A stretch of DNA of 64,000 bases, taken from IMG/VR virus record IMGVR_UViG_3300035001_000008, positions 61,756 to 125,755 of that record. The stretch is one strand, 5' to 3'. This stretch comes from a virus. A program made the position numbers and the translations under genes. A model generated the notes under the pieces. It worked only from the letters and a program-made list of their open reading frames with translations. It had not been told where the DNA came from and searched no databases. Positions 1-64,000 of this stretch are shown here, one piece after another (position 1 is the first letter of the stretch; each line of letters starts with the position of its first letter).

Positions 1-318
1 AAACACCCATGCCCCTGCAAACTGAAATACACCATCAGTACCGGGCAGAAACTTTCTAAGGCTTGTATTAGTGCGTCTAATGCGCCGCTCAAATGCGTAG
101 AGAGCCTGAAGGGTAATACCGAAAGCGTTAGTTAGTGGATTGGCTTCTAGCCCACTACCTAGGTTAACTTGGGATAACTCTTCAGCGGTAATAATTTCAA
201 TACGATCATTTACTGTATCAATGAAAATATTTCCGTCGGGGGTGCCTGCTCTACCTTGAGTAGACTGTACTAATAGAGTGGTTTGATTAGTGCGTGTAAT
301 TAACTGCGGGGTTGCCAT
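1..318 (-). CDS. Virion/tail-associated protein, N-terminal part (cut by window edge)
   Basis: The open frame starts at ATG 318 and runs without a stop off the left edge, giving the first 106 residues. The start MATPQLITRTNQ is followed by beta-rich sequence and an AEELSQVNLGSGLEANPLT stretch. It sits one base downstream of the stop of the 504-residue beta-rich gene, so it is the next gene in the leftward virion operon. Function is not recognised; a structural or tail role is inferred from position only. The C-terminus is outside the window. Confidence 0.7.
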   Translation of the reverse strand, partial: MATPQLITRTNQTTLLVQSTQGRAGTPDGNIFIDTVNDRIEIITAEELSQVNLGSGLEANPLTNAFGITLQALYAFERRIRRTNTSLRKFLPGTDGVFQFAGAWVF

Positions 319-319
319 A

Positions 320-1834
320 TTAAATAAATACCTCTAATTCTAAGTTTGATGCTAGGTCTAACGTTTGCGAAGTTGCCGGTATACTGCCTGCGATATTAAA
401 TTCTCGATACAGAGCAGAATCGCCGGTATTTGGAACGAACTGAAAGATCACAGAATTTCCTGCTGTACCCACGTAACTAATATTGCTGCCTGTCGTAGGG
501 TTAGTTACTTGTAAAGCTGTACCTAGATCTTGAGCATCTGATTCCTCATCATCCCAAATAGTAAAAATACCTCCAGCAGGTATACCTGAAAGTGTTAATG
601 TCGGTGTCGGTGCAATAATGTTTACTGTCCCGGCTACTACGGTTACATCAGATAGAGTAAAGTTGCCTGATGTTTGAATATTTAAGGTTTTACCGGAGGC
701 ATCAACTCTAACTTTTCGTGTCCCTGGAGTACCGAAGATAATACCCGTTACATCAAGTGTTGCACCTGAGGTAAAATTAGAGCCGCTACAATTAATAAAA
801 TGGGCGTTACTAGTGCCTGTGAGATTTAACCCATTAAACGTAGTGGTGCCGTTCCACTCAATGGCATAACTAGCTGTGTTGCTCCGTACAGCACCGCCAA
901 AGCTCGTACCACCAGTGATAGAGCCTGTCCCGCTAGCTAACACTCCATTAAAAACAGCTAATCCTAGGCTAACCGTTGAGTGTCTAAGAATTAGAACGTC
1001 ACTACTGTAAGTATTAATAAATATACTTACATCAGCAAATGTAAATTCTTCGCTTGCAGTTCCTACAAATTGAACTCCTGAAAAAGTTTGAGATGCGGTA
1101 GAATCAATTCTGAATACCCTATTTGTTAAAGATATTCTAGGGGTGCTAGTTCCTGAGCTTATACTATAAGCGTTTGGTTGAAATGCTAAACAACCGTTTA
1201 GAAAACTACTAACCGTTGGGGCTAACGTTAGCGGTACAGGCATCCCAACATAGTTACCTGAAATTAATTCAGCACCATCGGATGAACCGTTCAACAACGA
1301 TTGAATAAGAGTATAAGTACTTCCAGGTGTTAACGGATTACCAACTTCACCAGCCCCAAAATTTATACCTGTGCTCTTAAGGTATGAGTAGGGACGGTAA
1401 AGTGATACTTCTCTACTGGTGGTAGTAGTTGAACTTGTTACATAAAATCTAATTTTATTAACAGCAGTAATGTCAAAAGTTCCAGTATCCGCGAAGTTAG
1501 ATCCTTGAGCTTCTAAATAAAACTCGGTGATGTTATTAGGGCCACAAAGTATGTTCCATCTTCTTTCACCATTAGTAGAAAGAAAAGCGAAAGAAGCAGC
1601 AGTTAAACTAAATGTATGACGGAAACCAAAAAATATCCCGCGCCCAGTTAAATCAAAGGTTCCATCGGCTGTGAACTCTACCCACATCTCAACGTTAGCT
1701 GTCGGGTTGAGAGAACTAACAGCTACAGATGTTGTGCCAGTCGAAATTGAAATCGTAGCATCAGACGACACAATCCCGGTATTAGACGTTGTTGATCTTA
1801 GTAGTGTTGCGCCAGTAATACTTGGAACTGCCAT
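320..1834 (-). CDS. Beta-rich virion protein, probably tail/fibre component
   Basis: 504 residues, rich in Ser, Thr, Gly and Asn with few charged residues and almost no long helices, typical of phage fibres and adhesins. The N-terminal half alternates short hydrophobic strands and Thr/Ser turns. The central part (about 190-400) has repeating T-G-S-N strand patterns that could form a parallel beta-helix. I see no enzymatic motif. It lies in the virion operon between a 212-residue putative tail protein and the partial gene at the left edge. The start is ATG 1834. Structural role is inferred; no family is recognised with confidence. Confidence 0.75.
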   Translation of the reverse strand: MAVPSITGATLLRSTTSNTGIVSSDATISISTGTTSVAVSSLNPTANVEMWVEFTADGTFDLTGRGIFFGFRHTFSLTAASFAFLSTNGERRWNILCGPNNITEFYLEAQGSNFADTGTFDITAVNKIRFYVTSSTTTTSREVSLYRPYSYLKSTGINFGAGEVGNPLTPGSTYTLIQSLLNGSSDGAELISGNYVGMPVPLTLAPTVSSFLNGCLAFQPNAYSISSGTSTPRISLTNRVFRIDSTASQTFSGVQFVGTASEEFTFADVSIFINTYSSDVLILRHSTVSLGLAVFNGVLASGTGSITGGTSFGGAVRSNTASYAIEWNGTTTFNGLNLTGTSNAHFINCSGSNFTSGATLDVTGIIFGTPGTRKVRVDASGKTLNIQTSGNFTLSDVTVVAGTVNIIAPTPTLTLSGIPAGGIFTIWDDEESDAQDLGTALQVTNPTTGSNISYVGTAGNSVIFQFVPNTGDSALYREFNIAGSIPATSQTLDLASNLELEVFI

Positions 1835-1901
1835 TTATTAAATACCTATAAGCGCTTATGCTGTTTAATATTAAAAACTTGAATATACTTTAATTGTAGC
1901 T

Positions 1902-2540
1902 TTAATCAATTTTTAGAACTCCGGTACTAGGTATTTGAAATTCTAACGTATCCCCTAAAGACGTTTTAGTTGTATATGCACCGGGTGCAGAAATTTGAAG
2001 TGTGAATGTACCTGAAGTGGTAGTGTTTTTTGTTAATACTAATTGATTGGATGAAGGGATAGATAGAATTTTTGAATCTGGTGAAATGCCTGTACCTATA
2101 ACAGCCATACCATTTGTAAATTCACTAAAGCTATTTATTGTTGTAACAATGGGAGATCCACTAGTCACGGTGCAACTTGATATAGGTGTTGCTTGCACGT
2201 AAGGGTGAAACGCTACAAATTCATCACTATTTGAGGGTGATGCCCCTAATTGAGAACAAATAACCATACCTGCAATATTGACAGGCGTAGCCGTTGTAAG
2301 GTCAGGCCATGTTACAGATGTACCTGCACCAAGGGATACTCTAGCCCCTGTACCATCAGCAGCGGCAGACCCTAGCGTTACAGGCTTGAGAGTGTAATTA
2401 CCACCTGTAGGTAACGCTAGCCCTGTAACAGTAGTTACACTTCTCAAAGGTGCAACGGTTACTAAATGGGCATAGAATGTTTTACCTGTTAGATAGTTGG
2501 TTAAAGCCCGTAGGGTGAATAGCGAGGATGGATAAGACAT
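1902..2540 (-). CDS. Putative tail protein with Ig-like/beta-sandwich insertion
   Basis: 212 residues. The first 100 residues resemble small tail-associated proteins (MSYPSSLFTLRALTNYLTG start, then Gly/Thr-rich strands). Residues about 120-185 carry a TSGSPIVT ... GMAVIGTGISPDSKILSI ... LTKNTTTSGT pattern. That is the strand-turn signature of a small beta domain often inserted in phage structural proteins. The gene starts one base after the stop of the tail-spike gene, so it is in the same transcript. The assignment as a tail component is inference from domain style and neighbours. Confidence 0.75.
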   Translation of the reverse strand: MSYPSSLFTLRALTNYLTGKTFYAHLVTVAPLRSVTTVTGLALPTGGNYTLKPVTLGSAAADGTGARVSLGAGTSVTWPDLTTATPVNIAGMVICSQLGASPSNSDEFVAFHPYVQATPISSCTVTSGSPIVTTINSFSEFTNGMAVIGTGISPDSKILSIPSSNQLVLTKNTTTSGTFTLQISAPGAYTTKTSLGDTLEFQIPSTGVLKID

Positions 2541-5500
2541 TTAATTAGATCTTCCTAGAGCAATTAATAATTGATAGACAATTGAGTTAAACGTAAGCAT
2601 TTCATCGTTTGTATATGCCTCAGTTATTGCTGAAAAACCTATGTTTCTATTGGTATGCCCTTCAGCAGTAGAACCCCGCTTAAATCCTGACAACAAATAC
2701 ATACCATTTTCAATAGCCCCTGTAGCCGCTGTCCCTAATGTTCCAGCCGGTGAGCCGTTAACGTAGTATTGTGCCTGTCTAGAGGCTCCTGCCATGACAC
2801 TAAGCAAACCTACAGACGACGTTGGGCCTACTGCCCCAGCCGTAGATGATCCGCCGATCCGGCCTGTCTCTCTAGTGCCGTTGTAGGCAATGCCTGTATA
2901 TTGAGTAGCCACACTATCCCAATAGCCCATTAGCCATCGAGTACCGGCTAAAGATTCAGTCTGTGATGTCCATGCGTGTAGTGCTGCGTTTGTAGGTGTA
3001 ACCCTAGAGCTTGGGTTTATTCCTGTATTAATTGAACGTGAGCCGTTGCCTTGCATACCGCCCACTTTTGTATAACCCGCCGTATCAGATTGGGTCATTA
3101 CACCAACACTTTCTGTTAAATCAGTAGGGCTACGCAAGATTCTACGCATAGCGTGAGCTTGATTCTCACCCATTAATGGCATTAACGCCCAAACTCTAGA
3201 CCAAAGACCATTAGACTTCATAGTTGAAACAAAATTATCTAATGCAAGCATGTCAGCACTTAATGGGGCTGTGCCAGTACTTGCTAGAGATGCTGAAAAA
3301 TCAGCCGTGATTTGATTTGAATAAATTGAAGGCGTGATAATTAATGTAGGTGGCTGCATATCCAAAGAACTGGCTAATGCAGCATAAGGCGGTTTAATTT
3401 GGACTGCAATACGTTGAATACTTCTGATAAACGTTTCAGTTCTAGAATAAAACTGAATCATCTCAGAAGATGTCAGCCCTTTAGTTACTGCCCCCCATTG
3501 CAGATTACGGTTTGTTGAATAGTTAGGAGTTAAAACAGATTGCCCTGACCTAAAAGTAGCTAATAGCCAAATACCTGAAGCCAAAGAAGATGTAAGCGTT
3601 GCTGAGCTAGCAGTACCTACCGGTAAACCGTTATGGTAAAACTGAGAATTGCGAGTACCGCTATTTACCACAGATAACATGCCCGTTAATGTGGTATTGG
3701 CTCTGGCTGTATTATTTGCAGTAAACGCATTGCCGCCTAAACTACCTGCGTCAGTTGTGGATGTGTTTAACCTGCCAATAACAGTATGTTGGTCAGAAGA
3801 TGAGTTCATGCCGCCCATCAGCGTTCTAACGCCTGAAGCCGTTTCGATTTGCGATGTCCATACATGAAGCCCTACATCGTTAGCAGCTTGCGACGATAGA
3901 CTTAACCGTGCGGCTAGCGCTCTTAATTCAGACGCTACACCTTGCACACCGTTTTTACGTGAGTATCCTGACTCCGGTATGTTGTAGTTACTCATCTCTG
4001 AGAGTATTGCAAACGTACCTGGTCTATAGTCTAAAGCTTTCATTGCGGTTTCAAGATTACCGCCGATCAAAGGGAATAATTGAAATACTTTAGACCTTAT
4101 ACCATCAGTTTCTAAAGCTTTTAAGTAAGTATCTAAAGCTTGATAATCTTCCTCAACTACAACACCCTTTGAGGCACTGTTAATATATTTAAGGTCTTCT
4201 ACTAATGGGTCTGTTGTTGGTTCTGTACCTACATAGGGATAAGCCGATAACGCAGAACACCTAACGCCTAAACCCCTTGAGTTGAAATAGCTTCTAGGTA
4301 AAATTCTTTTAGTGTCTGTGCGTGTTTCAGATAAAACGTTTGTGTAAAGGCGAGTTGTACTAGACCCTGCTAATGAAAATACAGCAGAGAAATCACTATC
4401 AACTATAATAAATCCGGCTTCAATATTACGTGCAGCAACTTCAGTAGTTGTAAAATCTTCAATTGGATACAGAAACGTACCTAGCATTTCTGTTTTACCA
4501 CCGTTTATTGTTCTAACGGCTTCCCATCCACCTTCGGTTTTGAACCCTAAACTCCACAATTCTCCGCCATCGTTGAGAATCATGTTGGTATACTCAATAT
4601 TCAATGACCGAGCAAAATACTTACCACCAGGTTTTACTTGGAGCGGGTAAACTGCCGATTCAAAACTTGCTGGGCTACAAAGAACGTCATCAATAAAGAT
4701 TGGCCCTGCAATAGCTGTATTTGTAATCGCAATATAAGATCCTAGTCGGCAGTTTTTAATTACCAAAGGTCTAGGTGAATCATGCAGAATACTAATCTGA
4801 GTAAAGTTAGTTGCTGCACTAGCTCTAGCAGATAAATCTAAAGCGTCTAGCGTTAAAGGGTCGGTAGTGTCGCCTGTTGTTCTGATTATGGGTTTTGAGT
4901 TAGCTGACCAAAGCGTTCCTTTAGTTGTTAGAGTTACCTGATTTCCTACAATGCGTTTAACTGAAGGTGGAATAACCCAAGTGTCGCTAGTTGCATAGCT
5001 AGCCCGCTGAAAATATAGAATAGGTCTGCCTGATGCAGCGGCAGCATTAAGTCCCGTGATACTGTCTAAAGGGTCTGTTAAAAATACTGACGTAGGCTGA
5101 GCACCATAAGTTACTACGTTGGCCCAATCATCTAAATTAGTACTGTTAAATACGGGTGGTGAACTTTGAATAGGAAGTTTTAAGCTTCCTGGTGGTGAAT
5201 TAAACGCTCTATAAACTGAACTACTATACTCATCAATAGTCCCTGGAATAGTGCGGCCATTGCCAAGGTCTACAGTCGAACCATACCCACTAGATGTTAC
5301 ATTTCTCAGATATAAACTAACGCTTACCCCAACAATGGCAGAAGTACTAGCAGAACCTCCGTTAAGGGTGCCACCAATTAAAATAATACTTCCTGTGTTT
5401 GTGCCGCCACTGACCGTTAAAGCAGGCGCTAAAATAGCAGGCACTTGATTGGTAGATACTAGGTTTTCAATTGAAACCATATTATCTTCAAGATAAAAAC

Positions 5501-6731
5501 CCGCCACAGTTTGATTAGTGAGGATTAGGTTTACATAGGTTAGAGAATAAAAAGCTTGTCTTATCCTAAAACCGTATTGAAAACCATTAATCGTAATATC
5601 TTTATTTAGGTGCGGCCCATCAGATCTATTACCATGAATGCCTACATATCCGTTACCCGTCACGGTAACTCTCTCAATGCAACCCCAGTTATGCGAAGTA
5701 AAGTCTAAGGCTACTGCACCGGGGTTATTTCCGGTATCAATCACCATATCCATGCAGCGCATACCGAAGGCAGTATTACCACTACCCGTTGGGTTAACGG
5801 TTGTGCTTTGATTCTCAGAACCTCCAAGAATCATAAATGCTTTAGGATTTCCAGGATCATTAAACCCGATAGCATTATCAACTAATTTAAGAGTAGTTGT
5901 TTCCCTTGAATCTCCTTGAACTGTCCATCTAGCAAACCAATTATTATTTGATGGATTTACAGTACGGATAGTATCGTTAAAGTACCAAGTCCCTGCCGGG
6001 AAGATAATAGAACGGTTAGACCCTGGCTGAGTTTGGCACAATAAATTCCATACATCAGAGTTAGTCTGAGCAGATGCAGGGTCATTAGGGACACCACCAT
6101 TAGTTTGAAAGTTAATTAACCCGCTATCTGAAGGTCTACCGGATAGAAATGTAATTGCAGGCGGTTCAGGCGGGGTAGGTTCAACAATAGTAACTTCAAT
6201 AGCACCCGCAATGTCAGCCCAAGCACTAATATTTAAGTCAGTTCTAGCCCTGATTCGTGCTTTATAAAAACCTTCAGTACTTACCGTTGATGTATACGTT
6301 AAAAGGTTTGAAGCTAACTTTATAGGATTGCCTGTATAGTTATCAGCGTTAGGCGCTATTTGTAATTCGTAATACCTTACAATCGTGCTACTAGGCGCTT
6401 GCCAAGTTAGTTTTAATTGTAAATTACCTAAATTAGTTCCTTCTAATAGAAAAGGTTGATTGACCGTATTACCAAAGCTAATTGAAGATGCACTAGGTAC
6501 ATCAATCGCTACTGTCCCTGTTTGCAACCTATAGCAACGATTAGTTTCAAGTGTTAAAAGGCTATTTAATGTTGCTGAACGTCCTGCTTTCCAAGATAGC
6601 CAAAGTGATTGATCAACCGTATCTACAGCATGGATTATTGCACCTCCAACATTAAACACACTACCCGTTAGATTTGTTTGGGCACCTGTCCATGCAAAGA
6701 ATACTGTTTTGTTAGGAGCTACAATTGGCAT
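2541..6731 (-). CDS. Tail spike/fibre with FN3-like, pectate-lyase-like beta-helix and duplicated C-terminal lectin-like domains
   Basis: 1,396 residues, the largest gene in the window. Residues about 105-180 look like a fibronectin type III domain (LTWQAP ... YYELQIA ... YKARIRA), then a Pro-rich linker. At about 195-290 comes the entry motif of the pectate-lyase beta-helix superfamily (NSDVWNLLCQTQPG, IIFPAGTWYFNDTIR, TLKLVDN), followed by a long helix region. Residues about 863-1108 and 1162-1396 are a tandem duplication: both carry LHxWTSQxE, TRxLMG and QxYxNGxPxGT, resembling concanavalin/LamG sandwiches. A role in receptor recognition and surface polysaccharide degradation is inferred from the family. 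The ATG overlaps the preceding stop as TAATG. Confidence 0.85.
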   Translation of the reverse strand: MPIVAPNKTVFFAWTGAQTNLTGSVFNVGGAIIHAVDTVDQSLWLSWKAGRSATLNSLLTLETNRCYRLQTGTVAIDVPSASSISFGNTVNQPFLLEGTNLGNLQLKLTWQAPSSTIVRYYELQIAPNADNYTGNPIKLASNLLTYTSTVSTEGFYKARIRARTDLNISAWADIAGAIEVTIVEPTPPEPPAITFLSGRPSDSGLINFQTNGGVPNDPASAQTNSDVWNLLCQTQPGSNRSIIFPAGTWYFNDTIRTVNPSNNNWFARWTVQGDSRETTTLKLVDNAIGFNDPGNPKAFMILGGSENQSTTVNPTGSGNTAFGMRCMDMVIDTGNNPGAVALDFTSHNWGCIERVTVTGNGYVGIHGNRSDGPHLNKDITINGFQYGFRIRQAFYSLTYVNLILTNQTVAGFYLEDNMVSIENLVSTNQVPAILAPALTVSGGTNTGSIILIGGTLNGGSASTSAIVGVSVSLYLRNVTSSGYGSTVDLGNGRTIPGTIDEYSSSVYRAFNSPPGSLKLPIQSSPPVFNSTNLDDWANVVTYGAQPTSVFLTDPLDSITGLNAAAASGRPILYFQRASYATSDTWVIPPSVKRIVGNQVTLTTKGTLWSANSKPIIRTTGDTTDPLTLDALDLSARASAATNFTQISILHDSPRPLVIKNCRLGSYIAITNTAIAGPIFIDDVLCSPASFESAVYPLQVKPGGKYFARSLNIEYTNMILNDGGELWSLGFKTEGGWEAVRTINGGKTEMLGTFLYPIEDFTTTEVAARNIEAGFIIVDSDFSAVFSLAGSSTTRLYTNVLSETRTDTKRILPRSYFNSRGLGVRCSALSAYPYVGTEPTTDPLVEDLKYINSASKGVVVEEDYQALDTYLKALETDGIRSKVFQLFPLIGGNLETAMKALDYRPGTFAILSEMSNYNIPESGYSRKNGVQGVASELRALAARLSLSSQAANDVGLHVWTSQIETASGVRTLMGGMNSSSDQHTVIGRLNTSTTDAGSLGGNAFTANNTARANTTLTGMLSVVNSGTRNSQFYHNGLPVGTASSATLTSSLASGIWLLATFRSGQSVLTPNYSTNRNLQWGAVTKGLTSSEMIQFYSRTETFIRSIQRIAVQIKPPYAALASSLDMQPPTLIITPSIYSNQITADFSASLASTGTAPLSADMLALDNFVSTMKSNGLWSRVWALMPLMGENQAHAMRRILRSPTDLTESVGVMTQSDTAGYTKVGGMQGNGSRSINTGINPSSRVTPTNAALHAWTSQTESLAGTRWLMGYWDSVATQYTGIAYNGTRETGRIGGSSTAGAVGPTSSVGLLSVMAGASRQAQYYVNGSPAGTLGTAATGAIENGMYLLSGFKRGSTAEGHTNRNIGFSAITEAYTNDEMLTFNSIVYQLLIALGRSN

Positions 6732-7057
6732 TAGCTTAAGTTAATAGGTGCGTTTGAAAATTGTCCTGAATATGTTTGTCCGGTTATATCGTGGTAATAA
6801 GAAAAAGCCCTTAATGGATTTAAGTAATCAGAAGGGAATGCTATTACCGCGACAACTGAACCACTTAAAAATAATTCCTGTTCAATTCCACTACCAACAT
6901 GACTAACAATAGATGCAAAAGATATTGTTGAATTTATAGGTGCTGAAAGGGATACACCATTAAGCCCCGTTTGCCCTGCCAACACCACAGCAGGCGTAGC
7001 CCCTACAGGTATTGCAGACCCTCCACCTGATAGCCCTAACGGGTTAAAGATAGGCAT
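6731..7057 (-). CDS. Small putative virion protein
   Basis: 108 residues from ATG 7057. I chose this start because the ATG overlaps the preceding stop by one base (TAATG), which suggests translational coupling; an in-frame TTG lies three codons upstream. The sequence is Gly/Ser/Ala-rich (MPIFNPLGLSGGGSAIPVG) with beta-strand patterning and no recognised domain. Its stop likewise overlaps the tail-spike start, so the three genes are coupled. Possibly a fibre connector or assembly partner; this is inference from position. Confidence 0.7.
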   Translation of the reverse strand: MPIFNPLGLSGGGSAIPVGATPAVVLAGQTGLNGVSLSAPINSTISFASIVSHVGSGIEQELFLSGSVVAVIAFPSDYLNPLRAFSYYHDITGQTYSGQFSNAPINLS

Positions 7058-7677
7058 TACAGACAAGACTCCAACGCTAGGTTAGTAGTACCTGATGCGG
7101 TGATTGCTGTAATTACTCCCGTATAAAGGTTGCTAGCATTAATTTCATAAAAGCCGCCTTCAGCTTTTAATAAAATGCCTTGCCCTGCGATAGCCGGAGT
7201 ACCCCGTCTAATAAACACATCAGCACTTCCATTATTAACAATTACTACTGATGTTCGATTACCATTAGATGCAAGTATCGACGTAGAAGTAGTATCTACC
7301 TCTACAGTAGCCGCTGTGCATACCCCTACACTAAACCTTGTTTCTACAGGTATTCGACTATTAATTAACGTAGGTAATTTAGCATCGATTAATTGAGTTA
7401 ATTTAACTAACCATCTTAGTAAAAATGAACGTGAATATCTTGCACTAGCAGCCCCGCCAGTATGTGCTGTAGGGTCAACTGACCTTACTTCTGCTGTAGT
7501 GTCAATTGTCGCTAAATTACCATCAATCTCTACTAAAGTTTGACTTAACCCCGCTTGTTCATCAATTACAACATTGCCGCCTGCTGTATTCAAAGACAAA
7601 TCATCGCGACCATTACCCAATAGATCGTTTTCGTTCTTTCTGTATACGTCGGAACTTGAGTTTAATCTAGTGGGCAT
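7057..7677 (-). CDS. Putative virion/decoration protein
   Basis: 206 residues. The N-terminal half is polar, then comes RSFLLRWLVKLTQLIDAKLP, an amphipathic helix. Residues about 140-200 form a beta-rich module (VVIVNNGSADVFIRRGTPA ... GGFYEINASNLYTGVITAIT) of a style common in phage structural proteins that display a value-carrying sandwich. It is the first gene after the large terminase in the leftward operon. The function is inferred to be structural; I recognise no specific family. Confidence 0.7.
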   Translation of the reverse strand: MPTRLNSSSDVYRKNENDLLGNGRDDLSLNTAGGNVVIDEQAGLSQTLVEIDGNLATIDTTAEVRSVDPTAHTGGAASARYSRSFLLRWLVKLTQLIDAKLPTLINSRIPVETRFSVGVCTAATVEVDTTSTSILASNGNRTSVVIVNNGSADVFIRRGTPAIAGQGILLKAEGGFYEINASNLYTGVITAITASGTTNLALESCL

Positions 7678-7707
7678 GGTTAAAATTAAATATAGGTATA
7701 TTGTAAC

Positions 7708-9294
7708 TTATACGGAAGATAGCCATCCTAGGGCGTTTACTTGATCGAATTGCGATAGGTAAGTATGGCAACCGGATACAGCGTCACAAACATCAGAACC
7801 ATCCTTTTTGGTTCCATCAAACGCATGTAAAAAAGCTAAAAACTGCGGTGTAAAATCAGCATTTAATACCTTAACTCTACCATTTGAAATAAATTCGCCG
7901 CTATCAGGGTCAGTAATAGGTTTGCAAGTTGCCGCAAAAGGCTTCATTCTTGTTAGTTTATCGCCCATTGGTCTAATACCTTCTGCGTCTACACCAGATA
8001 GCCTACTTTTTAAGTTGGCCTCAACTTTCAAACCGCTACTACCCCCCTCCAATTCCCAACGTAAGGCGTAAGCTCTTCCTCTATTAAATTTACTGTCTTG
8101 ATATCCTTGATTAACAATTAAATTATCCCCATCTGTAGGCGATAATTGATCCCAAGTTGCATCAGCTATTAAATAATAGAACTCATTTGAATCATAGGGC
8201 ATGATTAAATACATGAATACTGAAGCGGTATAACATGCAGAATCATTTACTTCTTTGGCAGTAGCCGCCATGTCAAAAAATCTACAGCAATAGATCTGCC
8301 TAACACGGTTAAAGTCTGGTAATTCCTCAACTATCTCTATCCAAGTTTTATTAATAACAACGCCGGAAGCGTAGTTTACAAGCCAGTTGCCTCCGAGCAA
8401 TCTTGCGGATTCGATTGCATCTTGTGCCATCAAATTAGCTTTATAACATGGATCTTTTTCTAATAGAATTTTGTTGTCTGATAATTTAGAAGGGATAAAA
8501 GTAAATGACTTAGGCAGCATCTCAGGGTAAGCATGTAAAGCATCTTCTTTTGAATCAAACCATTTAATTTCATCGCTTATTCTCACAAACCAGCGGATAA
8601 CTCCGCCCCTCTCATTGATAGGTAATCCTGTCTCAGGGTCAATCCACCAGCCCAACAAGCCGCTACCCCAACCATTCTTACCAGTAATCAGCCAACTGTC
8701 TGCATCGGGGTTACAAGTGCCTCTGATGCAGGGTTTAATTCCTGATGTTGAACGATTACGAGACATCAGATAGAAAAATTGACTTTCGGTGAAGTGTGCG
8801 ATTTCATCCATGCCAATTCTAGTTATCTGAGCACCTTGCCAAGAAAACTTATCCTTCTCATGCTGTAGATGCCTAAAATCTATTCGAGAGCCTGAAGGGA
8901 ATCGCCACTCCTGCCCATTTTGTTTTCCTACTCCACCTACTAATGGAAAAATCTTTTCCGCCTCATTTGCGAGGCCGCCGGGAGCGGTGATCTGCGGTGA
9001 TGTGCGCCGGAAGATGACAGCAGAATATTCAGGATTTTCTACATACTCTTCTTTTGCAAAGTCAAGCAATAATCCCCAGGTTTTTGCGCCGCCTGCTGCG
9101 CCCCCGAATATTATAATATCAGCATCACAATTAACAAATGTTGTTTGAGGGCCAGGTTGTGTAGCAGGCAATCCTTTAACGTTTTCGTCAATTTCAGATG
9201 CTTTCTTAGCTTTATTCCTAGATGAAACGACTAAGGGCAATTCTGAGATTGCCCTATCTAATGCATAAGATTTTACTTTCTTTTTAACAGGCAT
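7708..9294 (-). CDS. terL: Terminase large subunit (packaging ATPase/nuclease)
   Basis: 528 residues, usual TerL length. The ATPase has a Walker A-like loop FGGAAGGAKT at about 63-72 and Walker B RIGMDEIAHF at about 159-168, with an RGTCNPD coupling motif near 191. The nuclease half shows RNase-H-like acidic residues: D341 (FFDMAAT), D378 (LIADATW) and a late D near 504 (DVCDAVSG). It also has the GDKLTRMKPFA stretch typical of this group. The protein drives ATP-dependent headful or site-specific packaging into the procapsid. The start ATG lies inside the end of the upstream homing endonuclease (11-bp overlap). The small subunit is not adjacent. Confidence 0.95.
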   Translation of the reverse strand: MPVKKKVKSYALDRAISELPLVVSSRNKAKKASEIDENVKGLPATQPGPQTTFVNCDADIIIFGGAAGGAKTWGLLLDFAKEEYVENPEYSAVIFRRTSPQITAPGGLANEAEKIFPLVGGVGKQNGQEWRFPSGSRIDFRHLQHEKDKFSWQGAQITRIGMDEIAHFTESQFFYLMSRNRSTSGIKPCIRGTCNPDADSWLITGKNGWGSGLLGWWIDPETGLPINERGGVIRWFVRISDEIKWFDSKEDALHAYPEMLPKSFTFIPSKLSDNKILLEKDPCYKANLMAQDAIESARLLGGNWLVNYASGVVINKTWIEIVEELPDFNRVRQIYCCRFFDMAATAKEVNDSACYTASVFMYLIMPYDSNEFYYLIADATWDQLSPTDGDNLIVNQGYQDSKFNRGRAYALRWELEGGSSGLKVEANLKSRLSGVDAEGIRPMGDKLTRMKPFAATCKPITDPDSGEFISNGRVKVLNADFTPQFLAFLHAFDGTKKDGSDVCDAVSGCHTYLSQFDQVNALGWLSSV

Positions 9295-10198
9295 CCTTTA
9301 ATTTTAGCTGCTTTGAATAAGAATGAATTCCTAAGCTTCTACGTTTATAATTTACGGCCATCGTTGTAACACCAATTAAAGCGGCTACAACATAATCAGG
9401 TTTTGTGCCCAATAAATCTATTTTGTCTTGCGTCCATGATGAATCTCTTAGAGATTTAATATCCAATAATCTTCGTAATTGCCCTACTACATTTTTAGTA
9501 ATTCCTAATTCTTTAGCTAGCGTAGTATCTTCTACTTTACCAAGTTTATCTAATGCCCATTGCGGCCAACTATTGGGGTTAAAACCATTCGGCGTTGATA
9601 AGTCTTCATATTTAGGAATACCATTTTCAAGTCTTCTATTTTTTATTAAAACAGTTGATACACCCGCTTGCCTAGCCAGCTCAGCATCATGCTCCTTACC
9701 CAACATATCCATTATGCTTTTAGGCAATTCTTTATAGTTAGCCTCTAAAACATTTTGGTATGCTTCAAGCCGCATCTTTTTACCCTTCTTAGGGCTAGGT
9801 CTTCCCGTAAGCGCTTTTGATATCTTTTTCCTTGTCTCTTCTGAATAAACTCTATTTAATGTACCCTCGCCGCCATCTGTGAGGTTAGTTAATGGATACC
9901 CCATGTCTCTATAGGTCTTAATCCAGTATATTTCCCTTTCTTGCCAAGAATCCCCAAGTGCTACCGTTTCAATAGGCTTAATAGCAGGCTTAACCCCTTC
10001 ATTCTCAAGCTTACGAAACCATCTGCTTTTATGCCAATGATGTCTAGCTGGTTGCCTAGATTCTGCTATATGCGTATTAAGCCTACGAATTAACGCTACT
10101 TCAGACTTGCCTACATATCTAGGCGTTTGCTTTTCATCTCTAGGGTCATATAAAACATAAATGACCACATCCTTAGATTTACGTGTTACCTTATTCAT
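9284..10198 (-). CDS. GIY-YIG homing endonuclease with NUMOD3 and three HTH repeats
   Basis: 304 residues. The N-terminal GIY-YIG domain is visible as VIYVLYDPRD ... RYVGKSEVALIRRLNTH with E in QEREIYWIKTY. Next comes a NUMOD3 motif (SEETRKKISKALTGRPSP, about 115-135), then three repeats of an HTH-like module (DAELARQAGVSTVLIKNRR; TTLAKELGITKNVVGQLRR; VVAALIGVTTMAVNYKRR). This is the architecture of free-standing phage homing endonucleases that cut a cognate site in phages lacking the gene. It overlaps the first codons of terL, which suggests it targets or protects that region. It is first in the leftward operon. Confidence 0.9.
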   Translation of the reverse strand: MNKVTRKSKDVVIYVLYDPRDEKQTPRYVGKSEVALIRRLNTHIAESRQPARHHWHKSRWFRKLENEGVKPAIKPIETVALGDSWQEREIYWIKTYRDMGYPLTNLTDGGEGTLNRVYSEETRKKISKALTGRPSPKKGKKMRLEAYQNVLEANYKELPKSIMDMLGKEHDAELARQAGVSTVLIKNRRLENGIPKYEDLSTPNGFNPNSWPQWALDKLGKVEDTTLAKELGITKNVVGQLRRLLDIKSLRDSSWTQDKIDLLGTKPDYVVAALIGVTTMAVNYKRRSLGIHSYSKQLKLKDAC

Positions 10199-10233
10199 AT
10201 CTGTTTAACACTCACATTGTTAAATGGCTAGAT

Positions 10234-10262
10234 AACCCTTGAACCTCAGAGATTCAGGGGTT
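10234..10262. terminator. Stem-loop between divergent operons
   Basis: AACCCTTGAA and TTCAGGGGTT form a 10-bp stem with one G-T pair around a 9-base loop, followed by an AT-rich run. It lies between the start of the leftward packaging operon and the rightward RNase H gene. It may insulate the two, but with no gene ending here a terminator role is uncertain. Confidence 0.4.
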
Positions 10263-10321
10263 ATTGCTATTTTAGCTCAATTTATATAATTTATGCCTAG
10301 CGTTATACACACTTGGCACCC

Positions 10322-10352
10322 TTAGGTAAATCAAGCTAAGGCAATGTATATT
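10322..10352 (+). promoter_or_regulatory. Promoter of the RNase H gene (TTAYCT-19 class)
   Basis: TTAGGT (10322-10327), a 19-base spacer, then TATATT (10347-10352). The geometry matches the phage promoters upstream of 13724, 14248, 18183, 24545, 25603, 31083 and 33090. This copy is the weakest match because its spacer has no clear TTAGAY box. Confidence 0.5.
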
Positions 10353-10386
10353 AAGGTAATACCTACGAATCGGAGATTATTGATAA

Positions 10387-11118
10387 GTGTCAGCTATTTA
10401 TGTAGATGCATCGTATAAAAAAGGAGAAAAGCATGCAGGTGTAGGTGTTTACAACAGTGATACAGGTTTAGCTATTGGCAGAAGAATAGAAGCTGTTGTT
10501 AGCAGATATTGGCAAAGGATCACACTGCATGCTGAGCTTCACGCTATAGGAGTTGCCGCCTTAATGGAAGGCGTTACTCACATAATCACAGACAGTAAAG
10601 ATGCTGTAGAACTGTATAAAGGGTTAAAGGAAATACCTGAAGGTGTGCGTTTAACCTCGTTGCCTGATGGTTGTGAGTTGACATGGATACCCAGAGAGCA
10701 GAACCTCATAGCTGACTGGATGGCTAAAGCTCCTATGGATATAGAACTACAACTGGCCCCTAACTTAGTTGATTTACCGACCCCTGAGCCTGCTGTAGTA
10801 GAACTTGCCCTTGATTTAGTAGAAGCTAAAAGACAAAAATGGATAGGCAATCTAAAATATACTCAGTTTTTAGATAGCGCTACTATTGAGTCAGTTAGGC
10901 AAGCTGACAGTTATATGCTTACAAGACTTATTGATGACGCTAAGTCTCAAGACAAATGGATTAAAGTAAATCAGGAATTAAAGACTAACATTAAAAAACT
11001 TAGACAGACTCAACAAGAATGGCACAACAAATATCAAAAACTAAATAGTGAGTATTCTCGATTGACAAGAGAACTAGAATCACTTAAACAAGAATATGGC
11101 ATAGATTCAGATGGCTAA
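10387..11118 (+). CDS. RNase H-like nuclease with coiled-coil C-terminal extension
   Basis: 243 residues from GTG 10387, with CGGAG 11 bases upstream. Residues 1-120 carry the RNase HI active-site set: D in IYVDASYKKG, E in LHAELHAIG, D in ITDSKDAV and the final D in REQNLIADWMAK. The rest is charged and helical, ending in a coiled coil (LKTNIKKLRQTQQEWHNKYQ onward). Standard RNase HI is about 155 residues, so the tail of roughly 120 residues is extra. It probably removes RNA from RNA-DNA hybrids such as Okazaki primers. It could be a host-derived domain adapted to bind another protein. Confidence 0.8.
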   Translation: MSAIYVDASYKKGEKHAGVGVYNSDTGLAIGRRIEAVVSRYWQRITLHAELHAIGVAALMEGVTHIITDSKDAVELYKGLKEIPEGVRLTSLPDGCELTWIPREQNLIADWMAKAPMDIELQLAPNLVDLPTPEPAVVELALDLVEAKRQKWIGNLKYTQFLDSATIESVRQADSYMLTRLIDDAKSQDKWIKVNQELKTNIKKLRQTQQEWHNKYQKLNSEYSRLTRELESLKQEYGIDSDG

Positions 11119-11186
11119 AGCTATATAATGCAAATCACTACTTGACCAAAAACCCTTTATAAGTTAAAGGTCTAATCTCACTCAAT

Positions 11187-11241
11187 CTTTATCCAATATT
11201 AGACAAAACCTATTGACCGTGATCACGCGCTAAGCTATAGT
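11187..11241 (+). promoter_or_regulatory. Promoter of the ParB-like gene, with upstream TTAGA box
   Basis: TTGACC (11213-11218), 17 bases, TATAGT (11236-11241): the closest match to a sigma-70 promoter in the window. CTTTATCCAATATTAGACA at 11187-11205 matches the conserved phage box but lies upstream of the -35 here, not in the spacer. Confidence 0.65.
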
Positions 11242-11270
11242 AAGTGAAATAGGACAAAGGAACTAAACCA

Positions 11271-12164
11271 ATGGCTAAGCTTGAAGACGTAATTAAGGCT
11301 CATGGTGGCGGTAAGCAATCCGGTAAGTTTGCAGTGCCTCTATCCATGCTTCAGATTGATACCCAGCTAGATAAGCGTGACCGCACTACAGAACGCTATC
11401 AGATTCACTTTAATAATGTAAAAGCAGGCATCGTTACTCGTAAGGGCATTGAAGACACTATCGAGGTACATAGGGGTGTAGGTGACAATGCCGATACTCT
11501 GTATGTGGTTAATGGTCGTACTCGCACCTATGCGGCCCGTGAGGCTATCTCAGAAGGATTACTAGGGGACGTTACAGAAGATACGTTCCTAGTCCCTGTA
11601 GAGGTTAAACAAGGCAATGAGCTTGATTTCCTGGCTACTCAGTTTCGCACTCAGCAAGTTTTAACCCTCAGTGCTGCTGAGCAAGGCGCTATTGTGGCTG
11701 AGATGGTTCGCACTGCTGGAGGACTTGAAGATAAAGTAGCTGAAGCTTTAGGTAAGTCACTTAAACAAGTTCAAGACCTTCTCAAAGTCGATAGATTACT
11801 TCCTCAAGTAAAGGAAATGATTTCAAACGGTGACGTTGCTGTTACCGTCGCTGTTGAACTAGCTGAGGAACATAGCGGTACTGAGCTAGTAGAAATCTTT
11901 AGCAAAGCTAAGGAAACTAAACAAGTTGAGCAGTCTGAAGATTCTGACAAACCTAAAAAAGGTAAAGGTAATCCTAAAAACAGACTAACTAAGCGTGACA
12001 TTTACAATGCTAAATTCAATTCTCTGGCTGATTCAGAGCGTGAATCACAAACTACCAGCATGTTGAATAACATCATCGCAGTACTTGAGGATCAAAAGCT
12101 TGACCCGTTCACCCTTAAGCAACTACACGACATCTCAGTTAAAGCATTTGACAAAATGGATTAA
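11271..12164 (+). CDS. ParB/Srx-fold DNA-binding regulator
   Basis: 297 residues. The N-terminal ParB-like domain shows a PLSMLQID entry strand and the VVNGRTRTYAAREA box (about 83-98), equivalent to the GERRxxA motif of ParB/KorB. A helix-turn-helix follows at about 150-200 (KVAEALGKSLKQVQDLLKVD, then ISNGDVAVTVAVELAE), then a Lys-rich linker and helical C-terminus. In plasmid systems such proteins bind DNA sites and partition or regulate genes. No ParA ATPase is beside it, so a regulatory role is as likely as segregation. It has its own strong promoter and could be the factor that reads the TTAGAY boxes; that link is speculation. Confidence 0.8.
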   Translation: MAKLEDVIKAHGGGKQSGKFAVPLSMLQIDTQLDKRDRTTERYQIHFNNVKAGIVTRKGIEDTIEVHRGVGDNADTLYVVNGRTRTYAAREAISEGLLGDVTEDTFLVPVEVKQGNELDFLATQFRTQQVLTLSAAEQGAIVAEMVRTAGGLEDKVAEALGKSLKQVQDLLKVDRLLPQVKEMISNGDVAVTVAVELAEEHSGTELVEIFSKAKETKQVEQSEDSDKPKKGKGNPKNRLTKRDIYNAKFNSLADSERESQTTSMLNNIIAVLEDQKLDPFTLKQLHDISVKAFDKMD

Positions 12165-12195
12165 GGTTTCACTACACACTACGGAGTTTAATTAA

Positions 12196-12480
12196 ATGGA
12201 TACTGAAGAAAACTTTTATATTGGTGTACCTTGTGAAGGTCAGCGTTTAGCTGATGGTACATATTGGACTAACTGTGATGCTAATGTGGGTGATATATCT
12301 GAAACTCACCATTACGAAACTAAATATGATTCAGTAAATGGTCATATGTCTAAGTCTAAAAAGACTAAATGTATTGAAACTTCTACATTCAATGGCTTAC
12401 CTTTTGCTAGATGGGAAGATATAGATACTGATTGGCGTAACGCTGTTAAATATTCAAACCATCAGTGGGGTTATAAATAA
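12196..12480 (+). CDS. Hypothetical small protein
   Basis: 94 residues, not recognised. It is rich in aromatic and acidic residues (ENFYIGVPCEGQRLADGTYW; DTDWRNAVKYSNHQWGYK end) with three Cys but no CxxC pair. The start ATG follows a TTTAATTAA leader. It is coupled to the next gene by a one-base stop/start overlap (TAATG), so the two are translated together. Confidence 0.7.
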   Translation: MDTEENFYIGVPCEGQRLADGTYWTNCDANVGDISETHHYETKYDSVNGHMSKSKKTKCIETSTFNGLPFARWEDIDTDWRNAVKYSNHQWGYK

Positions 12481-12746
12481 TGAAAGTACTAGATTGGTGG
12501 GAATCAACCGCTTTAAGGACTGAAGCAGATGACGGAAAGCTTAGGGGTGAGATTGTTTATATCATGTATGACAATGTAGGAACACAACTATGGTGGAATG
12601 GTGTTGATTGGTCTAAAAACATTAACGATGCTACACCTATGATAAATGACGGTAATTTATTTAATCAATTCAAATCAGGAGAACCTATTGTTTTAATTGA
12701 ATATGAATACTTCACTGAAAGTATACTCAAATCCATTGCACATTAG
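12480..12746 (+). CDS. Hypothetical small protein
   Basis: 88 residues, not recognised. It starts KVLDWWESTALRTEADDGK, is acidic, and has two short strand-rich segments around IVYIMYDNVGTQLWWNG. The start overlaps the previous stop by one base. The promoter for the next gene overlaps its last codons, so the following unit can be transcribed independently. Confidence 0.7.
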   Translation: MKVLDWWESTALRTEADDGKLRGEIVYIMYDNVGTQLWWNGVDWSKNINDATPMINDGNLFNQFKSGEPIVLIEYEYFTESILKSIAH

Positions 12747-12764
12747 ACAAACGTGAGTTAAACT
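12736..12764 (+). promoter_or_regulatory. TTGCAC-17-TAAACT promoter with TTAGAC box
   Basis: TTGCAC (12736-12741), a 17-base spacer beginning ATTAGACA, then TAAACT (12759-12764). It is a clear member of the TTGCAY class, with TTAGAC ten bases upstream of the -10. It overlaps the end of the 88-residue gene and serves the 57-residue gene at 12812. Confidence 0.6.
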
Positions 12765-12811
12765 TAAAAAGTAACGCGCACAGCGCTAAGAAATAAAGGA
12801 AGGAAAACAAC

Positions 12812-12985
12812 ATGTCTAACGAAAGAATGTCTATTGAAGAAATAGTTCAACACAATGACGCTATCATGCAAAAGATAAGGAAGCTTATTGATCAATATGC
12901 ACAGGCTATTGATAATGAATTACTTGACGAAGCTAGGCGAATAATGGCTGAAAAGAGAAGCCTAGAAAAAGAACTCATTCGCTAG
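12812..12985 (+). CDS. Small helical protein
   Basis: 57 residues from ATG 12812, preceded by AAAGGAAGGAAAAC, a strong ribosome site. The whole chain is charged heptad-like helix (IEEIVQHNDAIMQKIRKLID ... ARRIMAEKRSLEKELIR), consistent with a small coiled coil. No family is recognised. Small phage proteins of this type are often inhibitors or adaptors, but nothing here shows a target. Confidence 0.65.
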   Translation: MSNERMSIEEIVQHNDAIMQKIRKLIDQYAQAIDNELLDEARRIMAEKRSLEKELIR

Positions 12986-13037
12986 ATTGCTAAGGGTGCA
13001 TTTATTATTCAATGGAGTAATTAAAGGACTAGGTAAA

Positions 13038-13367
13038 ATGCCATACACAAAAGATCAAATAGTCATTATTATGACTGGACAACCAGACCAAGAAACATGC
13101 ATTGACTTGTTTGAATCTAGTTGGTGGGAAGACTTTACACATGAGCAAGCAGCTTTTTTGCAATTCCATCAAGATAAACTATGTATGCCTTTTGGGTTAT
13201 TCCATAAATACTTTGAAAACTTAATTGGCAGACCTGTTTACAGCCATGAGTTCGCATCTAAACGTTTGCTACAAGAAGAACTAGAGACAGGTATTCATCC
13301 AACGTTAAATGAAATACTTGCCCAAATCCCATCTGAAAAGTTAATCACTTTTACCCAAAATAATTAA
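13038..13367 (+). CDS. Hypothetical protein
   Basis: 109 residues from ATG 13038, chosen over an in-frame upstream codon because TTAAAGGA lies at good distance before this ATG. Acidic and aromatic (CIDLFESSWWEDFTHEQ; MPFGLFHKYFENLIG) with a helical C-terminus. It is not recognised. The next gene starts two bases after its stop. Confidence 0.7.
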   Translation: MPYTKDQIVIIMTGQPDQETCIDLFESSWWEDFTHEQAAFLQFHQDKLCMPFGLFHKYFENLIGRPVYSHEFASKRLLQEELETGIHPTLNEILAQIPSEKLITFTQNN

Positions 13368-13368
13368 A

Positions 13369-13575
13369 ATGGACACTAACTATATTCAGAGACAGTTGAA
13401 TCTTTATTACGGGACTACTAACATCCCGGCTCAATCTGATTGCCTATGGCGTATCGCATCAAACGCTGATATCTACTCACCTGATGAATTAAACAATGTA
13501 GACAATCACAATCTACCTTTGTCAATGATTCAGCAAATACTTGACTGGTTGTTTCAAAACAAGTTTTACTTTTAA
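13369..13575 (+). CDS. Hypothetical small protein
   Basis: 68 residues, not recognised. It starts DTNYIQRQLNLYYG and ends in a hydrophobic helix (LSMIQQILDWLFQNKFYF). It follows the previous gene by one base without a separate ribosome site, so it is likely coupled. A strong terminator lies 16 bases after the stop. Confidence 0.7.
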   Translation: MDTNYIQRQLNLYYGTTNIPAQSDCLWRIASNADIYSPDELNNVDNHNLPLSMIQQILDWLFQNKFYF

Positions 13576-13591
13576 GCGCTTCGCTTTAATT

Positions 13592-13623
13592 AAAAACCCC
13601 TAGGCTTTTGTCTAGGGGTTTTC
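13592..13623 (+). terminator. Rho-independent terminator
   Basis: AAAACCCCTAG and CTAGGGGTTTTC form an 11-bp stem around an 8-base loop, flanked by A and T runs so it may work in both directions. It closes the 12812-13575 unit. The ACCCCTAG/CTAGGGGT core recurs in other terminators of the window. Confidence 0.85.
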
Positions 13624-13667
13624 TTTGTCTCAACTTTATTTAATTAAGGGTGTTCAATACATTAACT

Positions 13668-13698
13668 TTGCCTAACGTGCAATGAAGTAAGGCATAAT
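13668..13698 (+). promoter_or_regulatory. TTGCCT-19-CATAAT promoter
   Basis: TTGCCT (13668-13673), 19 bases, CATAAT (13693-13698). Preceded by AACT, it aligns base for base over 37 positions with the promoters at 14190, 24488 and 25545. The spacer holds AACGTGCAAT instead of the usual TTAGA box. Confidence 0.65.
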
Positions 13699-13723
13699 AG
13701 ACATATAGAAACAAGGAAAGCAA

Positions 13724-13957
13724 ATGATTAACCATCCTGAAGCAAAGATTAATAAACTAAACCGTCAACTTGCAGGCTATCCCGTAGTAGTTGGCCCATG
13801 CTATGAGCAATCTGGCGGTAAGTGGAAGCTTCTAGGGTATGAGGCCGCTAATCTAGGAAATAAGCGTATAACGTTCAATGTTAACCTTAATCAGCTAATG
13901 GATGCAGTAAACAATATGATTGACAACAATCATATTATGCTCAGACCATACGCCTAA
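13724..13957 (+). CDS. Hypothetical small protein
   Basis: 77 residues, preceded by AAGGAAAGCAA. Basic N-terminus (EAKINKLNRQLAGYPVVVG), then a YEQSGGKWKLLGYEAAN beta stretch and a C-terminal helix (LNQLMDAVNNMIDN). Not recognised. It heads a short unit with its own promoter and terminator, which suggests individual timing. Confidence 0.7.
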   Translation: MINHPEAKINKLNRQLAGYPVVVGPCYEQSGGKWKLLGYEAANLGNKRITFNVNLNQLMDAVNNMIDNNHIMLRPYA

Positions 13958-13984
13958 TATCAACTAAACATTGGAGTTAAACAG

Positions 13985-14110
13985 ATGACAGATAAAAATA
14001 CGAGTATTGTACCTAGGCCGATTAAAAAGCGTACAGATGCTACGGTAAATCCGCTTAAGCGGCCAGATTATTTGATTCACTGGCAAAAGTTCAAACAGGC
14101 TAAAGACTGA
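13985..14110 (+). CDS. Very small basic protein
   Basis: 41 residues from ATG 13985, preceded by TTGGAGTTAAAC. Highly basic and Pro-containing (VPRPIKKRTDATVNPLKRPD), ending HWQKFKQAKD. No family can be assigned at this length. It is co-transcribed with the 77-residue gene and is followed by a terminator six bases later, which supports it as a true last gene. Confidence 0.55.
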   Translation: MTDKNTSIVPRPIKKRTDATVNPLKRPDYLIHWQKFKQAKD

Positions 14111-14115
14111 TAGTT

Positions 14116-14145
14116 AAAACCCCTGGTGATCACTAGGGGTTTTTA
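14116..14145 (+). terminator. Rho-independent terminator
   Basis: AAAACCCCTGG paired with ACTAGGGGTTTTT around a short loop, followed by ATTTTG. It ends the 13724-14110 unit. Confidence 0.85.
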
Positions 14146-14189
14146 TTTTGTCAGGCTTTACAGAACATGGCTAACTCAACATATTAACT

Positions 14190-14220
14190 TTACCTAATAC
14201 TAGATAGGTAATGTCATAAT
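14190..14220 (+). promoter_or_regulatory. TTACCT-19-CATAAT promoter with CTAGAT box
   Basis: TTACCT (14190-14195), a 19-base spacer holding AATACTAGAT, then CATAAT (14215-14220). The near-palindrome CCTAATACTAGA covers the region from the -35 to about -16. Confidence 0.7.
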
Positions 14221-14247
14221 AGGGATATAAGCAACCAAGGAAAGCAA

Positions 14248-14664
14248 ATGAATCTCTTCACTTCCCTAGCTACTCAAATCGGCGTTACTGATGAAGTTGA
14301 TACTTGCTCCTGTTGCGGTAAAACCAATCTAAAGCGTACTGTAGTTTTTGAAACTACTCAAGACTGGCAAGGTGACGGTGGCGATCAATTTGTTTTTTTC
14401 GGTACTACTTGCGCTACTAACGCTAAAAGCAAAGCTAAAAAGCGTTTTAATGATATCCGTTCTAAAGTTAATGCTGAGGGTTTAACTGAATCAGAACAAC
14501 GTGATAAAGCAGCGCGTGAGAAGGTTAAAGTTGACTATGCTCGGTTTCTAGTCAACCGTGGTCATAGCCTACCTGAAGCTTGGGACATTGTTCGACATAT
14601 CGAATCTCAGCCTAACGGTGTTTATCGTATGGCTACTAAACTTAAACTAAGCGCTATCGCTTAA
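14248..14664 (+). CDS. Small zinc-finger-like protein
   Basis: 138 residues with a CSCCGKTN motif near residue 20 and TTCATNAK near 53, a plausible four-Cys zinc site (CxxC ... C). The rest is basic and helical (KSKAKKRFNDIRSK; KAAREKVKVDYARFLVNRG). This suggests a nucleic-acid- or protein-binding role, but no family is recognised. It has its own promoter and terminator. The upstream leader AAGGAAAGCAA is identical to that of the 13724 gene. Confidence 0.7.
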   Translation: MNLFTSLATQIGVTDEVDTCSCCGKTNLKRTVVFETTQDWQGDGGDQFVFFGTTCATNAKSKAKKRFNDIRSKVNAEGLTESEQRDKAAREKVKVDYARFLVNRGHSLPEAWDIVRHIESQPNGVYRMATKLKLSAIA

Positions 14665-14687
14665 ACTCAAATCAACCTTACCTACTC

Positions 14688-14710
14688 ACCCCGCTTAAGG
14701 CGGGGTTTTT
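14688..14710 (+). terminator. Rho-independent terminator
   Basis: ACCCCGC, loop TTAAG, GCGGGGT and a T5 run, 24 bases after the stop of the 138-residue gene. Confidence 0.85.
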
Positions 14711-14720
14711 AATGCCAATA

Positions 14721-14766
14721 AAAAACCACTACTCAATAAAGCTTGCTGGCGCTGAATAGTGGTTTA
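14721..14766 (-). terminator. Leftward terminator
   Basis: AAACCACTA and TAGTGGTTT flank a 27-base interval. On the minus strand the second arm runs into a T6 tract, so this ends the leftward 14806-17453 operon. It stands head to head with the rightward terminator at 14688. Confidence 0.7.
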
Positions 14767-14805
14767 GTTTAATTCGTTTGTCGTGTCCATACAAAGGAGG
14801 ACTAT

Positions 14806-15057
14806 TTACATTTTAGCTTTCTTCAAAACGTTACCCAAGTCATTAATAGTTTCCTTTTTCAATCCAGCTATCAACATATCAAGGCTAATAGCATCACCAT
14901 AACTAACAGCTTTATCTTTTTTCTCAATAGCACATTTCAAAGTATCAACTGCAAACTCATAAGACACAGTACCTTTGAACTTAAGTTCAATTGAAACAGT
15001 TTTACCGTCTGTCTCAAAATGCCAAGTTCCTAGACAATCATCCATAGTTTCAATCAT
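14806..15057 (-). CDS. Hypothetical small protein
   Basis: 83 residues from ATG 15057. I chose this over an upstream in-frame codon because GGGGA lies eight bases before it and the choice avoids a 40-base overlap with the previous gene. The sequence starts IETMDDCLGTWHFETDGKTV, has a short beta region, then a helical half (YGDAISLDMLIAGLKKETIN). Not recognised. Last gene of the leftward operon. Confidence 0.65.
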   Translation of the reverse strand: MIETMDDCLGTWHFETDGKTVSIELKFKGTVSYEFAVDTLKCAIEKKDKAVSYGDAISLDMLIAGLKKETINDLGNVLKKAKM

Positions 15058-15061
15058 TTTA

Positions 15062-15415
15062 TTAATCCCCAATAAAATTAGTAAGTAACTCAGCAGTCCA
15101 ATCAAAGCAATTAACCATTACTTGAGCTAAATCTAAAATAGCGTGTCTACTACAAAAATGAAGCATTATATCTTGGGGTGACATATCCCAATCAGAGCAA
15201 CCATCCCACTTTACAGCACCTTTTGCTAAACACTCACCTAAGTCAAAGTAAGGCATAGTTTCGTTAGATGAGTTTAGTAATTCAATTGTTTTGGTGTTAT
15301 TCTCCGAATAAGATTCAACAGACGCGAAAATATAGTAACCAACGCTATGTTCTTTCACATCGGCAAATGCGGTGTATCCTAAATCAATAAAATCTTTTCT
15401 TAGTAATTCAGACAT
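15062..15415 (-). CDS. Hypothetical protein
   Basis: 117 residues, not recognised. It has a beta-rich N-terminal half (YYIFASVESYSE) and a helical C-terminal half with five Cys. AAAGGATTACC precedes the ATG; the same leader precedes the 25900-26106 gene. It belongs to the leftward small-gene operon. Confidence 0.7.
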   Translation of the reverse strand: MSELLRKDFIDLGYTAFADVKEHSVGYYIFASVESYSENNTKTIELLNSSNETMPYFDLGECLAKGAVKWDGCSDWDMSPQDIMLHFCSRHAILDLAQVMVNCFDWTAELLTNFIGD

Positions 15416-15470
15416 TGGTAATCCTTTTAATTAATTCTAAAGTCACCAGCAGCCGCTTTAAGGCGGCTAA

Positions 15471-15656
15471 TCACTGATTAAGGTAACTCTCTACCAATTC
15501 ACCCCTAACCTTTTGTAGATGCTCAATAAAAGCATCATACCCTTCGATGTCTGTCGCTATTTTAATCGAAGTATCTCCAAAGTGTAGAAAAATACCTTCG
15601 GTTACAATGTCACCGTCTGAATCGTAAGTGTTGATTGAGAATTTAGGATTGTTCAT
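15471..15656 (-). CDS. Hypothetical small protein
   Basis: 61 residues from ATG 15656, with AAGGAGA eight bases upstream; a TTG two codons earlier is less likely. Beta-rich acidic start (NNPKFSINTYDSDGDIVTE) then a helix ending RGELVESYLNQ. Not recognised. Its ribosome site lies in the last codons of the 51-residue gene upstream, so the two are probably coupled. Confidence 0.7.
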   Translation of the reverse strand: MNNPKFSINTYDSDGDIVTEGIFLHFGDTSIKIATDIEGYDAFIEHLQKVRGELVESYLNQ

Positions 15657-15658
15657 TC

Positions 15659-15814
15659 TCAACTCTCCTTAAAACTAAATTCTTTTTTATTCAAATTCTG
15701 TAGCAAAACAGCACCGTGATCCTTCTCAAATTTAAGCGTGTTTAATCCCTGTGAAATAGATACATTCCAAGGGCCAAGGGTACTTAGAATAGCGTGAGCT
15801 TCTGATTCGGTCAT
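15659..15814 (-). CDS. Small protein in overlap chain
   Basis: 51 residues from ATG 15814, which overlaps the previous stop as ATGA. Starts TESEAHAILSTLGPWNVSIS and ends KKEFSFKES. Not recognised. Support comes from the exact ATGA overlap and from the absence of any other gene in this gap. Confidence 0.6.
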   Translation of the reverse strand: MTESEAHAILSTLGPWNVSISQGLNTLKFEKDHGAVLLQNLNKKEFSFKES

Positions 15815-16140
15815 TTTAATTTCTCTAATAATACATTCAAATAATCAGGATACTTCTCTGCAAATTCAAGCCTTAGTTTTTTACAATGTTTTTCAGAAGA
15901 TATTTTCAATTGAACTATTAGATCAAACTGAGCTTTTACGGCTGTATACTCTGATTTATAACTATCGCCACAATCAGCATACATCCCATAAGCATCTACA
16001 TTCTTTTTAGCCATCTCTAAATGAGCGTGTATGCCCTTAGCATTAGCCCTCAATAAACTTCTTTGTTTATAAGCACACAGAACTTCACCTATTGCTATAT
16101 AAACTTCTTTCATTTTCAATTCCTCAATACTACCTAACAT
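15811..16140 (-). CDS. Hypothetical helical protein
   Basis: 109 residues if it starts at ATG 16140, which overlaps the upstream stop as TAATG. A second ATG at 16113 has GAGG nine bases upstream and is a good alternative (100 residues). The chain is mostly basic helix (KQRSLLRANAKGIHAHLEMA; KISSEKHCKKLRLEFAEK). Not recognised. Confidence 0.65.
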   Translation of the reverse strand: MLGSIEELKMKEVYIAIGEVLCAYKQRSLLRANAKGIHAHLEMAKKNVDAYGMYADCGDSYKSEYTAVKAQFDLIVQLKISSEKHCKKLRLEFAEKYPDYLNVLLEKLK

Positions 16141-17453
16141 TATACAGCAACTAACTCTCTATCCTCAATTTCTTTATATTCAATTTCATCTAAATAAGGT
16201 TGGTAATAGATGGAAGAGAATTGAATATCCTCATCAGTGATTAGCAGTAGCTCACCATCAATCTCTACTAACTCAGATTCGTTAATGTAGCTGACGTCAG
16301 GTGGGTAATACGTAACGACAGATGCCCCGGACTGAAACCAAGTGATAACCCAATCAATTGAACGGGCTAGACCTTCTATAGGGCGATTAAAACTATCTTT
16401 AGGGATGATAGTACCTCCAATAGCTTCCCACGCTTTAATAGCGCATCGGCGTAATTGACTAAGGGTTTTGATAGAAGCATCTACAACAGACTGCACAGCA
16501 GTACCGATACTGAAAGATGCTTTCTTAGCTTGCACCTTCTCAGCGACAATCATTTCCTCAATCGGACACTTGCCAGACTCAGACTCAGAACCCTTACCAG
16601 ACCGTCTAGGAGCACGCCCTAGAAAGAACTCATGAGCTAGTACGGTTAGAAAGTTTTTATGCCCTGGTAGGTCTGCTAGCGTAGGCTGTTGAGTTGTAAA
16701 GTACCCATCAGCTTTACTTAGAAAGCAATGTTCAAGGTACTCATACACATGCAGTAAGCGGTTAATTTTAAATTTACTGAGGTTTGTCGCGTAACGTCTG
16801 CCATCTACATAGGATGCGTCAACATCAAAGCAACCTAGAGCGGCTAGGTTGTTACGCACAAAGCGCATATAGTCTACACCTGTGTAGGCAGTATCACCAC
16901 AAGACTTTTTAACAAACTTAGCCGACTGCTCAAGGCTTACCTGCTGCCAGTCTACTTCTAGCATCTCAGGCAGTAGAGTGTAGTCGATGGCGTATCCACT
17001 TTTTGATTGAGCATGGCCTACCCATTCAATAGCCTTGACCTTATCCATTAAGCAGTAGATTACATGCCCGATATATGCCAAGTGTGATTGAATCCCTCTC
17101 CTAGGAGCCGTCACCTTTCTAGGGTCTTTAGTGGTCTTGCTTACAATGCTGTTAGGGTCTGCTAGTAGCTCAGCCCCTAAGCCATGTAGATAAAGCTCAA
17201 AGTCTTGGTCTAGGTTGGGTACTTGATACTGAGAGGTATACCGTACCTGACTCTTACGGCTTTTAATCTCACCAGTCTTTTTACTGATATAGAACCTTTC
17301 ACGCATGACCCTACCACCGTAGGCATCCACTGGATAAAGGGTTAAAGGGTGTAGTGAAGGCTGACCTATATCAGGGTTAAGCCAGTCCCTTGTTACTTCA
17401 TCGTCTAATAGTGGTTGGTGATCTTTGTATTTATCAGGCAGGTATGTTATCAT
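16140..17453 (-). CDS. Unrecognised 437-residue protein
   Basis: 437 residues from ATG 17453; a TTG five codons upstream is possible. Basic central region (TKDPRKVTAPRRGIQSH; APRRSGKGSESESGK), helical segments with Trp and Tyr, and an acidic C-terminus. No catalytic motif is evident to me. It leads the leftward operon of tiny genes, opposite the XRE regulator. Its size and position next to a regulatory region would fit a replication initiator or early control protein, but this is a guess. Confidence 0.75.
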   Translation of the reverse strand: MITYLPDKYKDHQPLLDDEVTRDWLNPDIGQPSLHPLTLYPVDAYGGRVMRERFYISKKTGEIKSRKSQVRYTSQYQVPNLDQDFELYLHGLGAELLADPNSIVSKTTKDPRKVTAPRRGIQSHLAYIGHVIYCLMDKVKAIEWVGHAQSKSGYAIDYTLLPEMLEVDWQQVSLEQSAKFVKKSCGDTAYTGVDYMRFVRNNLAALGCFDVDASYVDGRRYATNLSKFKINRLLHVYEYLEHCFLSKADGYFTTQQPTLADLPGHKNFLTVLAHEFFLGRAPRRSGKGSESESGKCPIEEMIVAEKVQAKKASFSIGTAVQSVVDASIKTLSQLRRCAIKAWEAIGGTIIPKDSFNRPIEGLARSIDWVITWFQSGASVVTYYPPDVSYINESELVEIDGELLLITDEDIQFSSIYYQPYLDEIEYKEIEDRELVAV

Positions 17454-17476
17454 GACGGTATTGAACAACTATATCT

Positions 17477-17521
17477 AATATACCACGGTTTTTTGCTTTT
17501 GAGCAAGCCGTGGTATTTTTT
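17477..17521. promoter_or_regulatory. Hairpin overlapping a leftward promoter
   Basis: TACCACGG (17481-17488) pairs with CCGTGGTA (17508-17515), with T6 following on the plus strand. The same bases hold a leftward promoter, TTGCTC-18-TATATT, for the 437-residue gene (plus coordinates 17477-17506), with TTAGATATAG just after it. The hairpin could stop rightward transcription. Confidence 0.5.
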
Positions 17522-17758
17522 GTCTAATGGGCAACGCCAAATAAAATTTGAAGTGGACAAGCCATATAACTTTAAGCCTCTATATATTTATCTCACTCCG
17601 TTTTATAAATTAAAATCTTTACCAGTGTTAAATATATAACTAGGTAAAGGTTTATGCGTTGTCCACTTGGATTAGAGGTACACCCTAAGCATTTCTACTC
17701 AATCACTGGATAAGCTTAATCAATTAAGTAAATATACTCAGCGTGTAAACACCATCAA
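17522..17758. other. Non-coding AT-rich interval with long-range inverted repeat
   Basis: No gene is supported here; a 74-codon rightward frame has no ribosome site and crosses the hairpin. AAGTGGACAA (17551-17560) is perfectly inverted as TTGTCCACTT (17659-17668), with a very AT-rich interval between (TATATATTTATC). GTAAATATACTCAG at 17728-17741 is repeated as GTAAATGTACTCAG at 18068-18081. The interval may hold operators or an origin. Confidence 0.4.
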
Positions 17759-17974
17759 TTAACCTTCCAACAAATCAGATGGCCCTATTCTCACTCCTGC
17801 TATAGCCGACAAGGCATCACATAAGGCTGATAGTTCAGCACCAGAGAATCTAGGCATCTCATCAGCGGTTCTCATTCTACTAATAGATGTCTCATGCCTC
17901 TGCAACTTCTCAGCTAAAAGCTTGTTACTAATGCGATGTCTCGCCATCACTTCATTTAAGCGCCATGTAAGCAT
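17759..17974 (-). CDS. XRE-family HTH repressor-like protein
   Basis: 71 residues, the size of a Cro-like protein. Residues about 14-35 form the HTH: SNKLLAEKLQ (helix 2), RHETSIS, then RMRTADEMPRFS, with a following helix SGAELSALCDALSAI. Such proteins bind operators as dimers and set lytic or maintenance states. It is transcribed leftward from an intergenic region whose other side drives the rightward early-type gene block, the classic switch layout. No Shine-Dalgarno is visible. It is the best candidate for a master regulator of the repeated promoter boxes, but binding is unproven. Confidence 0.8.
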   Translation of the reverse strand: MLTWRLNEVMARHRISNKLLAEKLQRHETSISRMRTADEMPRFSGAELSALCDALSAIAGVRIGPSDLLEG

Positions 17975-18122
17975 GTGGGTTAACTAAAGCGGCTATGCTA
18001 GTATCCCTTACAATCTAGCTCTCACAAGCCCTTAGACTCACCTCTCAGCTTACAAATGATTAAATAGGTAAATGTACTCAGTTACAGGCTTTACACAACT
18101 ACTGTTTAACTTTACGCTAAGT

Positions 18123-18153
18123 TTATGTAACGTTAGACAGAGTGAGGTATATT
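18123..18153 (+). promoter_or_regulatory. TTATGT-19-TATATT promoter with TTAGAC box
   Basis: TTATGT (18123-18128), spacer with AACGTTAGAC, then TATATT (18148-18153). It starts the rightward small-gene block opposite the XRE gene. GTAAATGTACTCAG lies 42 bases upstream. Confidence 0.65.
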
Positions 18154-18182
18154 AAAAGGGTGGTGAGACAGAGGACATACGG

Positions 18183-18416
18183 ATGAAACGCGACAAACTT
18201 TTTTATCAAGCTGTAATGACGCATAATTGTTATGTAATTGGTAATTTAGCTACATCTGCTACAGGTCGTAGACTAGCAGCTTTGATAGAACTATCAGAGT
18301 TAAAGTTTCAGATGGCTAACGACATTGGCATTGTAGAAGGATTAGATGCTGTGATTGAAAAAATACTTCGATACTACGATGTGCAAAAAGCTATCAAAAG
18401 CTACGTAGCCAGTTAA
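18183..18416 (+). CDS. Hypothetical small protein
   Basis: 77 residues, AGAGGACATACGG before ATG. Basic N-terminus (KRDKLFYQAVMTHN) and a helical body (GRRLAALIELSELKFQM). Not recognised. First gene of the rightward block that starts at the switch region, so likely expressed early. Confidence 0.7.
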   Translation: MKRDKLFYQAVMTHNCYVIGNLATSATGRRLAALIELSELKFQMANDIGIVEGLDAVIEKILRYYDVQKAIKSYVAS

Positions 18417-18489
18417 AATAATACTTAATGGTTTAGTAGTCGAACTTTAGGGCTTGAAAGTATTAATTTATTTTACAGGATTTAACCCT

Positions 18490-18741
18490 ATGAACAGCAC
18501 CATGAATGATTTAGCTAATAAGCAATGGCCTGCAATTTTTCAAAACACTAGTTTGATTCAATCTCTACCAGAACGTGAGCTATGCGCTCAAATCTTCTGT
18601 GCTTGGGCCTTGTGTTCAATTAGACCTGAAGTGCATAACAACTTTGGGCATGTAATGGCTGCTTGTGCTACTCGACTATGTGTATCAGTGACGGATGAAT
18701 CACTTACTCAATACTGCAAGGATAAAGGTTGGTTGTCTTAA
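18490..18741 (+). CDS. Hypothetical Cys-rich small protein
   Basis: 83 residues from ATG 18490, chosen because ACAGGA lies nine bases upstream; an in-frame TTG at 18454 would add 12 residues. Six Cys in a helical chain (ELCAQIFCAWALCSI; VMAACATRLCVSV), not arranged as CxxC pairs. Not recognised. Confidence 0.65.
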   Translation: MNSTMNDLANKQWPAIFQNTSLIQSLPERELCAQIFCAWALCSIRPEVHNNFGHVMAACATRLCVSVTDESLTQYCKDKGWLS

Positions 18742-18785
18742 GCCCTATTACAAGTTAAATTAAATAGATTAAAGGATATTCAATT

Positions 18786-19019
18786 ATGCCAAACGACTAC
18801 ATACCGTATAGCGACCTTTTAGCATTTGGTCATAAATTTAATGCTCTGCTAAAAGCTTATGCTGAAAAAGAAGGGGTTAAGTATGACTTAATGGATTTAT
18901 TTAATCGTGGTGTAAAAGCTTTAGAGTACGCGCAAGCTAAAAATAAAATACCTAATGACGCTACTATGCACTACGCCGCTCAGCAATGGGTTAAATGGAT
19001 AAAGGAGGGTAAGCCTTAA
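18786..19019 (+). CDS. Hypothetical small helical protein
   Basis: 77 residues with AAAGGATATTCAATT before ATG. Helical and basic (LLAFGHKFNALLKAYAEKEG; AAQQWVKWIKEGKP). Not recognised. No terminator follows; the next promoter begins 27 bases after the stop. Confidence 0.7.
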   Translation: MPNDYIPYSDLLAFGHKFNALLKAYAEKEGVKYDLMDLFNRGVKALEYAQAKNKIPNDATMHYAAQQWVKWIKEGKP

Positions 19020-19045
19020 TAGTTTAATTAATTACGTTTACCCCA

Positions 19046-19074
19046 TTGCACATTAAACAAACATCTGCTACACT
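19046..19074 (+). promoter_or_regulatory. TTGCAC-17-TACACT promoter
   Basis: TTGCAC (19046-19051), 17 bases beginning ATTAAACAAAC, TACACT (19069-19074). The box is TTAAAC rather than TTAGAC. It drives the 71-residue gene. Confidence 0.6.
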
Positions 19075-19100
19075 CAACATGTACATTAGGATTCAATTAA

Positions 19101-19316
19101 ATGGAAAACGATAAGCAATATACGATTCACGATGCTATTGACGTTACCACTTCGCTAAGTAAGCAAGCGTTTAACGCTTATAAACAAGCTTTCTTTAGTG
19201 AAGCTGCTGAGCAACGTTATGATGCTACGGGTAAAGCAATTGGCAATGCAGCTATTGAAGCCGTTAAACTTACACGTACTGTTAAATCTAAACTGAATAA
19301 GCCTCAACCTGAATAA
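19101..19316 (+). CDS. Hypothetical small helical protein
   Basis: 71 residues, leader ATTCAATTAA. Entirely helical with alternating Ala/Lys (TTSLSKQAFNAYKQAFFSEA; AAIEAVKLTRTVKSKLNK). Not recognised. It has its own promoter and is followed by a strong dyad at 19337. Confidence 0.7.
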   Translation: MENDKQYTIHDAIDVTTSLSKQAFNAYKQAFFSEAAEQRYDATGKAIGNAAIEAVKLTRTVKSKLNKPQPE

Positions 19317-19336
19317 GTAACCAGCACAGCCTGTAA

Positions 19337-19406
19337 GCCTCTAGAACATACCTTAAGCATTTTAAGACTACAGTGTATCTTTAAGGCTTAAAGCTGTTCT
19401 AGAGGC
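19337..19406 (+). other. Structured element: perfect 12-bp outer stem with inner dyads
   Basis: GCCTCTAGAACA (19337-19348) and TGTTCTAGAGGC (19395-19406) are perfectly complementary. Inside, CCTTAA (19351-19356) can pair with TTAAGG near 19380-19386. No T run follows, so it is not a standard terminator. It could be a small RNA, a processing signal or an mRNA-stabilising element. Confidence 0.45.
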
Positions 19407-19440
19407 ATTAACGTTTCTCTAATTAAAGAAAAGGATTAAC

Positions 19441-19647
19441 ATGGAATTTTTAATTTATGAACAAAGCGAGCATAGACAAGAAATAAAAGAAGTCACCCCT
19501 AAACAGTTGTATCACTGGGTAAACAATACGAGTTACACCTATGTCAAAAAATATGAAATTAATGCTTTTGGGCAGAATGCAAAACTAGGTCAATCTATCA
19601 TGTCTGATTTTGAATATGGATACTTAATTGTTACTCGTATCCGGTAA
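19441..19647 (+). CDS. Hypothetical small protein
   Basis: 68 residues, AAAAGGATTAAC before ATG. Mixed alpha/beta with many aromatic residues (LYHWVNNTSYTYVKKYEIN; FEYGYLIVTRIR). Not recognised. It lies between the structured element and a terminator. Confidence 0.7.
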   Translation: MEFLIYEQSEHRQEIKEVTPKQLYHWVNNTSYTYVKKYEINAFGQNAKLGQSIMSDFEYGYLIVTRIR

Positions 19648-19658
19648 ATCAACATTCA

Positions 19659-19687
19659 ACCCTTAGCCACAAACTAAGGGTTTTTAT
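19659..19687 (+). terminator. Rho-independent terminator
   Basis: ACCCTTAG, 7-base loop, CTAAGGGT and a T run, starting 11 bases after the 68-residue gene. Confidence 0.8.
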
Positions 19688-19711
19688 TTGTCTAATCTTC
19701 ATCTAACGCTA

Positions 19712-19740
19712 TTGCATGTTTGGTTTACATTTGCGATAAT
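19712..19740 (+). promoter_or_regulatory. TTGCAT-17-GATAAT promoter
   Basis: TTGCAT (19712-19717), 17 bases, GATAAT (19735-19740). The usual TTAGAY box is absent from this spacer, but CATCTAACGC lies just upstream. It drives the long overlapping small-gene run from 19767. Confidence 0.6.
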
Positions 19741-19766
19741 GGAGGGAGTAAAGAGGAAATACTTAA

Positions 19767-20018
19767 ATGCCTGAATTTAAAACTGATATGCCTACTCTAG
19801 TAATTGACGATAAGACAGATAAGAATAACTGGTTTGCCTTTGTTAAAGATTATGAAACAATTGGATTTATTTCTTCTCTGCCTGAAGCCGTAGGTAAAGC
19901 TGCTGAAATGGGTATAAATCCTGGTTATCTAGTCAGGTTAAGTAATCCAAATCTACAGACTACTTTAGGTATTTCATCTTGCATAGGTTCTTACCAAAAT
20001 GTAAATAAAAAAGGTTAA
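19767..20018 (+). CDS. Hypothetical small protein
   Basis: 83 residues, AGAGGAAATACTTAA before ATG. Short alternating strands and helices (TLVIDDKTDKNNWFAFVKDY; LPEAVGKAAEMGINPGYLV). Not recognised. First of a run of about 15 closely spaced genes with no internal terminator. Confidence 0.7.
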   Translation: MPEFKTDMPTLVIDDKTDKNNWFAFVKDYETIGFISSLPEAVGKAAEMGINPGYLVRLSNPNLQTTLGISSCIGSYQNVNKKG

Positions 20019-20022
20019 GAAA

Positions 20023-20364
20023 ATGCTAGAAGATGCTATTCAACCATTTTTAGAAGCTGGGTTTAAGAAATTCCCAACAAACGGAGTATCCAGTAAACAT
20101 GCTGCGTTTGGTCTGCAAAAGATAATCAGAGATTCACAAGGTACTAAATACTTTGTCACTGTTTACGTTTATGACTTCTCAAGCATCTCAGATTACCCTA
20201 ATCCAAATAAAGCAAGTTTTAGTTTAAGTTCTCACTTTGATTCTGAATTGTTAGGCAGTGATCAAGTAGAAATTAATACAACTGTTGATTCTCCTAAACA
20301 CGCTATAGAAACCCAAGAAAAACTATGGGTAGCTCTGCAAGGTAAATATTATGAAAGGAATTAA
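20023..20364 (+). CDS. Hypothetical protein
   Basis: 113 residues starting four bases after the previous stop, with AAGAAA before ATG. Central strand pairs (KYFVTVYVYDFSSIS; ASFSLSSHFDSEL) and a C-terminal helix (ETQEKLWVALQGKYYERN). The profile resembles a small alpha/beta domain. Not recognised. Confidence 0.7.
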   Translation: MLEDAIQPFLEAGFKKFPTNGVSSKHAAFGLQKIIRDSQGTKYFVTVYVYDFSSISDYPNPNKASFSLSSHFDSELLGSDQVEINTTVDSPKHAIETQEKLWVALQGKYYERN

Positions 20365-20368
20365 GTGA

Positions 20369-20611
20369 ATGAAATCTTGCCATGACTGCCGACATTGCGC
20401 TTACAAGTTTTACCACGCTACACGCGAAGACCTTGAAGATGAATCAATTGATTGTGCTTTAGACTTCCCCACTTCACTAACTGAATCTCAATTTGAATCC
20501 GCTATCGCTTCTGAACACTGGCATACTCGTTTAGCTACAAATTGTCTTAAGTTTGAAGAGAAAAATCCTTATTTGCGTAAGCCGACGCCTTCCCTTTTAG
20601 AACTTTATTAG
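20369..20611 (+). CDS. Small Cys-rich, possibly zinc-binding protein
   Basis: 80 residues. CHDCRHC at residues 4-10, then a late pair (IDCAL near 28, TNCLKF near 58), enough for a zinc site. The rest is acidic. No family is recognised; mini zinc proteins of phages often act by binding host proteins or nucleic acid. It follows the previous gene by four bases. Confidence 0.7.
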   Translation: MKSCHDCRHCAYKFYHATREDLEDESIDCALDFPTSLTESQFESAIASEHWHTRLATNCLKFEEKNPYLRKPTPSLLELY

Positions 20612-20622
20612 AGGAAATTAAA

Positions 20623-20943
20623 ATGACACAACTGATTTATCAAATTGAGGGAGAATCTACTACATATTCCAGTGACAGTAGGAAATTTACTCAGTATGAA
20701 TTCCCTAATAATGTAGAGGTGTTTGACCTAGGTATATTTCAAAAACATCCTACAAGCCTTGAAGTTATATTTAGACTTAAATTGATTGCGCTAGCTAGAG
20801 ACATTAAAGCAAGTTTCAAAGCAGACCACGCTATTAATCTGAGTTTGAGTTTAGCTTACACTATAGCCGAAATATGGGAAATAAACTCTAGCTTAGGTAG
20901 AAAACTAGAATCTGAAATACTAGGCCAAATTAAAGGAAATTGA
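20623..20943 (+). CDS. Hypothetical protein
   Basis: 106 residues, leader GAGGAAATTAAA. N-terminal strands (LIYQIEGESTTYSSDSRKF), then long helices (FRLKLIALARDIKASFKADH; LAYTIAEIWEINSSLGRKL). Not recognised. Member of the 19767-25491 run. Confidence 0.7.
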   Translation: MTQLIYQIEGESTTYSSDSRKFTQYEFPNNVEVFDLGIFQKHPTSLEVIFRLKLIALARDIKASFKADHAINLSLSLAYTIAEIWEINSSLGRKLESEILGQIKGN

Positions 20944-20944
20944 A

Positions 20945-21217
20945 ATGCAATTAGCTAATGGATTGAAGGTTGGAGATGTTTGTTTTTGTGAAGGGAATGA
21001 TGGTTTACTAAGTGGATTCTTAGCCAGGATTTTAGATATAGATTTAGATCAAGATGAAGTAGTTATTGAGAATTTAGAAACTAAAAAACAACCAACTATA
21101 TATAAAGGTCGTTTAGTAACTCTTAATTTTATCAACGCTCAGTTAACAGACCAGGTAATTCAAATTGAAAAGTTGCGTGATTCTATTGCAGACATTTTGA
21201 ATAAGGAATCAAACTAA
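20945..21217 (+). CDS. Hypothetical protein, small beta-barrel-like
   Basis: 90 residues starting one base after the previous stop. LKVGDVCFCEGNDGLLSGF and VVIENLETKKQPTIYKGRL suggest an SH3-like small barrel followed by a helix (LTDQVIQIEKLRDSIADIL). That fold is an inference from strand pattern only. The stop overlaps the next start as TAATG. Confidence 0.65.
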   Translation: MQLANGLKVGDVCFCEGNDGLLSGFLARILDIDLDQDEVVIENLETKKQPTIYKGRLVTLNFINAQLTDQVIQIEKLRDSIADILNKESN

Positions 21218-21498
21218 TGAAATCAGTTGCCCGTTTCACTATTCGCCCTAATGGCGATAAAGATGATTTAATTTTAGGTGGAGTTTCTAGAGATTCACCG
21301 CTTAAATCAGGCCGTATCTATGAGATTAGAGAAATATTGGGAGTACTTACTATTGTAGATCTAGGCCCATCTGAAATTAAAATTAAGCGTAATCGTACAG
21401 GTGCAAGTTGGAACTGTGACATAAACGGAATTATAACTAATGGTCTAAATTATGCGTTAATGACTGAACAAGACTTTAATGAAAAGGAATCAAACTAA
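21217..21498 (+). CDS. Hypothetical protein
   Basis: 93 residues, beta-rich (RFTIRPNGDKDDLILGGVSR; LKSGRIYEIREILGVLTIVD). Its C-terminal sequence KESN is also the end of the previous protein, a possible trace of duplication. It is chained to both neighbours by TAATG overlaps. Function not recognised. Confidence 0.7.
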   Translation: MKSVARFTIRPNGDKDDLILGGVSRDSPLKSGRIYEIREILGVLTIVDLGPSEIKIKRNRTGASWNCDINGIITNGLNYALMTEQDFNEKESN

Positions 21499-21668
21499 TG
21501 TTCGGTAAAGACAGGGATGACGGAATTATAATTCTAGCCTTATTCATTTTCAGCAGCTTATTTATGTGGTTAGGGTTTTCAATGGCATCAGGTGGGGTAT
21601 GCAAAACAAGAGCAACACTGCCTTTATTCGCTGAACAGTTGTTTATAACTTTTATGGGTGAGAGATAA
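21498..21668 (+). CDS. Small single-span membrane protein
   Basis: 56 residues from ATG 21498, which overlaps the previous stop by one base. Charged N-terminus FGKDRDDG, then a transmembrane helix at about 9-29 (IIILALFIFSSLFMWLGF), then a polar tail with one Cys. Its stop overlaps the next ATG in the same way. The coupling at both ends strongly supports it. It may act on the host membrane; target unknown. Confidence 0.7.
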   Translation: MFGKDRDDGIIILALFIFSSLFMWLGFSMASGGVCKTRATLPLFAEQLFITFMGER

Positions 21669-21895
21669 TGTTTGAAAAAGAATTAAATGAACTTAAATCT
21701 CAGGCTGTTAATGCAATAAGTGAACGATTAACAGAAGATGATAAAAGCTTTGCCGATATAGGTGTTGTTAATCTACATCTATGCCATTACCTAGAAGATT
21801 TAATCTCTTTACTCGATACGATGCCTATAGCTAAGGTTCATAAAATGGTAGATGATTACTACGATTCAATTCAGCCAGATGTAAACGAGTATTAA
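21668..21895 (+). CDS. Hypothetical acidic helical protein
   Basis: 75 residues with TAATG overlaps at both ends. Helical and acidic (EKELNELKSQAVNAISERLT; VHKMVDDYYDSIQPDVNEY). Not recognised. Acidic small proteins in phage accessory runs sometimes mimic DNA; there is no direct evidence for that here. Confidence 0.7.
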   Translation: MFEKELNELKSQAVNAISERLTEDDKSFADIGVVNLHLCHYLEDLISLLDTMPIAKVHKMVDDYYDSIQPDVNEY

Positions 21896-22086
21896 TGAAT
21901 CAAATTCTAGTCTACCAAGACCGTTGTTTAGTTGGATTTATCGCCCCTGATATTAACAGGGGTAATTTGTTTTACGGTAACAATCTAACGTTAGCTTTTA
22001 TTCATGGCTTATCGAAAGTAGAGGCATTAGATAAACTTAGATTAAACGGGTATCAGTTTCGTACAGCAGAATCTTTAGCTAATTAA
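21895..22086 (+). CDS. Hypothetical small protein
   Basis: 63 residues, coupled to the previous gene by TAATG. Starts NQILVYQDRCLVGFIAPDIN and ends in a short helix, EALDKLRLNGYQFRTAESLA. Not recognised. Confidence 0.65.
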   Translation: MNQILVYQDRCLVGFIAPDINRGNLFYGNNLTLAFIHGLSKVEALDKLRLNGYQFRTAESLAN

Positions 22087-22091
22087 ATTAA

Positions 22092-22598
22092 ATGCATTGT
22101 AATTGGGTTGATTTAAGTAAATATGATGAGCAATGTACTGAGTATGCGAATGAAGTTGATTCACTTAAATTAGGCTTTGTTAGTTCAAGTTATAGAAACC
22201 CAAGTCCCCATCGAATCGGAAAATTGGGTGAGTGTATATTCGGAGAATTATTCAATTTACCTGTTAACTTTGATCTTCATTATCAAGGTGATAACGGAAT
22301 TGATTTTAAATTAAACGGATGGATTGTAGATGTAAAGTCTACAGTGTATTGGAAACACCCTGATCTTAAGGAGTTTCCTAACCTGGCTCACGTACCTGAT
22401 GTGTACGTGTTGGCCGCTATTGACCCTGAGAGGATGCGGGGAAGGCTTGTAGGCTTCTGTAGTGCGCTTAGGTTGCTGAGTATGCCACCTACTGATTACA
22501 AAGGCTTAGGGCGTAGGTACTGGGTAAGCGGGGATGCACTTTGTAAGGACTGGCTAATATTAGACAACCATTCGATGAAGTATGCCAAAGTAGCTTGA
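22092..22598 (+). CDS. Predicted PD-(D/E)xK-type nuclease
   Basis: 168 residues. A helix with E47 (RIGKLGECIFGELF) precedes D71 in GDNGIDFKLNG and D80-V-K82 in WIVDVKSTVYW. That is the E ... D ... (D/E)xK order of restriction-like nucleases. The C-terminal half carries VPDVYVLAAIDPERMRGRL, consistent with the core sheet. Family use ranges from repair and resolvase activity to host DNA degradation. It is the only recognisable enzyme in this small-gene run. The GC-richer codons of its second half differ somewhat from its neighbours. Confidence 0.7.
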   Translation: MHCNWVDLSKYDEQCTEYANEVDSLKLGFVSSSYRNPSPHRIGKLGECIFGELFNLPVNFDLHYQGDNGIDFKLNGWIVDVKSTVYWKHPDLKEFPNLAHVPDVYVLAAIDPERMRGRLVGFCSALRLLSMPPTDYKGLGRRYWVSGDALCKDWLILDNHSMKYAKVA

Positions 22599-22649
22599 TT
22601 AATTAAGGTAGTTGAGGCATACTGAGGGAGTAGTTAAGGGATTGATTAT

Positions 22650-22856
22650 ATGAGTGTGCAACGCAAAATTATTGAGACAATTGAAGAAAATGACCTAGAG
22701 TTAATTATTTACAGTGCCGTCACTTTTATTGGTAGTACTTTTGGGTATACCCTTAGTTGTAAGGCTTACACTATTAAAACTGAATCAGGTTTTGCTAGAT
22801 TTGAAAGCGCTAAACAAGAAGGTCTATTTCATCTTAAAAAGAGTATAGGAAAATAA
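22650..22856 (+). CDS. Hypothetical small protein
   Basis: 68 residues, ATTGATTATATG start context with GGGA upstream. Starts SVQRKIIETIEENDLELIIY and has alternating strands to a basic end (HLKKSIGK). Not recognised. Confidence 0.65.
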   Translation: MSVQRKIIETIEENDLELIIYSAVTFIGSTFGYTLSCKAYTIKTESGFARFESAKQEGLFHLKKSIGK

Positions 22857-22860
22857 CTAA

Positions 22861-23052
22861 ATGATTACCACTATTCACCCCGGTTTTACTTATCAGATTG
22901 TAGAAAACGGACACACTTTAACAGGTGAAGTTTTAGAGATTAATAGAACTGCTCAAAATACTTTTACCTATCGCGTTTTATGGTCTGATAATACCGAATC
23001 AATTGAAACATCGATTTCACCAAGGACAACTAAATGTACCAACTTAAATTAA
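22861..23052 (+). CDS. Hypothetical small beta protein
   Basis: 63 residues. Strand-rich barrel-like pattern (HPGFTYQIVENGHTLTGEVL; NTFTYRVLWSDNTESIE). Not recognised. It overlaps the next small gene by 19 bases. Confidence 0.65.
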   Translation: MITTIHPGFTYQIVENGHTLTGEVLEINRTAQNTFTYRVLWSDNTESIETSISPRTTKCTNLN

Positions 23053-23180
23053 TCAACCTCAACACTGGCAATGTTGATAAATCTTTCACTCGCTCAACTA
23101 AAGTAGCAGCCAGTAAACTTTTGTTTAATTTAATCAGAAGCAATAGCCGACAGTTTGATGTAACTGTAACTAAGGATTAA
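23034..23180 (+). CDS. Small basic protein
   Basis: 48 residues from ATG 23034, inside the end of the previous gene with AAGGACAAC upstream. Basic: YQLKLINLNTGNVDKSFTRS then KVAASKLLFNLIRSNSRQF. Not recognised. It fills an otherwise empty 130-base gap, which supports it. Confidence 0.55.
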   Translation: MYQLKLINLNTGNVDKSFTRSTKVAASKLLFNLIRSNSRQFDVTVTKD

Positions 23181-23185
23181 TTGGA

Positions 23186-23395
23186 ATGTCTCATCAAATT
23201 ACTACAGAAGATATTCTAGGGTATTACTCTAACTCAATTGCTAGTAGCCGTAAGGAAAGGAAGTCTTTAGCTATCGGGGTTACTCCTACCTGTGAGAAAG
23301 GGTTGATTTCTGAATATGTTTTACTGTCTCAGGGTGTAATTGTTCTTAGAACTAAGGATATTAATGAAGCGGTAAACGCTTACAATCAACTTTAA
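23186..23395 (+). CDS. Hypothetical small protein
   Basis: 69 residues. Starts SHQITTEDILGYYSNSIASS; a basic turn (SRKERKSLAIG) leads to strands and a final helix (INEAVNAYNQL). Not recognised. Confidence 0.65.
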   Translation: MSHQITTEDILGYYSNSIASSRKERKSLAIGVTPTCEKGLISEYVLLSQGVIVLRTKDINEAVNAYNQL

Positions 23396-23407
23396 TTTAA
23401 GGATGTT

Positions 23408-23650
23408 ATGCCTGATAAACTTGATTTCAATTCACTAACTCAAACTCAAATTGACTGCCTATGTGCAATTGCTTTTGGTGGTTCTCAAGTATGGCCTAAG
23501 CAAACCTTAAACTTCTTAGTTGATAAAGGTCTGATTGAACATCACCCTATTAGAGATGGTGTCTTTACTACTCATACTTACGAAATGCCTAGTCACGTTC
23601 ACATTCAATTTTGTGAATGGTGTTCTGATACTTATACTGAGGGAGAATGA
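23408..23650 (+). CDS. Hypothetical small protein
   Basis: 80 residues, leader TTAAGGATGTT. Helical N-terminus (LTQTQIDCLCAIAFGGSQVW) that resembles a small winged-helix start (VDKGLIEHHPIRDG), then an acidic, Cys-containing end (FCEWCSDTYTEGE, one CxxC). Possibly DNA- or metal-binding; uncertain. Overlaps the next gene as ATGA. Confidence 0.65.
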   Translation: MPDKLDFNSLTQTQIDCLCAIAFGGSQVWPKQTLNFLVDKGLIEHHPIRDGVFTTHTYEMPSHVHIQFCEWCSDTYTEGE

Positions 23651-23955
23651 TGAAGCTGAATGTTAAACCTAAAATAATACTCAACGTAAAACCTAAGATG
23701 AAAAATGAAGTGATTATTTCATATTGGAATGAAGACATTATCAAAGTAGAGTGGTTGACAAAAATAGGGCAAGACTATATTAAAAAAGTTGTGGCCGATA
23801 ACTCAGACATATTACTTCCTACAAGTCTTGTTTCTTCTGATGCAAACGTTTGCTGTTTTGGTATTTCTAAAGACTACTACTTAGAAGAGGTAGTTCAAGC
23901 CATAGAACTTCAGGCACCGGATGATGTGACCGTTATTTATAACAAAGGGAATTAA
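23647..23955 (+). CDS. Hypothetical protein with internal short repeat
   Basis: 102 residues. The N-terminus carries a near-perfect repeat (LNVKPKIILNVKPKMKNEV). It then alternates strands and helices, ending PDDVTVIYNKGN. ATG overlaps the previous stop as ATGA; a second ATG follows at once. Not recognised. Confidence 0.7.
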   Translation: MMKLNVKPKIILNVKPKMKNEVIISYWNEDIIKVEWLTKIGQDYIKKVVADNSDILLPTSLVSSDANVCCFGISKDYYLEEVVQAIELQAPDDVTVIYNKGN

Positions 23956-23960
23956 CTAAA

Positions 23961-24104
23961 ATGTCTGTAAAAGAAACTGCTGACAAAATTAAATCTAAGT
24001 ATGGTTCAAAATCAAATATGCCTAGCTATGCTCAGGTATTGAGTGAACTTAAAATAGGTTTAGGTGAATACCTGTTAGCTGTTGAATGGTTAGGCTGGGA
24101 TTAA
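23961..24104 (+). CDS. Small protein
   Basis: 47 residues from ATG 23961, preceded by AAAGGGAATTAACTAAA. Starts SVKETADKIKSKYGSKSN; the C-terminus is a helix (LGEYLLAVEWLGWD). Not recognised. Closes the run before a new promoter. Confidence 0.55.
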   Translation: MSVKETADKIKSKYGSKSNMPSYAQVLSELKIGLGEYLLAVEWLGWD

Positions 24105-24134
24105 CTTCACAAAACAACCGCTTAAGTTTACGTC

Positions 24135-24159
24135 AACTTTATTTAATGTTAGATATACT
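24135..24159 (+). promoter_or_regulatory. Putative promoter with TTAGAT box
   Basis: AACTTTATTTAATGTTAGATATACTT contains the conserved box (TTTAATGTTAGAT) and a possible -10 TATACT at 24154-24159. The spacing differs from the two main classes, so confidence is lower. Confidence 0.4.
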
Positions 24160-24186
24160 TTAGAAGTACTGAAGGAGAAAGGAATT

Positions 24187-24420
24187 ATGAGTTCTAGTCT
24201 TGAGTCAAGTCTAAAACCCAACGCTCCAGCTAATTCAAGGTTTTTAACTAATACCGAACACCAAACTTTAGAAGATTACTTGGCCGCTGTTTCAGATCAT
24301 GACATTGTTAATGAAATATTCCGTAGTAAGCCTGAAGAATTGATTATGTTAGACGAAGCATACTCTCTAAAAGGAACTTTAATACCTGGACATAAAGCTG
24401 TGTTTAGACGGTTTGTTTAA
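24187..24420 (+). CDS. Hypothetical small protein
   Basis: 77 residues, AAGGAGAAAGGAATT before ATG (strong site). Polar start (SSSLESSLKPNAPANSRF), helical middle (HQTLEDYLAAVSDHDIVN). Not recognised. Own promoter and terminator. Confidence 0.7.
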   Translation: MSSSLESSLKPNAPANSRFLTNTEHQTLEDYLAAVSDHDIVNEIFRSKPEELIMLDEAYSLKGTLIPGHKAVFRRFV

Positions 24421-24445
24421 TTAACCCATCTAACCCTAAACACTT

Positions 24446-24476
24446 CACCTCTAGCCTAAAAACTAGGGGTTTTTCT
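24446..24476 (+). terminator. Rho-independent terminator
   Basis: CCTCTAG, 8-base loop, CTAGGGG with one G-T pair, then T5. It shares the CTAGGGGTTTTT arm with the terminator at 13592. Confidence 0.8.
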
Positions 24477-24487
24477 TTACCTTAACT

Positions 24488-24518
24488 TTATCTAATGCTA
24501 GACGACAAGCTATATAAT
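24488..24518 (+). promoter_or_regulatory. TTATCT-19-TATAAT promoter with CTAGAC box
   Basis: TTATCT (24488-24493), spacer with AATGCTAGAC, TATAAT (24513-24518). One of the best members of its class; TCTAATGCTAGA is a 12-bp near-palindrome. Confidence 0.75.
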
Positions 24519-24544
24519 AGTCGTATAGCAAGCAGGACAGGGAA

Positions 24545-24781
24545 ATGAAAACAGCTTACGCATCCTTTAACCATAACGCTACTCATTCAGATGAGTTTTT
24601 AGTTACTGAAGCTTATATGTCTGAACTGGGTAAGCAGTATGCCCTTGAAGGTAAGTCTTTACCTGTTAAAGTGAATCTACCAGGTAGACCCTTTCCCTTT
24701 CACATCAAGCGTTCTAGACACGAATGGGCCTGTGCTTTCACTGATAGCTATTTTGCAACTAAAAAGGACTTAAGTAAATGA
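24545..24781 (+). CDS. Hypothetical small protein
   Basis: 78 residues, AGGACAGGGAA before ATG. Starts KTAYASFNHNATHSDEF; the centre is basic and Pro-rich (VKVNLPGRPFPFHIKRSRHE). Not recognised. Overlaps the next start as ATGA. Confidence 0.7.
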   Translation: MKTAYASFNHNATHSDEFLVTEAYMSELGKQYALEGKSLPVKVNLPGRPFPFHIKRSRHEWACAFTDSYFATKKDLSK

Positions 24782-24927
24782 AATCTAAATTTGGTATTCA
24801 CAATTACAACTTAAACGGTTTAGATTCACTTGAAATTTTAAGGCTTGCTGTATATCAGCAAAAGTTAGCTAATGATTACATTGCTAAGCTTGAATCTCAG
24901 TTAGATGAACTATTGGATAAGGATTAA
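24778..24927 (+). CDS. Small helical protein
   Basis: 49 residues from ATG 24778 (ATGA overlap). Starts KSKFGIHNYNLNGLDSLEIL; helical end YIAKLESQLDELLDKD suggests a short coiled coil. Not recognised. Confidence 0.6.
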   Translation: MKSKFGIHNYNLNGLDSLEILRLAVYQQKLANDYIAKLESQLDELLDKD

Positions 24928-24932
24928 ATTAA

Positions 24933-25085
24933 ATGCAAGTAACATTTAAGCATGGTAATTCTCAAACTGTTTCAGAAATACCTGAATCTGATTGTGAGGA
25001 TGTTACCCTTAATTTAATTAAAGATAAGGCTAGAGAAATTAAATTGAGTTGTGGTGTAAAAGTTAGTTGGGAAATTGTGAAATGA
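24933..25085 (+). CDS. Small protein
   Basis: 50 residues from ATG 24933, leader AAGGATTAAATTAA. Starts QVTFKHGNSQTVSEIPESD; a helix LIKDKAREIKLSCG leads to a final strand KVSWEIVK. Not recognised. Overlaps the next start as ATGA. Confidence 0.6.
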   Translation: MQVTFKHGNSQTVSEIPESDCEDVTLNLIKDKAREIKLSCGVKVSWEIVK

Positions 25086-25240
25086 CAAAGATTGTTTATG
25101 AAATATGGATACGCAATCAGAATAACCCAGATTGGCGCAAGATGGATCAAACAAGAGATTCAATGCAGTCTGCCCTAAGTCTTTCTTCCATTATGGAAAA
25201 GAAAGGGTTTGAAGTAGATATACGTGAAGTGTCACTATGA
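25082..25240 (+). CDS. Small protein
   Basis: 52 residues from ATG 25082 (ATGA overlap at both ends). Starts TKIVYEIWIRNQNNPDWRK and ends EKKGFEVDIREVSL. Not recognised. The chain of exact overlaps from 24545 to 25237 argues that all five genes are real. Confidence 0.6.
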   Translation: MTKIVYEIWIRNQNNPDWRKMDQTRDSMQSALSLSSIMEKKGFEVDIREVSL

Positions 25241-25491
25241 AACAACCAATCTACGTTGTCATATATGATCCTACTTTTCCAGGTGTGAATAGGCTTTACT
25301 TAAACGACTCTAACCAATGGGTACAATGCTTTAATGATGCTGCTACATTCTATGATGGGGAATCAGCCAGTACCGCTAGGGATGCGCAAATAAGGACTAT
25401 AAAAAATAACCCTAATCCAACTATCAAGAATAATATTGCTTCAATTAAGGCTAGAATTTTTATTAAAGATGTAGCCGTTGAATCTTTTTAA
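25237..25491 (+). CDS. Hypothetical small protein
   Basis: 84 residues. Strand-rich start (QPIYVVIYDPTFPGVNRLYL), Trp/Asp-rich middle, basic C-terminus (IKNNIASIKARIFIKD). Not recognised. Last gene of the overlap chain. Confidence 0.65.
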   Translation: MKQPIYVVIYDPTFPGVNRLYLNDSNQWVQCFNDAATFYDGESASTARDAQIRTIKNNPNPTIKNNIASIKARIFIKDVAVESF

Positions 25492-25544
25492 TTAAATCCC
25501 CTCACACTAACTTTATTAAATCAGAGCATGTCTTTACGTTAGCT

Positions 25545-25575
25545 TTGCCTATTGTTAAATAGAGTGAGAGATAAT
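25545..25575 (+). promoter_or_regulatory. TTGCCT-19-GATAAT promoter
   Basis: TTGCCT (25545-25550), spacer with ATTGTTAAAT, GATAAT (25570-25575). A class member with TTAAAT in the box position. Confidence 0.65.
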
Positions 25576-25602
25576 AGATACATACAGCAAGGACACTTAA
25601 AA

Positions 25603-25839
25603 ATGAACATTCCTCAGCAGCTAACCAATTCAATCGAAACTTCTAATAAAGTAAGAATTGGTAAGACTACCTACGATATTCTTTCAGTGTCTAACACCTT
25701 TGGTTTCCTAACCTTTACCATTCAGGCGCATAAGCGCAATCAAACTAAATCTTTAATGCAGCAAGATGCTTCTTTTGTTTTAATGACCGACGGCAAACGC
25801 TCAACAATGCCTAAGTTTGTAACCCCTGAGTTTATCTAA
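25603..25839 (+). CDS. Hypothetical small basic protein
   Basis: 78 residues from ATG 25603, chosen because AAGGACAC precedes it and the promoter at 25545-25575 lies upstream; an in-frame TTG at 25552 would fall inside the promoter. Strand-rich (KVRIGKTTYDILSVSNTFGF) with a basic centre (IQAHKRNQTKSLMQQD). Not recognised. Confidence 0.7.
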   Translation: MNIPQQLTNSIETSNKVRIGKTTYDILSVSNTFGFLTFTIQAHKRNQTKSLMQQDASFVLMTDGKRSTMPKFVTPEFI

Positions 25840-25867
25840 CTTTAAGCGCCCTAAGGCGCAATTAATA

Positions 25868-25897
25868 AACCCCTCTAGATAACTGGAGGGGTTTTAA
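25868..25897. terminator. Bidirectional terminator between convergent genes
   Basis: AAACCCCTC and GAGGGGTTTT flank a 10-base loop, with A and T runs on either side, between the plus gene ending at 25839 and the minus gene ending at 25900. A smaller GCGCC-CTAA-GGCGC hairpin lies just before it. Confidence 0.8.
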
Positions 25898-25899
25898 GT

Positions 25900-26106
25900 T
25901 TAAGGAATATCAATCATTTCAGCTACACCACGTAAGATAGCAGCACACTTAAACCGCCATTCAGTTAAGCTGAAAATCCACATTAAACCGGCAGGGTCAG
26001 TACGCCACCATTCATCTTGCACAGCTTTATAAAAATCAGCGATAAGCTGTTTATTTAACTCAGCTTCATTGCCTAATTGTTGCCAAACATTAGATTCATT
26101 TTGCAT
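25900..26106 (-). CDS. Hypothetical small protein
   Basis: 68 residues, AAAGGATTACC before ATG. Five Trp in a helical chain (SNVWQQLGNEAELNKQLIAD; DEWWRTDPAGLMWIFSLTEW). Not recognised. It lies alone between a terminator and the rightward zinc-ribbon/GIY-YIG gene. Confidence 0.7.
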   Translation of the reverse strand: MQNESNVWQQLGNEAELNKQLIADFYKAVQDEWWRTDPAGLMWIFSLTEWRFKCAAILRGVAEMIDIP

Positions 26107-26177
26107 AGGTAATCCTTTAATTTATGGGCATAGCCTGTATAATGTCATATAATTATTATATAGCATTAAATACTTGA

Positions 26178-27032
26178 ATGAAGTATACGGAAGATGTGAT
26201 TAAAGAGTTTTGTCAGGAGAATGGCTTAACCTTTAATGGGATTGTTTCAAAGCAAGGTACTAACCAACTTATTAGAAAAGTTGACGTAACATGCCATTGT
26301 GGGCACCGATACGACATAATGCCCACAATGCTTATAAAATCTAAAGTGTCGTGCAATAAGTGTAAATATATAAAAGTTAGAACGACAAGTGCTAGTGATA
26401 TACAGCAATTAGCTGAGGATAGAGGGTATACATACGTAAAAGAGGTTAGTCTTAACCGCCGTAGATTTATAGACTTAGTTTGCCCATCTAAGCATGAAGT
26501 AACTCTTAGAGTTGATCATTTTGTGAGCGGTAGTGGTTGTGGATATTGTAAAAAGAACGTCAAACATTCCTATGAGTTTGTTAGACAAACTATAGAGTCC
26601 GAGGATGGATACACGCTTCTATCAACCGAATATATTAATGAACACACACCCCTGTTAGTAGAGTGTCCCAAAGGACATACATGCCAACCTAACCTTTCAA
26701 ATTGGGTAAAAGGTAATAGATGCTCTACTTGCTCTGGTGCAAATTTTACACTAGCCCCTGCGTCTGTTTATTACGTTAGGTTTGACACTAAATTGGGGCC
26801 GATGTATAAAATAGGTATCACCAGTCATAAAAACGCCGAAGATAGGTTTTACCGTGAAAATATACCTTTTAGAGTTCTATCGGAATCTAGGTATATGTCT
26901 AGAGAATTTGCATTGTTGGAAGAACGCAGTATCTTAAATAAATACGAAAAATTTAGATATAAAGGAGAACCTTTACTCTTATCTGGCAGCACTGAACTAT
27001 TTACAAAAGATGTATTAAATCTAGATGTCTAG
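26178..27032 (+). CDS. Zinc-ribbon repeat/GIY-YIG-like endonuclease (paralogue of 47560)
   Basis: 284 residues. The N-terminal 190 residues hold repeated treble-clef or ribbon units: CHCGH ... CNKC, CPSKHE ... CGYC, CPKGH ... CSTC. The C-terminal domain is GIY-YIG-like (VYYVRFD ... MYKIGITSH, with LLEERSILNKYEKFRYKGEP). The last 95 residues match the protein at 47560-48600 closely (KYKGxPxL.SGxTELFTxDVLxLD). Such proteins are probable mobile DNA-cutting elements. It is the only plus-strand gene in this leftward region and abuts the terminase-small-like gene tail to tail, one base apart. TGTATAAT at 26136-26143 may be its promoter. Confidence 0.75.
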   Translation: MKYTEDVIKEFCQENGLTFNGIVSKQGTNQLIRKVDVTCHCGHRYDIMPTMLIKSKVSCNKCKYIKVRTTSASDIQQLAEDRGYTYVKEVSLNRRRFIDLVCPSKHEVTLRVDHFVSGSGCGYCKKNVKHSYEFVRQTIESEDGYTLLSTEYINEHTPLLVECPKGHTCQPNLSNWVKGNRCSTCSGANFTLAPASVYYVRFDTKLGPMYKIGITSHKNAEDRFYRENIPFRVLSESRYMSREFALLEERSILNKYEKFRYKGEPLLLSGSTELFTKDVLNLDV

Positions 27033-27033
27033 A

Positions 27034-27528
27034 TTATTCTTTTTCGTCTAAACTCTGTAAGAGAGTATCAATACCCCAGGCATGATCCATTTTCTCTAAA
27101 GCTGAACTGCTTACCTTATCGTAAACCTCAATCAGTTTAAGCATTTCTTGGGGCTTAAGATCTTCTACATCAATAGTAGTAAGCCATTGCTTAGCGAGGG
27201 AGTGCATTGAGTCTGAAATCTCCCACAGGCTCTTACCAAGCTTGTAGGTACACTCTCTGATGTAATCTACTTCCTTAGCGTGTTCTACCTTTTTAAGATA
27301 GAGAATGGTAGCGTCTAAACCATCCTTAAATGCTGACAACCTACGCCATTTGACTAGCGTTTGCTGTGACATATTAATACGCTTAGCCACCTCTTTATCA
27401 GTAATCCCTGGAGTACTGGCTAAGTAAAAAATAGCGTGAATCTGCTTAGCATTAAGACCTTTACCATTCAAAAATGATAGGTCAGATGCTAAGTCAGTAT
27501 TTTCTGCTAAATTTTGGTTTTGTGTCAT
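27034..27528 (-). CDS. Terminase small subunit-like HTH protein
   Basis: 164 residues. LNAKQIHAIFYLASTPG is followed by the HTH TDKEVAKRINMSQQTLVKWR (about 39-58), then AFKDGLDATILYLKK. This resembles the N-terminal region of phBC6A51-type small terminase subunits. The rest is helical, as expected for an oligomerising domain. In that role it would recognise the packaging site and feed DNA to TerL. It lies about 18 kb from terL, which is unusual, so a transcription regulator is the main alternative. Confidence 0.55.
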   Translation of the reverse strand: MTQNQNLAENTDLASDLSFLNGKGLNAKQIHAIFYLASTPGITDKEVAKRINMSQQTLVKWRRLSAFKDGLDATILYLKKVEHAKEVDYIRECTYKLGKSLWEISDSMHSLAKQWLTTIDVEDLKPQEMLKLIEVYDKVSSSALEKMDHAWGIDTLLQSLDEKE

Positions 27529-27559
27529 TAGTTAAATTACTTTTGGGTAAATTTTACCC

Positions 27560-27808
27560 TTATCCTATTTCAATCTCACCGTCGTCATCATCAATGATGA
27601 ATGTAGGCTCATCTATTTCTCTACCCTGTTGCAAAAGGTCTAATGAATCATTCCAGATACAGGTAGCTAAATCTAGTATAGCGCCTTCACTTAATCTAAT
27701 TTTATTAGACTTAAGCCCTGCTTTTATCTGAGCAACAGTATCAACCATCAGTTTAGTTTTGAACTGATGATTAATTAAAAATAAATCAGTTGGGTTTGAT
27801 GGTGTCAT
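27560..27808 (-). CDS. Hypothetical acidic small protein
   Basis: 82 residues, starting TPSNPTDLFLINHQFKTKL, helical centre (VDTVAQIKAGLKSNKIRLSE), with a very acidic end (IIDDDDGEIEIG). Not recognised. It is directly upstream of the terminase-small-like gene in the same direction. Confidence 0.7.
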   Translation of the reverse strand: MTPSNPTDLFLINHQFKTKLMVDTVAQIKAGLKSNKIRLSEGAILDLATCIWNDSLDLLQQGREIDEPTFIIDDDDGEIEIG

Positions 27809-27827
27809 TGTTTTATTATAGATTAAA

Positions 27828-27856
27828 TAAAAAACCTCTGTTGTGATCAGAGGTAG
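27828..27856 (-). terminator. Leftward terminator
   Basis: On the minus strand CCTCTG, 7-base loop, CAGAGG, T6. It lies just after the 46-residue gene and so ends the 27866-29512 transcript. Confidence 0.85.
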
Positions 27857-27865
27857 GGAGTTGAT

Positions 27866-28006
27866 TTAATACATATCAAGAACTGTAATGTATCTGTCCT
27901 TTGATTTGTCATATATTTCAGCTCCTTCATCAAGTAGATCTCTTAGTCTACGAGGATGAATCGTTTCAACTTCCAGTGTTTGACCTTTAAGCTTAATTAC
28001 AAACAT
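27866..28006 (-). CDS. Small protein
   Basis: 46 residues from ATG 28006, with AAAGGAGATTGAAA upstream. Starts FVIKLKGQTLEVETIHPRR and ends YDKSKDRYITVLDMY, a compact alpha/beta pattern. Not recognised. Placed between a coupled gene set and a terminator, which supports it as the last gene of the operon. Confidence 0.6.
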   Translation of the reverse strand: MFVIKLKGQTLEVETIHPRRLRDLLDEGAEIYDKSKDRYITVLDMY

Positions 28007-28019
28007 TTTCAATCTCCTT

Positions 28020-28439
28020 TTATTTAAGTGACACAGCCAATTCAGGTACTATCTCAGTAATCTCAGTTACTCTACTGTCATATTCCTTTTGAAGCGCTTT
28101 AAGGCGCTTTGAGGTAGTTAACAAATTAAGTTGAGCTTGTAAGTCTTCAATCTGCTGAGTAACCGCATCAATACCAGCAGCATTACTCAATTGAATACGT
28201 TCAATCTCAGAATCAATATCTTGTTTAATAGAATCTAAATCTGAATCAGTTTCAGGCGTAGGTTTAACGTTCTTAAGCCTGATAGTAACACTGCCACCAT
28301 CCAAAGGAATTTTAGCTTTATCATTCTCAGCCTTAAAAGCTAAAGCTTCATCAAGTGCCAATTCTTTTTGAAACTTAAATTTAGATTCAAGTTCCTCTAA
28401 TTGAGATTTGAGTGTAATTAACTGTTGTAAGTTTTCCAT
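28020..28439 (-). CDS. Coiled-coil protein
   Basis: 139 residues, largely heptad-patterned helix in two segments (about 5-40 and 75-125; LEELESKFKFQKEL-like and ITEIVPELAVSLK end). A short basic strand segment lies between (GGSVTIRLKNVKPTP). The acidic 2-helix design suggests an antiparallel coiled coil with a scaffold or adaptor role. Not recognised. Starts immediately after the upstream stop. Confidence 0.7.
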   Translation of the reverse strand: MENLQQLITLKSQLEELESKFKFQKELALDEALAFKAENDKAKIPLDGGSVTIRLKNVKPTPETDSDLDSIKQDIDSEIERIQLSNAAGIDAVTQQIEDLQAQLNLLTTSKRLKALQKEYDSRVTEITEIVPELAVSLK

Positions 28440-28847
28440 TTATTTCCCTAACTGCATTACTTTACTAGCAAACTGATTAGAGTCCATTGAACTATCTTTT
28501 TGAAATTCCCAGTTCAATGTAGAAAACAATTCTTTTTGATGTGGAGTTAGGCTTTTCTTAATAACTTCAATTACATAAGCAACACCACAATTTTCTTTAG
28601 CGGTAAAGCTGATAATTTCAACAGGGGCTACTCCACTAACAACAGAACCTAAAGGCATTTCACTTTTAACAACTACATCAGTCAGTAAGTGAGTAACGGG
28701 TTCCTTTTCACTGGATGCTACATGCTTAACTGATTCAGGGTTAGTGATTGGATTACCAGATTTAGCCCATGATGATGCATTGCCTTTTACGATGTAGTAA
28801 CTATCCCCTAAAGGGGTAGCGTTATATCTAACAATGTAAGTATCCAT
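28440..28847 (-). CDS. Hypothetical protein
   Basis: 135 residues, beta-rich with conserved-looking Gly turns (DTYIVRYNATPLGDSYYIVK; LTDVVVKSEMPLGSVVSG), then a helical end (TPHQKELFSTLNWEFQK). Not recognised. It lies in the leftward operon between the coiled-coil protein and the 155-residue basic protein. Confidence 0.7.
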   Translation of the reverse strand: MDTYIVRYNATPLGDSYYIVKGNASSWAKSGNPITNPESVKHVASSEKEPVTHLLTDVVVKSEMPLGSVVSGVAPVEIISFTAKENCGVAYVIEVIKKSLTPHQKELFSTLNWEFQKDSSMDSNQFASKVMQLGK

Positions 28848-28851
28848 TTAT

Positions 28852-29319
28852 TTAATTAGGTAGGGGATCTTGAGAGGTAAACCAGATTGGACTGTATCGA
28901 TATTTATTTAGAAATAGATTAAGGCAACTTGAGTAAGCTTCATAGCTGATGTCGCGTTGATTAAAACGTACTCTCTGCCGATTACATTCAATTGCCGCTT
29001 TAAGTTCAGCAATCTTACATTTCAATTGGTCAGTACCTTTCAACTTACCAACCTCATCCTTACATTTTGAATGAGGAAAGTAATTAACTTCCTCAGCGTG
29101 TAGAGTATCGTTACCATGCTTGATTGTGATAGAGCCTGATAGCCTTACGTGAGGGCCAGGGGTAGCACTGGAGGTGTAACGGCCAGTATTAGGCCAAATA
29201 GCTTTGTTATCTTCTAGCAAGGACTCATACCATTGCAGGTATAGACCTGCTTTCTCTTGGTTGTATCCTTTGATATTGAATACTTCGCGAAGGGGTCTAT
29301 TAGTCGCTTTAGTGTGCAT
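28852..29319 (-). CDS. Hypothetical basic protein
   Basis: 155 residues. Basic with five Cys and many Arg (CKIAELKAAIECNRQRVRFN; YSSCLNLFLNKYRYSP). TSSATPGPHVRLSGSITIKH suggests a short sheet. Not recognised. First in the operon after the 62-residue gene; gaps are under five bases. Confidence 0.7.
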   Translation of the reverse strand: MHTKATNRPLREVFNIKGYNQEKAGLYLQWYESLLEDNKAIWPNTGRYTSSATPGPHVRLSGSITIKHGNDTLHAEEVNYFPHSKCKDEVGKLKGTDQLKCKIAELKAAIECNRQRVRFNQRDISYEAYSSCLNLFLNKYRYSPIWFTSQDPLPN

Positions 29320-29323
29320 TACT

Positions 29324-29512
29324 TTAATAAGTTGATAGGGTAGTTTGTTCAGCTTTAGTTAAGGGTAGATATTTAAGAAACTCTCTACCAGCTTTCGTTT
29401 GCATCAAGTTAGTTTTAATTTGCTTTTGTTCAGCTAAAGGTAGCCGATAGTAGATGTATTGGACATCAACTACTGAACCTCGGTTATGGATTAAATTTAA
29501 GCAGTCTTGCAT
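29324..29512 (-). CDS. Hypothetical small basic protein
   Basis: 62 residues. Helical (QDCLNLIHNRG; LAEQKQIKTNLMQTKAGREF). Not recognised. It has AAAGGACT before ATG and a canonical TTGCAC-17-TACAAT promoter 26 bases upstream, so it leads the 27866-29512 transcript. Confidence 0.7.
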   Translation of the reverse strand: MQDCLNLIHNRGSVVDVQYIYYRLPLAEQKQIKTNLMQTKAGREFLKYLPLTKAEQTTLSTY

Positions 29513-29537
29513 AGTCCTTTAATGTATCGTCTATTTA

Positions 29538-29566
29538 ATTGTATCTAATGATTGTCCAATGTGCAA
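29538..29566 (-). promoter_or_regulatory. Leftward TTGCAC-17-TACAAT promoter
   Basis: On the minus strand TTGCAC, then ATTGGACA, ATTAGA at the end of the 17-base spacer, then TACAAT. It drives the 29512-27866 transcript. Confidence 0.65.
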
Positions 29567-29597
29567 CAAAAAACCCTAAGTATTTTACTCAGGGTTA
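29567..29597 (-). terminator. Leftward terminator
   Basis: On the minus strand AACCCTGAG, 7-base loop, CTTAGGGTT, T run. It separates the 29625-30594 transcript from the next leftward promoter. Confidence 0.8.
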
Positions 29598-29624
29598 AAG
29601 ACAAAGGATTTAATTTAAGTTGAT

Positions 29625-29816
29625 TTAATCTTGGGTATCACTCTCTACATCGTTTTCATCAGAGGATTTAGAAAATAGAGAGACTACACCTCCAGCCCAA
29701 ATACTTAGACTTAACAGGTCAATACTGTTACCTGCTTTCAAATCTAGAATCATTTGAATGAATAGGGCTACTAGAGCAATAGCCATTACACTACGGAGAA
29801 TATACTTAAGTTCCAT
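29625..29816 (-). CDS. Small two-span membrane protein (holin-sized)
   Basis: 63 residues. Two hydrophobic segments, about 8-26 (SVMAIALVALFIQMIL) and 34-47 (LLSLSIWAGGVVSLF), with an acidic tail (SSDENDVESDTQD). Size and topology would fit a holin or a membrane-depolarising effector, but no lysozyme is beside it, so this is only a possibility. Overlaps the upstream gene by 11 bases. Confidence 0.7.
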   Translation of the reverse strand: MELKYILRSVMAIALVALFIQMILDLKAGNSIDLLSLSIWAGGVVSLFSKSSDENDVESDTQD

Positions 29817-29955
29817 CCGATACCTTTTGGTTAGTTACTTCAAAATTAACAGAATCAAAAGCATCTACATTTTCAATATACCTACCATCGGACATTCTGC
29901 GCATCCATAGTTGATTCATTACCCAGATGTAATCTGAATCAGTTTGCTTAGGCAT
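29806..29955 (-). CDS. Small protein
   Basis: 49 residues from ATG 29955, GGTAGATTTGAAAA upstream. Polar with several Trp and Met (DSDYIWVMNQLWMRRMSDG). Not recognised. The 11-base overlap with the membrane-protein start supports it. Confidence 0.55.
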   Translation of the reverse strand: MPKQTDSDYIWVMNQLWMRRMSDGRYIENVDAFDSVNFEVTNQKVSDGT

Positions 29956-29973
29956 TTTTCAAATCTACCTTAA

Positions 29974-30186
29974 TTAATAGCATCCGTAGCCCATTTCGAT
30001 AACGATTTCAGCTAAACGACCTTCACAATCTGCACAGTTTTCAACATTATCACTATCAATAGATGTCAAACATGGGCCTAAGTTTATATCCCTTAGATAA
30101 CCACCTCCATTAAATCCATCTAAAATCATTACTTCAAAATCGCCATCAATTTTATTTAAGCGTTCAATCAATTTAGACTTAAGCAT
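29974..30186 (-). CDS. Small acidic Cys-containing protein
   Basis: 70 residues from ATG 30186, with GGGAAG upstream; an in-frame TTG at 30225 would overlap the previous gene by 47 bases. Contains NVENCADCEGRLAEI (one CxxC) and a Gly-rich turn (DGFNGGGYLRDINLGPC). Not recognised. Confidence 0.65.
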   Translation of the reverse strand: MLKSKLIERLNKIDGDFEVMILDGFNGGGYLRDINLGPCLTSIDSDNVENCADCEGRLAEIVIEMGYGCY

Positions 30187-30406
30187 TATTAAAAACTTCC
30201 CATATTTCAGTTTGACAAGGTTCAATCTCTATATCTAGCTCAGTCCCGGCAAAGGTTACTAATTTAAGTGATATTGGATTAATCAAAAACACTCCAGTTT
30301 GAGTAAATGCAACTAAAAGACCACCAGACCATTCACCTTGAATAAAAGCAGGATGTTTACCTGATTCAGTTAAAACATAGATGTCGGGTGGTCTAGGTAA
30401 ACGCAT
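30179..30406 (-). CDS. Hypothetical small beta protein
   Basis: 75 residues. Strand-rich (DIYVLTESGKHPAFIQGEWS; GVFLINPISLKLVTFAGTEL), like a small barrel. Not recognised. Eight-base overlap with the next gene. Confidence 0.65.
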   Translation of the reverse strand: MRLPRPPDIYVLTESGKHPAFIQGEWSGGLLVAFTQTGVFLINPISLKLVTFAGTELDIEIEPCQTEIWEVFNNA

Positions 30407-30408
30407 AC

Positions 30409-30594
30409 CTACAGGCTTTTAATTTGAGTAAGCATCGATTCAGCCATGCAAAAAGCCATAGCGGCTAGAGCATCTGTTTGTGCCATAGGAGTAAGGCTAG
30501 TATCATATTTATGATTTGCTAGAAGAATCGTCATGCACTCAATAGCTAAATTGATATGTGCATCACTACCATAGCTGTAATCAGTTTTAGACAT
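30409..30594 (-). CDS. Hypothetical small helical protein
   Basis: 61 residues from ATG 30594, preceded by GGAAATTAAAA; the earlier in-frame codons overlap the promoter. Helical with three Cys/Met-rich segments (IECMTILLANH; ALAAMAFCMAESML). Not recognised. First gene of the leftward transcript. Confidence 0.65.
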   Translation of the reverse strand: MSKTDYSYGSDAHINLAIECMTILLANHKYDTSLTPMAQTDALAAMAFCMAESMLTQIKSL

Positions 30595-30619
30595 TTTTAA
30601 TTTCCATACACATGCGCAC

Positions 30620-30648
30620 ATTCTAGCTTAACTCTGTCTAATATGCAA
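30620..30648 (-). promoter_or_regulatory. Leftward TTGCAT-17-TAGAAT promoter with TTAGAC box
   Basis: On the minus strand TTGCAT, ATTAGACAG, spacer total 17, TAGAAT. It is divergent from the rightward promoter at 30665 and a strong class member. Confidence 0.7.
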
Positions 30649-30664
30649 CACATTCATTCAAGGG

Positions 30665-30693
30665 TTGTCGATAGGTATATCACGTTATATAAT
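30665..30693 (+). promoter_or_regulatory. TTGTCG-17-TATAAT promoter
   Basis: TTGTCG (30665-30670), 17 bases, TATAAT (30688-30693). A plain sigma-70-like promoter with no TTAGAY box in its spacer; a TCTAATATGCAA box lies 20 bases upstream, shared with the divergent promoter. Confidence 0.65.
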
Positions 30694-30719
30694 GAGACTC
30701 AATTAAATTAAAGGACTCA

Positions 30720-30992
30720 ATGAAACTTCTACACTGTTCTAATTGCGGCGATATATTCAATTTAGATTTAACTAAAAAATCGTGTAGATGTGGTGAAACT
30801 TGGGGCTACTATCAAACTGATGGAGTTAAAGCCGTTGTGTCTGCTGGTAGGCATACAACGGCTATAGGGTTTACCAATCCTACTTTTCTCTATGCCCGTA
30901 TAAATCGCCCCAAATCTGGTATGGGAGAACGGTTTACTGCTTTTGTAATGCCTGAGCACTGCGATAATATTTTCTATTCAAAAGGTGCGTAA
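30720..30992 (+). CDS. Zinc-ribbon small protein
   Basis: 90 residues. N-terminal four-Cys ribbon CSNCGDIF ... CRCGETWGYY (residues 6-27), then a beta-rich domain (GRHTTAIGFTNPTFLYARIN). The ribbon suggests binding to nucleic acid or a host protein. No specific family is recognised. Monocistronic, with its own promoter. Confidence 0.75.
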   Translation: MKLLHCSNCGDIFNLDLTKKSCRCGETWGYYQTDGVKAVVSAGRHTTAIGFTNPTFLYARINRPKSGMGERFTAFVMPEHCDNIFYSKGA

Positions 30993-31026
30993 GTTCATAT
31001 AAAGCTTGGGTTTCTTTACCTTAGCT

Positions 31027-31057
31027 TTATATAATATTAGATAGGGTGCGTTATTAT
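31027..31057 (+). promoter_or_regulatory. TTATAT-19-TATTAT promoter with TTAGAT box
   Basis: TTATAT (31027-31032), spacer with AATATTAGAT, TATTAT (31052-31057). AATATTAGATAGGG follows the class alignment. Confidence 0.65.
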
Positions 31058-31082
31058 TTAAGGGTAGATAGAGGAAAGGTAA

Positions 31083-31304
31083 ATGTTCACTAGTGAAACT
31101 GTTTCTATTATCTGTGAACTACTTAGTTCTGCTGTTAGCTGGTCTAACGTTATTCATGGTAGTACACGTAAGGTTGTTAAAGGTGTGATTGTCGATGAAT
31201 CAGATGTAAAAACTGTTGTAGACCTAGTTGATTTTCAAGTTAGTCTAACCGACCTAGGGCATTCAGTTCTGATTACCGATAATCGTTGCCCTGACCCACT
31301 ATAG
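31083..31304 (+). CDS. Hypothetical small protein
   Basis: 73 residues, GAGGAAAGGTAA before ATG. Helix (VSIICELLSSAVSWSNVIHG) then strands (GVIVDESDVKTVVDLVDFQ). Not recognised. Own class promoter. Confidence 0.7.
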   Translation: MFTSETVSIICELLSSAVSWSNVIHGSTRKVVKGVIVDESDVKTVVDLVDFQVSLTDLGHSVLITDNRCPDPL

Positions 31305-31360
31305 CTTTTAAGGTGCGTCTACTTAAATAATTTGACTCATGAATAATAAAGGAATTAAAA

Positions 31361-31594
31361 ATGTTATCTCCTAACTATTACGCTGGCTGGAACTTCGCTA
31401 TTTCTCAACTTTCAGTAGATAGAGTAAGCCGTAAGGCTTTTGTTAAAGGTTTATCAGACTCTATCCAAGTAGAAGAGTATTCAGCGCATGGCAGTGATTA
31501 CTACAAAGGGTTATCAGATGCCGTAGCCACCTACCAGGCTAATCGAAAGATTCCCATTAAAGCTGAAATTAAAGTAGTTTCCTTTTTTAGTTAG
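31361..31594 (+). CDS. Hypothetical small protein
   Basis: 77 residues, AAAGGAATTAAAA before ATG. Two similar segments: FVKGLSDSIQVEEYSAHG and YYKGLSDAVATYQANRK, a hint of an internal repeat. Not recognised. The next ATG follows its stop at once (TAGATG). Confidence 0.7.
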   Translation: MLSPNYYAGWNFAISQLSVDRVSRKAFVKGLSDSIQVEEYSAHGSDYYKGLSDAVATYQANRKIPIKAEIKVVSFFS

Positions 31595-31957
31595 ATGGAT
31601 ACTCAGAAATTTAAGCAGCAACTATGGAATGCACTTAATTCAAATTCAGAGTTAGCTTTTCAAATTAAACGATATTCTAGCTTTTACGCTAGAGGTCTTA
31701 AATGTAGAGCAATTGAATTTAGTCAAAGGTTTGTTTATCCTGAAGTAGTATTCAACTGTCTTAAATGGTACGCATCCAATTTACTTGATAAAGATAGAGA
31801 GTTTGTTCAAGAATTAGGGGGTGATTTAGAACCTTTTATTCCTGGTTTCAGTAAGCAACATTATTGGAGAGTTTACAAAGATGAATTAAGTTCAATTCAA
31901 TGGGGTAAGTTAAAGAAAGAATTTAATGTAATTGTTGGGCCGTACATTAAAGATTAA
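31595..31957 (+). CDS. Hypothetical protein
   Basis: 120 residues, starting directly after the previous stop. Helical and basic, with aromatic residues (FQIKRYSSFYARGLKCRAIE; PGFSKQHYWRVYKDEL). Not recognised. A terminator follows 28 bases later. Confidence 0.7.
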   Translation: MDTQKFKQQLWNALNSNSELAFQIKRYSSFYARGLKCRAIEFSQRFVYPEVVFNCLKWYASNLLDKDREFVQELGGDLEPFIPGFSKQHYWRVYKDELSSIQWGKLKKEFNVIVGPYIKD

Positions 31958-31984
31958 ATCTCAATAAACTAAATAAGTTAAACT

Positions 31985-32015
31985 AAAGGGATGTATGTTT
32001 TAATACGTCCCTTTT
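31985..32015 (+). terminator. Terminator overlapping the EAL gene start
   Basis: AAAGGGATGTAT and ATACGTCCCTTT form a 12-bp stem with one G-T pair. It ends one base before the ATG of the EAL gene, so readthrough or an uncaptured start must supply that gene. It may therefore act as an attenuator. Confidence 0.7.
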
Positions 32016-32807
32016 ATGCTTTTTATTCACTCTACTAACCTTTTAATTGAAATTCAATTAGGTTTAATGAGGGGGGATTTTGAGCTTTATTATCAGCCTG
32101 TGCTTAGCTTAAAAGAAGATAAAGTAATAGGCTTTGAAGCTTTAGTTAGATGGAATCACAATAATTTAGGATTACTTAGCCCTGATAAGTTCATCCCATT
32201 TATTGAAAAGTTTGATTGGCTAGCTTGTCAGTTTAGCCGATATGTACTTAAAAAAGCTGTTAAACAGGCTAAGGAATGGAATTGTGATGAGAATTTATAC
32301 ATTGCCGTCAATATTCCTACTGCCCATATCGGTAAGACTGGTTTTGCTAAGTTTGTAGACGATATTCTATTTGAAAATGGGCTTAGCCATTCTGCTTTAG
32401 TTTTAGAAATTACTGAATCAAGTTATGGTGACTTTGCACCAATTATTAGAAGCTTAGCCAACCTTAAAGACCTAGGAAGTAGACCACACCTAGACGACTT
32501 TTTAACCGGCTTTAGTTCATTTGAAAGATTGCTTAGACTTGAAAAGTATTTAAGTGCTGTTAAAATATCAGAGCTTTTTGCCGCTAATTTAGTTGATAAT
32601 TCTGATATTGTTCATCTTCTAGTAGGTGTAGCCCATTCAAGGAATTTGAAAGTAATTTCAGAAGGAATTGAATCTCCTGCGCAATTAGATGTGGTTAAGC
32701 GGTTAGGTGTAGATGCTGCTCAAGGTTGGTTATGGTGCCCCGCCCTACCAGCAATTAAAGCTAAACAATGGGCTGAGGCTTATAACATCAAATATCAAAC
32801 CGTATAA
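32016..32807 (+). CDS. EAL-domain protein, probable c-di-GMP phosphodiesterase
   Basis: 263 residues, a complete stand-alone EAL domain. Signature residues are all visible: FEALVRW (about 40), E in FIPFIEKFDW, N in YIAVNIPTAH, E in LVLEITESSYG, DD in LDDFLTGFSS (about 161), K in AVKISELF, E in VISEGIES (about 216) and Q in AAQGWLWCPALPA. The metal- and substrate-binding set thus looks intact. The enzyme would cut c-di-GMP to pGpG in the cytoplasm and lower the host signal controlling motility, biofilm and pili. ATG 32016 keeps the first helix; ATG 32067 would remove it. It follows a terminator. Confidence 0.85.
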   Translation: MLFIHSTNLLIEIQLGLMRGDFELYYQPVLSLKEDKVIGFEALVRWNHNNLGLLSPDKFIPFIEKFDWLACQFSRYVLKKAVKQAKEWNCDENLYIAVNIPTAHIGKTGFAKFVDDILFENGLSHSALVLEITESSYGDFAPIIRSLANLKDLGSRPHLDDFLTGFSSFERLLRLEKYLSAVKISELFAANLVDNSDIVHLLVGVAHSRNLKVISEGIESPAQLDVVKRLGVDAAQGWLWCPALPAIKAKQWAEAYNIKYQTV

Positions 32808-32843
32808 ATCGCTACAATTTAGTTATCCTTTTAATTAATAAAA

Positions 32844-32993
32844 ATGAAACTAAAGCGGCGAGGTGTTGAGTATCAATTTAAATTAGTTGAGCTTAAAACT
32901 ACGGTTGACGATAAGGCTAGAATGCTTGAGAGTGAAGCACATCAAGCCGACAGGCGCAATGCTGAGACTTTGAGAGTATTGGTAATGCGTTGA
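32844..32993 (+). CDS. Small helical protein
   Basis: 49 residues from ATG 32844. Charged helix (YQFKLVELKTTVDDKARML; HQADRRNAETLRVLVMR). It would be co-transcribed with the EAL gene. Not recognised; moderate support because the upstream leader has no clear ribosome site. Confidence 0.5.
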   Translation: MKLKRRGVEYQFKLVELKTTVDDKARMLESEAHQADRRNAETLRVLVMR

Positions 32994-33031
32994 TTATCTT
33001 CATAGATGTACGGTTGGTCTTTATATTACCT

Positions 33032-33062
33032 TTACCTAATGCTACTCTCTAGCGTATATAAT
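33032..33062 (+). promoter_or_regulatory. TTACCT-19-TATAAT promoter
   Basis: TTACCT (33032-33037), spacer with AATGCTACTC, TATAAT (33057-33062). The box here is degenerate. Confidence 0.65.
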
Positions 33063-33089
33063 TTGAATATACGCAGAGGAATTAAACAA

Positions 33090-33260
33090 ATGACCATCAA
33101 CGATATCGCAGTAGGTGACACGGTTACTCTAGCCTCTGGCGAAACTGCCAAAGTAAAAGATATTCAGTTTCTTAAAGTGTTTATTCAGAAAGTCAAGTTT
33201 GGCCCTGTTACATCCCTAAATGTGAATATTAAAGATCAAACTATTCAAGGTCTAGCCTAA
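33090..33260 (+). CDS. Small beta protein
   Basis: 56 residues from ATG 33090, with AGAGGAATTAAACAA upstream; earlier in-frame codons lie in the promoter. IAVGDTVTLASGETAKVKD and a VFIQKVKFG strand suggest a mini beta-barrel. Not recognised. Own promoter and terminator. Confidence 0.7.
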   Translation: MTINDIAVGDTVTLASGETAKVKDIQFLKVFIQKVKFGPVTSLNVNIKDQTIQGLA

Positions 33261-33279
33261 AAATAAAACAAGCTAAAGT

Positions 33280-33307
33280 AAACCCCTAAGATGTCTTAGG
33301 GGTTTTT
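33280..33307. terminator. Bidirectional terminator
   Basis: AAACCCCTAAG, 4-base loop, CTTAGGGGTTTTT, between the plus gene at 33090 and the leftward gene at 33317. Confidence 0.85.
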
Positions 33308-33316
33308 AGTGTGTAT

Positions 33317-33589
33317 CTAAGCAGCTTCATTAATTAATCGTTCTCTCAGTTCTTTAGCCATACCCATAAAAGATTCTGTATCAGATCCTAGCGTTTTACA
33401 GTGATTGTCAAAATCGTTAGGTGTTGCTGTAGATTTAACTTTATTAATACACCCAGGACGTTTAGCGTATACACAACATTTAGAATAAAAGGCTTCAGAT
33501 GTCATAGATTTAGCTAAACCTAGCTCAGCCATTCTAGTAATAAATAAATTGTCTTGCTTAGTTACACCACAAGCACTACAAGATTCCAT
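33317..33589 (-). CDS. Small Cys-containing protein
   Basis: 90 residues. Cys pattern CSACG at 4-8, KCC near 37-39, GCI near 46 and HC near 63, possibly metal-binding. Helical end (MGMAKELRERLINEAA). Not recognised. Overlaps the upstream gene by 14 bases. Confidence 0.7.
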   Translation of the reverse strand: MESCSACGVTKQDNLFITRMAELGLAKSMTSEAFYSKCCVYAKRPGCINKVKSTATPNDFDNHCKTLGSDTESFMGMAKELRERLINEAA

Positions 33590-33767
33590 TAAAGCTACCC
33601 CAAGTTTCTTTTTTCATAACGTTAACGGTTACTTGGTCTTTGCAGAGCATTAGGTAATGTACTTTAAGCAACATTTCTTTAGCTTGAGCTTCATTCATCT
33701 TTTCAACGCTAATTTCAAGGTTACGCTGGATGAATTGCTTTTCTGGTGAAAGTTGAATTGGTTGCAT
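33576..33767 (-). CDS. Hypothetical small helical protein
   Basis: 63 residues. Mostly helix (SPEKQFIQRNLEISVEKMNE; AKEMLLKVHYLMLCKDQVT). Not recognised. Middle gene of a three-gene leftward set. Confidence 0.65.
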   Translation of the reverse strand: MQPIQLSPEKQFIQRNLEISVEKMNEAQAKEMLLKVHYLMLCKDQVTVNVMKKETWGSFNGIL

Positions 33768-33788
33768 AATAAATACCGTTAATAATAG

Positions 33789-34019
33789 TTACTGAAAACT
33801 TTCCTTATATTCTTCATCGTTAAGGGAATAAACATCTAAATCAGATTCTTTAGATGGAAATGAGGGTTGCCCTTTATTTTTACCTCTAGTTTTCAATCTA
33901 CAAGACTCCCCTTTAATCAACACGCCATTGTTTGTACTCTCAATAATTCTGTGATACCAATCGTCGCTAAGATTAAACTTGGTACGCATATACAAATCTA
34001 GCTTAGTAGGTCTATCCAT
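33789..34019 (-). CDS. Hypothetical small basic protein
   Basis: 76 residues. Basic Gly/Lys-rich centre (CRLKTRGKNKGQPSFPSKES), helical start (RPTKLDLYMRTKFNLSDDWY). Not recognised. AAAGGAATAA before ATG and a class promoter 24 bases upstream. Confidence 0.65.
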   Translation of the reverse strand: MDRPTKLDLYMRTKFNLSDDWYHRIIESTNNGVLIKGESCRLKTRGKNKGQPSFPSKESDLDVYSLNDEEYKESFQ

Positions 34020-34042
34020 TTATTCCTTTAATAACTGCACTC

Positions 34043-34071
34043 ATTCTATCTAATATTTATCTAATATGCAA
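34043..34071 (-). promoter_or_regulatory. Leftward TTGCAT-17-TAGAAT promoter with two TTAGA boxes
   Basis: On the minus strand TTGCAT, ATTAGATAAATATTAGA (17 bases), TAGAAT. The spacer holds two direct copies of ATTAGA, one at the class position and one next to the -10. Confidence 0.7.
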
Positions 34072-34075
34072 TGCT

Positions 34076-34636
34076 TTAGTTAAATCTAATAGTAGGGCTG
34101 CTTTCTTCGAGCATAACGCCTCTCTCTAAATTAAATCGATACTTATCAAGGCTGAGTATGCACTTCCATAACTCACCTTGATACCCGTCAATCTCACCGC
34201 CTACTAGCACCTGGTAAGGCTTAAAGCCTCTCCAAGATGATTCGTTAGGGCCAATACCTAACTTAAACCTATCGGCCTTAATGCCCATTAGAGCGCCTTG
34301 GCCTACAAATTCACCATGTTTTAGATCTAACTTGTTCTCTGTATAGTATTTGACGATTTGGAAGCCAAGGTCAAATATCTTTTTTGAGCCACCATCGGGG
34401 AACTGTTTTGTTTTTACCTTAAAGTGAGGATAAACACACCAAAAACCTTCTAAAGGAGCTACGTCTACTTTTTGCTTAATTTTATAATTGAGTTTTTTGC
34501 GTACCGAATATCTCCATCCTTGCTCTATTGTTGAACCTTCTGGGTAGGTGTGCAGATTGTACTTATTCTCAATATCTGGGCTTTTGCTTAGAGTGCCGTG
34601 GAAAACACCATAAGCGCTAAAAATAACATCGTCCAT
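34076..34636 (-). CDS. Unrecognised 186-residue protein
   Basis: 186 residues. Alpha/beta with basic strands (RYSVRKKLNYKIKQKVDVAP; WCVYPHFKVKTKQFPDGG) and a C-terminal Trp-containing region (QGELWKCILSLDKYRFNLER). No motif recognised. It ends five bases before the next leftward promoter; its own promoter is not obvious in the short gap to the divergent 34703 gene. Confidence 0.7.
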   Translation of the reverse strand: MDDVIFSAYGVFHGTLSKSPDIENKYNLHTYPEGSTIEQGWRYSVRKKLNYKIKQKVDVAPLEGFWCVYPHFKVKTKQFPDGGSKKIFDLGFQIVKYYTENKLDLKHGEFVGQGALMGIKADRFKLGIGPNESSWRGFKPYQVLVGGEIDGYQGELWKCILSLDKYRFNLERGVMLEESSPTIRFN

Positions 34637-34702
34637 TATTAATAAAATTAAAGTATAAATCTATTCTACCTTAAATCTAATATTAAACACTCCGTAATAC
34701 CC

Positions 34703-35134
34703 ATGAGATTTTTTAGCTTTAATTCAAATAAAGAACTTGAATTAATTAAGACTGATGTAATTGAAGTGAAACGTCAACTTACTTCATTACTTGAGTCTGT
34801 GGAGAGAAATAATATAGCCGATGCTGAAGTGTGCGCTTTGATTAAAAAGCAAGATGCCGCTATTGATAGATTGAATGTCCTTAACGTTGATAAAGAGAAG
34901 AAATTAACTGGTCTTTCTCGCTGGGTAATTTTGGGTGTGTTGGGAGTGATGAGTTTAAGTGTGCAATACTCATTGGCCTACGATAAAGGAACGGGAATAA
35001 GTGTTAAGCCTAGTTCTGGGTCTAGTCCAATTCTCCCGATTGCATATGGCGTTGCGATCATTGCGATTGCTGCCAATCAAGATGATAAGGTTGGGGTTTT
35101 GATTGACAGCATTGTGAAAAAGATTAGCGGTTAA
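34703..35134 (+). CDS. Coiled-coil membrane protein
   Basis: 143 residues. Residues about 9-65 form a coiled coil (LIKTDVIEVKRQLTSLLESV), followed by a membrane segment at about 73-92 (WVILGVLGVMSLSVQYSLA) and a second hydrophobic stretch at about 107-122 (LPIAYGVAIIAIAANQD). It may sit in the inner membrane with the coil in the cytoplasm. Size and layout could fit a lysis-related, superinfection-exclusion or signalling protein; none is proven. ATG 34703 has no clear ribosome site. Confidence 0.65.
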   Translation: MRFFSFNSNKELELIKTDVIEVKRQLTSLLESVERNNIADAEVCALIKKQDAAIDRLNVLNVDKEKKLTGLSRWVILGVLGVMSLSVQYSLAYDKGTGISVKPSSGSSPILPIAYGVAIIAIAANQDDKVGVLIDSIVKKISG

Positions 35135-35907
35135 GCGGCTTTTGATTCGGCTTGCATGGCGACTAGGCGGGCTTTCCATCCTCTAGGCTTTATTATAAAA
35201 GTATGGCTATTTAATTCAAGCTCATCTCGGTAGGCGAGGGCATCAGATTTATTTTTGAAATATTTGTATTGATTTCCGTTTTTGCACCATTGAACCTTCC
35301 ATGCTTTTTTATCAATACTTAAGCCTCTTAAATCATAGTACTCCATGTACACATGATGGGCATCAATAGAAGATGTCCAGCCTTGAGAATGTAATACATT
35401 GCCTTTAATTACATTGAAACACGAAGAATTGTGCAGATTATTATCTTTGCAGAACTGAAAAAGATTTAAGCCTTGAAATGTTGCACCGGCTGGCGAAACC
35501 AAGTAATAGGGCTTGGATAGCTTTTCCCGTATAGTTTGTTTTGTTTCAGGAGAAGGCACCTTACCCAAATGAGCATTTCTCACAGCTTCCATCTGTTTTT
35601 GCGAAGGCTTCATTCCCAACGTATTCCAACTTAGTACACCCATTCGAGCATTTAAGCTCAACAATTTATCTTTCTCCCATTGGGTTGCTATCAAAGATCT
35701 TTCAGCAACTTCAGCACTTTCTCTTGTAAGATAAACATCTAAAATAGATTTAATGGGTGTGTGCTTTTTCCAATACTGTTTATGTCTTACAGGACTTCCT
35801 AAATATCGAACATCCTCTTCAGGAAGACATTTTGAAGATCTGACTCCAAAATAAATATGCGGAATTTCAGCAAAAGAAATGGAGTAGGTATAGTGGTATC
35901 TTTCCAT
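35131..35907 (-). CDS. GIY-YIG-like homing endonuclease with NUMOD3/NUMOD1 motifs
   Basis: 258 residues. N-terminal GIY-YIG-like strands (YHYTYSISFAEIPHIYFGVR; PEEDVRYLGS; E in VAERSLIATQWE). Next a NUMOD3 helix (MEAVRNAHLGKVPSPETKQ) and a NUMOD1-like module (YYLVSPAGATFQGLNLFQFC ... NNLHNSSCFNVIKG). This is a SegA-type free-standing homing endonuclease. It overlaps the end of the coiled-coil membrane gene by 4 bases tail to tail. A 9-bp perfect dyad (GTTGGCTTA/TAAGCCAAC) lies 24 bases before its start. Confidence 0.8.
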   Translation of the reverse strand: MERYHYTYSISFAEIPHIYFGVRSSKCLPEEDVRYLGSPVRHKQYWKKHTPIKSILDVYLTRESAEVAERSLIATQWEKDKLLSLNARMGVLSWNTLGMKPSQKQMEAVRNAHLGKVPSPETKQTIREKLSKPYYLVSPAGATFQGLNLFQFCKDNNLHNSSCFNVIKGNVLHSQGWTSSIDAHHVYMEYYDLRGLSIDKKAWKVQWCKNGNQYKYFKNKSDALAYRDELELNSHTFIIKPRGWKARLVAMQAESKAA

Positions 35908-36020
35908 ATTATTACCTTTAGGCTTGTTAGGTTGGCTTAATTTTTGAAGGGCAGGATGTAAGCCAACATCTTTTCAGGGAAGTTTATAAAGTTTCCCTTA
36001 GCCCTATCTGTATAATAGCC

Positions 36021-36051
36021 TCTAACATTAGATAGAATAAAGTAGTATAAT
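36021..36051 (+). promoter_or_regulatory. Promoter with perfect TCTAA-CA-TTAGA palindrome
   Basis: TCTAACATTAGA (36021-36032) is a perfect 5+5 palindrome. TATAAT follows at 36046-36051, 13 bases after it. It drives the TTG-started two-gene unit. Confidence 0.65.
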
Positions 36052-36079
36052 ACGGCATTTTGTTAATTAGGAGGTACGG

Positions 36080-36502
36080 TTGGAAGATTCTTGTAGATGG
36101 TTACTTCTTAGGGATATTTCAGTTTTTAGACCAGACCATTACAAAGTGGTGATCTGCGAAAGAGACACATCTTTGGAAGTTATCGAAGGACACCGGGAGC
36201 GGCGTAATACCTATGTAGTGGATATGTTCACAGGTCGATCATGGGGCAGAATCGGAAGCGGTCAGTATTTGAAGTGGAGCAGTATTCCCCCAGCAGGAAT
36301 GCTGCTCTCTTCATCAGAACATCGTCCCATGCCTGACAAACATATAGTGATATGCTCGAAAGTCCCGCAATACTTTGGCCCTCGAATCGGTAGAGTTCAC
36401 GCTGATTCAAATCAACTGTTATGGCAGATTTTTTCAGACACATCTAACAGTTGGATAGGGATTCCTGCAAGTTACATAGAAGGTTGGTTAAACTTACCAT
36501 GA
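36080..36502 (+). CDS. Hypothetical protein of a two-gene unit
   Basis: 140 residues from TTG 36080, with GGAGG seven bases upstream, the strongest ribosome site in the area. Beta-rich (HYKVVICERDTSLEVIEGHR; RNTYVVDMFTGRSWGRIGSG; HIVICSKVPQYFGPRIGRVH) with an internal similarity between its first and last strands. Codon use is more GC-rich than neighbours, a sign of separate origin. No family recognised. Its stop overlaps the next ATG as ATGA, so the two proteins are made together and probably work together. Confidence 0.7.
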   Translation: MEDSCRWLLLRDISVFRPDHYKVVICERDTSLEVIEGHRERRNTYVVDMFTGRSWGRIGSGQYLKWSSIPPAGMLLSSSEHRPMPDKHIVICSKVPQYFGPRIGRVHADSNQLLWQIFSDTSNSWIGIPASYIEGWLNLP

Positions 36503-37194
36503 ACTTAAATTCAATACTTGACTTCATTAAAGACTTTGTGGGTTGGCAGGAAAGTAAAAAACCATTTAGGTTTGATATAATTTCTCAGCATGAATACGAA
36601 TCTGGTCTGCTTTTACGGGTCAGTAGAGAGTCGATTACAAATCTACAAAACGACGCACAGCTAACCAGCTACATTTGGATTGACAAAGATAAGCGTAAGC
36701 CGTACCTGTACGTCTTTCTTGATAGCCTGGGGGGTATGGGTATTAGGAATCTTTCACACAGAATTCAGGTTCTCAGCTCAGAGAGAACGTTACAAGATGG
36801 CGCAGTAAGGATTAGCTCTCATCTGTCATCATTTTATTATTTAGGTAATAATAATCAAGCTAACGCCATTATCCTTAAATTAATTCTATATTGTCACGGG
36901 CAAAATTACGATAATTGCGATTGGGATTGGGAGATAACAGCTATCCGTAAACAGAATTTAGGATTTGAATATACAGACCATACTCAGAGTAAAGCTAGAG
37001 AAGATAACAGATATAGCCTAAATCGATTTGAGATTAGATTCCCATTACCTAGAGGGATTAGTGCAGGTTTATTTAATAAATTAAGTGAGGCTGTAATAAA
37101 ACCTATACGGGAATCGCCTAAAAGCAGAGTATTAGAAATTACACTGCTTGGTGCTATTTTAATAGGTGTACTTTGGATTATTGTTAATCGGTAA
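36499..37194 (+). CDS. Tail-anchored protein, partner of the 36080 protein
   Basis: 231 residues from ATG 36499 (ATGA overlap). A soluble alpha/beta part of about 205 residues (FDIISQHEYESGLLLRVSRE; SYIWIDKDKRKPYLYVFLDS) is followed by one C-terminal membrane helix (ITLLGAILIGVLWIIVNR, about 213-230). This is tail-anchor topology with the bulk in the cytoplasm. Two-gene units with one membrane-anchored subunit are common in exclusion and abortive-infection systems, but no known effector domain is visible. Ends in a 10-base overlap with a leftward gene. Confidence 0.7.
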   Translation: MNLNSILDFIKDFVGWQESKKPFRFDIISQHEYESGLLLRVSRESITNLQNDAQLTSYIWIDKDKRKPYLYVFLDSLGGMGIRNLSHRIQVLSSERTLQDGAVRISSHLSSFYYLGNNNQANAIILKLILYCHGQNYDNCDWDWEITAIRKQNLGFEYTDHTQSKAREDNRYSLNRFEIRFPLPRGISAGLFNKLSEAVIKPIRESPKSRVLEITLLGAILIGVLWIIVNR

Positions 37195-37432
37195 TAGACT
37201 TTATCTCATCGTAGGTTTCAAGCAAATCTTTTAATTCACTAACATCAATCAAACCTTTAGAAATCAAAAGTTCAACCAACCTACCGTTAAATTCTTTAAG
37301 CTTTTCAACAGTAGATTTTAATTGCTCTAGTTCACCGTCATAATAGCTACCTTGCAATTGTCCTTCGACGTAAGTTGATAAAAGTTCATTTCTTTCTTCT
37401 GTATGCCAGCTTTTAACGTATTTGATTTTCAT
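37184..37432 (-). CDS. Small coiled-coil protein
   Basis: 82 residues, AAGGATTAAAG before ATG. Acidic helices (ELEQLKSTVEKLKEFNGRLV; LKDLLETYDEIKSITD). Not recognised. Last gene of the short leftward unit promoted at 37763. Confidence 0.7.
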   Translation of the reverse strand: MKIKYVKSWHTEERNELLSTYVEGQLQGSYYDGELEQLKSTVEKLKEFNGRLVELLISKGLIDVSELKDLLETYDEIKSITD

Positions 37433-37461
37433 CTTTAATCCTTATATATTTTAGTTTGTAG

Positions 37462-37710
37462 TCAACCGATAACCTGTTTTTTAGTTAAATAAAGCGTCAC
37501 ATTATCCTTAGCTCTAGTAAAGCGTATACCTTCCATTGCTAAATACAAACAGATTTGATCAGTAACAATGGGTCTAAGCACTTCAATCTCTTTTACATAT
37601 CCTAATGAGTAGCTATGGCTTTTTACAACAATATAATCATCAGAGCTATCTGTAGAATCATCTGATAATCTTTCGTCGAACCACGATAACGCTTTTTCAA
37701 GAGGTGTCAT
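37462..37710 (-). CDS. Hypothetical small protein
   Basis: 82 residues, AAAGGATTAAACC before ATG. An acidic Ser/Asp patch (DERLSDDSTDSSDDYIVVKS), then strands and a helix (TDQICLYLAMEGIRFTRA). Not recognised. Divergent from the prepilin gene across a shared promoter region. Confidence 0.7.
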   Translation of the reverse strand: MTPLEKALSWFDERLSDDSTDSSDDYIVVKSHSYSLGYVKEIEVLRPIVTDQICLYLAMEGIRFTRAKDNVTLYLTKKQVIG

Positions 37711-37734
37711 TGGTTTAATCCTTTAATTTCATCT

Positions 37735-37763
37735 ATTCTAACACTCACTCAAATCAAATGCAT
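37735..37763 (-). promoter_or_regulatory. Leftward ATGCAT-17-TAGAAT promoter
   Basis: On the minus strand ATGCAT, 17 bases, TAGAAT. A variant of the TTGCAY class; TTATCTAATGTGG lies just upstream and is shared with the divergent rightward promoter. Confidence 0.5.
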
Positions 37764-37791
37764 ACCACATTAGATAAAGTTAAAGTAAATC
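37763..37791 (+). promoter_or_regulatory. Rightward TACCAC-17-TAAATC promoter with TTAGAT box
   Basis: TACCAC (37763-37768), spacer beginning ATTAGATAAAG, TAAATC (37786-37791). The hexamers are weak, but the box and geometry fit the class. It would serve the prepilin gene. Confidence 0.4.
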
Positions 37792-37804
37792 TAAGGGTGC
37801 TTCT

Positions 37805-38254
37805 GTGAACAAAGGATTTACTTTGATTGAGTTGATGGTAGTAATGGTAATCATAGGCATACTTGCTGCTATAGGATTACCCATCTATCTTAATCAAATA
37901 ATGAAAGCTGAGAACACTGAAGTACTAATGCTGCTTGATAGCTTAGCTACTCCAATAGAAGAATTTAATTTAATTAATAACCGATATCCTGCTGATGTAA
38001 ATTCAGGTAATAACCCAGGCTTGTCTGTATGGCCTACTGAAATCCCTTTTGATTCAGTTTTAGATTATGAGCATTGGAGTGTTGAGCACAATATGTGTGT
38101 TGTTCTAATAAATCACTTTGGCAGAAATAGGGTGAGAGATGCCCCTGTTCATATGAAAGCGGGTGAAGTAGGTTCCATTGTTATGGTTGACGATGATTTC
38201 ATTAAAACTATTGCTGAATATCCTTGCGATTCTCCAAGAGGGTCTATTCGTTAA
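37805..38254 (+). CDS. Type IV prepilin-like protein
   Basis: 149 residues from GTG 37805, with AAGGG eight bases upstream. The N-terminus MNKGFTLIELMVVMVIIGIL is a textbook class III signal: short leader ending Gly4, processing before Phe5, Glu at mature position 5, then a hydrophobic helix to about residue 28. The rest is a small globular domain with two Cys (NMCVVLINHF; EYPCDSPRGSIR) that could form the usual C-terminal disulphide loop. It would need a host prepilin peptidase and pilus or secretion machinery. In a phage it may alter host pili, uptake or receptor access. Confidence 0.85.
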   Translation: MNKGFTLIELMVVMVIIGILAAIGLPIYLNQIMKAENTEVLMLLDSLATPIEEFNLINNRYPADVNSGNNPGLSVWPTEIPFDSVLDYEHWSVEHNMCVVLINHFGRNRVRDAPVHMKAGEVGSIVMVDDDFIKTIAEYPCDSPRGSIR

Positions 38255-38270
38255 AATTAAAATAAAACAT

Positions 38271-38684
38271 ATGCGCTTTAATTACGCTAACTTAAATCTC
38301 TGTATTGATAGAGTAGTCACACTCACCGATAACGTAGGTGAGGATAAAGAAACTGAGGTAGGTTATAAGCTTGAAGATTCAGCAGCTACTAAAGGAGAAT
38401 TGGTTAAGTACCGTCCTTTATTTGTTTCTGCGTTACTAGAGGAACAAAACTACTCCACTCAAGCCTTATCTACTGCTAACGATGGAATTAAATTTAGCGG
38501 CAACACCTCTCAAATCATCAGTTGGCTAAGAGAACAGATTGCACAGGATAAAGGTTTAATCGCTGATGGGTATACAATCCCACCCGGTTACGATGCTTAC
38601 TCCGCATATCGTGAGCTACTGCTTAAATTGAAAATTGAACCTGACGACGCGACAATCCCAGTTATGTCTATTATTGTTGCTTAG
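38271..38684 (+). CDS. Unrecognised protein downstream of the prepilin
   Basis: 137 residues from ATG 38271; upstream in-frame codons lie within the prepilin gene. Acidic and alpha/beta (RFNYANLNLCIDRVVTLTDN; TSQIISWLREQIAQDKGLIA; YRELLLKLKIEPDDATIPVM). Not recognised. Probably co-transcribed with the prepilin, 16 bases after its stop. Tail-to-tail overlap of 14 bases with the leftward cassette. Confidence 0.7.
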   Translation: MRFNYANLNLCIDRVVTLTDNVGEDKETEVGYKLEDSAATKGELVKYRPLFVSALLEEQNYSTQALSTANDGIKFSGNTSQIISWLREQIAQDKGLIADGYTIPPGYDAYSAYRELLLKLKIEPDDATIPVMSIIVA

Positions 38685-39063
38685 CCTTCACAATCTGAGC
38701 ATTACCGTTTGACTCTCTCATTTTAGTCAATTCGTTATTAGCATCCTTAAGAAAGATACGATACAAGTACTCTAAATCAGAGAATGCACCCTTAAGGGAT
38801 GCATATAAACCGGATTGAGCTTTCTTATTTACATCGTGTAATTCTGAAAAGTAAACCTTATATCGATTTAACTCAATAGCACTTCGCTTACTTTCAGCAT
38901 TTGCATACTGCCTTGAGATTTTGAATAAGGCATTGAATAAACGTAACCAGCTAAAAAAGGCATCGCGTATGTGCGCTGAACATATTTGAATTGATTCACC
39001 GTCTTTAACTACCGTTATACCTTTGGTGTCTAAAAACACTTCTAATTTAATTAAGCGCTTCAT
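38671..39063 (-). CDS. Helical protein, last gene of coupled four-gene cassette
   Basis: 130 residues. An N-terminal strand region (KLEVFLDTKGITVVKDGESI), then long helices (FSWLRLFNALFKISRQYANA; SAIELNRYKVYFSELHDVNK). Basic C-terminus. Not recognised. The ATG overlaps the stop of the HNH gene as ATGA, so its synthesis is tied to it. A partner or immunity role for the HNH protein is possible but unproven. Confidence 0.7.
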   Translation of the reverse strand: MKRLIKLEVFLDTKGITVVKDGESIQICSAHIRDAFFSWLRLFNALFKISRQYANAESKRSAIELNRYKVYFSELHDVNKKAQSGLYASLKGAFSDLEYLYRIFLKDANNELTKMRESNGNAQIVKAKQQ

Positions 39064-39485
39064 TGTAAAAGTCCTAAAAATAATCTACAGAGTATGAACA
39101 CACAGACAAAACCTACTAACACCTCTGTTAAGCCTAACAGACAATATTTAAGCCAAAAATGTAGTCGTAGCTTGAATAGGTAATCTTGAGTATTTGAATT
39201 AGTCCAATGGGCATCACTCCATTTATAGTTGTCGGGATGATGCGCCATACCCTTATGTCTGCTGTGATGGTTAAGGCATAAAGGGAATACAGACCAGCCA
39301 GGTACTTCTAAATCAGGTTCAGGGGTATGGCCAAACAAACCACGCTTACCATAGTAGGCATGATGGACGTTAAGCGCCTCAGCACCACATAAGGTACATT
39401 GATGCCTAAGCATTCCATTAACCTGCTTACGGGTCTTAGGCCATTCCTTACCGTAACGTTCTTTCCCTTCATCCGAATAAGTCAT
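39060..39485 (-). CDS. HNH nuclease domain with C-terminal membrane segment
   Basis: 141 residues. HNH signature: CTLCG (about 30-34), VHHAYYGKRG, then PLCLNHHSRHKGMAHHP (about 68-84), giving the beta-beta-alpha metal His set plus a zinc Cys pair. Residues about 108-141 form a strongly hydrophobic stretch (WLKYCLLGLTEVLVGFVCV, then FILCRLFLGLLQ), long enough for one or two membrane helices. HNH endonucleases are normally soluble. The membrane tail would place the nuclease at the inner membrane, where incoming phage DNA enters. ATGA overlaps on both sides. Confidence 0.75.
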   Translation of the reverse strand: MTYSDEGKERYGKEWPKTRKQVNGMLRHQCTLCGAEALNVHHAYYGKRGLFGHTPEPDLEVPGWSVFPLCLNHHSRHKGMAHHPDNYKWSDAHWTNSNTQDYLFKLRLHFWLKYCLLGLTEVLVGFVCVFILCRLFLGLLQ

Positions 39486-39736
39486 GGAACTAACCAGTAA
39501 GATACATTGCTGAAGTATGAATTACAGAACCCACCTTTTAACAGTAGTTCTTTAGGAAGGTCATTAGCTGCTGTCTTAGTACAGAATATGCCCGGTTGTA
39601 TTTCAACCAAGTCAGTATTATTACGCAACCTGTTTAGATTCGATTCTCTATAAGCGAAGCGCTCAACTACTGTAAAACCTACTCCTGCTGTAAAACTGAC
39701 AACAGCTATTAAACTCAAAGCGGTTGATTGTTTCAC
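39482..39736 (-). CDS. Small secreted or membrane protein
   Basis: 84 residues from GTG 39736 (GTGA overlap with the gene before). Basic start KQ then a hydrophobic segment (STALSLIAVVSFTAGVGFTV), either a signal peptide or an anchor. The outer part has two Cys (GIFCTKTAANDLP; KGGFCNSYFS) that could form a disulphide. Not recognised. Confidence 0.7.
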   Translation of the reverse strand: MKQSTALSLIAVVSFTAGVGFTVVERFAYRESNLNRLRNNTDLVEIQPGIFCTKTAANDLPKELLLKGGFCNSYFSNVSYWLVP

Positions 39737-39915
39737 CGGCCCACAAGCTCCATGGCTGTATGCGACGTAGTTAAATCCTCAATAGATGCATTAATTAAAT
39801 TAAAGCTATCCCTTACCGCTGCATCTTGCGTAGCGTTAAGTAGCTCAGTCGATAGGGTTTTAGCCCGGTTAAGAGTGTTTAACAGACTTAGATATAGTTG
39901 AAGATTTTCGTTCAT
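39733..39915 (-). CDS. Small helical protein, first gene of cassette
   Basis: 60 residues. Helical (NENLQLYLSLLNTLNRAKTL; AVRDSFNLINASIEDLTTSH). Not recognised. It leads the overlapping set 39915-38671 behind a TTGCTT-17-TATAAT promoter. Confidence 0.65.
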   Translation of the reverse strand: MNENLQLYLSLLNTLNRAKTLSTELLNATQDAAVRDSFNLINASIEDLTTSHTAMELVGR

Positions 39916-39941
39916 TTAAGTTAGTCCTACTTTTGTTTAAT

Positions 39942-39970
39942 ATTATACGGGCAAAGGAACGTTAAAGCAA
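39942..39970 (-). promoter_or_regulatory. Leftward TTGCTT-17-TATAAT promoter
   Basis: On the minus strand TTGCTT, 17 bases with TAACGTT, TATAAT. It lies in the 73-base gap after the P-loop ATPase gene and drives the four-gene cassette. Confidence 0.65.
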
Positions 39971-39988
39971 GTGACGATTTTCAGGATG

Positions 39989-41728
39989 TTAGCGAAGTGT
40001 GACTGTGTAGCCTTCGTTATTTTCCGTAAGCAATTCAATTGACATAGCCGCTGTTATGTACTTAGCGATTGAATCTACTTTTCTGTCCGGTAGAAGACCA
40101 TCACGTAGCCATTTAGTAGCCCAGGCTGAGCTACCTGTAACATCAGAAGCTTTGAATGTATTACCGTGCCCAACCTTTTTAAGGTGCTCCAAAAACCCAC
40201 CTAGACATTGATGTTCTTTTTTAGGTGACGATAACGCTTGCTTAATCACACCATCAATATAATCGGTACAGATAACAGGGTCATCCACAGGTTCACCCAT
40301 TAGGGAATCAAGGTCTACCATATCTCCTAAAAGAGTATCTAGGCTAGGAGCATCCATTAATTGAGTAGCAGCCTTAGGTGTTTCAGCGTCAAGCAAGGAT
40401 AGCTGAGCCGTAGCGATAGAAGGTGTTGTCACATTTTGAGGTTCACTTACCCAAGATCTAGTATCACGGTCATAACCTGAGTAGTTATGCAGCCGGTCTA
40501 ATGGTTGCCATTCGTTATAAAAAATAGCTCGGTCAACTTCTGACTTATCCATTAAATCTTCAAGTGTTTTCATTCCCTCTTCAGGAGATGGTACAAAAGA
40601 AGTATTGATAAATTGAGAAGCTAAGTCTTTGCGCTTTTTAGAGACAATGGCAATAGGCTTAAAGATGGCCCTATCCCCGCCTGTCATTCCCATAGAGCCG
40701 TTGTGGGGAATCTGACCCACACCCCATACATACTTACGTCGGCTATCCCCTGAAGATGATACGCCGATCATAAAAGATATAAAGCTAGCAAATTCTGCTT
40801 TGTCAGTAGACAGAAACTTGCGGCATGTAATAGTCCATTCGTCGATTACATACAAAATATCCTCTGGCGTATCCTTAAACTCTTGAATACGCTCTTTGAA
40901 CCACTTAATATAATCAGCGTCTTCTAATGACTCATGGCTGATACGATGCACTCTATCAAAATGGGTTGTCCAATACCCAGTTTCTTTAGGGTCATTTTTG
41001 GGATCAATGCCGACTACTTTAATACCTGGATTTAACGCTTTAACATGAGCGATAGCATTTGATACCAGCATCCCCTTACCTGCTCCAGGGTTGCCAATAA
41101 TCAGCAAAGACTCTAAGGTTTCTGCCATTTGAACAGGGATAGGCTTTTTAGCTTTGTGAGCAGACCTAACCTCTTGTGTATAGTCTTTGATTACGGTAGC
41201 CGTAGATTGCGGCTGTACTGGCATCTCAGCCTGCCTAGCCTGAATGATTTGGTCTACCACGCTAGGTACTGTGGTATTTTGCTCTACCCATTCATCAGGG
41301 GCTAACGGCTCATTGTAGAAAGCTTCTACATTTTCAGTTAGGTTAACTTGCTCATAATCTGTAAGCCCTGTAGATTCTTCAGGGTTTGATTCTTGCTTAA
41401 CTCTCACAGGCGGGGCTACCTCTACAGTCTCAGGAGTATCGATAACTTCCTCAGCCTCTACAGTAATAGCAGATCTCTTTGCCGACTTTGATTGTTTACG
41501 GCTTGCATACTTAAAATCGTTTATGCCCGCTAACGCTATAGACAAAGCAAAGGCAGGCGCTACAGATAGGCAAATGATAGGAGCTACTACACAACCAATT
41601 ACGCCGACTAGGCCGGGGTGTTGTGTCATGTGGCCAACAAAAAAGGGTTCGTCGCCTAAAGCATATTCATCGTTTAATCCTAGGGTGCTTGCCAACTTAC
41701 CAGCTCCCCCTGATGTTTGAATGGTCAT
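39989..41728 (-). CDS. Membrane-anchored VirD4/FtsK-like P-loop ATPase
   Basis: 579 residues. A hydrophobic region at about 36-66 (LVGVIGCVVAPIICLSVAP) suggests N-terminal membrane helices, then an acidic linker. Walker A is LIIGNPGAGKG (about 212-222), followed by VVGIDPKNDPKETGYW, a VirD4/HerA-style loop. Walker B is DILYVIDEW (about 285), with a GVGQIPHNGS sensor. The last 80 residues look like a winged helix (NTFKASDVTGSSAWATKWLR). Family members pump DNA or proteins across membranes or drive DNA segregation. With two envelope proteins upstream in the same direction, a transfer or membrane-segregation machine is plausible. Confidence 0.75.
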   Translation of the reverse strand: MTIQTSGGAGKLASTLGLNDEYALGDEPFFVGHMTQHPGLVGVIGCVVAPIICLSVAPAFALSIALAGINDFKYASRKQSKSAKRSAITVEAEEVIDTPETVEVAPPVRVKQESNPEESTGLTDYEQVNLTENVEAFYNEPLAPDEWVEQNTTVPSVVDQIIQARQAEMPVQPQSTATVIKDYTQEVRSAHKAKKPIPVQMAETLESLLIIGNPGAGKGMLVSNAIAHVKALNPGIKVVGIDPKNDPKETGYWTTHFDRVHRISHESLEDADYIKWFKERIQEFKDTPEDILYVIDEWTITCRKFLSTDKAEFASFISFMIGVSSSGDSRRKYVWGVGQIPHNGSMGMTGGDRAIFKPIAIVSKKRKDLASQFINTSFVPSPEEGMKTLEDLMDKSEVDRAIFYNEWQPLDRLHNYSGYDRDTRSWVSEPQNVTTPSIATAQLSLLDAETPKAATQLMDAPSLDTLLGDMVDLDSLMGEPVDDPVICTDYIDGVIKQALSSPKKEHQCLGGFLEHLKKVGHGNTFKASDVTGSSAWATKWLRDGLLPDRKVDSIAKYITAAMSIELLTENNEGYTVTLR

Positions 41729-41752
41729 TGTACTTAAGTCCTTATATTAGAT

Positions 41753-41774
41753 AGGCATCCAATTAAGGATGCCT
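41753..41774 (-). other. Stem-loop in leader of the ATPase gene
   Basis: AGGCATCC and GGATGCCT are perfect 8-bp arms around AATTAA, 25 bases before the ATPase start. There is no T run on the minus strand, so an mRNA processing or attenuation role is more likely than termination. Confidence 0.5.
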
Positions 41775-41792
41775 TTATACAGTCTAACCTAT

Positions 41793-42398
41793 TTAATCTG
41801 AGTAACTAGTACTTTTTCCCTTAGATGTGCTAAAGAACAGGATCACCCAAATAAACCCCTCAAAGCTGAGCATGGTTAGAAAGAATTTAACCAACTCGCC
41901 ATATTGGATATAATAGGCTTCCAGTAGAGGAAAGTCGGCAATGATTGCTGAAATACCACCTTCATAAGGCGGATACTCGATGAAGCATACAAGCGCTTCA
42001 AGGATGTATGCGCAACCGGCTAGCCATCGCCGCTTAGCTACCTCCTTCTCATCTGAGGAATTTACCCGTACTCGATTAGCGAAGATCTTTTCGATAATAC
42101 GCGCAGCTTCAGGTGATTCAGTCCCTAGCGCCAATATCTGAAAAAACTGACAGATAGCCATAAGGGCTACAGCCATAATCGATACAAGGTTATTCCAGAT
42201 AAAACTTACAAGCTGTTTAACACCGGGGATAGACATTAGAAAGTTGTCAAACGGCAAACTCACAATGTCTTCGCTAATCCAACGTGCAACACTTACCCAA
42301 GGTTGAACATTAAGCAGAAAGATTAGACCCAGAATAACCCAGATAAAAAACACACCGCCCCAGATAGCAATAGACCCGTTTCCTTTTTTAGTAGTCAT
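41793..42398 (-). CDS. Multi-span membrane protein
   Basis: 201 residues with four or five hydrophobic segments: about 10-30 (IAIWGGVFFIWVILGLIFLL), 65-90 (LVSFIWNNLVSIMAVALMAI), 122-145 and 172-192 (FFLTMLSFEGFIWVILFF). A basic cytoplasmic loop (VNSSDEKEVAKRRWLAG) lies in the centre. No family recognised. It lies between a secreted protein and the membrane ATPase in one direction, suggesting the three form a complex in the inner membrane. Confidence 0.75.
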   Translation of the reverse strand: MTTKKGNGSIAIWGGVFFIWVILGLIFLLNVQPWVSVARWISEDIVSLPFDNFLMSIPGVKQLVSFIWNNLVSIMAVALMAICQFFQILALGTESPEAARIIEKIFANRVRVNSSDEKEVAKRRWLAGCAYILEALVCFIEYPPYEGGISAIIADFPLLEAYYIQYGELVKFFLTMLSFEGFIWVILFFSTSKGKSTSYSD

Positions 42399-42399
42399 G

Positions 42400-42849
42400 T
42401 TAGTTTCCTTGTTGATTATCGTTGTGTGCGTAGATAGAGCCGGCTTTTACTGTTTCAAAGATTTCAGCAAATTGTTGTTTGTGTTCTGCTGCAATCACAA
42501 TAACTTCTGTAACCACACCATCTTGAGTAATTCCTATCCAACCCAACTCGCTACAAACAGTAGCATCATTTAGAATTACCTCTCCTGTAACAGGTCTTGT
42601 AAACCTCATTCCAGGTTCAAGAATAAAGGGTAGACCCGTAGCTGTATCGATTACGGGCGTGCAAGTTTTAGCAAGTTCTAAAGCGGCTCTAGAGTCTTTT
42701 ACTTGCTCTCTACCATGCGTAGACAAAGACTTTCTTTCTCTACTTAGTTGACCCTGGGTTTGGGTGTCTTGGGCTACTTCTCCAAGCCCACCCATAGAGC
42801 CAAATACACCGAGGGCAATAGCCCCATAAAACATCATTTTGATATTCAT
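42400..42849 (-). CDS. Secreted/periplasmic protein
   Basis: 149 residues. N-terminal signal-like segment (NIKMMFYGAIALGVFGSMGG), then a polar coil with Arg and Gln (DTQTQGQLSRERKSLSTHG), and a beta-rich end with two Cys. Not recognised. First gene downstream of the TTGGCAA repeat array, so those repeats may control this operon. Confidence 0.7.
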   Translation of the reverse strand: MNIKMMFYGAIALGVFGSMGGLGEVAQDTQTQGQLSRERKSLSTHGREQVKDSRAALELAKTCTPVIDTATGLPFILEPGMRFTRPVTGEVILNDATVCSELGWIGITQDGVVTEVIVIAAEHKQQFAEIFETVKAGSIYAHNDNQQGN

Positions 42850-42878
42850 TACTTAGTCCTTTGTTGTTAGTTAATTAG

Positions 42879-43077
42879 TTGCCAAAATGAAATTGGCAAA
42901 CGTTTGGCAAATGGTTTTTTCTTTGGCGTAACTTGGCAGATTTCACACCCTTGCCAAACTTGTCAACCCTTATGCCATAAGGCTTTGGCGGATTTACCCT
43001 GTTTTGGCAATTGTCACTTGGCAAGCTTTGGCAGGGTGTTTAGCGTTTGTTTAATCTGCCAAGTTTTGACTTGGCAA
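42879..43077. repeat. Array of TTGGCAA iterons (possible centromere, operator or origin)
   Basis: About 12 copies of TTGGCA(A/G) or TTGGCG lie in 199 bases. Direct copies start at 42893, 42904, 42923, 42933, 42985, 43004, 43018, 43028 and 43071. Inverted TTGCCAA copies lie at 42879 and 42951, with CTGCCAA at 43056. Several direct spacings are 10-11 bases, one helical turn. The region has no supported gene; a rightward frame here is made of the repeats themselves. Such arrays bind ParR-type or Rep proteins. A ParM/ParR-like pair lies about 0.6 kb to the right. Confidence 0.85.
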
Positions 43078-43156
43078 ACACACCTCAAAACCTTTCACAT
43101 TTTCCATTCACTCCTTGTTTAATTTTAACAAATATACTGTTTAATGTCCACTAATA

Positions 43157-43501
43157 TTAGATGGTATTAGCGGGTTTTTGAGGGTACTTAAACTTAGCAT
43201 TTAAGTAACTATACCCAGTCTTAGCTACGTGGTATTGAAAGCTGTTTAGCGTAATGTCTATCTCCAAGGGATGCACCTGAAACCATTTTGTAAAGTTTGA
43301 ATTGTATTCATTCTGACTGGTTAGCCTATCTCGCAATAATACAAACATTCCGTTATAGTACTCGTCAATTGAGAACGCTATTACTGTGTTTTTGTGAGGG
43401 CTATCCCAATCTAATGGCTTACTAACAGCAACTGGAACATCTGACCTAAAAATGACGTAATCGTTAGAACTTTCTGCCCAAACTAAGTAAAGATATCCCA
43501 C
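43157..43501 (-). CDS. Hypothetical protein behind a CRP-type box
   Basis: 114 residues from GTG 43501, AAAGGACAAAAATC upstream. Aromatic, strand-rich (GYLYLVWAESSNDYVIFRSD; VIAFSIDEYYNGMFVLLRD) and a basic Tyr/Lys end. Not recognised. It lies between the iteron array and the ParR-like gene. A perfect TGTGA-N6-TCACA site lies 39 bases before its start. Confidence 0.65.
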   Translation of the reverse strand: MGYLYLVWAESSNDYVIFRSDVPVAVSKPLDWDSPHKNTVIAFSIDEYYNGMFVLLRDRLTSQNEYNSNFTKWFQVHPLEIDITLNSFQYHVAKTGYSYLNAKFKYPQKPANTI

Positions 43502-43539
43502 GATTTTTGTCCTTTATTTGCTAGTTTTTACTGTGGAAA

Positions 43540-43555
43540 TGTGATTTGAATCACA
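43540..43555. promoter_or_regulatory. Perfect CRP/SyCRP1-type site
   Basis: TGTGATTTGAATCACA matches the CRP-family consensus TGTGA-N6-TCACA exactly. A possible leftward -10, TATAAT, lies about 28 bases to the right (upstream on the minus strand), so binding would overlap the start of transcription and could repress. Host control by cAMP is inferred only. Confidence 0.5.
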
Positions 43556-43588
43556 AAATTAAGTAAATCACCCTATTTCTATTATAAT

Positions 43589-43680
43589 CTACACAGACTA
43601 ATTACAGTTTGATTAAATATGCAGCAACATGTAATCAATCATTAATCAATACTAGATTAAGTGTGTATTAGTCTGTGTAG
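43589..43680. repeat. 14-bp perfect inverted repeat downstream of parR
   Basis: CTACACAGACTAAT (43589-43602) and ATTAGTCTGTGTAG (43667-43680), with nested TTGATTAA/TTAATCAA inside. GTGTAG recurs at 43686-43691. A similar CTACACAA ... TTGTGTA pair lies before parM at 45088-45121. The repeats bracket the ParM/ParR-like operon and could be binding sites for its small protein. Confidence 0.6.
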
Positions 43681-43696
43681 CGTTGTGTAGAAAGTA

Positions 43697-43990
43697 TTAG
43701 TCCTCCCTATCGTCAAAAACGTCATCCAGTGAAAAGCTAGGAGGTGTTACAGGGGTAGAATTAGATTGTTTTTGGTTAGGGGCTGTTAACCCTGTTTCCG
43801 TTAGGTCAAACACTGCTGTATTCATAGCGGCATTGCCGTATCTAATTAGCAGTTCTTTGATAATGTAAGTTTGACTCTTACCCGACGCTTTACACAGGCT
43901 GTCTAGCGTAGTTAGAGCTTTCGTATCAAAAGCATTTGTTCTATTGAAGCGAACATTAGTGAACTTGTACTTATCTGCTGGGGTAGTCAT
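43697..43990 (-). CDS. ParR-like ribbon-helix-helix protein
   Basis: 97 residues. Residues about 8-50 fit an RHH fold: a strand (KFTNVRFNRTNAF) then helices (TKALTTLDSLCKASGKSQTY; IIKELLIRYGNAAM). The C-terminal 45 residues are disordered, Pro/Asn-rich and end acidic (SFSLDDVFDDRED), as in ParR tails that contact ParM filaments. It starts six bases after the ParM stop. Role: DNA-binding adaptor of a type II partition system. The family is inferred from size, fold pattern and context. Confidence 0.7.
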   Translation of the reverse strand: MTTPADKYKFTNVRFNRTNAFDTKALTTLDSLCKASGKSQTYIIKELLIRYGNAAMNTAVFDLTETGLTAPNQKQSNSTPVTPPSFSLDDVFDDRED

Positions 43991-43996
43991 GGTAGA

Positions 43997-45064
43997 TTAC
44001 AGTGTTGGGTTAGCTAGAACGTGGGCATTGATTACTTGAGCAAACGTGTCAGGATAGTCATTGCTCTTAGGAATGAAGAATCTACCTTCTGTCATCTCTT
44101 CCATAACCTCAGCATGGTAAGCACCGCCTCCAACTAGAAGCACTTCGCCTAGCTGCTCACCGAACCACACTTCTTTGAGAAGATAGCGGCCTAAAGCTTT
44201 GAACCACTTCAACCGTTCTTGGTCGTAAATATCGTGAAAATAGTAATCATTGCCTGAATGCGTATACATAAAAGGATTACTAGGATCGTTCTCAGCAGTA
44301 AAACCTTCCTTGCGGTACTTTAGACCCGCTTCTATTGCTGTCATGATTACAGCCTCATCTAGGCTTTCAGATAGTCCATTATCCTGCTGAATACGATAAG
44401 CAATACCCCGTGCAAGGTCGTTAAGTCCTTTTTTATGCTGGCTAAGCTTCCAGTTAATGCGGCCACCTGGCGAGATAAGCCTAGCCGTCATAGCCCCGCC
44501 ACCAAAGTCAATAATGCCTTGTGATCGGCTAGGGAACTTAAAAGCGTTGTTTGTGATTGCCCACATATAAGGAGGTAGCCCCTCAGGAATCAAAGTAACT
44601 TTGTCTATCCGTACAGACCATGAATCCTGCCGATATTGAAATTTAATGGTTTGGCCATCTAGCAAAGTTTTGAATTTTTCCCAACTCTTATTACGGTGAT
44701 CTTCTACCAACACTCGCAAATTAGAGATTACTGGGGTCTGCACTTGAAACCCTACTTGAGCAATCACAGCCATAACCATAAGGTGTGATTTATTGCTTTT
44801 ACCTTCCTTAAACATAGGAGGGCAATTTAGTTGCTTTGCCCGTTCTCCAATAACGTAACGCCGACCTTCATAGGTGATAACTACAGACTCAGGCTTGTTC
44901 AATTCTTCCTGATATTGCTGTTCATCCTGAATCTCACCGATGTAAGAAGGCATACGCTTTACGTTGCCATAAGCATCTACCCACTTAACGTAAGCGTTAC
45001 CAGGATCAAACCCCAAAACATCCATTTTGCCAATAGTCGGCATTTCATCCTTTTTAGTAGGCAT
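43997..45064 (-). CDS. parM: Actin-like partition ATPase (ParM/StbA family)
   Basis: 355 residues, usual ParM length. Phosphate-1 motif DVLGFDPGNAYVKWVDAYG (about 14-32), phosphate-2 IIDFGGGAMTARLIS (about 188-202) and adenosine motif EVLLVGGGAYHAEVM (about 307-321). GAGGAAATT precedes ATG. ParM polymers push plasmid copies apart when joined by ParR to the parC site. In phages the same family can also centre or move phage DNA. It is followed by the ParR-like gene. Only the exact subfamily (ParM versus Alp7A-like) is open. Confidence 0.85.
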   Translation of the reverse strand: MPTKKDEMPTIGKMDVLGFDPGNAYVKWVDAYGNVKRMPSYIGEIQDEQQYQEELNKPESVVITYEGRRYVIGERAKQLNCPPMFKEGKSNKSHLMVMAVIAQVGFQVQTPVISNLRVLVEDHRNKSWEKFKTLLDGQTIKFQYRQDSWSVRIDKVTLIPEGLPPYMWAITNNAFKFPSRSQGIIDFGGGAMTARLISPGGRINWKLSQHKKGLNDLARGIAYRIQQDNGLSESLDEAVIMTAIEAGLKYRKEGFTAENDPSNPFMYTHSGNDYYFHDIYDQERLKWFKALGRYLLKEVWFGEQLGEVLLVGGGAYHAEVMEEMTEGRFFIPKSNDYPDTFAQVINAHVLANPTL

Positions 45065-45190
45065 AATTTCCTCATTAAATAGTATTGCTACACAATGTAA
45101 GATTATTAATCACTTTGTGTATAACGACAATTTAACGCTAATCTCATCTAACGCAATCAGTAAATACACGTAACCTTTATCTAATCTTTA

Positions 45191-45220
45191 TGGCGTATTA
45201 GATGCTACACGGGTTATAAT
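45191..45220 (+). promoter_or_regulatory. Rightward promoter with TTAGAT box
   Basis: TGGCGT (45191-45196), spacer with ATTAGATGCTACACGG, TATAAT (45215-45220). TTAGAT is eleven bases from the -10. Two further TCTAA boxes lie upstream, in the gap shared with parM. Confidence 0.55.
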
Positions 45221-45250
45221 GTCAAGCACGGCATCTATCAAAAGAATTAA

Positions 45251-45490
45251 GTGAAAAGTGAATCTGCTTCTGTTTTGCATCCGTACTTATCTAAGTACGT
45301 AGAATTACTCACTTATCAAGCCCTTAATTGGGATGTTTTTAGCATGAAGAGCGGTATAAGAGTATCACTGTCGGGTAAATTACGAGAACACACCAAAACT
45401 GGACATGGCAAACCTAAAGATCAAAGGCTTTCCTTCTGTCTCTGTCCTATCACTAAATCACTACAATCATGTTGTTTCTGCAAAGGGTAA
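45251..45490 (+). CDS. Possible small protein overlapping the next gene (or its displaced 5' end)
   Basis: 79 residues from GTG 45251. The first 50 residues look natural (KSESASVLHPYLSKYVELLT; SMKSGIRVSLSGKLREHTK); the last 28 (CLCPITKSLQSCCFCKG) lie in the overlap with the 242-residue gene and may not be under selection. No clear ribosome site. Either a short gene or the start of the following gene joined by a frameshift. Confidence 0.4.
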   Translation: MKSESASVLHPYLSKYVELLTYQALNWDVFSMKSGIRVSLSGKLREHTKTGHGKPKDQRLSFCLCPITKSLQSCCFCKG

Positions 45491-46133
45491 CTTTACGACT
45501 CACGCAGAAAGCCAACGGTATGTTAACACCATATTTGAAGCCTTTATAGGTCAGTACCCTGAGTTAGAATATAGCTATATCTATATCTATCTAAATGGGG
45601 ATTGTCGCTATTTCCATACGGCTAGACAGTTAAGGTGTTCTACCAAGCCAGTTAAAATAATGCCTACTTTTCAGAAATTAAATTGTGAGCTTACAGAGTC
45701 TTATTTCAAGGCTCAGAACGATTTTGAGATTAGGTACTTTTTCCGCAAGCACCTAGGCACTTACCAATGCCTAGGTGCTGCTTGGGATGCATACGGGTCT
45801 GCTAGGGGGAATCTATCGGATGTCTCAGGCAAGCTAGTTAAGTCTTGGGACACTGAGATATCTTCTGCCCGGTTAGGCATCCTAGAGTCTTGTGACGAAG
45901 CCCCTGGTAAGTGGCAGGCCAACGGCTACCACTACCCCAACAAACCTAATTGGGATTTATTCGATAAGGCTCAGTCGCTAATTCCTGCCGGGTTTCATTT
46001 TAGCCAGCAGGCTATCAAAGTTGAGCAAGCCGCGCTAGTCGATGATATCCCAGCAGACTATATGGTGATTCTAAAAGATGCCCCCCGTTACGCTAGGCAA
46101 CAGAGGGCATTTTGGGACTCAGTTAAGGCTTGA
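45405..46133 (+). CDS. Unrecognised 242-residue protein
   Basis: 242 residues from ATG 45405. Basic and aromatic (YSYIYIYLNGDCRYFHTARQ; IRYFFRKHLGTYQCLGAAWD), with later Trp motifs (KWQANGYHYPNKPNWDLFDK). No family recognised. It is convergent with the leftward 403-residue gene, four bases apart. Codon use is a little richer in GC toward the end. Confidence 0.7.
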   Translation: MANLKIKGFPSVSVLSLNHYNHVVSAKGNFTTHAESQRYVNTIFEAFIGQYPELEYSYIYIYLNGDCRYFHTARQLRCSTKPVKIMPTFQKLNCELTESYFKAQNDFEIRYFFRKHLGTYQCLGAAWDAYGSARGNLSDVSGKLVKSWDTEISSARLGILESCDEAPGKWQANGYHYPNKPNWDLFDKAQSLIPAGFHFSQQAIKVEQAALVDDIPADYMVILKDAPRYARQQRAFWDSVKA

Positions 46134-46137
46134 GCAA

Positions 46138-47349
46138 TTAAGCCGTTTGAAGCTCAGGGTGATGGATCTTAATTGATTCGTCACTCTGAGCTTTTGTGTA
46201 GGCTAGAATAACCTCTTCTCTCGAAAGGTCACTATCACACAAAACATTTAGCCCTTCAATCAAAGCGTTAATCGTTCTATCGGCTTTATACCTTGTTTTA
46301 ATTGGCAAGGTTGGATCGCTGTAAATAGAATCAAATCCTCCACTTAATAACGTTTCAACATCTTCCAAAGGAATACCTGAAAACTCGGCAATCTCAGCTA
46401 ACGTTTTACCTGACTCTGTAATAACCCTTCTAACCGACTCTAAGGGATCCACCATGATATAAAGTTCCTCAACTTTAGAAGCGGGTACTTCAATCTGTTT
46501 GGTAGATGTAAGCGCTTCAAGTAAACGACCAAATAAAGCATTTTGAGTAGACATTAAACTACTCAATACATTTCCTAAATCAGATGAACCACCCGAATCA
46601 ACACTACCATTTAAATTATTTTGTAAATGCTGCCTTGCTAGGGAATCTTCTAACGTTTGAATACGATTTAGAATGTCCGGTGATATCCCTGATGTGACTT
46701 CTACGTTACCTGATGTATAGATGCCTGCTAACTCAGAACTAACCTTTTCTTGAAACGTGTTAAACGCTTCACGCAGTCCTGATACATTAGTTCTAAGGTC
46801 TTTAACATCAGATTCAGTTTGAAGTTGAAAGTCTTCTAGGTCTGCCACCCTTTCGACTAGATGAGTAATTTGATCAGGGAATCTACGAGAATCCGCTAAC
46901 GATAGACCAAATACGTAAGCAAACATATCACGGTTGATAGGTAGAGCATAACCAGCTTTACGGGAAAGCTCAGGTTCTAGTTCAGATGATTCTGTATAAT
47001 CTTCAGTATCAATACCGCTTTTCTCTAAAGTAGATAGATAAATAGTTTCAATATTTTCTTTCTCTTCATCAGCCGCTTCAGGTAGAGCTAGCGCCAATAC
47101 CTTAAGGTTGGCTTGGTTAGGCACTACCTTAACGAAACCTTCTAGTTCTTCAGCAGGCTTACCTATAGCATCTGAAGCCTTAAACCATCTCATTAAAGTA
47201 GTCGGGTTCAGGTCTGCACCTGTGCCCGTTAGCTCTTTGCCTAGCTTTCCATAGCCGATACCACCATAAACGGTGTTCTTAACGTAATCCGTTGCACGGG
47301 ATAAGTATGCCCGCTGGATATCACTAATCGGTTTACCAAAGTTACTCAT
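46138..47349 (-). CDS. Putative regulator with coiled coil and HTH
   Basis: 403 residues. The first 100 residues contain helices with an LNPTTLMRWFKASDAIGK segment that may be an HTH. About 165-260 is a coiled coil (LVERVADLEDFQLQTESDVK; LNRIQTLEDSLARQHLQNNL). About 318-345 forms a second HTH (SGKTLAEIAEFSGIPLEDVE), then an acidic tail. No enzyme motif. The long structured leader upstream suggests tight control. Function unknown; DNA binding is inferred. Confidence 0.7.
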   Translation of the reverse strand: MSNFGKPISDIQRAYLSRATDYVKNTVYGGIGYGKLGKELTGTGADLNPTTLMRWFKASDAIGKPAEELEGFVKVVPNQANLKVLALALPEAADEEKENIETIYLSTLEKSGIDTEDYTESSELEPELSRKAGYALPINRDMFAYVFGLSLADSRRFPDQITHLVERVADLEDFQLQTESDVKDLRTNVSGLREAFNTFQEKVSSELAGIYTSGNVEVTSGISPDILNRIQTLEDSLARQHLQNNLNGSVDSGGSSDLGNVLSSLMSTQNALFGRLLEALTSTKQIEVPASKVEELYIMVDPLESVRRVITESGKTLAEIAEFSGIPLEDVETLLSGGFDSIYSDPTLPIKTRYKADRTINALIEGLNVLCDSDLSREEVILAYTKAQSDESIKIHHPELQTA

Positions 47350-47443
47350 AAAGTTCCATACTATTACAGTTAATAGTATATGACTAAAATCACAAGTTAC
47401 GCAACGTTTTACTTGTTTTTATCGGATTTAAATAAATAATAAC

Positions 47444-47545
47444 CCCCGACTCATCACTAGGCGCATAGCCTTTATCGGAGAATCGGAGGTCTTGGTTGGG
47501 TCGGGTAATATTTGCCGAGACACGAGACAATGACCCTCGTATCTC
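47444..47545 (-). other. Structured RNA candidate in the leader of the 403-residue gene
   Basis: GAGACACGAG (47517-47526) and CTCGTATCTC (47536-47545) form a 10-bp stem with one G-T pair. CCCGAC (47445-47450) can pair with GTCGGG (47500-47505), enclosing AGGC/GCCT and a tandem ATCGGAGA-ATCGGAGG. It lies between the zinc-ribbon/GIY-YIG stop and the 403-residue gene, about 100-200 bases before that start. Confidence 0.45.
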
Positions 47546-47559
47546 TTACCGCGACTGAT

Positions 47560-48600
47560 TTAGTATAGCATAGCTTGGGCGTTAGATGGTGCGGTTATCT
47601 CTCTATCCAGCTTAAGTACATCTCTAGTAAACAGTTCTGTGTTACCGCTGTCTAATATTGGATGACCTTTGTATTTATATTTGGCGTATTTTTTAAGGAT
47701 TGCTTGTTCTTCCTCATAAGCCATGCTTCCAAAAATATAGGTTTTGCTATGAATTATTGTGTATTGTAAGCGGTCACTACTGAACCTTTCTCCTACTGTT
47801 CTATTTGTTATTCCTATTTTGTAGTAAGATTTACCTTCGACAGTGAACCTTATATAGTATAGAGTTGCTGGTTTATTGGGGTTAAATCCTCCATTTTGAT
47901 TACAGGATATACATCTATGACCTTTTTGCCATGAATCCCATGGCATTGAATTGTTATGCCCTGTAGGGCATGTAAACCTTAATTTTGCATTAGATCTAGT
48001 GTATGTGTCATGTAGTATATAAGATTCTTTTTCAAATTCGCTTTTTACAAAATTAGGGGATAGATGTTTAGTACAAAAATAACACCTAGACCCCGTAACC
48101 CAATGCTTATACGCAATTTGATGTATATGGCCCTCAGGGCATCTAAATTTTATTGGGTCTTGGTATCTTTTATAGTCCTCTAAAAGTTCGTATCCATAAT
48201 ATTCAAAAGACTTTTTTACTATTTCTTTGTCGAGTGGCTGTGTACCCGCGCATACCCGACAACGCCCACCGCTCTGGAATACTGTCCAGGTTATCTCTGT
48301 ATGGTGCCCTTTGTTGCATATAATTTTTATATTCCTGTGAGCTTTTACGTAGTCTTCCAGCATCGTGTAGCCAGCAGCGGTAAAGGCATTCTTAACCATG
48401 TCAACGTCTTGAACTATACCAGCACAATATTTACACCGTTTACCTTTTAGAAAGTTAGCCATCGTGCTTGTGGTTTTGTGGCCTTTAGGGCATACAACAT
48501 TTAGCGGGGTAACATTGTTTTTGTAGGCTACATCAAGGAGTCTGTACCCATCACTTTCAAAAGTATTTTTAACAAATTCGTAGGAATATTTAGTGCCCAT
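47560..48600 (-). CDS. Zinc-ribbon repeat/GIY-YIG-like endonuclease (paralogue of 26178)
   Basis: 346 residues from ATG 48600, which overlaps the polymerase stop by one base (TAATG). It has four zinc units, one more than its paralogue: CPKGHKTTSTMANFLKGKRC, CNKGHH ... CRVC, CPEGHIHQIAYKHW ... CYFC, CPTGHN ... CISC. The C-terminal GIY-YIG-like domain is TLYYIRFTVEGKSYYKIGIT with E in YEEEQAILKKYAKY. Each unit also carries an NxxExxxY-type helix (VKNTFESDGYRLL). Position directly behind the DNA polymerase is typical for homing genes that target a conserved replication gene. Confidence 0.8.
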   Translation of the reverse strand: MGTKYSYEFVKNTFESDGYRLLDVAYKNNVTPLNVVCPKGHKTTSTMANFLKGKRCKYCAGIVQDVDMVKNAFTAAGYTMLEDYVKAHRNIKIICNKGHHTEITWTVFQSGGRCRVCAGTQPLDKEIVKKSFEYYGYELLEDYKRYQDPIKFRCPEGHIHQIAYKHWVTGSRCYFCTKHLSPNFVKSEFEKESYILHDTYTRSNAKLRFTCPTGHNNSMPWDSWQKGHRCISCNQNGGFNPNKPATLYYIRFTVEGKSYYKIGITNRTVGERFSSDRLQYTIIHSKTYIFGSMAYEEEQAILKKYAKYKYKGHPILDSGNTELFTRDVLKLDREITAPSNAQAMLY

Positions 48601-50600
48601 TAGTGATCCGCCCAACTACTAATGATTAAATCCTCAGGGTTAGCGTTGATGTCATCAACGGGTATACACTTAATCCAATTTTGCATAGCGGCCTGCATAT
48701 TAGCTTGCAGAGCTTTAGCTACGTCTAATACATGTATAGCATTAGACGTTACGCACAATTCATCGTGGCAGACATTTGATAATACAGCTTCCCATTCAGG
48801 ATGTTTATCAATCTCCATTAAAAAACCAATCATTGCAAGTTTAATAACTGAACCTTCAGCCCCAGTCCAAAAGAATGAAACACAGTCAGACGCTTTTACT
48901 GCTGGAGGGTCATTGGGTCTAAAATCTGATAGCATCTTAAGCATAAATAATCTTCTACCAGTCATGCCTACAGCTACTCCATACTCTTTACCCTCAATAA
49001 CAACTGTATTCTTATTGGTTTCATCAATGGCTTTTAGTTGAAACTTATAAAGTCCGTTGTACGTTTCTCGCCATGCTTTGATTGCGTCTTTAGCCTCTTT
49101 AACCGTCATATCAATACCCGCATCTGTTTTAGCGGTAGTCTTTAGGGTATTACCACCTTGCATGTTGAGACTGCCATAAAATGTAGGCTTAGCAACCTGC
49201 CTTAAAAGAGAAGCTTCTTTGTAATTAGGATGGTCTTTATCTTTACGCCATTTTGTAATATTTTCAATTGTCCAATCAGACCCTTTGCCCTTTAACTGGG
49301 CTAGCTTAGATGCCGTAGCGGCGTGCATATCTAGTCCATCGTTATAGATAGCCTTAAGCGTTTCATCGCCGCTGTACTCTGTTGCTAGGCGGCTGTGGGC
49401 AGAGCTTAAGTCACCAGATAGAAGCTTTTTATTTTCATTTGGGGGTATTCTAAATGCACTTCTAGGGTGAGGTAGCCCCAAAGCCTCTAATTCCTTAGGC
49501 ACTCTAGCAGGGGGATTCTGTAGGTTAACCCCTAGCCTGCCTGAACGCTTATCTCCCCCACACGTCGATCTTCCAAAGCCCTTAGGGGCTTGCTGTCTAT
49601 AAATGCCTCTAACAGCCCCATCATGGTAAGACTTAAGCATTCCTAGCTGATAATCTAGCAATGTGGTTAGACTACGCCATGAAAGAATAGCAGCAATAGG
49701 CGGATTACTTTTATAGGGTGCTAAGTCATCAGCAGATGTACCAGTAAGCGGTTTTTTAAGATACTCGCTAAGAGTAGTTAAAAGCTGCTTAGGAGAACTA
49801 GCGCTAGCATTTGGGAATTGCTTAGTAAAAGGCTCTAACACAATAGCCTCCGCATCTTGATACTTTTTAATGTTTTCCTTTAGCAGTTTTATATCTACAG
49901 GCATTCCATAATACTCCATCATCACGAATGCCGGTAGAGCCTCACACTCAATCAAACCATCTCCTTTTAATCCATCATTTACCAACATTTCCCCTAACTT
50001 ATAAAAAATATCAATTACTAACAATGCGTCTTTAGAGGCATAGTTAATCTGTTTATTTGTAAGAATAGGTGCCCACCATTCAGAGGTTTGTTCAGTTTTA
50101 TCAACTTCCCCAAACCCTACCCTAGAAGCAATTTCCTTTAATGAATGCCTTATTTGCTTCAATCCTGCCCAATAAAGTTGAGACATAAGCATAGTGTCTC
50201 TAGTGCCTCTAGCCTCAAACCCGTATTTACAAAGAATAAATAGTAAATCAAATTTAAGGTTCTGCCCTACGGTTAAATGGTGCCTGCTTTTTAATTGCGT
50301 TTTTAGAACACTTAAAAATTCATCGATTACAACTTGAGGCGTCTTGCACCCATCGATACCACCCAAGTCTAGGACTAAGCATTGACCAGATGGTAAACCT
50401 ACCTGAATGAGGCGGATAGAACCTTTCCAAGGATTTAGACCATCTCTAGGATCATCCAATCCAAACGTTTCAATATCTAAGCCCCATACCCTAGCCGTCT
50501 TCCATTCTTCCAAACATTCAGCCCATCGAGTGTCTGTGTAAAACACAACACAGGCGTCTAAGGCTACATCTTCCTCAAGTAAAAGCGAACCTTGGAACAT
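48600..50600 (-). CDS. polA: Family A DNA polymerase with 3'-5' exonuclease
   Basis: 666 residues, phage-type length without a 5'-nuclease domain. Exonuclease: ExoI D42-I-E44, ExoII VGQNLKFD118, ExoIII Y187-ASK-D191. Polymerase motif A is LSGDLSSAHSRLA (D about 397), where the usual DYSQIELR glutamate is His. Motif B is RQVAKPTFYG (about 467), with Tyr at the Taq F667 position. Motif C is NVCHDELCV (about 611), with the catalytic HDE. It replicates phage DNA together with the primase-helicase and the sliding clamp in this window. Transcribed opposite to them from a shared intergenic region. Confidence 0.95.
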   Translation of the reverse strand: MFQGSLLLEEDVALDACVVFYTDTRWAECLEEWKTARVWGLDIETFGLDDPRDGLNPWKGSIRLIQVGLPSGQCLVLDLGGIDGCKTPQVVIDEFLSVLKTQLKSRHHLTVGQNLKFDLLFILCKYGFEARGTRDTMLMSQLYWAGLKQIRHSLKEIASRVGFGEVDKTEQTSEWWAPILTNKQINYASKDALLVIDIFYKLGEMLVNDGLKGDGLIECEALPAFVMMEYYGMPVDIKLLKENIKKYQDAEAIVLEPFTKQFPNASASSPKQLLTTLSEYLKKPLTGTSADDLAPYKSNPPIAAILSWRSLTTLLDYQLGMLKSYHDGAVRGIYRQQAPKGFGRSTCGGDKRSGRLGVNLQNPPARVPKELEALGLPHPRSAFRIPPNENKKLLSGDLSSAHSRLATEYSGDETLKAIYNDGLDMHAATASKLAQLKGKGSDWTIENITKWRKDKDHPNYKEASLLRQVAKPTFYGSLNMQGGNTLKTTAKTDAGIDMTVKEAKDAIKAWRETYNGLYKFQLKAIDETNKNTVVIEGKEYGVAVGMTGRRLFMLKMLSDFRPNDPPAVKASDCVSFFWTGAEGSVIKLAMIGFLMEIDKHPEWEAVLSNVCHDELCVTSNAIHVLDVAKALQANMQAAMQNWIKCIPVDDINANPEDLIISSWADH

Positions 50601-50670
50601 AATTACTCTATATATATAGGAGTCGCAGTAGTCCGTGTTTATTTAATTCAGTCTAACGTTAAACTAATGA

Positions 50671-50699
50671 TAGCACATTAGACGGATATGTGTTACACT
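50671..50699 (+). promoter_or_regulatory. TAGCAC-17-TACACT promoter with TTAGAC box
   Basis: TAGCAC (50671-50676), ATTAGACGG in a 17-base spacer, TACACT (50694-50699). TCTAACGTTAAA lies 20 bases upstream, between it and the leftward polymerase. It starts the rightward replication operon. Confidence 0.65.
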
Positions 50700-50735
50700 T
50701 GAGACTCAGATACACAATAGAGGATATATGATTAT

Positions 50736-50885
50736 ATGGCAAAGATTACGTTAAACGTTAGGGTGAATCCTGGTATCCGTAAACGCCTTGAGGACAAGGC
50801 CGAAGCTGAGGGAGGGACATTGAGTAGTGTAGTCAACCATGCTCTAGCCGCTTACCTTGATTTTCTTGACGGTGTCAAGAGATGA
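50736..50885 (+). CDS. Small ribbon-helix-helix (Arc/CopG-like) DNA-binding protein
   Basis: 49 residues from ATG 50736, AGAGGATATAT upstream. Strand ITLNVRVNP, helix IRKRLEDKAEAEGG and helix LSSVVNHALAAYLDFL fit an RHH repressor almost exactly. Heading the replication operon, it probably autoregulates it. The stop overlaps the next ATG as ATGA. Confidence 0.8.
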   Translation: MAKITLNVRVNPGIRKRLEDKAEAEGGTLSSVVNHALAAYLDFLDGVKR

Positions 50886-51289
50886 CAGAGTCTAAGAGAT
50901 TATTTTCTTTAGAAGGATCTCCCCAGTTCTGCCTAAGAACACAATCTAAAACCTTACCAGACTGCTCAGGTGTATATGTAATCACAACGCACCTACCTAG
51001 ACGAAAGTTAGGGGAAATTGTGTATGTAGGAAAAGCGATAAATATTAGGAAACGATGGGAAACTCACGATAAAAAACAATACTTTCTATGGAGATACAAA
51101 AAGATATACCTTTATGTCTTGTTTCCCGGTATTGCTGAATCAGAGCTAAATGATAAAGAAAAGGAAGTAACTAGGAAGTTGAAGCCTAGAGAGAATTACT
51201 TGAACAATGCCCAAAACCATAGGCCAGCATACCAAGACTCTGGCAAAGTTTTACAGTTTAAGCCCGTTGGTACGAAGTTTGATTTTTAA
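50882..51289 (+). CDS. Small GIY-YIG nuclease
   Basis: 135 residues. GVYVIT ... IVYVGKAINIRKRWETHD (about 31-64) and E in ESELNDKEKEVTRKL give the GIY-YIG core: both Tyr, R and catalytic Glu. No extra DNA-binding domain, so it resembles repair- or UvrC-type or mobile small GIY-YIG proteins. It sits in the replication operon between the RHH repressor and the primase-helicase. Confidence 0.85.
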   Translation: MTESKRLFSLEGSPQFCLRTQSKTLPDCSGVYVITTHLPRRKLGEIVYVGKAINIRKRWETHDKKQYFLWRYKKIYLYVLFPGIAESELNDKEKEVTRKLKPRENYLNNAQNHRPAYQDSGKVLQFKPVGTKFDF

Positions 51290-51308
51290 TAATTAACATG
51301 AACTAGCT

Positions 51309-54026
51309 ATGAATCTGGCAAACAAGCAAAATAATGTCATCTCATTTACTCCTACCAGCTCTGAACTAAGGGGTTCTTTGATTTCAGGTCTATCTATAAT
51401 CCCTGCTGATTGGGCGCTGACGCCTGTAATTGATAAAGCACCTATGCGTAGTGGGTGGCAGACTGAAGCGCCTATTGATAGAAATAGGCTGACTGAATCC
51501 CTTATGTATGGTGATGAACTACCTAGTAGTAAAGGCGGTAAGTGGAAAGCATGGTGGAATGGATACGGTATTAGAACCGGGTCGGTAAGTGGTGGATTAT
51601 TGGCCATTGACTGCGATGGGCCGTCAGCTAAACGAGTACTTACAGCATTAGGGCCATATACTTCTACAGTTAGTTGGACTTCTGGTAAGCCTGGTAGAGC
51701 ACAACTGCTATATCAATTGCCTAGAGATCTACAAAAGCGTATGGACGCTGTTAATTTCTCTAACGTTTCAGTTGATGAATACGATGGGGTTACGGCAACC
51801 GTAGGGGAGGAACTAGGCTTTAGATACAATGGCGCTTGCTCAACCTTGCCACCGTCGTATCATCCCGATACTAAAGAACCATACAGATGGATCATTTCTC
51901 CTGAGGGCCATACTGTATCAGACGCCCCTAAATGGCTAGTTCAATTTTTAACAGATAAATGTGATGAAATTGAATTAGATACCCTTGCTAAAAAAGCAAC
52001 GCTAAATCATGAGGCTAAAGCTAAAGGAGGATCATGGGACGATGTTGAATGGGCCAAGCACTACCTAAGAAATATCAACCCTTCTACTTTTGATTGGCAA
52101 TCTTGGTCTAAGTGTGTATTCGCCGCTCATACGGCTGGAGTAGATGAGGATACAGTTAGAGCATGGTCTGATAACTATAAAAGCCCTGAAAAGTTTGATA
52201 TTACTTGGCCGTACATCAAAGAAAGGGTATCCGGTAAGCGTGTTTCTATTGGAACATTAAACTATTTTGCAAAGCAGCAAGGATGGTCTGCTGTAAAAGC
52301 TATTGAAGATGGTTTTGTTCCAAGTGAAAAAGCCAAAGATGATTATGAGGTATCTTTTGCTGAGCTAATAGCGGAAGTAAGAGAAGCCAATGAACATAAA
52401 GACGTTGACTACAGAGATTTTGTATTATTTGACAAACTAGTAAAAAAGCACAATACTACCCGAAAGCGTATAGAAGAGATATTAAGGAGGATTCAAAAAG
52501 ATGAAGGTATTCTACAAAAAACAAGCTTTTCAGCAAAAGAGTTTTGTAATTTAGAAGAAGATGGTATTGGGTGGCTTATCCCTGGATTTGTACCCTCTAG
52601 CACCATGATTATGTTAAGTGCTATCGCTAAGGATGGTAAATCTACCTTAGTGTATGACCTACTTACAGCACTAATACATAAGCGTCCTTTTTTAGGTGAA
52701 AAGCCTACTAAACGCTGCAAAGTTTTACTTATTCAAACAGAGGAAAATGCAAGCGTTCTAAAGAAGAATCTAGATACAATTGGTTTATTTGATGAGAGTT
52801 GTGTATTAGACGATGATTTACTAAGAGTTGAACTGTCTTGGGATATTAACCGCTTAGATATTCTTGAGGGTTGGATTTCATCGTATAAGCCAGATTTTAT
52901 TATCTTTGATTCTTTAAGGTCGATCAGCGGAAATAATGCGGGTGAGTCAGCTAACGAGAATAATGCTCAGTTTGCTGTCCCTTTGGGCAACTTGAAAAGT
53001 AAGTTGAATACCTTTGGCTTACCTAGCCTAATCATTCACCACAATAATAAGTCAACTGAATCTAAGTTGAACAATAAATCAGCGGGTTCAGGTTCTATCG
53101 TATCTAAGCCAGATATTCTTTGGCAGTACGGAAGACTATCTGATGATATTCACGATCCTAAGCGTCTTCTAACTATAAGTGGGCGTCTATCCGCAAGCGT
53201 GTCATATAACATTGAATACACTCACGATGAATACGACAGACCTACCTTTAGAAATAATGGTGATGTTTCGGCATCGTCGGAAGAGAAGACATTGCGTAAA
53301 CGTGTAACAGACGTTCTAGAGGCCAACTACACCACTTGCCCCGCTGGGTTAACCCATACTGACCTAGCGAACCTTCTAGGGCTTGAGAAGGGTCACAAGT
53401 ACCTCTACAAGGTTTTAGATTTTCTTGTCTCAGCAAAGATAGTCAGTAAGACCAAAATGCCTAGCAATGCCAAGGTGAGACTATATAAACTCAGCCAAAC
53501 ACCTGAGAGTAGTACACAGTCTCAGAATGAAACTCATAATGAATCCGCTTTAACCTCTAATTACATGGATATGCCTAGAGTTAGTGAGAATAGACCGTAC
53601 ATAGATAAAGCTAGTAATATCAATACTTCTAGCTTTTCACCGAACATTTCACCGAACCCCTTGTACGGTGAAGAAAATGTTCACCCTAGTATAAATACGT
53701 ATGAAAACCAGAAACCCTTGCAGCAAGTGGATTTCAATGGTGTTTCACCTAAGAAAATGGTTTTCACCCAAGAGGGCAAAATCCATGTTGAGAGAATAGT
53801 ACAGTCTCATGGGAGTAGTGCCATTGGGCCTGATGGCCAGTACAGAAGAGATGTTAGCCCCCATACAAGAGATAGACCCCCTAGCCTAGTACCCAACCCC
53901 GCATATATCACAAGTTCTGTTACATCCGGCTTCCCGGAGGTTGTTACTAAGACTGAGCCTATTATCCATAAGGATTATTCACAGGTAGGAGCATCGACAA
54001 CAGCAGGGGAATGGGTTAGCTTCTAG
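51309..54026 (+). CDS. Primase-polymerase fused to RepA-type helicase
   Basis: 905 residues. N-terminal PrimPol domain: D101-C-D103 in LLAIDCDGPS, then SGKPGRAQLLYQL and the CSTLPPSYHPDTKEPYRW stretch. A PriCT-like segment follows (WAKHYLRNINPSTFDWQSW, about 250-330). The AAA/RepA ATPase has Walker A LSAIAKDGKST (about 436-446), Walker B FIIFDSL (about 528-534) and LIIHHNNKS (about 573). The C-terminus has a winged helix (LTHTDLANLLGLEKGHKYLY) and a long Ser/Asn/Pro-rich tail. The protein would make primers and unwind DNA, as in many plasmids and phage replicons. Confidence 0.9.
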   Translation: MNLANKQNNVISFTPTSSELRGSLISGLSIIPADWALTPVIDKAPMRSGWQTEAPIDRNRLTESLMYGDELPSSKGGKWKAWWNGYGIRTGSVSGGLLAIDCDGPSAKRVLTALGPYTSTVSWTSGKPGRAQLLYQLPRDLQKRMDAVNFSNVSVDEYDGVTATVGEELGFRYNGACSTLPPSYHPDTKEPYRWIISPEGHTVSDAPKWLVQFLTDKCDEIELDTLAKKATLNHEAKAKGGSWDDVEWAKHYLRNINPSTFDWQSWSKCVFAAHTAGVDEDTVRAWSDNYKSPEKFDITWPYIKERVSGKRVSIGTLNYFAKQQGWSAVKAIEDGFVPSEKAKDDYEVSFAELIAEVREANEHKDVDYRDFVLFDKLVKKHNTTRKRIEEILRRIQKDEGILQKTSFSAKEFCNLEEDGIGWLIPGFVPSSTMIMLSAIAKDGKSTLVYDLLTALIHKRPFLGEKPTKRCKVLLIQTEENASVLKKNLDTIGLFDESCVLDDDLLRVELSWDINRLDILEGWISSYKPDFIIFDSLRSISGNNAGESANENNAQFAVPLGNLKSKLNTFGLPSLIIHHNNKSTESKLNNKSAGSGSIVSKPDILWQYGRLSDDIHDPKRLLTISGRLSASVSYNIEYTHDEYDRPTFRNNGDVSASSEEKTLRKRVTDVLEANYTTCPAGLTHTDLANLLGLEKGHKYLYKVLDFLVSAKIVSKTKMPSNAKVRLYKLSQTPESSTQSQNETHNESALTSNYMDMPRVSENRPYIDKASNINTSSFSPNISPNPLYGEENVHPSINTYENQKPLQQVDFNGVSPKKMVFTQEGKIHVERIVQSHGSSAIGPDGQYRRDVSPHTRDRPPSLVPNPAYITSSVTSGFPEVVTKTEPIIHKDYSQVGASTTAGEWVSF

Positions 54027-54055
54027 TTATCTAACGTTAAACAGGTATCAAACAA

Positions 54056-54433
54056 ATGGATTACTTTAATCGTGCTGAGTGGATGAGAGATTCTAAGCTT
54101 TGCCATACCTTTGAAATAATTGACCGCAAAGCGTTAAGACTGGCTGATGGAACCATAGACACTGTGACGTATCTAGATAACATGGGTGTATGGCATAACC
54201 ATGAAGACTGTCAGCCCCTTTTAGGTGACATTGAAGCTATGTCAGCCCTTATAACCGCTACCGCTAATCAAGCTGCTTCTAGCGGCTGTATGGCTACCCT
54301 AGCGGAGCTTACAGAGTTTAAGGAAATCATGCCGTTTGAAGTAGTTAAGGATACTTGGTTAGCTCTACCCGCTGAGATACGGGCAAAGATTACTGAAATG
54401 TCTAAATCTAAGGCGTTAGCCGTTGCACGTTAG
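54056..54433 (+). CDS. Hypothetical protein in replication operon
   Basis: 125 residues. Starts DYFNRAEWMRDSKLCHTFEI; helical C-terminal half (MSALITATANQAASSGCMAT; IRAKITEMSKSKALAVAR). Not recognised. TCTAACGTTAAAC lies 15-27 bases before the ATG with no clear ribosome site. The promoter for the SNF2 gene lies in its last codons. Confidence 0.7.
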   Translation: MDYFNRAEWMRDSKLCHTFEIIDRKALRLADGTIDTVTYLDNMGVWHNHEDCQPLLGDIEAMSALITATANQAASSGCMATLAELTEFKEIMPFEVVKDTWLALPAEIRAKITEMSKSKALAVAR

Positions 54434-54451
54434 ACAAAGTTGAACTATACT
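54423..54451 (+). promoter_or_regulatory. TTGCAC-17-TATACT promoter with TTAGAC box
   Basis: TTGCAC (54423-54428), GTTAGACAAAG in a 17-base spacer, TATACT (54446-54451). One of the best class members. It drives the SNF2 helicase and methyltransferase genes. Confidence 0.75.
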
Positions 54452-54473
54452 TAGGGAATATTGGAGGGAATAA

Positions 54474-55862
54474 ATGCGTACTCGCTCATATAAAGAATTT
54501 ATTGAATCAAAAGCTTATACGCCTATCTACTCAGGTATTGACGTAGATCCTAATTCACTTAACAAACATCTATTTGATTTTCAGCGACATATCGTAACTA
54601 GGGCGCTATGTCAAGGTAGATTCTGTATTTGGGCAGGAGTAGGGTTAGGAAAAAGCCTACAGCAGTTGACATGGGCGCATGAAGTACATAAGGCTACTAA
54701 CAAGCCTGTAATCATCCTTGCACCTTTGGCAGTATCTCACCAAACTATCCGAGAGGGTATTAAGTTTGGAATTGATGTGACTTTAGTAGAACAACCTAAA
54801 GACGTTGTTAACGGTATCAATATCACCAACTACGAAAAAGTAGAACGATTTGATTTAAGCGATTTTGTTGGCATTGTTCTAGATGAATCTAGTATTCTTA
54901 AAAACCAAACAGGTAAGTACCGCAATGCTTTAATTGATGCGTGTAAGCACATGCCTTTTAGATTGGCCTGTTCAGCTACGCCAGCACCCAACGATTATAT
55001 GGAGTTGGGCAATCACGCTGAGTTCATTGGTATTCGGTCTTACGTTGAAATGCTTGCTGAGTTCTTTACCCACGATGGCGGTGATACCGCAAAGTGGCGA
55101 CTTAAAAAGCATGGCGCTTCTAAATTTTGGGAATGGGTTGCTGCTTGGGCTGTAATGCTCCGTAAGCCTCAAGATTTAGGATTCTCTGCTGATGGCTACG
55201 ATTTACCAAAACTAAACCTTACTTACAAGACCACTGATATTGTTGTTCCGGCTCCAGATGGTCAATTATTTTGGATGCCGTCAGGTAATATCCAAGACCG
55301 TCGCTACATTAGAAAGTGTTCTATAGATGAACGTTGTAAGCTTGCTGCTGAATTAGTTAATAACTCAGATGAGCAATGGTTAGTATGGTGTGGTTTGAAT
55401 GACGAATCAGCCTTACTAAAAAGCTTGATTAATGATGCTGTTGAAGTTAAAGGTTCTGATAAAGAAAAGCATAAGACAGAATCAATGCTTGGTTTTCAAG
55501 ATGGGCACATTAAAGCGCTGGTTAGTAAACCATCAATCTGTGGAATGGGTCTAAACTTTCAACAGTCTCACAATATGATTTTTGTGGGACTATCTGATAG
55601 TTTTGAAGAACTGTATCAAGCCATTGGTAGACAGCATAGATTTGGTCAAGTTCATTCTGTTAATGCTTACGTTATTCACGATGTAAAAGAAGGAATGGTG
55701 ATTAACAACATTAAGCGTAAATGGGTTGAGGCTGATAGTATGCTTGAGCAAATGGTTATTCAAATGCAAAAAGAATCTATCAGGTTGATGGGTGCTACTC
55801 AAAAAGAATCAGACTTTTATGAGTCTGTTAAATTTGATATTTCTGATTTAGTCACTGTATAG
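54474..55862 (+). CDS. SNF2/DEAD-like helicase
   Basis: 462 residues. Motif I GVGLGKS (about 54-60), motif II LDESS (about 136, DExx variant), motif III SATPAPND (about 165), motif VI QAIGRQHRFGQ (about 382), all in order. Size fits phage SNF2-like helicases, not full remodellers. An N-terminal helix pair (KHLFDFQRHIVTRALCQGR) precedes motif I and acts as the Q motif. It is paired with an adenine/cytosine methyltransferase gene 24 bases downstream, a combination seen in phages for replication or modification. A restriction-related role is not excluded. Confidence 0.9.
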   Translation: MRTRSYKEFIESKAYTPIYSGIDVDPNSLNKHLFDFQRHIVTRALCQGRFCIWAGVGLGKSLQQLTWAHEVHKATNKPVIILAPLAVSHQTIREGIKFGIDVTLVEQPKDVVNGINITNYEKVERFDLSDFVGIVLDESSILKNQTGKYRNALIDACKHMPFRLACSATPAPNDYMELGNHAEFIGIRSYVEMLAEFFTHDGGDTAKWRLKKHGASKFWEWVAAWAVMLRKPQDLGFSADGYDLPKLNLTYKTTDIVVPAPDGQLFWMPSGNIQDRRYIRKCSIDERCKLAAELVNNSDEQWLVWCGLNDESALLKSLINDAVEVKGSDKEKHKTESMLGFQDGHIKALVSKPSICGMGLNFQQSHNMIFVGLSDSFEELYQAIGRQHRFGQVHSVNAYVIHDVKEGMVINNIKRKWVEADSMLEQMVIQMQKESIRLMGATQKESDFYESVKFDISDLVTV

Positions 55863-55886
55863 CATTAAATAGCTTAAGGATCTAAA

Positions 55887-56924
55887 ATGACTAACCGTAT
55901 TGCTTCAGGTAAGAACTGGAAACTAATTAATCAAGATAGCGCAGACGCATTACAAAAACTTCCTGATAGCTCTGTAGACTACTGTTGCTTTTCCATCCCT
56001 TTCATCTCAATTTTCGTTTATAGTAACTCACCCAGGGACTTGGGGAATTGTAAAAATGATGCTGAATTTTATGAGCATTACCGATTTATTGCCAAAGAAC
56101 TATATCGAGTTCTAAAGCCCGGTAGGTTGCTGTCTGTTCATTCTATGGTCGTACCTACCAGTAAAACAAAAGATGGCTATATCGGCCTTAAAGACTTACC
56201 TGGTGAAATTCGTAGAATGCATCAGGAACTAGGATTTATTTTTCATTCTCGCCATGAGATTGCTAAAGATCCTGTAGTTCAGATGCAGCGCACGAAAGCT
56301 CTAGGATTGCTTCACAAACAACTTAAAAAAGATAGCACTATGTCTAGGGCTGGTATTCCTGATGACTTAAGCACATTTAGGAAACCTGGTGAAAACAAAG
56401 AGCCTGTTGAAGGAACTTTAGATGAATACTATGGCTCTAAAGTTCCGCATACTACAGGTGATAATTCAAAGGATTCTATTAACCGTTGGCAAGTATACGC
56501 TAACAGCCAATGGACTGATATTATGACTAAGTTTGATGAAATTATTCCTACTCTCACTCCTGAACAGTTTGAAGTATTTTCGCAGCTATTGGTGTTACAG
56601 TCAGGTTCAGAGCAAAAAGCATGGCATGACATTAATCAAAGTGACACCCTACAGGCTAAAAGCGCAAAAGCTAATAACGATGAGCGTCATTTGTGCGTTT
56701 TACAATTAGATGTTATTCGTAGGTGTCTGCAACTATGGTCTAATCCCGGTGACTTAGTTCTAGACCCGTTTAACGGGGTTGGGTCTTGTGGTCATGTAGC
56801 TTTAGGCATGGGCCGCAAATATCTAGGTATTGAATTAAAAGAGTCTTATTTCAAAGCTGCTGTTAAAAACCTAAAACTAGCGTCTAATTCAGATCAGCTA
56901 TCTCTACTTGAATCAGCAGCTTAA
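55887..56924 (+). CDS. DNA N4/N6 amino-methyltransferase (beta-class order)
   Basis: 345 residues. Catalytic motif IV comes first as SIPF (about 35-38, within CCFSIPFISIFVYS), in place of (D/N/S)PP(Y/F). The AdoMet-binding motif I follows near the C-terminus: VLDPFNGVGSCGHVAL (about 292-307), then GRKYLGIELKESY. About 120 residues between (GYIGLKDLPGEIRRMHQELG onward) carry the target-recognition region. It methylates adenine or cytosine amino groups in DNA, perhaps to protect phage DNA from host restriction. It is co-transcribed with the SNF2 helicase. Confidence 0.85.
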   Translation: MTNRIASGKNWKLINQDSADALQKLPDSSVDYCCFSIPFISIFVYSNSPRDLGNCKNDAEFYEHYRFIAKELYRVLKPGRLLSVHSMVVPTSKTKDGYIGLKDLPGEIRRMHQELGFIFHSRHEIAKDPVVQMQRTKALGLLHKQLKKDSTMSRAGIPDDLSTFRKPGENKEPVEGTLDEYYGSKVPHTTGDNSKDSINRWQVYANSQWTDIMTKFDEIIPTLTPEQFEVFSQLLVLQSGSEQKAWHDINQSDTLQAKSAKANNDERHLCVLQLDVIRRCLQLWSNPGDLVLDPFNGVGSCGHVALGMGRKYLGIELKESYFKAAVKNLKLASNSDQLSLLESAA

Positions 56925-56941
56925 ATAAATCCTTTTGTCTA

Positions 56942-56971
56942 TTGGCAAGGGATCTAATATTAGGGTACAAT
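56942..56971 (+). promoter_or_regulatory. TTGGCA-18-TACAAT promoter with TCTAATATTAGG box
   Basis: TTGGCA (56942-56947), an 18-base spacer containing TCTAATATTAGG (56953-56964), TACAAT (56966-56971). The palindrome fills the spacer, so a bound protein would block RNA polymerase. Confidence 0.7.
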
Positions 56972-56991
56972 TATACAAAGGAGGAAATTAA

Positions 56992-57180
56992 ATGTCAGCA
57001 CCATCTGTTTATTCTGTTACTGAATGTGAGAAAGCAATTAAACAATTAATTGAATCTCATGGTGTGTCTGCTGTTAAGGAAAGTCTAGTTTTGTGTGATC
57101 CTGAATTAGACGTAACTTCTGAAGTAGAAGCCCTCAAAGCGATGATTTCAAGTGCCGCTAATGAATTAGGGTATTGGTAA
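56992..57180 (+). CDS. Hypothetical small protein
   Basis: 62 residues, AAAGGAGGAAATTAA before ATG (very strong). Helical (SVTECEKAIKQLIESHGVSA; EVEALKAMISSAANELGYW). Not recognised. First gene of the unit with the nuclease. Confidence 0.7.
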   Translation: MSAPSVYSVTECEKAIKQLIESHGVSAVKESLVLCDPELDVTSEVEALKAMISSAANELGYW

Positions 57181-57182
57181 TA

Positions 57183-57629
57183 ATGGTTAACGCTAAAGTC
57201 AAAGGAACTCGCGGCGAGACAGAACTTAAGTCTGCTTTCTATGACCAAATTGGATTTTATTTAGTTCGTAATCCTGACCAAACTCGTAAGGGAGGTTACG
57301 ACTGTTCAATTAGATATGACGATGACTTAGATAGTCCTATTGCTATTCCATTTGCAATTGAATTTAAGCGTAATGAAAGCTTATCTACTTTAGCAATGTG
57401 GAAGCAAGCATTAGGTCAAGTAACTAAGTCTTGTTTTATCCCTGTGGTAGCCTACAGGCGCAACCGATGCCCTTGGGAGTTCATTGTACCTTGGGCAATT
57501 ATTAAGGGTGTTGATGGCCCTTACTGCCCTGAATTTGAAGGTACTGCTATCCTCCATTCACCTCAATTTTTTGAGGTTGCTAGAGAATGGGTAGATGTTA
57601 AAGCTAACTTAATTACTAAAGGAAAGTGA
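57183..57629 (+). CDS. Predicted PD-(D/E)xK nuclease, Holliday-resolvase-like
   Basis: 148 residues from ATG 57183; an in-frame TTG three codons earlier would overlap the previous gene. E in RGETELKSAF (about 12), D40 in KGGYDCSIR, and E60-F-K62 in FAIEFKRNES, the resolvase/VRR-like order. The later region (FIPVVAYRRNRCPWEFIVPW) completes the fold. It may resolve replication or recombination junctions before packaging. It sits among the replication genes. Confidence 0.75.
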   Translation: MVNAKVKGTRGETELKSAFYDQIGFYLVRNPDQTRKGGYDCSIRYDDDLDSPIAIPFAIEFKRNESLSTLAMWKQALGQVTKSCFIPVVAYRRNRCPWEFIVPWAIIKGVDGPYCPEFEGTAILHSPQFFEVAREWVDVKANLITKGK

Positions 57630-57630
57630 A

Positions 57631-57897
57631 ATGATTATTTACAGATATGCGCTAACTGATACAGAAACTATTTTACAAATTCCTGATGGTCATATAAAAC
57701 TACACGTAGGCTGGAGTGACCTTCATAGTGAATTATCAGTATGGATTTCTGTTAATCCTAACACTGAAAATAAAGCGGTTAAATTTCGTTTGGTAATGAC
57801 AGGGGAACAAGTTGATAAGTTACACCACATGAGTTACTTAGGAACTGTTCAACGTAATAATATTGTTACGCATGTGTTCTTTACATCGATTATTTAA
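57631..57897 (+). CDS. Hypothetical small protein
   Basis: 88 residues, AAAGGAAAGTGAA before ATG. Strand-rich (IIYRYALTDTETILQIPDG; SDLHSELSVWISVNPNTEN). Not recognised. It lies between the resolvase-like gene and the ribonucleotide reductase. Confidence 0.7.
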   Translation: MIIYRYALTDTETILQIPDGHIKLHVGWSDLHSELSVWISVNPNTENKAVKFRLVMTGEQVDKLHHMSYLGTVQRNNIVTHVFFTSII

Positions 57898-57959
57898 CCC
57901 TCAATTTCTCAGATTTTCAATTAAGTTAAACTGAAGTAATCTTACCTCTTTAAGTAGAA

Positions 57960-60284
57960 ATGCAAAAATACATTAATGATGCTGATGCTAAATCGGCTAG
58001 TTCTACGTTGCCTAAATTTGATTTTCCAGCGTCAGCAACTACAGCTTTGCCTGTTGTGTATAGGACGTATGCTAGAAAGGAACATGATGCGGTTCCCCGT
58101 GAATCAGTAAGTGAAGTAAAAAATCGAGTCCTCACAGGTCTATTTGAATTAGGAAACTTTACCAAAGAAGAAGAACATAAAATTCGTTTGTATTTTGAAA
58201 CTAATAAGCTTTTCCCGTCAGGTAGGGCGATGTGGTGTTTAGGTACTGAATTCTCTAAGCAACCTGAAAACTATTATTCACTTTATAACTGCAATAACAT
58301 TAGAACTAAAACTTTTGACGACATGGGGGATAATTTTGAATTTCTCATGATGGGTTCTGGTGTAGGCGAAATTCTAGAACTGGATAATGTAAATGAATTA
58401 CCTCCTATTACTAGCCAAATTAATCTCACCATTAAAGGTGAATACGGTATTACTTTACAGCCTTTAGAAAACACTAAAGTTTCTGTAAAAACTACAAAAG
58501 CTTTGATTGAAGTGGGGGATAGCCGTCAAGGTTGGGTTAATGCTTATGTGGCATTGTTAAAACTTGCAGCAAATCCTGATTCTGATATTTGGAATGTTAC
58601 CGTAGATGTTTCTAATATTCGTGAAGCGGGTAAAGTAATTAAAGGTTTTGGGGGTAGAAGTAATCCTGTAGGGTTTATTCCCCTGCTTAAGCGAGTTGTC
58701 GAAATTACTAATAATGCAATTGGTAGGCAATTAAAACCTATTGAAGTTTCTATGCTTGTAAATGAAGCCGCTAAATGTACTGTAGCAGGCAACGTAAGAC
58801 GCTCAGCTAAAATGCAACAGTTTTCTCAGACAGATATTGAAGCAGGGTTAGCTAAAACAAACCTTTGGACTCAAGATTCTGAGGGGAACTGGAAAGCTGA
58901 TAGCGCCAAAGATGCCCTACGTATGTCTAACTTTACAAGAGTTTGGCACACTAAGCCTACCCGTGAGGATATTCTAGAGGCTTTACAAATTCAATTTAAT
59001 ACGGCTGAGGGTGCAATTATGTATGCACCTGAAGCTATTGCTAGAGCTAATAACGACATTCTAAATACGCCACATAAAAAGAAAAAGTTTATCACTCGAT
59101 ACTGTCAGGATAAAAAAGAAGGTGAGTTGTATTTAGTTGAACTAAATAACGGATACATTGAAGAAAATGAACTAGACCATCGTATGCACCGATATGGTCT
59201 AAATCCTTGCGGAGAGATTATTGGCAGTAACTACTTTTGCAACCTAATTGAAGTACATGCTAATCAATTAGACCCTAATGATCTGGACGAACAAAAAGAT
59301 GTTTTTTACATTGCAGGACTAGAAGTTGCAAGTTTACTACATCACGAATTTACTAAAGAACAATATCGGTTTAGTAGAGAAATTGATCCTATTGTAGGGG
59401 TATCTTTTACTGGTCTATTTGACTTTTTTGTAACTATGTTTGGTGTTGAATGGCTTGAATGGTGGCAAGGTGGTAGAAGCCGTGACCATGCAAAAGCTGA
59501 AGCTTTTTTAACTAAAGAAGCGTTTACTTTAACTACTTGGAAAAATTCAGCAGAGCAAGGCGTGTCTGAGTACTGTAAGCGTAACGGTCTAAATATTCCT
59601 AACCGCTTTACGACAGTTCAACCGGCAGGTACAAAAAGCCTTCTGACAGGTGCTAGCCCAGGTTGGCACCCTCCTAAGTCATCGCGTTATATCCGCCGTA
59701 TCACATTTGCTAAAAATGACCCTGTAGCACTCGCTTGTATTGATTATGGGTATCCAGTAGTACCTTCTCAATCAAATAAAGATGAAGCCGGTAATTTACT
59801 AAATGATCCTTTTGACCCTAGATGTACTGAATGGCTTGTAGAAATTCCATTTGAGATGTCTTGGGCAAATGACCCAGGCTGTGATCAAATTAATCCTTCT
59901 AAGTTCAGTGTTAAAGCTCAATTTGATTTTTACATGCAAGTGCAAAATCATTACACCACGCATAACACATCAGCTACCCTTGAATATAGAGAATCTGAAA
60001 TTGAAGAATTTGCTGATATTCTTTATCAAACTATTCAAGAGGATACAGGCTATATTTCAGCAGCTATGATGGCAAGGTTTGATGCTAACGAAACTATGCC
60101 TAGGCTACCGTTTGAACCGATTAGCAAAGAACGCTATGAACAGTTACTAACTGAAGTAGTCAACCGTAGAAAATCCGATGATTTTTACGCTTTATTGCTT
60201 AAGCATGACACTACTGTAGAAGATACGGCAGGGCCATCGGGATGTGATAGTGATAAGTGTTTTTTCCCAGTCAAAGCTAAGTAA
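57960..60284 (+). CDS. nrdJ: Adenosylcobalamin-dependent (class II) ribonucleotide reductase
   Basis: 774 residues, the length of monomeric RTPR-type enzymes. Motifs in order: FPSGRAMWCLG (about 84-94), LYNCNN with the first active Cys, VAGNVRRSA (about 277), NPCGEI (about 413-418, thiyl Cys and Glu), TVQPAGTKSLLTGASPG (about 552), and C-terminal GCDSDKC (shuttle Cys pair, about 765-771). It reduces nucleoside triphosphates to dNTPs using B12, without oxygen. This feeds phage replication, and the host must supply cobalamin. It is followed by a terminator. Confidence 0.95.
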   Translation: MQKYINDADAKSASSTLPKFDFPASATTALPVVYRTYARKEHDAVPRESVSEVKNRVLTGLFELGNFTKEEEHKIRLYFETNKLFPSGRAMWCLGTEFSKQPENYYSLYNCNNIRTKTFDDMGDNFEFLMMGSGVGEILELDNVNELPPITSQINLTIKGEYGITLQPLENTKVSVKTTKALIEVGDSRQGWVNAYVALLKLAANPDSDIWNVTVDVSNIREAGKVIKGFGGRSNPVGFIPLLKRVVEITNNAIGRQLKPIEVSMLVNEAAKCTVAGNVRRSAKMQQFSQTDIEAGLAKTNLWTQDSEGNWKADSAKDALRMSNFTRVWHTKPTREDILEALQIQFNTAEGAIMYAPEAIARANNDILNTPHKKKKFITRYCQDKKEGELYLVELNNGYIEENELDHRMHRYGLNPCGEIIGSNYFCNLIEVHANQLDPNDLDEQKDVFYIAGLEVASLLHHEFTKEQYRFSREIDPIVGVSFTGLFDFFVTMFGVEWLEWWQGGRSRDHAKAEAFLTKEAFTLTTWKNSAEQGVSEYCKRNGLNIPNRFTTVQPAGTKSLLTGASPGWHPPKSSRYIRRITFAKNDPVALACIDYGYPVVPSQSNKDEAGNLLNDPFDPRCTEWLVEIPFEMSWANDPGCDQINPSKFSVKAQFDFYMQVQNHYTTHNTSATLEYRESEIEEFADILYQTIQEDTGYISAAMMARFDANETMPRLPFEPISKERYEQLLTEVVNRRKSDDFYALLLKHDTTVEDTAGPSGCDSDKCFFPVKAK

Positions 60285-60293
60285 ATCGTAAAC

Positions 60294-60319
60294 AGGGGCG
60301 TAACAGCCCCTCTATTATT
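60294..60319 (+). terminator. Terminator after the reductase
   Basis: AGGGGC, 6-base loop, GCCCCT, then TATTATTT, ten bases after the stop. Confidence 0.75.
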
Positions 60320-60330
60320 TAACTAAATCT

Positions 60331-61041
60331 ATGTTTAACTCTGATTCCAATCCTGTACCTAGAATCACTAACGGTTATTGCGAAGGTTCACACAAACGCA
60401 AAATTGGGTTTAGTGAAATTCTAAGAGATGAAGAACTACCTAAAAGCGATAGCGCTTGTCTTATACAAACCTACGCATGGAAAGCAAGAATCTATGCTGA
60501 ACGTTGCATCCACCTAATGCCCGTTAACGATCCTAAAGCAAAATACTTTTTGCAATGGTTTTGTGAAAATAACTTTGCTATTGGAGCTTACGCTTTTAAT
60601 AAAGGTAATACCAATCACAGAGTATTTCCTGAAACCTGCTTGAATGATATTGAGTCTGAAATTAAGTTAATGAAAGATGCGATTAAAAATGAAACTAATC
60701 GCCCAGCTACAGATTTTATTCGACAGACAACTGAATATGGCTTACAGGTAGAAGAGTTTCAAGTTCAGGTAAGAGAGCTTGAAACTGGGTTTGTTTCTTG
60801 GATGTACGATGTGCGGGTAGTATCTGACTTCTACAGCCACTTAGAGAAAGATTCTGAATCAGGGTTAGTTAGGTTTGAACGTATGGTACTAATGGCTAAG
60901 TTCCTCAACAGATTGTCTACCTGGGTATTTTGGCTCAATCAATATCACGCAATGCTCTTACAGAAAGATATGGGCCAAGTCTACTCTTTTGCTGAATGGC
61001 AAGCTAAAAGAGAAGTAGCCCCTCTATTTCCTGTTGCATAA
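60331..61041 (+). CDS. Unrecognised 236-residue protein
   Basis: 236 residues. A short basic N-terminus (CEGSHKRKIGFSEILRD), then mostly helix with many aromatic residues and Cys (LIQTYAWKARIYAERCIHLM; VFWLNQYHAMLLQKDMGQVY). No motif recognised. It lies between the reductase and dUTPase, so a nucleotide-metabolism role is possible but unsupported. It has no clear ribosome site. Confidence 0.75.
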   Translation: MFNSDSNPVPRITNGYCEGSHKRKIGFSEILRDEELPKSDSACLIQTYAWKARIYAERCIHLMPVNDPKAKYFLQWFCENNFAIGAYAFNKGNTNHRVFPETCLNDIESEIKLMKDAIKNETNRPATDFIRQTTEYGLQVEEFQVQVRELETGFVSWMYDVRVVSDFYSHLEKDSESGLVRFERMVLMAKFLNRLSTWVFWLNQYHAMLLQKDMGQVYSFAEWQAKREVAPLFPVA

Positions 61042-61062
61042 CGTCTAATACTAGACTACAAT
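61034..61062 (+). promoter_or_regulatory. TTGCAT-17-TACAAT promoter with perfect TCTAATACTAGA box
   Basis: TTGCAT (61034-61039), a 17-base spacer containing TCTAATACTAGA (61044-61055), TACAAT (61057-61062). The palindrome occupies the spacer as at 56942. It drives dUTPase and the clamp. Confidence 0.75.
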
Positions 61063-61106
61063 TAAACAAGGGGGTGAAATTCCCCCTTTCACACTACAGA
61101 GGAAAT

Positions 61107-61670
61107 ATGCGGGAATTTGAAAAGGTAAGCTTTGCCCAATTTGAGAAAGATTTTATTGAGGCTTTTCCTAGTCTATTAGACGACGATTTAACTCCTCGTC
61201 AACACTACGACTTGATCAAACTGCCTCAACATGCAACGCCTAAAAGTGTTGGGTATGATTTCTTTTCTTACTTTGGATTCCAACTAATGCCAGGGGAAGA
61301 TATTAAATTCCCAACTGGAATTAAAGTAAAACTTGATGATGACGTTGTATTGCCTGTCTTGATTAATGGTGAATGTGTAAATATCCCATGCAATGAATGG
61401 TTAGGGTTTTATCCTAGGTCTGGTCAAGGTTTTAAGTATCTGCGAGTTGCAAATACGGTTGGAGTGATTGACGGAGACTATTACAACAATTCCGATAACG
61501 AAGGTGAGATTTTTGTAAAACTACGCAATGAGTCTAATAATAAACTATTCACATTCAAAGCAGGCGATGCTTTTGGGCAAGGGATTATTCAACTAGCTAT
61601 GTTGACTAGCAACGATCCCGGTTCTTATAAAGAATGCCGTGTTGGTGGTCTAGGTTCTACTTCTAAATAA
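61107..61670 (+). CDS. dut: dUTP diphosphatase
   Basis: 187 residues from ATG 61107, with AGAGGAAAT just upstream; GTG 61074 has no proper ribosome site. The five trimeric dUTPase motifs are visible: SVGYDFFS (I), PRSGQGF (II), VGVIDGDYYN (III), GDAFGQGIIQ (IV) and GGLGSTSK (V, C-terminal). It converts dUTP to dUMP and keeps uracil out of DNA. An extra N-terminal helix of about 40 residues precedes motif I. Confidence 0.95.
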   Translation: MREFEKVSFAQFEKDFIEAFPSLLDDDLTPRQHYDLIKLPQHATPKSVGYDFFSYFGFQLMPGEDIKFPTGIKVKLDDDVVLPVLINGECVNIPCNEWLGFYPRSGQGFKYLRVANTVGVIDGDYYNNSDNEGEIFVKLRNESNNKLFTFKAGDAFGQGIIQLAMLTSNDPGSYKECRVGGLGSTSK

Positions 61671-61687
61671 TTAAAGGATTAAATTAA

Positions 61688-62797
61688 ATGACTACTGCTG
61701 TTTTAACTAAGCAAGAAATTTCAATTAATCGTGATACGTTGTCTGAAGTTCTATCTAATGCACTTCAAGCAATTTCAGTTAAAGTAAGTCGCCCTATTTT
61801 GGCTGATGTTTTATTTAAGTGTGTTGATGGTGTTCTAGAGGTATCGTCTTACAATGAACAAATTGGAATTAAACAACGTATTGACGTTGAAGGTAATTTA
61901 GACGCTGTTTGTATTCCTGCTCGTTTATTCGCAGACACCATTTCTAAACAGCCTAAAGGCGCTGATTTGACTCTTGAGTATGATGGACATTCCATCATCA
62001 TTAAACGGGGTAAGTCTAAATCTAAAGTAGCTGTTCACCCTGCTGATGAATACCCTCTAATTGAAATTGCTGAGGGTCAAGCATCTACTATCAGCACTGA
62101 TGATTTTATTAAAGCGATGCCTAAGGTGTTGTTCAGCACCAGCACTGAAGAAACCAAGCAAACGCTTACAGGCGTTAACTTGAATGGTACTAAGGCGGGT
62201 AGCACCGATGGTCACAGGCTATCTGTAGCAACTCTAGAAGATGCCTTCCCTGGTGATTCTATTACTGTACCTTCTAGTACCCTATCTCTTATCCTTAAAC
62301 TTGCAGGGTCATCTATTACGCCTGAAATTGGCGTTAATCTTGATGAGCGAATGGTTAGTTTTCAGATTGGCAACACTGAACTACATAGCCGATTGATTGA
62401 AGGTCAATATCCTAATTACCCTCAGCTAATCCCTCAGAGTTTTATTCATGCTTTTACCTTGAATCGTGCTGAGTTGATTCAGCGGCTAGACATTGTGATG
62501 GTGATGGCGGCTCAAAAGAATGATGTAGTCACTCTTACGTTTAGCCCTGATAGCTTGGTGGTATCTGCTGAGGCGGGGGAGAATGGGGACTCTCAGGAAT
62601 GGCTAGAATGTAGTGCTGCTGATTTTGAAGTAAGCCTAAATGGTAAGTACTTTCTAGAAGCACTTAAAAATCTAGGTTCTGAAGACTTGCGTATGCATTG
62701 CAATTCAGCGACTACACCGATTGTAATTAAGCCTATCGAATCAGGTGTTGAGGGTGATTACATCCATCTTCTAATGCCGATTCAAAAAAGATCCTAG
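61688..62797 (+). CDS. dnaN: DNA polymerase sliding clamp (beta subunit)
   Basis: 369 residues, close to the 366 of E. coli beta, in three similar domains: ISINRDTLSEVLSNALQAIS, TISTDDFIKAMPKVLFSTST and FTLNRAELIQRLDIVMVMAA. Conserved GVNLNGTKAGSTDGHRLSVA and the final LLMPIQKRS (cf. MPMRL) are present. The ring tethers the polymerase to DNA. A bacterial-type clamp is less common in phages than T4-like ones and could serve either the phage polymerase or the host Pol III. Confidence 0.95.
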   Translation: MTTAVLTKQEISINRDTLSEVLSNALQAISVKVSRPILADVLFKCVDGVLEVSSYNEQIGIKQRIDVEGNLDAVCIPARLFADTISKQPKGADLTLEYDGHSIIIKRGKSKSKVAVHPADEYPLIEIAEGQASTISTDDFIKAMPKVLFSTSTEETKQTLTGVNLNGTKAGSTDGHRLSVATLEDAFPGDSITVPSSTLSLILKLAGSSITPEIGVNLDERMVSFQIGNTELHSRLIEGQYPNYPQLIPQSFIHAFTLNRAELIQRLDIVMVMAAQKNDVVTLTFSPDSLVVSAEAGENGDSQEWLECSAADFEVSLNGKYFLEALKNLGSEDLRMHCNSATTPIVIKPIESGVEGDYIHLLMPIQKRS

Positions 62798-62812
62798 CAC
62801 CATTAAGTACAC

Positions 62813-62840
62813 AGGGCATCTTAACGGTGCCCTTTAATTT
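62813..62840 (+). terminator. Terminator with overlapping alternative hairpin
   Basis: AGGGCA (62813-62818) and TGCCCT (62828-62833) form the terminator arm with TTTAATTT after it. GCACCATTAAG (62797-62807) can pair instead with CTTAACGGTGC (62820-62830), excluding it. Confidence 0.6.
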
Positions 62841-62849
62841 AAGGATTAA

Positions 62850-63401
62850 ATGTATCCATCTATTTTTATACTAGGCTCAGCAAAACACGGCAAGGACTCT
62901 TTTGCAGAGTTAATCTGTAATTATTGCACTGAGCTAACCTTTCAAAGTAGCTCTAAAGCAGCGCTTAAGTTTATCTATCCAACACTTAAAGAAAAGTATC
63001 TCTATACCTCAGAGGATGAATGCTATGAGGATAGAGACAATGCGCGTATGGATTGGGAACGTTTAATATTTGAATTTAATACGCCTGAGAAAACTAAACT
63101 AGCTAAGCTTGTCTTTAGTGAATCCAATATTTATGTAGGTTTAAGGAATAAACAAGAATACTTATCTTGCTTAAAGCAAAAGGTGTCAGATCTTACTCTA
63201 TGGGTAGATGCAAGTAAACGAGTTAATTACACAGACCCTAGCTTATCAATTGAATATGATGCTAGGTATATGGTTTGGGTTGATAACAACGGTAAGCTTC
63301 CAGACCTTGAATACCGTGCTCAATTTTGGGCTAAATCAATTAGACGAATGCTTGAAATTAGAGAGTGGTTAGACCTTGCCAAAAATGAAAAATGTGGCTA
63401 A
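62850..63401 (+). CDS. Deoxynucleoside monophosphate kinase-like protein
   Basis: 183 residues. P-loop GSAKHGKDS (residues 9-17) in a FILGSAKHGKDSFAE start, resembling the GxAxxGKDT loop of phage dNMP kinases. WVDASKRV (about 113-120) and AKSIRRMLEIREWLDLA (about 160) follow. It would phosphorylate dNMPs for the reductase/dUTPase pathway. The lid and substrate residues cannot be checked by eye, so a related P-loop ATPase is possible. Confidence 0.7.
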   Translation: MYPSIFILGSAKHGKDSFAELICNYCTELTFQSSSKAALKFIYPTLKEKYLYTSEDECYEDRDNARMDWERLIFEFNTPEKTKLAKLVFSESNIYVGLRNKQEYLSCLKQKVSDLTLWVDASKRVNYTDPSLSIEYDARYMVWVDNNGKLPDLEYRAQFWAKSIRRMLEIREWLDLAKNEKCG

Positions 63402-63550
63402 TATTAAATAACAGGGAAAAGCATATTAGATGTAATTGCGGTGAAGAATATCAGCTTTTATGGGCAGGTAGGTTTTACCCTAGATCTTGGTTTTGTTTAA
63501 CATGTAGGAATTTTGCAATTGAACCAACAGACACGGAATCTAATTATTGA
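63392..63550 (+). CDS. Zinc-ribbon mini protein
   Basis: 52 residues from ATG 63392 (10-base overlap with the kinase-like gene). HIRCNCGEEYQLLWAGRF and SWFCLTCRN give two CxC/CxxC pairs of a zinc ribbon. No family recognised. Such mini ribbons recur at 30720 and 20369. Confidence 0.65.
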   Translation: MWLILNNREKHIRCNCGEEYQLLWAGRFYPRSWFCLTCRNFAIEPTDTESNY

Positions 63551-63665
63551 AACTATTCAAGGTATGCAAACTTTGAACCAGCACCTTGAATTAATGGTTA
63601 ACGATATTGAAACTGGAAAAATTACACTTACTGAGGAAACTGTAAATGCAATCTGTAGACGCTAA
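63519..63665 (+). CDS. Small helical protein
   Basis: 48 residues from TTG 63519, with TAGGA ten bases upstream, overlapping the ribbon gene. Helical (NQQTRNLIIETIQGMQTLNQ; KITLTEETVNAICRR). Not recognised. The TTG start is the main uncertainty. Confidence 0.45.
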   Translation: MNQQTRNLIIETIQGMQTLNQHLELMVNDIETGKITLTEETVNAICRR

Positions 63666-63801
63666 ACCTAATCAAATCTATATCAAGTTGCTTGAGATGC
63701 TTGATAATTATAATCCTTCACTTGATCACCTTAATACTTTAGTCGGTCAAGACCCTGAACTAGATGCTGCTGTTATGGCGGTTTATCCGCCATTGGATTA
63801 A
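63646..63801 (+). CDS. Small helical protein
   Basis: 51 residues from ATG 63646, GAGGAAACT upstream, overlapping the previous gene by 20 bases. Two helices (QIYIKLLEMLDNYNPSLDHL; DPELDAAVMAVYPPLD). Not recognised. Confidence 0.6.
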   Translation: MQSVDAKPNQIYIKLLEMLDNYNPSLDHLNTLVGQDPELDAAVMAVYPPLD

Positions 63802-63805
63802 AACC

Positions 63806-64000
63806 ATGCTAACTAAGTTTTCAGTAGAACAAAGTGGCTTTGTTTTTTATAACGGCATTGATTTTAGGGTAGCTTTGCTATCCCATTTACAAAATAGAGG
63901 AAGTGTTATTAAAAAAGTAGAAGGTGATAAGTCTTTTATCTTTTTGACTGTGAATATTAATGGCTTGATGGATAGCAGTAATTGGATTGCTTGGGATTAA
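63806..64000 (+). CDS. Hypothetical small protein
   Basis: 64 residues from ATG 63806, ending exactly at the window edge with TAA. Strand-rich (SGFVFYNGIDFRVALLSHLQ; FIFLTVNINGLMDSSNWIAWD). Not recognised. It starts four bases after the previous stop. Confidence 0.65.
   Translation: MLTKFSVEQSGFVFYNGIDFRVALLSHLQNRGSVIKKVEGDKSFIFLTVNINGLMDSSNWIAWD

Follow-up and report, generated by a model that had tools for sequence, protein, structure and literature searches.

A stand-alone EAL-domain protein with an altered loop 6, probably a c-di-GMP phosphodiesterase, encoded in a tRNA-Phe prophage of a presumed cyanobacterium

What lies near the middle of the window, as we call the whole 64,000-nucleotide stretch analysed here, is an open reading frame that starts with an ATG, ends with a TAA and encodes a protein of 263 residues, exactly as the earlier note had read it (Table 1). 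Pfam recognizes the EAL domain (PF00563) in this protein with a score of 178.3 bits (cut-off, 31.3 bits; E=2.1e-52), the match covering positions 5-235 of the 236-position model; a second Pfam domain was not found. Upstream of the ATG the frame stays open for just four more codons (267 in total), so that a GGDEF or sensor domain cannot be attached, which bears out what had been said on this point. In a PDB sequence search the protein matches MorA (E=9e-35) and the EAL domains of PdeA, MucR, BifA and RocR; the non-catalytic EAL receptors LapD and FimX are far weaker matches than these phosphodiesterases. An AlphaFold (AF2) model, for which 21 sequences were aligned, reaches a mean pLDDT of 90.7 and superimposes on solved c-di-GMP-bound EAL structures with Z scores of about 30-32, as in the case of the c-di-GMP complex 3n3t, where the Z score is 31.7 and the rmsd 2.0 over 253 aligned residues. 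With a whole-domain match above the curated cut-off and a TIM barrel in the model, the protein is a member of the EAL family and has, as predicted, its characteristic fold.

Table 1. Positions in the window of the EAL gene, its sequence motifs and the surrounding features discussed in the text
Feature	Position	Strand	Remarks
Terminase large subunit	7708..9294	-	prophage context
Upstream ORF, codirectional	31595..31957	+	120 aa; no family match; likely the gene ended by the hairpin
Terminator-like hairpin	31985..32014	+	12 bp; U-tract TTTTATGCTTTTT includes the EAL start codon
Stand-alone EAL-domain protein	32016..32807	+	263 aa; domain 14-242
EAL(VR) motif	32136..32150	+	E41 and R45
DDFLTGFSS	32493..32519	+	metal-binding D160 and D161 kept; first Gly of loop 6 replaced by Leu163
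K183-I-S185	32562..32570	+	catalytic Lys kept; near-invariant Asp replaced by Ser
EGIE	32661..32672	+	general-base Glu E216, and E219
Prepilin-like protein	37805..38254	+	149 aa; class III signal/N-methylation motif; PF07963 E=2.8e-9, TIGR02532

The window corresponds to bases 166435-230434 of a contig, C36, of 255,358 bases, which belongs to a genome of 5.9 Mb. A region of this contig, at roughly 106 to 231 kb, has a GC content of about 38%, down from about 56%, and a perfect direct (att) repeat of 122 bp is found at C36:106025 and C36:231434. The left copy overlaps a tRNA-Phe gene that is intact, and the gene for an integrase of phage type (phrog_1, E=1.5e-39) begins 153 bases inside the island. 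When the host flanks are joined around one att copy, the resulting sequence occurs in one piece in most of 27 further genomes of the same genus that were searched, for example over 445 bases at 94% in G034 and over 412 bases at 96% in G031, and it is split in two in the genome that bears the EAL gene. Besides the terminase, the island carries genes for a portal, a head maturation protease, a lambda-J-like fibre and tail proteins, and also for a sliding clamp, a methyltransferase, a family-A DNA polymerase, a primase-polymerase/helicase, SSB, ribonucleotide reductase and ThyX. These are the attributes of a temperate tailed phage: att repeats, an integrase, a tRNA target and an uninterrupted site, combined with head, packaging and tail genes. 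We therefore regard C36:106025-231555, within which the window lies, as an apparently complete temperate prophage of siphophage type with a length of 125.4 kb. Together with the codon usage of the EAL gene, which is like that of the phage, these observations strongly support the gene's designation as phage-encoded. One protein encoded in the right host flank is recognized as NAD(P)H-quinone oxidoreductase subunit H (849 bits against a cut-off of 583), and another, resembling UDP-sulfoquinovose synthase, scores below its family cut-off; from these families and the neighbouring gene content we infer that the host is a cyanobacterium. Searches with terminase, capsid and DNA polymerase returned only distant kin of the phage among 386 genomes of the phylum.

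Several other genes of the prophage deserve mention in their own right. An actin-like partition protein of the ParM/ALP type is encoded at 43997-45064 of the window, suggesting a plasmid-like or segregating stage of what is here an integrated phage. CapR/treble-clef-type proteins are repeated across the phage (window 26178-27032 and 47560-48615; C36:128848-130395 and 135770-136894); the two in the window carry Pfam CapR, a 515-aa copy matches phage endonuclease families, and the genes are probably mobile elements resembling homing endonucleases. The phage also has a pair of neighbouring tRNA genes, Arg(TCT) and Met(CAT), upstream of a TnpB-like ORF (L010:4017-4165, C36:150452-150600).

Is the active site that of a functional phosphodiesterase? 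Set against the EAL domains of 62 relatives, the metal-ligand and catalytic positions of the family (E, N, ExxE, DD, K, EGxE and Q) are all occupied as expected, the residues kept being E41, R45, N99, E131, E134, D160, D161, K183, E216, E219 and Q236. The same comparison nevertheless reveals two replacements: Leu163 takes the place of the first glycine of loop 6 (DDFG), which is Gly in 62/62, and Ser185 that of the aspartate in the KID motif, which is Asp in 61 of the 62. Loop 6 has been defined as DFG(T/A)GYSS, with a first glycine that is 88% conserved over 8082 EALs, and both positions belong to the hydrogen-bond network that places this loop (PMC2994820). The phage protein reads DFLTGFSS and has S185 for the Asp, and thus departs from the strict class I signature; in our model, loop 6 (residues 161-170) has a mean pLDDT of 76, among the lowest values of the chain. 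EAL proteins that possess the catalytic base and deviate elsewhere in the signature have been classed as uncertain in activity (PMC12900916). Enlarging alanine A526 of ZMO1055 reduces its phosphodiesterase activity (PMC12900916); by the numbering of that study, and counting by hand, its equivalent in the phage protein is A206, where the alanine is kept. The catalytic set described as intact in the earlier note is thus intact in its chemistry, but the description overstates the site as a whole, in which two residues of the loop-6 network have been exchanged. The name phosphodiesterase is likely to be correct: judged from its residues, the protein probably hydrolyses c-di-GMP, an activity that Leu163 and Ser185 make less than assured. 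That the catalytic residues were kept in spite of a long evolutionary branch argues for selection on catalysis. This natural Leu/Ser variant also offers a test case for how strictly EAL catalysis needs loop 6.

The same substitutions could, however, mean that the protein is a weak or conditionally active phosphodiesterase, or mainly a c-di-GMP-binding effector that acts through protein contact, for instance on pili or on a phage regulator. The location of both exchanges in the positioning network, the low model confidence of the loop and the long branch are consistent with this, but the protein retains the general base and every metal ligand, and no partner protein is known. The EAL receptors FimX and LapD, by comparison, have lost these residues. 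We consider such an attenuated or purely binding role a tentative possibility and favour an active phosphodiesterase.

With regard to expression, the gene starts one base after a terminator stem, as had been stated, the hairpin ending at 32014 and the ATG beginning at 32016. This hairpin has a minimum free energy of -16.4 kcal/mol with 12 pairs and a z score of -5.75 (0/200 shuffles); as a class, terminator-like motifs are not enriched in its region, with 4 observed against 2.6 +/- 1.9 expected. The attenuation to which this arrangement was thought to hint is not supported: the EAL start codon falls within the U-tract, and the hairpin dominates the predicted folding, with no competing structure seen. 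In the simplest reading, it terminates the transcript of the upstream 120-aa ORF. A start at the next in-frame ATG, 32067 (Met18), would cost the protein most of its first helix, which spans residues 2-19 in the model, so that 32016 is the better choice. A Shine-Dalgarno sequence is absent upstream of this ATG, which is unexceptional given that only 32% of the phage genes of at least 120 aa have one. Neither a convincing promoter for the gene nor, within 30000-35000, any Rfam match was found, and the gene may be expressed by read-through, from a leaderless transcript or from an unrecognised promoter.

Our analysis of codon usage and phylogeny bears on where the gene came from. At 0.25, its GC3 is closer to that of phage genes (0.32) than to that of host genes (0.64), and its per-codon log-likelihood ratio lies above the phage mean. 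The nearest relatives are domains of 36-40% identity from the same bacterial family, nearly all of them within much longer proteins. In the tree, the phage protein sits on a branch of 1.7 changes per column, three times the median of 0.52, which joins another long branch, and this meeting of long branches makes its placement uncertain. Taken together, the codon usage, the distant relatives and the long branch indicate on sequence grounds that recent capture from this host is not the source of the gene.

No close relative of the protein came to light in the searches. A search of genome contigs returned 21 EALs with 29-37% identity. In viral contigs, a query with the single protein found no relatives, and an alignment query, which required a GDFELYY or DDFG-type pattern and was thereby biased against variants, found 156 stretches that encode EAL. 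Among the best 80 of these, four are stand-alone (<340 aa), none of which is located at least 8 kb inside its contig, and the 17 IMG/VR matches that are located so deep are multidomain proteins of 589-953 aa. A scan of viral contigs for the motif DDFLTGF yielded nine stretches, none of them EAL, and a viral structure library held no EAL match, its best hits being glycerophosphodiesterases with a TM of 0.39, an absence that is not proof. An EAL-containing family of 589-602 aa recurs in L131 and ten related IMG/VR loci (e.g. L123, L133, L141, L156 and L158), often deep within viral contigs of 53-72 kb, and constitutes another, independent phage-linked c-di-GMP protein family. Further candidates were rejected. 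The EALs obtained by tblastn against phages are all below 34% identity, many of them on short or apparently mislabelled bacterial contigs, and were not used as evidence that phages encode EALs; the EAL on contig DQ115821 of Cyanophage AS-1 lies on an unannotated 1.7-kb fragment that may be host DNA, and was not relied upon; and genome G209, which shares a capsid protein of 57% identity and a few head genes with the phage, has its nearest EAL about 80 kb away in a 632-aa frame, so that the EAL cargo is not shared.

Could the gene be a mere passenger, moron-type cargo that is poorly expressed and has no present role in a low-GC region of hypothetical genes? The missing Shine-Dalgarno sequence, the lack of a convincing promoter and the hairpin right at the start codon are in keeping with this, as is the failure to find a close relative in other phages, owing to which conservation cannot be shown. 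However, genes of this phage commonly lack a Shine-Dalgarno sequence, and an intact frame, catalytic residues that are intact at deep divergence and fully phage-like codon usage imply that the gene has long been kept as a protein. We thus deem a passenger role quite improbable.

The best overall explanation, and in our judgement a modestly probable one, is that the EAL cargo of this tRNA-Phe prophage is an unregulated phosphodiesterase that lowers the c-di-GMP level of its host. As a stand-alone cytoplasmic enzyme, it would bind c-di-GMP and two divalent metals in a canonical site and linearise the nucleotide to pGpG. Without an attached sensor, its output would be set by its expression level, that is, by phage dose, and host c-di-GMP would be lowered in lysogeny or infection. 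This may shift the balance from aggregation towards dispersal and type IV pilus motility, and the phage could benefit through dispersal of the lysogen or through receptor availability. In several cyanobacteria, c-di-GMP acts against type IV pilus motility and in favour of aggregation (PMC7690835, PMC5871770; see also PMC9090330), and one proposal is that a high level of the nucleotide might protect cyanobacteria from phages via reduced pilus dynamics (PMC7690835). By analogy, it is plausible that lowering c-di-GMP would push the host to motility, as the earlier note proposed. In Leptolyngbya, a diguanylate cyclase mutant became more motile and also gained biofilm (PMC10581220), which makes the direction of the effect uncertain. 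Moreover, the host genome encodes 21 other EAL domains, so that one more phosphodiesterase may have little global effect and may be likelier to act locally or at certain times.

The prepilin that had been noticed 5 kb away is real. It resembles host pilins over about the N-terminal 60-70 residues, the common region, and its remainder is without a match. The two genes are separated by 5.0 kb with several genes on both strands; the functional tie drawn between them reflects proximity alone, and a joint role is conjecture. A further idea is that a sensorless phosphodiesterase with a rebuilt loop 6, possibly with the phage's own prepilin, reprogrammes c-di-GMP-controlled pilus motility and aggregation of the host in lysogeny; we find it unlikely, but if true, it would amount to a lysogenic-conversion system for cyanobacterial behaviour. 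That the enzyme is not a motility regulator but serves counter-defence or superinfection control by removing an antiviral cyclic dinucleotide is scarcely credible: phages are known to deploy phosphodiesterases to overcome cyclic-nucleotide defence, and the gene is cargo in a region rich in hypothetical genes, but the host genome has no match to the SMODS (CD-NTase) family, PADLOC reported nothing for the EAL gene and the scanned neighbours bar homing-endonuclease models and one marginal mad8, and the normal specificity of EAL domains is for c-di-GMP. Since c-di-GMP governs phototaxis, aggregation and biofilm formation in cyanobacteria, whose large temperate phages are little studied, the EAL protein would, if active as a phosphodiesterase, represent a defined, single-domain, phage-borne handle on this switch.

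How does the protein compare with known systems? With the EAL phosphodiesterases (PF00563) MorA, PdeA, RocR and TBD1265 it has the fold, the domain length and the metal and catalytic residues in common; unlike them, it is without a sensor or GGDEF domain and carries the Gly to Leu exchange in loop 6 and the Asp to Ser exchange in KID. Its identity to anything found is only 30-40%. Stand-alone EAL proteins are exemplified by YhjH/PdeH and by a protein of Vibrio cholerae O395 (6ij2); like the phage protein, they consist of a single domain of about 250-260 aa. In sequence they are only distant from it (6ij2: 21% identity, E=1.5e-7), and the phage protein differs in being encoded in a prophage. 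The PHROG families that match it, phrog_11823 (E=3e-55) and phrog_22021, are multidomain, with 693 and 782 positions, and the match is confined to their C-terminal EAL part. Metagenomic viral c-di-GMP enzymes resemble the present case in being c-di-GMP turnover genes in phages: Mu-like viruses carry a diguanylate cyclase (PMC7785012), and Sargassum viruses a yhjH phosphodiesterase and mucR (PMC11295528). Virus-borne c-di-GMP enzymes are therefore already known in the literature, and the phage EAL joins them as a stand-alone domain in a prophage.

Follow-up and report, generated by a model that had tools for sequence, protein, structure and literature searches.

A dense cluster of short repeats with the core TTGGCA lies between two groups of genes in a stretch of 64,000 nucleotides of viral DNA, which was analysed as a whole and is called the window in the following. 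The question raised by this locus is which protein reads these repeats and what they are for. From the letters alone, a centromere bound by ParR or an iteron origin bound by a Rep protein had been proposed. Here, the comparison with related loci disfavours both partners, and the likely one is the ATPase encoded by the adjacent operon.

The array and its neighbouring genes

The array occupies positions 42879..43077 within a gap of 307 bp (42850-43156), approximately 0.62 kb beyond parR, which confirms the intergenic location given before. Ten exact copies of TTGGCA are present between 42880 and 43076, three on the minus strand (42880, 42952 and 43057) and seven on the plus strand (42893, 42904, 42933, 43004, 43018, 43028 and 43071). 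Two copies of TTGGCG (42923 and 42985) raise the number of TTGGC[A/G] sites to 12, in agreement with the at least 12 copies of TTGGCA(A/G) in both orientations that the sequence-only reading had counted, and the degenerate copies TTGTCA (42960 and 43011) and ATGGCA (42972) bring the array to about 15 sites. In 20,000 dinucleotide-preserving shuffles of the 199-bp stretch, exact TTGGCA occurred 0.82 times on average and five times at most (P = 5e-5, which is the floor of this test). Measured against the whole-window background, it stands out as the strongest of all hexamer clusters (Poisson p = 4e-16), and the remainder of the 125-kb element showed no TTGGCA cluster like it. The data support the description as a dense array of sites of a protein-binding type. 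The spacings of 10-11 bases ascribed to it are indeed present (11, 10 and 10 bp); the array as a whole, however, is irregular. Furthermore, it contains a large, nested, imperfect inverted repeat, in which 42930-42966 pairs with 43018-43065 via a perfect 13-bp outer stem (AACTTGGCAGATT / AATCTGCCAAGTT; folding z -3.25). A palindrome, CCTTATGCCATAAGG, lies near the centre of the array (42968-42983).

On the minus strand, the gene order starting from parM is parM, parR, o114, the array, o149, o201 and the ATPase gene. The presence of ParM/ParR-like genes near the array was borne out, since the 355-aa actin-like protein (43997..45064) matches ALP_N and the partition protein family phrog_691, and the 97-aa ParR-like protein (43697..43990) matches the ribbon-helix-helix (RHH) model RHH_1 with an E-value of 0.0014, just below the Pfam cut-off. 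The small protein o114 (43157..43501) is located between parR and the array. On the other side, the operon starts with the small protein o149 (42400..42849), followed by o201 with three predicted membrane segments (41793..42398) and an ATPase of 579 aa (39989..41728), which displays a membrane segment (residues 39-57), a RecA/TcpA-like ASCE motor (residues 193-428) and a C-terminal domain (CTD, approximately residues 500-579; 39992..40231). This CTD is probably a winged helix and is proposed here as the reader of the array.

Related modules show the same order of parM, an RHH gene, a gene of ~110 aa, a protein of 136-220 aa, a membrane protein and the ATPase. In these, the position of o114 is taken by the unrelated-looking gene of ~110 aa and that of o149 by the 136-220-aa gene, and these third and fourth genes nearly abut without an array between them. 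The modules reside on cyanobacterial plasmids and chromosomes, and all hosts named to genus belong to genera which we take to be filamentous, a few MAGs being named only to order or family. A first search of the genome contigs with o201 gave no match, and no paper describing this parM-to-ATPase module was found in the open-access literature. In one locus (L043), a psbA-like gene (photosystem II D1; 5464-6639) lies 1.8 kb from the ATPase gene, and this 30-kb contig also has ParA/ParB-like genes.

The prophage carrying the array

Contig C36 contains a HIP1-free insert of low GC (~38%), and the window lies inside it. A direct repeat of 122 bp, which overlaps a tRNA-Phe gene, bounds this insert at C36:106025 and 231434, with an integrase gene adjoining the left repeat. 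The insert encodes tail fibre J, tape measure, head protease, portal and terminase, as well as a family A polymerase, a prim-pol, a sliding clamp and parts of an RNR. The element is a tailed prophage of ~125.4 kb integrated in tRNA-Phe (G000:C36 106025-231555), and its host is presumably a Leptolyngbya-like cyanobacterium. The DNA polymerase is related to that of Nodularia phages, in whose polymerase region no parM or ATPase is annotated. Among INPHARED phages and among viral contigs, no relatives of the ParM or the ATPase were found.

As judged by the polymerase, the nearest phage relatives are G194:C70 (48%) and G294 (39%). The contig G194:C70 carries a phage-type polymerase together with parM twice, exactly 102,201 bp apart, which suggests a circular or concatemeric element of this length, possibly an extrachromosomal relative.

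A centromere or an origin of replication?

If the array were a parC centromere, the ParR-like RHH protein would bind it and ParM would segregate the DNA. Genuine ParM and RHH genes are located 0.6 kb away, and part of the spacings (10-11 bp) resembles those in parC of plasmid R1. Across related loci, however, the array sequence does not go with ParM and ParR. Between the loci L110 and L111, a stretch of 1255 bp across parM-parR is 86% identical, yet the ATPases and the arrays differ, and arrays also accompany ATPase genes that have no parM nearby. The absence of the array in close relatives that keep parM and parR had been named beforehand as part of what would speak against the earlier reading, and this is what was found: the loci of the nearest phage relatives (L103 and L108) contain parM-parR and a following operon of like kind, but no comparable array. 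By eye, the ATPase of L103 also lacks the winged-helix-like C-terminus. Instead, short GTCACCAC repeats flank parMR in both loci, at the same places where another repeat, CTACACA, flanks parMR in the window, namely downstream of parR (43589..43690) and upstream of parM (45087-45210, with copies at 45087 and 45204). This flanking has a P of 6e-7, calculated post hoc, and makes the CTACACA repeats candidate ParR sites. In two further loci, parM is preceded by a separate AACATG array (L097, 6182-6267; L098, 11405-11492), in addition to the one at the ATPase 3' end. Thus, the TTGGCA array neither adjoins parMR nor tracks ParR in relatives.

The second proposal was an origin at which a Rep protein would bind the repeats as iterons. 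Arrays in both orientations beyond Rep/primase-type genes in relatives (L101, 12499-13077; L106, 15011-15273), which may themselves be origins, would fit this. Against it, the sites in the window are too short and too irregular for classical iterons and lie in both orientations, where an iteron origin would have direct repeats at regular intervals next to a rep gene; no rep gene adjoins them. Cumulative GC skew, which had been put forward as a check, has its minimum near 50.7 kb, away from the array. Furthermore, the prim-pol/AAA gene has an array of its own inside its 3' end (53635-53772), consisting of six copies of TTTCACCGAAC/TTCACC in both orientations (p 6e-11), which is the better candidate for an origin.

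Because the arrays differ at similar parM-parR genes, the phage relatives are array-free, CTACACA flanks parMR and prim-pol has its own array, we regard a centromere as improbable and an origin as very improbable.

Arrays at the ATPase genes of related modules

In a scan of the relatives for dense hexamers, the strongest clusters were located at the end of the ATPase gene. The word differs between the relatives, with GATACA (12 copies) in L110, CGTGTC (7) in L111, GTGGCA (7) in L113 and L114, ACCCGA (8) in L115 and GGGTCA (7) in L116, and within the arrays the spacers vary while the word is kept. Inside the GCCAC-type arrays of L120, L128, L133 and L136, a common core resembling CTTACGCAGCAAGCGCC is seen.

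For a formal test, further loci were fetched by similarity of the ATPase or ParM alone, the ATPases were clustered at 80% identity, and an array was defined as a hexamer cluster in both orientations with p < 1e-8 within -60/+240 bp of the ATPase stop; the other gene ends within the same loci served as controls. An array of a 6-7-bp word was present at the 3' end in 16 of 27 independent ATPase clusters in comparison to one of 246 control gene ends (Fisher 7e-18). Among the clusters fetched after the idea had been set down, 8 of 15 were positive (L120, L126, L128, L133, L136, L168, L174 and L182). By eye, the array-negative ATPases mostly share other C-termini, either of the SIDEF...ELKLDG type (L119, L139, L169, L171 and L178) or of the QTxxIxxLW type (L122 and L138).

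In the window, no array is present at the ATPase stop and there is no other array near this ATPase, so that the upstream TTGGCA array, 1.15 kb from the ATPase start, is the only candidate site. This 5' position, in contrast to the 3' position in most relatives, is the main weakness of the assignment to the ATPase. It is unusual but not unique, since a GAAACG array lies 5' of the operon in L134 (Phormidesmis LEGE 11477) and several Nostoc modules contain an upstream array beside an HTH-like gene; in the set of independent clusters, this arrangement is otherwise confined to L134 and part of the Nostoc group.

The upstream position is also where an operator would lie, at which a repressor, perhaps the CTD of the ATPase, o114 or a phage regulator, would control the o149-o201-ATPase operon. 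The array spans the interval between a promoter-like sequence on the minus strand (TGGACA-17-TAAAAT, 43122..43150) and the operon start at 42849, TTGGCA is identical in 5 of 6 positions to the -35 hexamer TTGACA, and the upstream array of Nostoc adjoins the HTH-like gene. However, the promoter-like match is not above chance, approximately 15 sites over 200 bp far exceed what an operator needs, and in most relatives the array comes after the final gene of the operon, the wrong place for an operator. An operator is unlikely, although it ranks second after the loading site described below. A functionless family of short repeats (STRR-type or transposon-like) might be considered as well, as short tandem heptamer repeats occur in Nostocales genomes. 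Such a family is hardly credible here: the 251-bp stretch containing the array is single-copy in the whole 5.9-Mb genome, and across relatives the constancy of the word between variable spacers and the association with one gene family also argue against it.

The C-terminal domain as proposed reader of the array

Which part of the ATPase would read the array was addressed by comparison between loci. In a set of 17, the similarity of the arrays goes with that of the CTDs (Mantel r 0.49, p 8e-4), also given the motor (partial Mantel 0.52, p 4e-4), and shows no association with motor similarity (Mantel r 0.02). Between L111 and L113/L114, the motors look unrelated, yet homology at the DNA level sets in again across the final 190-210 bp of the ATPase gene and ~140 bp of array; between L120 and L128, homology within the ATPase region covers only the CTD end and the array. 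This suggests that CTD and array recombine as a single DNA unit. Here, the word shifts by one base, from TGCCACG in L113/L114 to TGACACG in L111, in nearly all copies, as expected if the changed protein reads all sites. A blind case is provided by L104, which was found via ParM and encodes an unrecognised protein of 599 aa with a CTD like that of L115; both have RDxxRASLxALK as a CTD motif and CCCGACA as the word.

Taken together, the correlation, the joint homology, the concerted word change and the case of L104 and L115 point to the CTD of the ATPase as the reader. Joint recombination of neighbouring CTD and array could alone create part of the correlation, and such hitchhiking can add to the shared homology and to the Mantel result, less so to the concerted word change.

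Structurally, the ATPase of the window shows the N-terminal membrane segment and the ASCE motor of TraB-type proteins. In the full-length AlphaFold model, the regions around the motor are of poor quality, whereas the motor itself (193-428) is modelled with confidence and has Rho, TcpA and KaiC as its best Foldseek matches. The model of the CTD has the topology helix-strand-helix-helix-wing, which fits a winged helix, at a mean pLDDT of 61; all its Foldseek matches have E > 0.06, and these weak matches include winged-helix proteins, among them the pNOB8 centromere binder AspA and TubR. Searching solved structures by sequence yielded no significant match. No FtsK/TraB match was obtained for the ATPase of the window, and no member of the family matches the FtsK, SpoIIIE or TraB models reliably, coupling-protein models (Pfam, NCBIfam) matching weakly: FtsK_SpoIIIE matches two relatives out of 18, with E-values no better than 0.0017, and the NCBIfam model plasmid_TraB one out of 18 at 0.068.

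A probable loading site for a membrane-anchored ATPase

We consider it reasonably probable that the array serves in cis, in the manner of clt or KOPS, as the site at which the membrane-anchored ATPase encoded by the neighbouring operon is loaded. From the array, the operon, the motor fold and the family-wide link of arrays to the ATPase and its CTD, all of which are observed, we infer binding by the CTD, assembly, translocation and its direction. The C-terminal winged helix would recognise TTGGCA(A), and many ATPase subunits would assemble on the clustered, inverted sites. The motor would then pump the double-stranded DNA of the element across or towards the membrane, assisted by the two small proteins o149 and o201, at least one of which is a membrane protein, and the DNA might reach a neighbouring cell or a daughter cell.

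Most likely, the pair in the window is one of many cyanobacterial pairs of motor and repeats resembling the DNA transfer system of Streptomyces plasmids. A broader and rather doubtful proposal is that filamentous cyanobacteria and a tailed prophage share a TraB-like pump, unrelated in sequence to TraB, which exists in many lineage-specific pump-array pairs and allows double-stranded plasmid or prophage DNA to pass along the filament without type IV secretion. If true, the phage would gain a second, non-lytic route of spread. Such machinery, now placed on a prophage, hints at how plasmids that lack relaxase or secretion genes could be passed on among filamentous cyanobacteria. In any case, a recurrent, unnamed cyanobacterial operon, mostly annotated as hypothetical proteins, is tied to a cis site, and at least 12 natural pairs of motor and DNA word are available for decoding specificity.

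Comparison with known systems

The module shares the ParM-like actin and the RHH ParR with parMRC loci, from which it differs in an array that lies 0.6 kb away and does not follow the evolution of ParMR, other repeats flanking parMR. With FtsK/SpoIIIE and their KOPS/SRS, it would share a motor with a C-terminal winged helix for short words, as the model of the CTD suggests. KOPS, however, are dispersed and polar over the chromosome, whereas the window has one dense cluster of mixed orientation, and TTGGCAA shows no KOPS-like strand bias across the element (23 plus, 19 minus). The coupling protein TcpA of pCW3 from Clostridium resembles the ATPase in its motor fold (6o1x, Foldseek E 3e-5, TMt 0.37), although the sequence identity is only 14%.

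The closest parallel is found in TraB of Streptomyces, an FtsK-like membrane motor, whose C-terminal winged helix binds 8-bp clt repeats and which moves double-stranded plasmid DNA (PMC4170104, PMC3583192). TraB of pSVH1 reads its 8-bp repeats via this C-terminal winged helix, and for pWTY27, clt comprises 16 bp of traA and an adjoining 159 bp that contain TGACACC repeats; the footprint there is that of TraA, which has two membrane segments (PMC3583192).

The cyanobacterial ATPase differs in having no significant sequence homology to TraB/FtsK models, in sites of both orientations, in a three-gene operon coupled to ParM-ParR, in its hosts and in its carrier, a tailed prophage in which the array is upstream of the operon. 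Since the architecture is the same and the FtsK/TraB models match weakly, TraB-clt-like is used as a working assignment rather than as an established membership. In common with the TraB-clt systems of pSVH1, pJV1, pWTY27 and the AICEs are the putative membrane-anchored motor for double-stranded DNA with a predicted C-terminal DNA-reading domain, the membrane helper genes and the cluster of short repeats beside the motor gene, 5' of the operon in the window and 3' in relatives, with another word in each element. Furthermore, AICEs are often integrated in tRNA genes, as is the element of the window.
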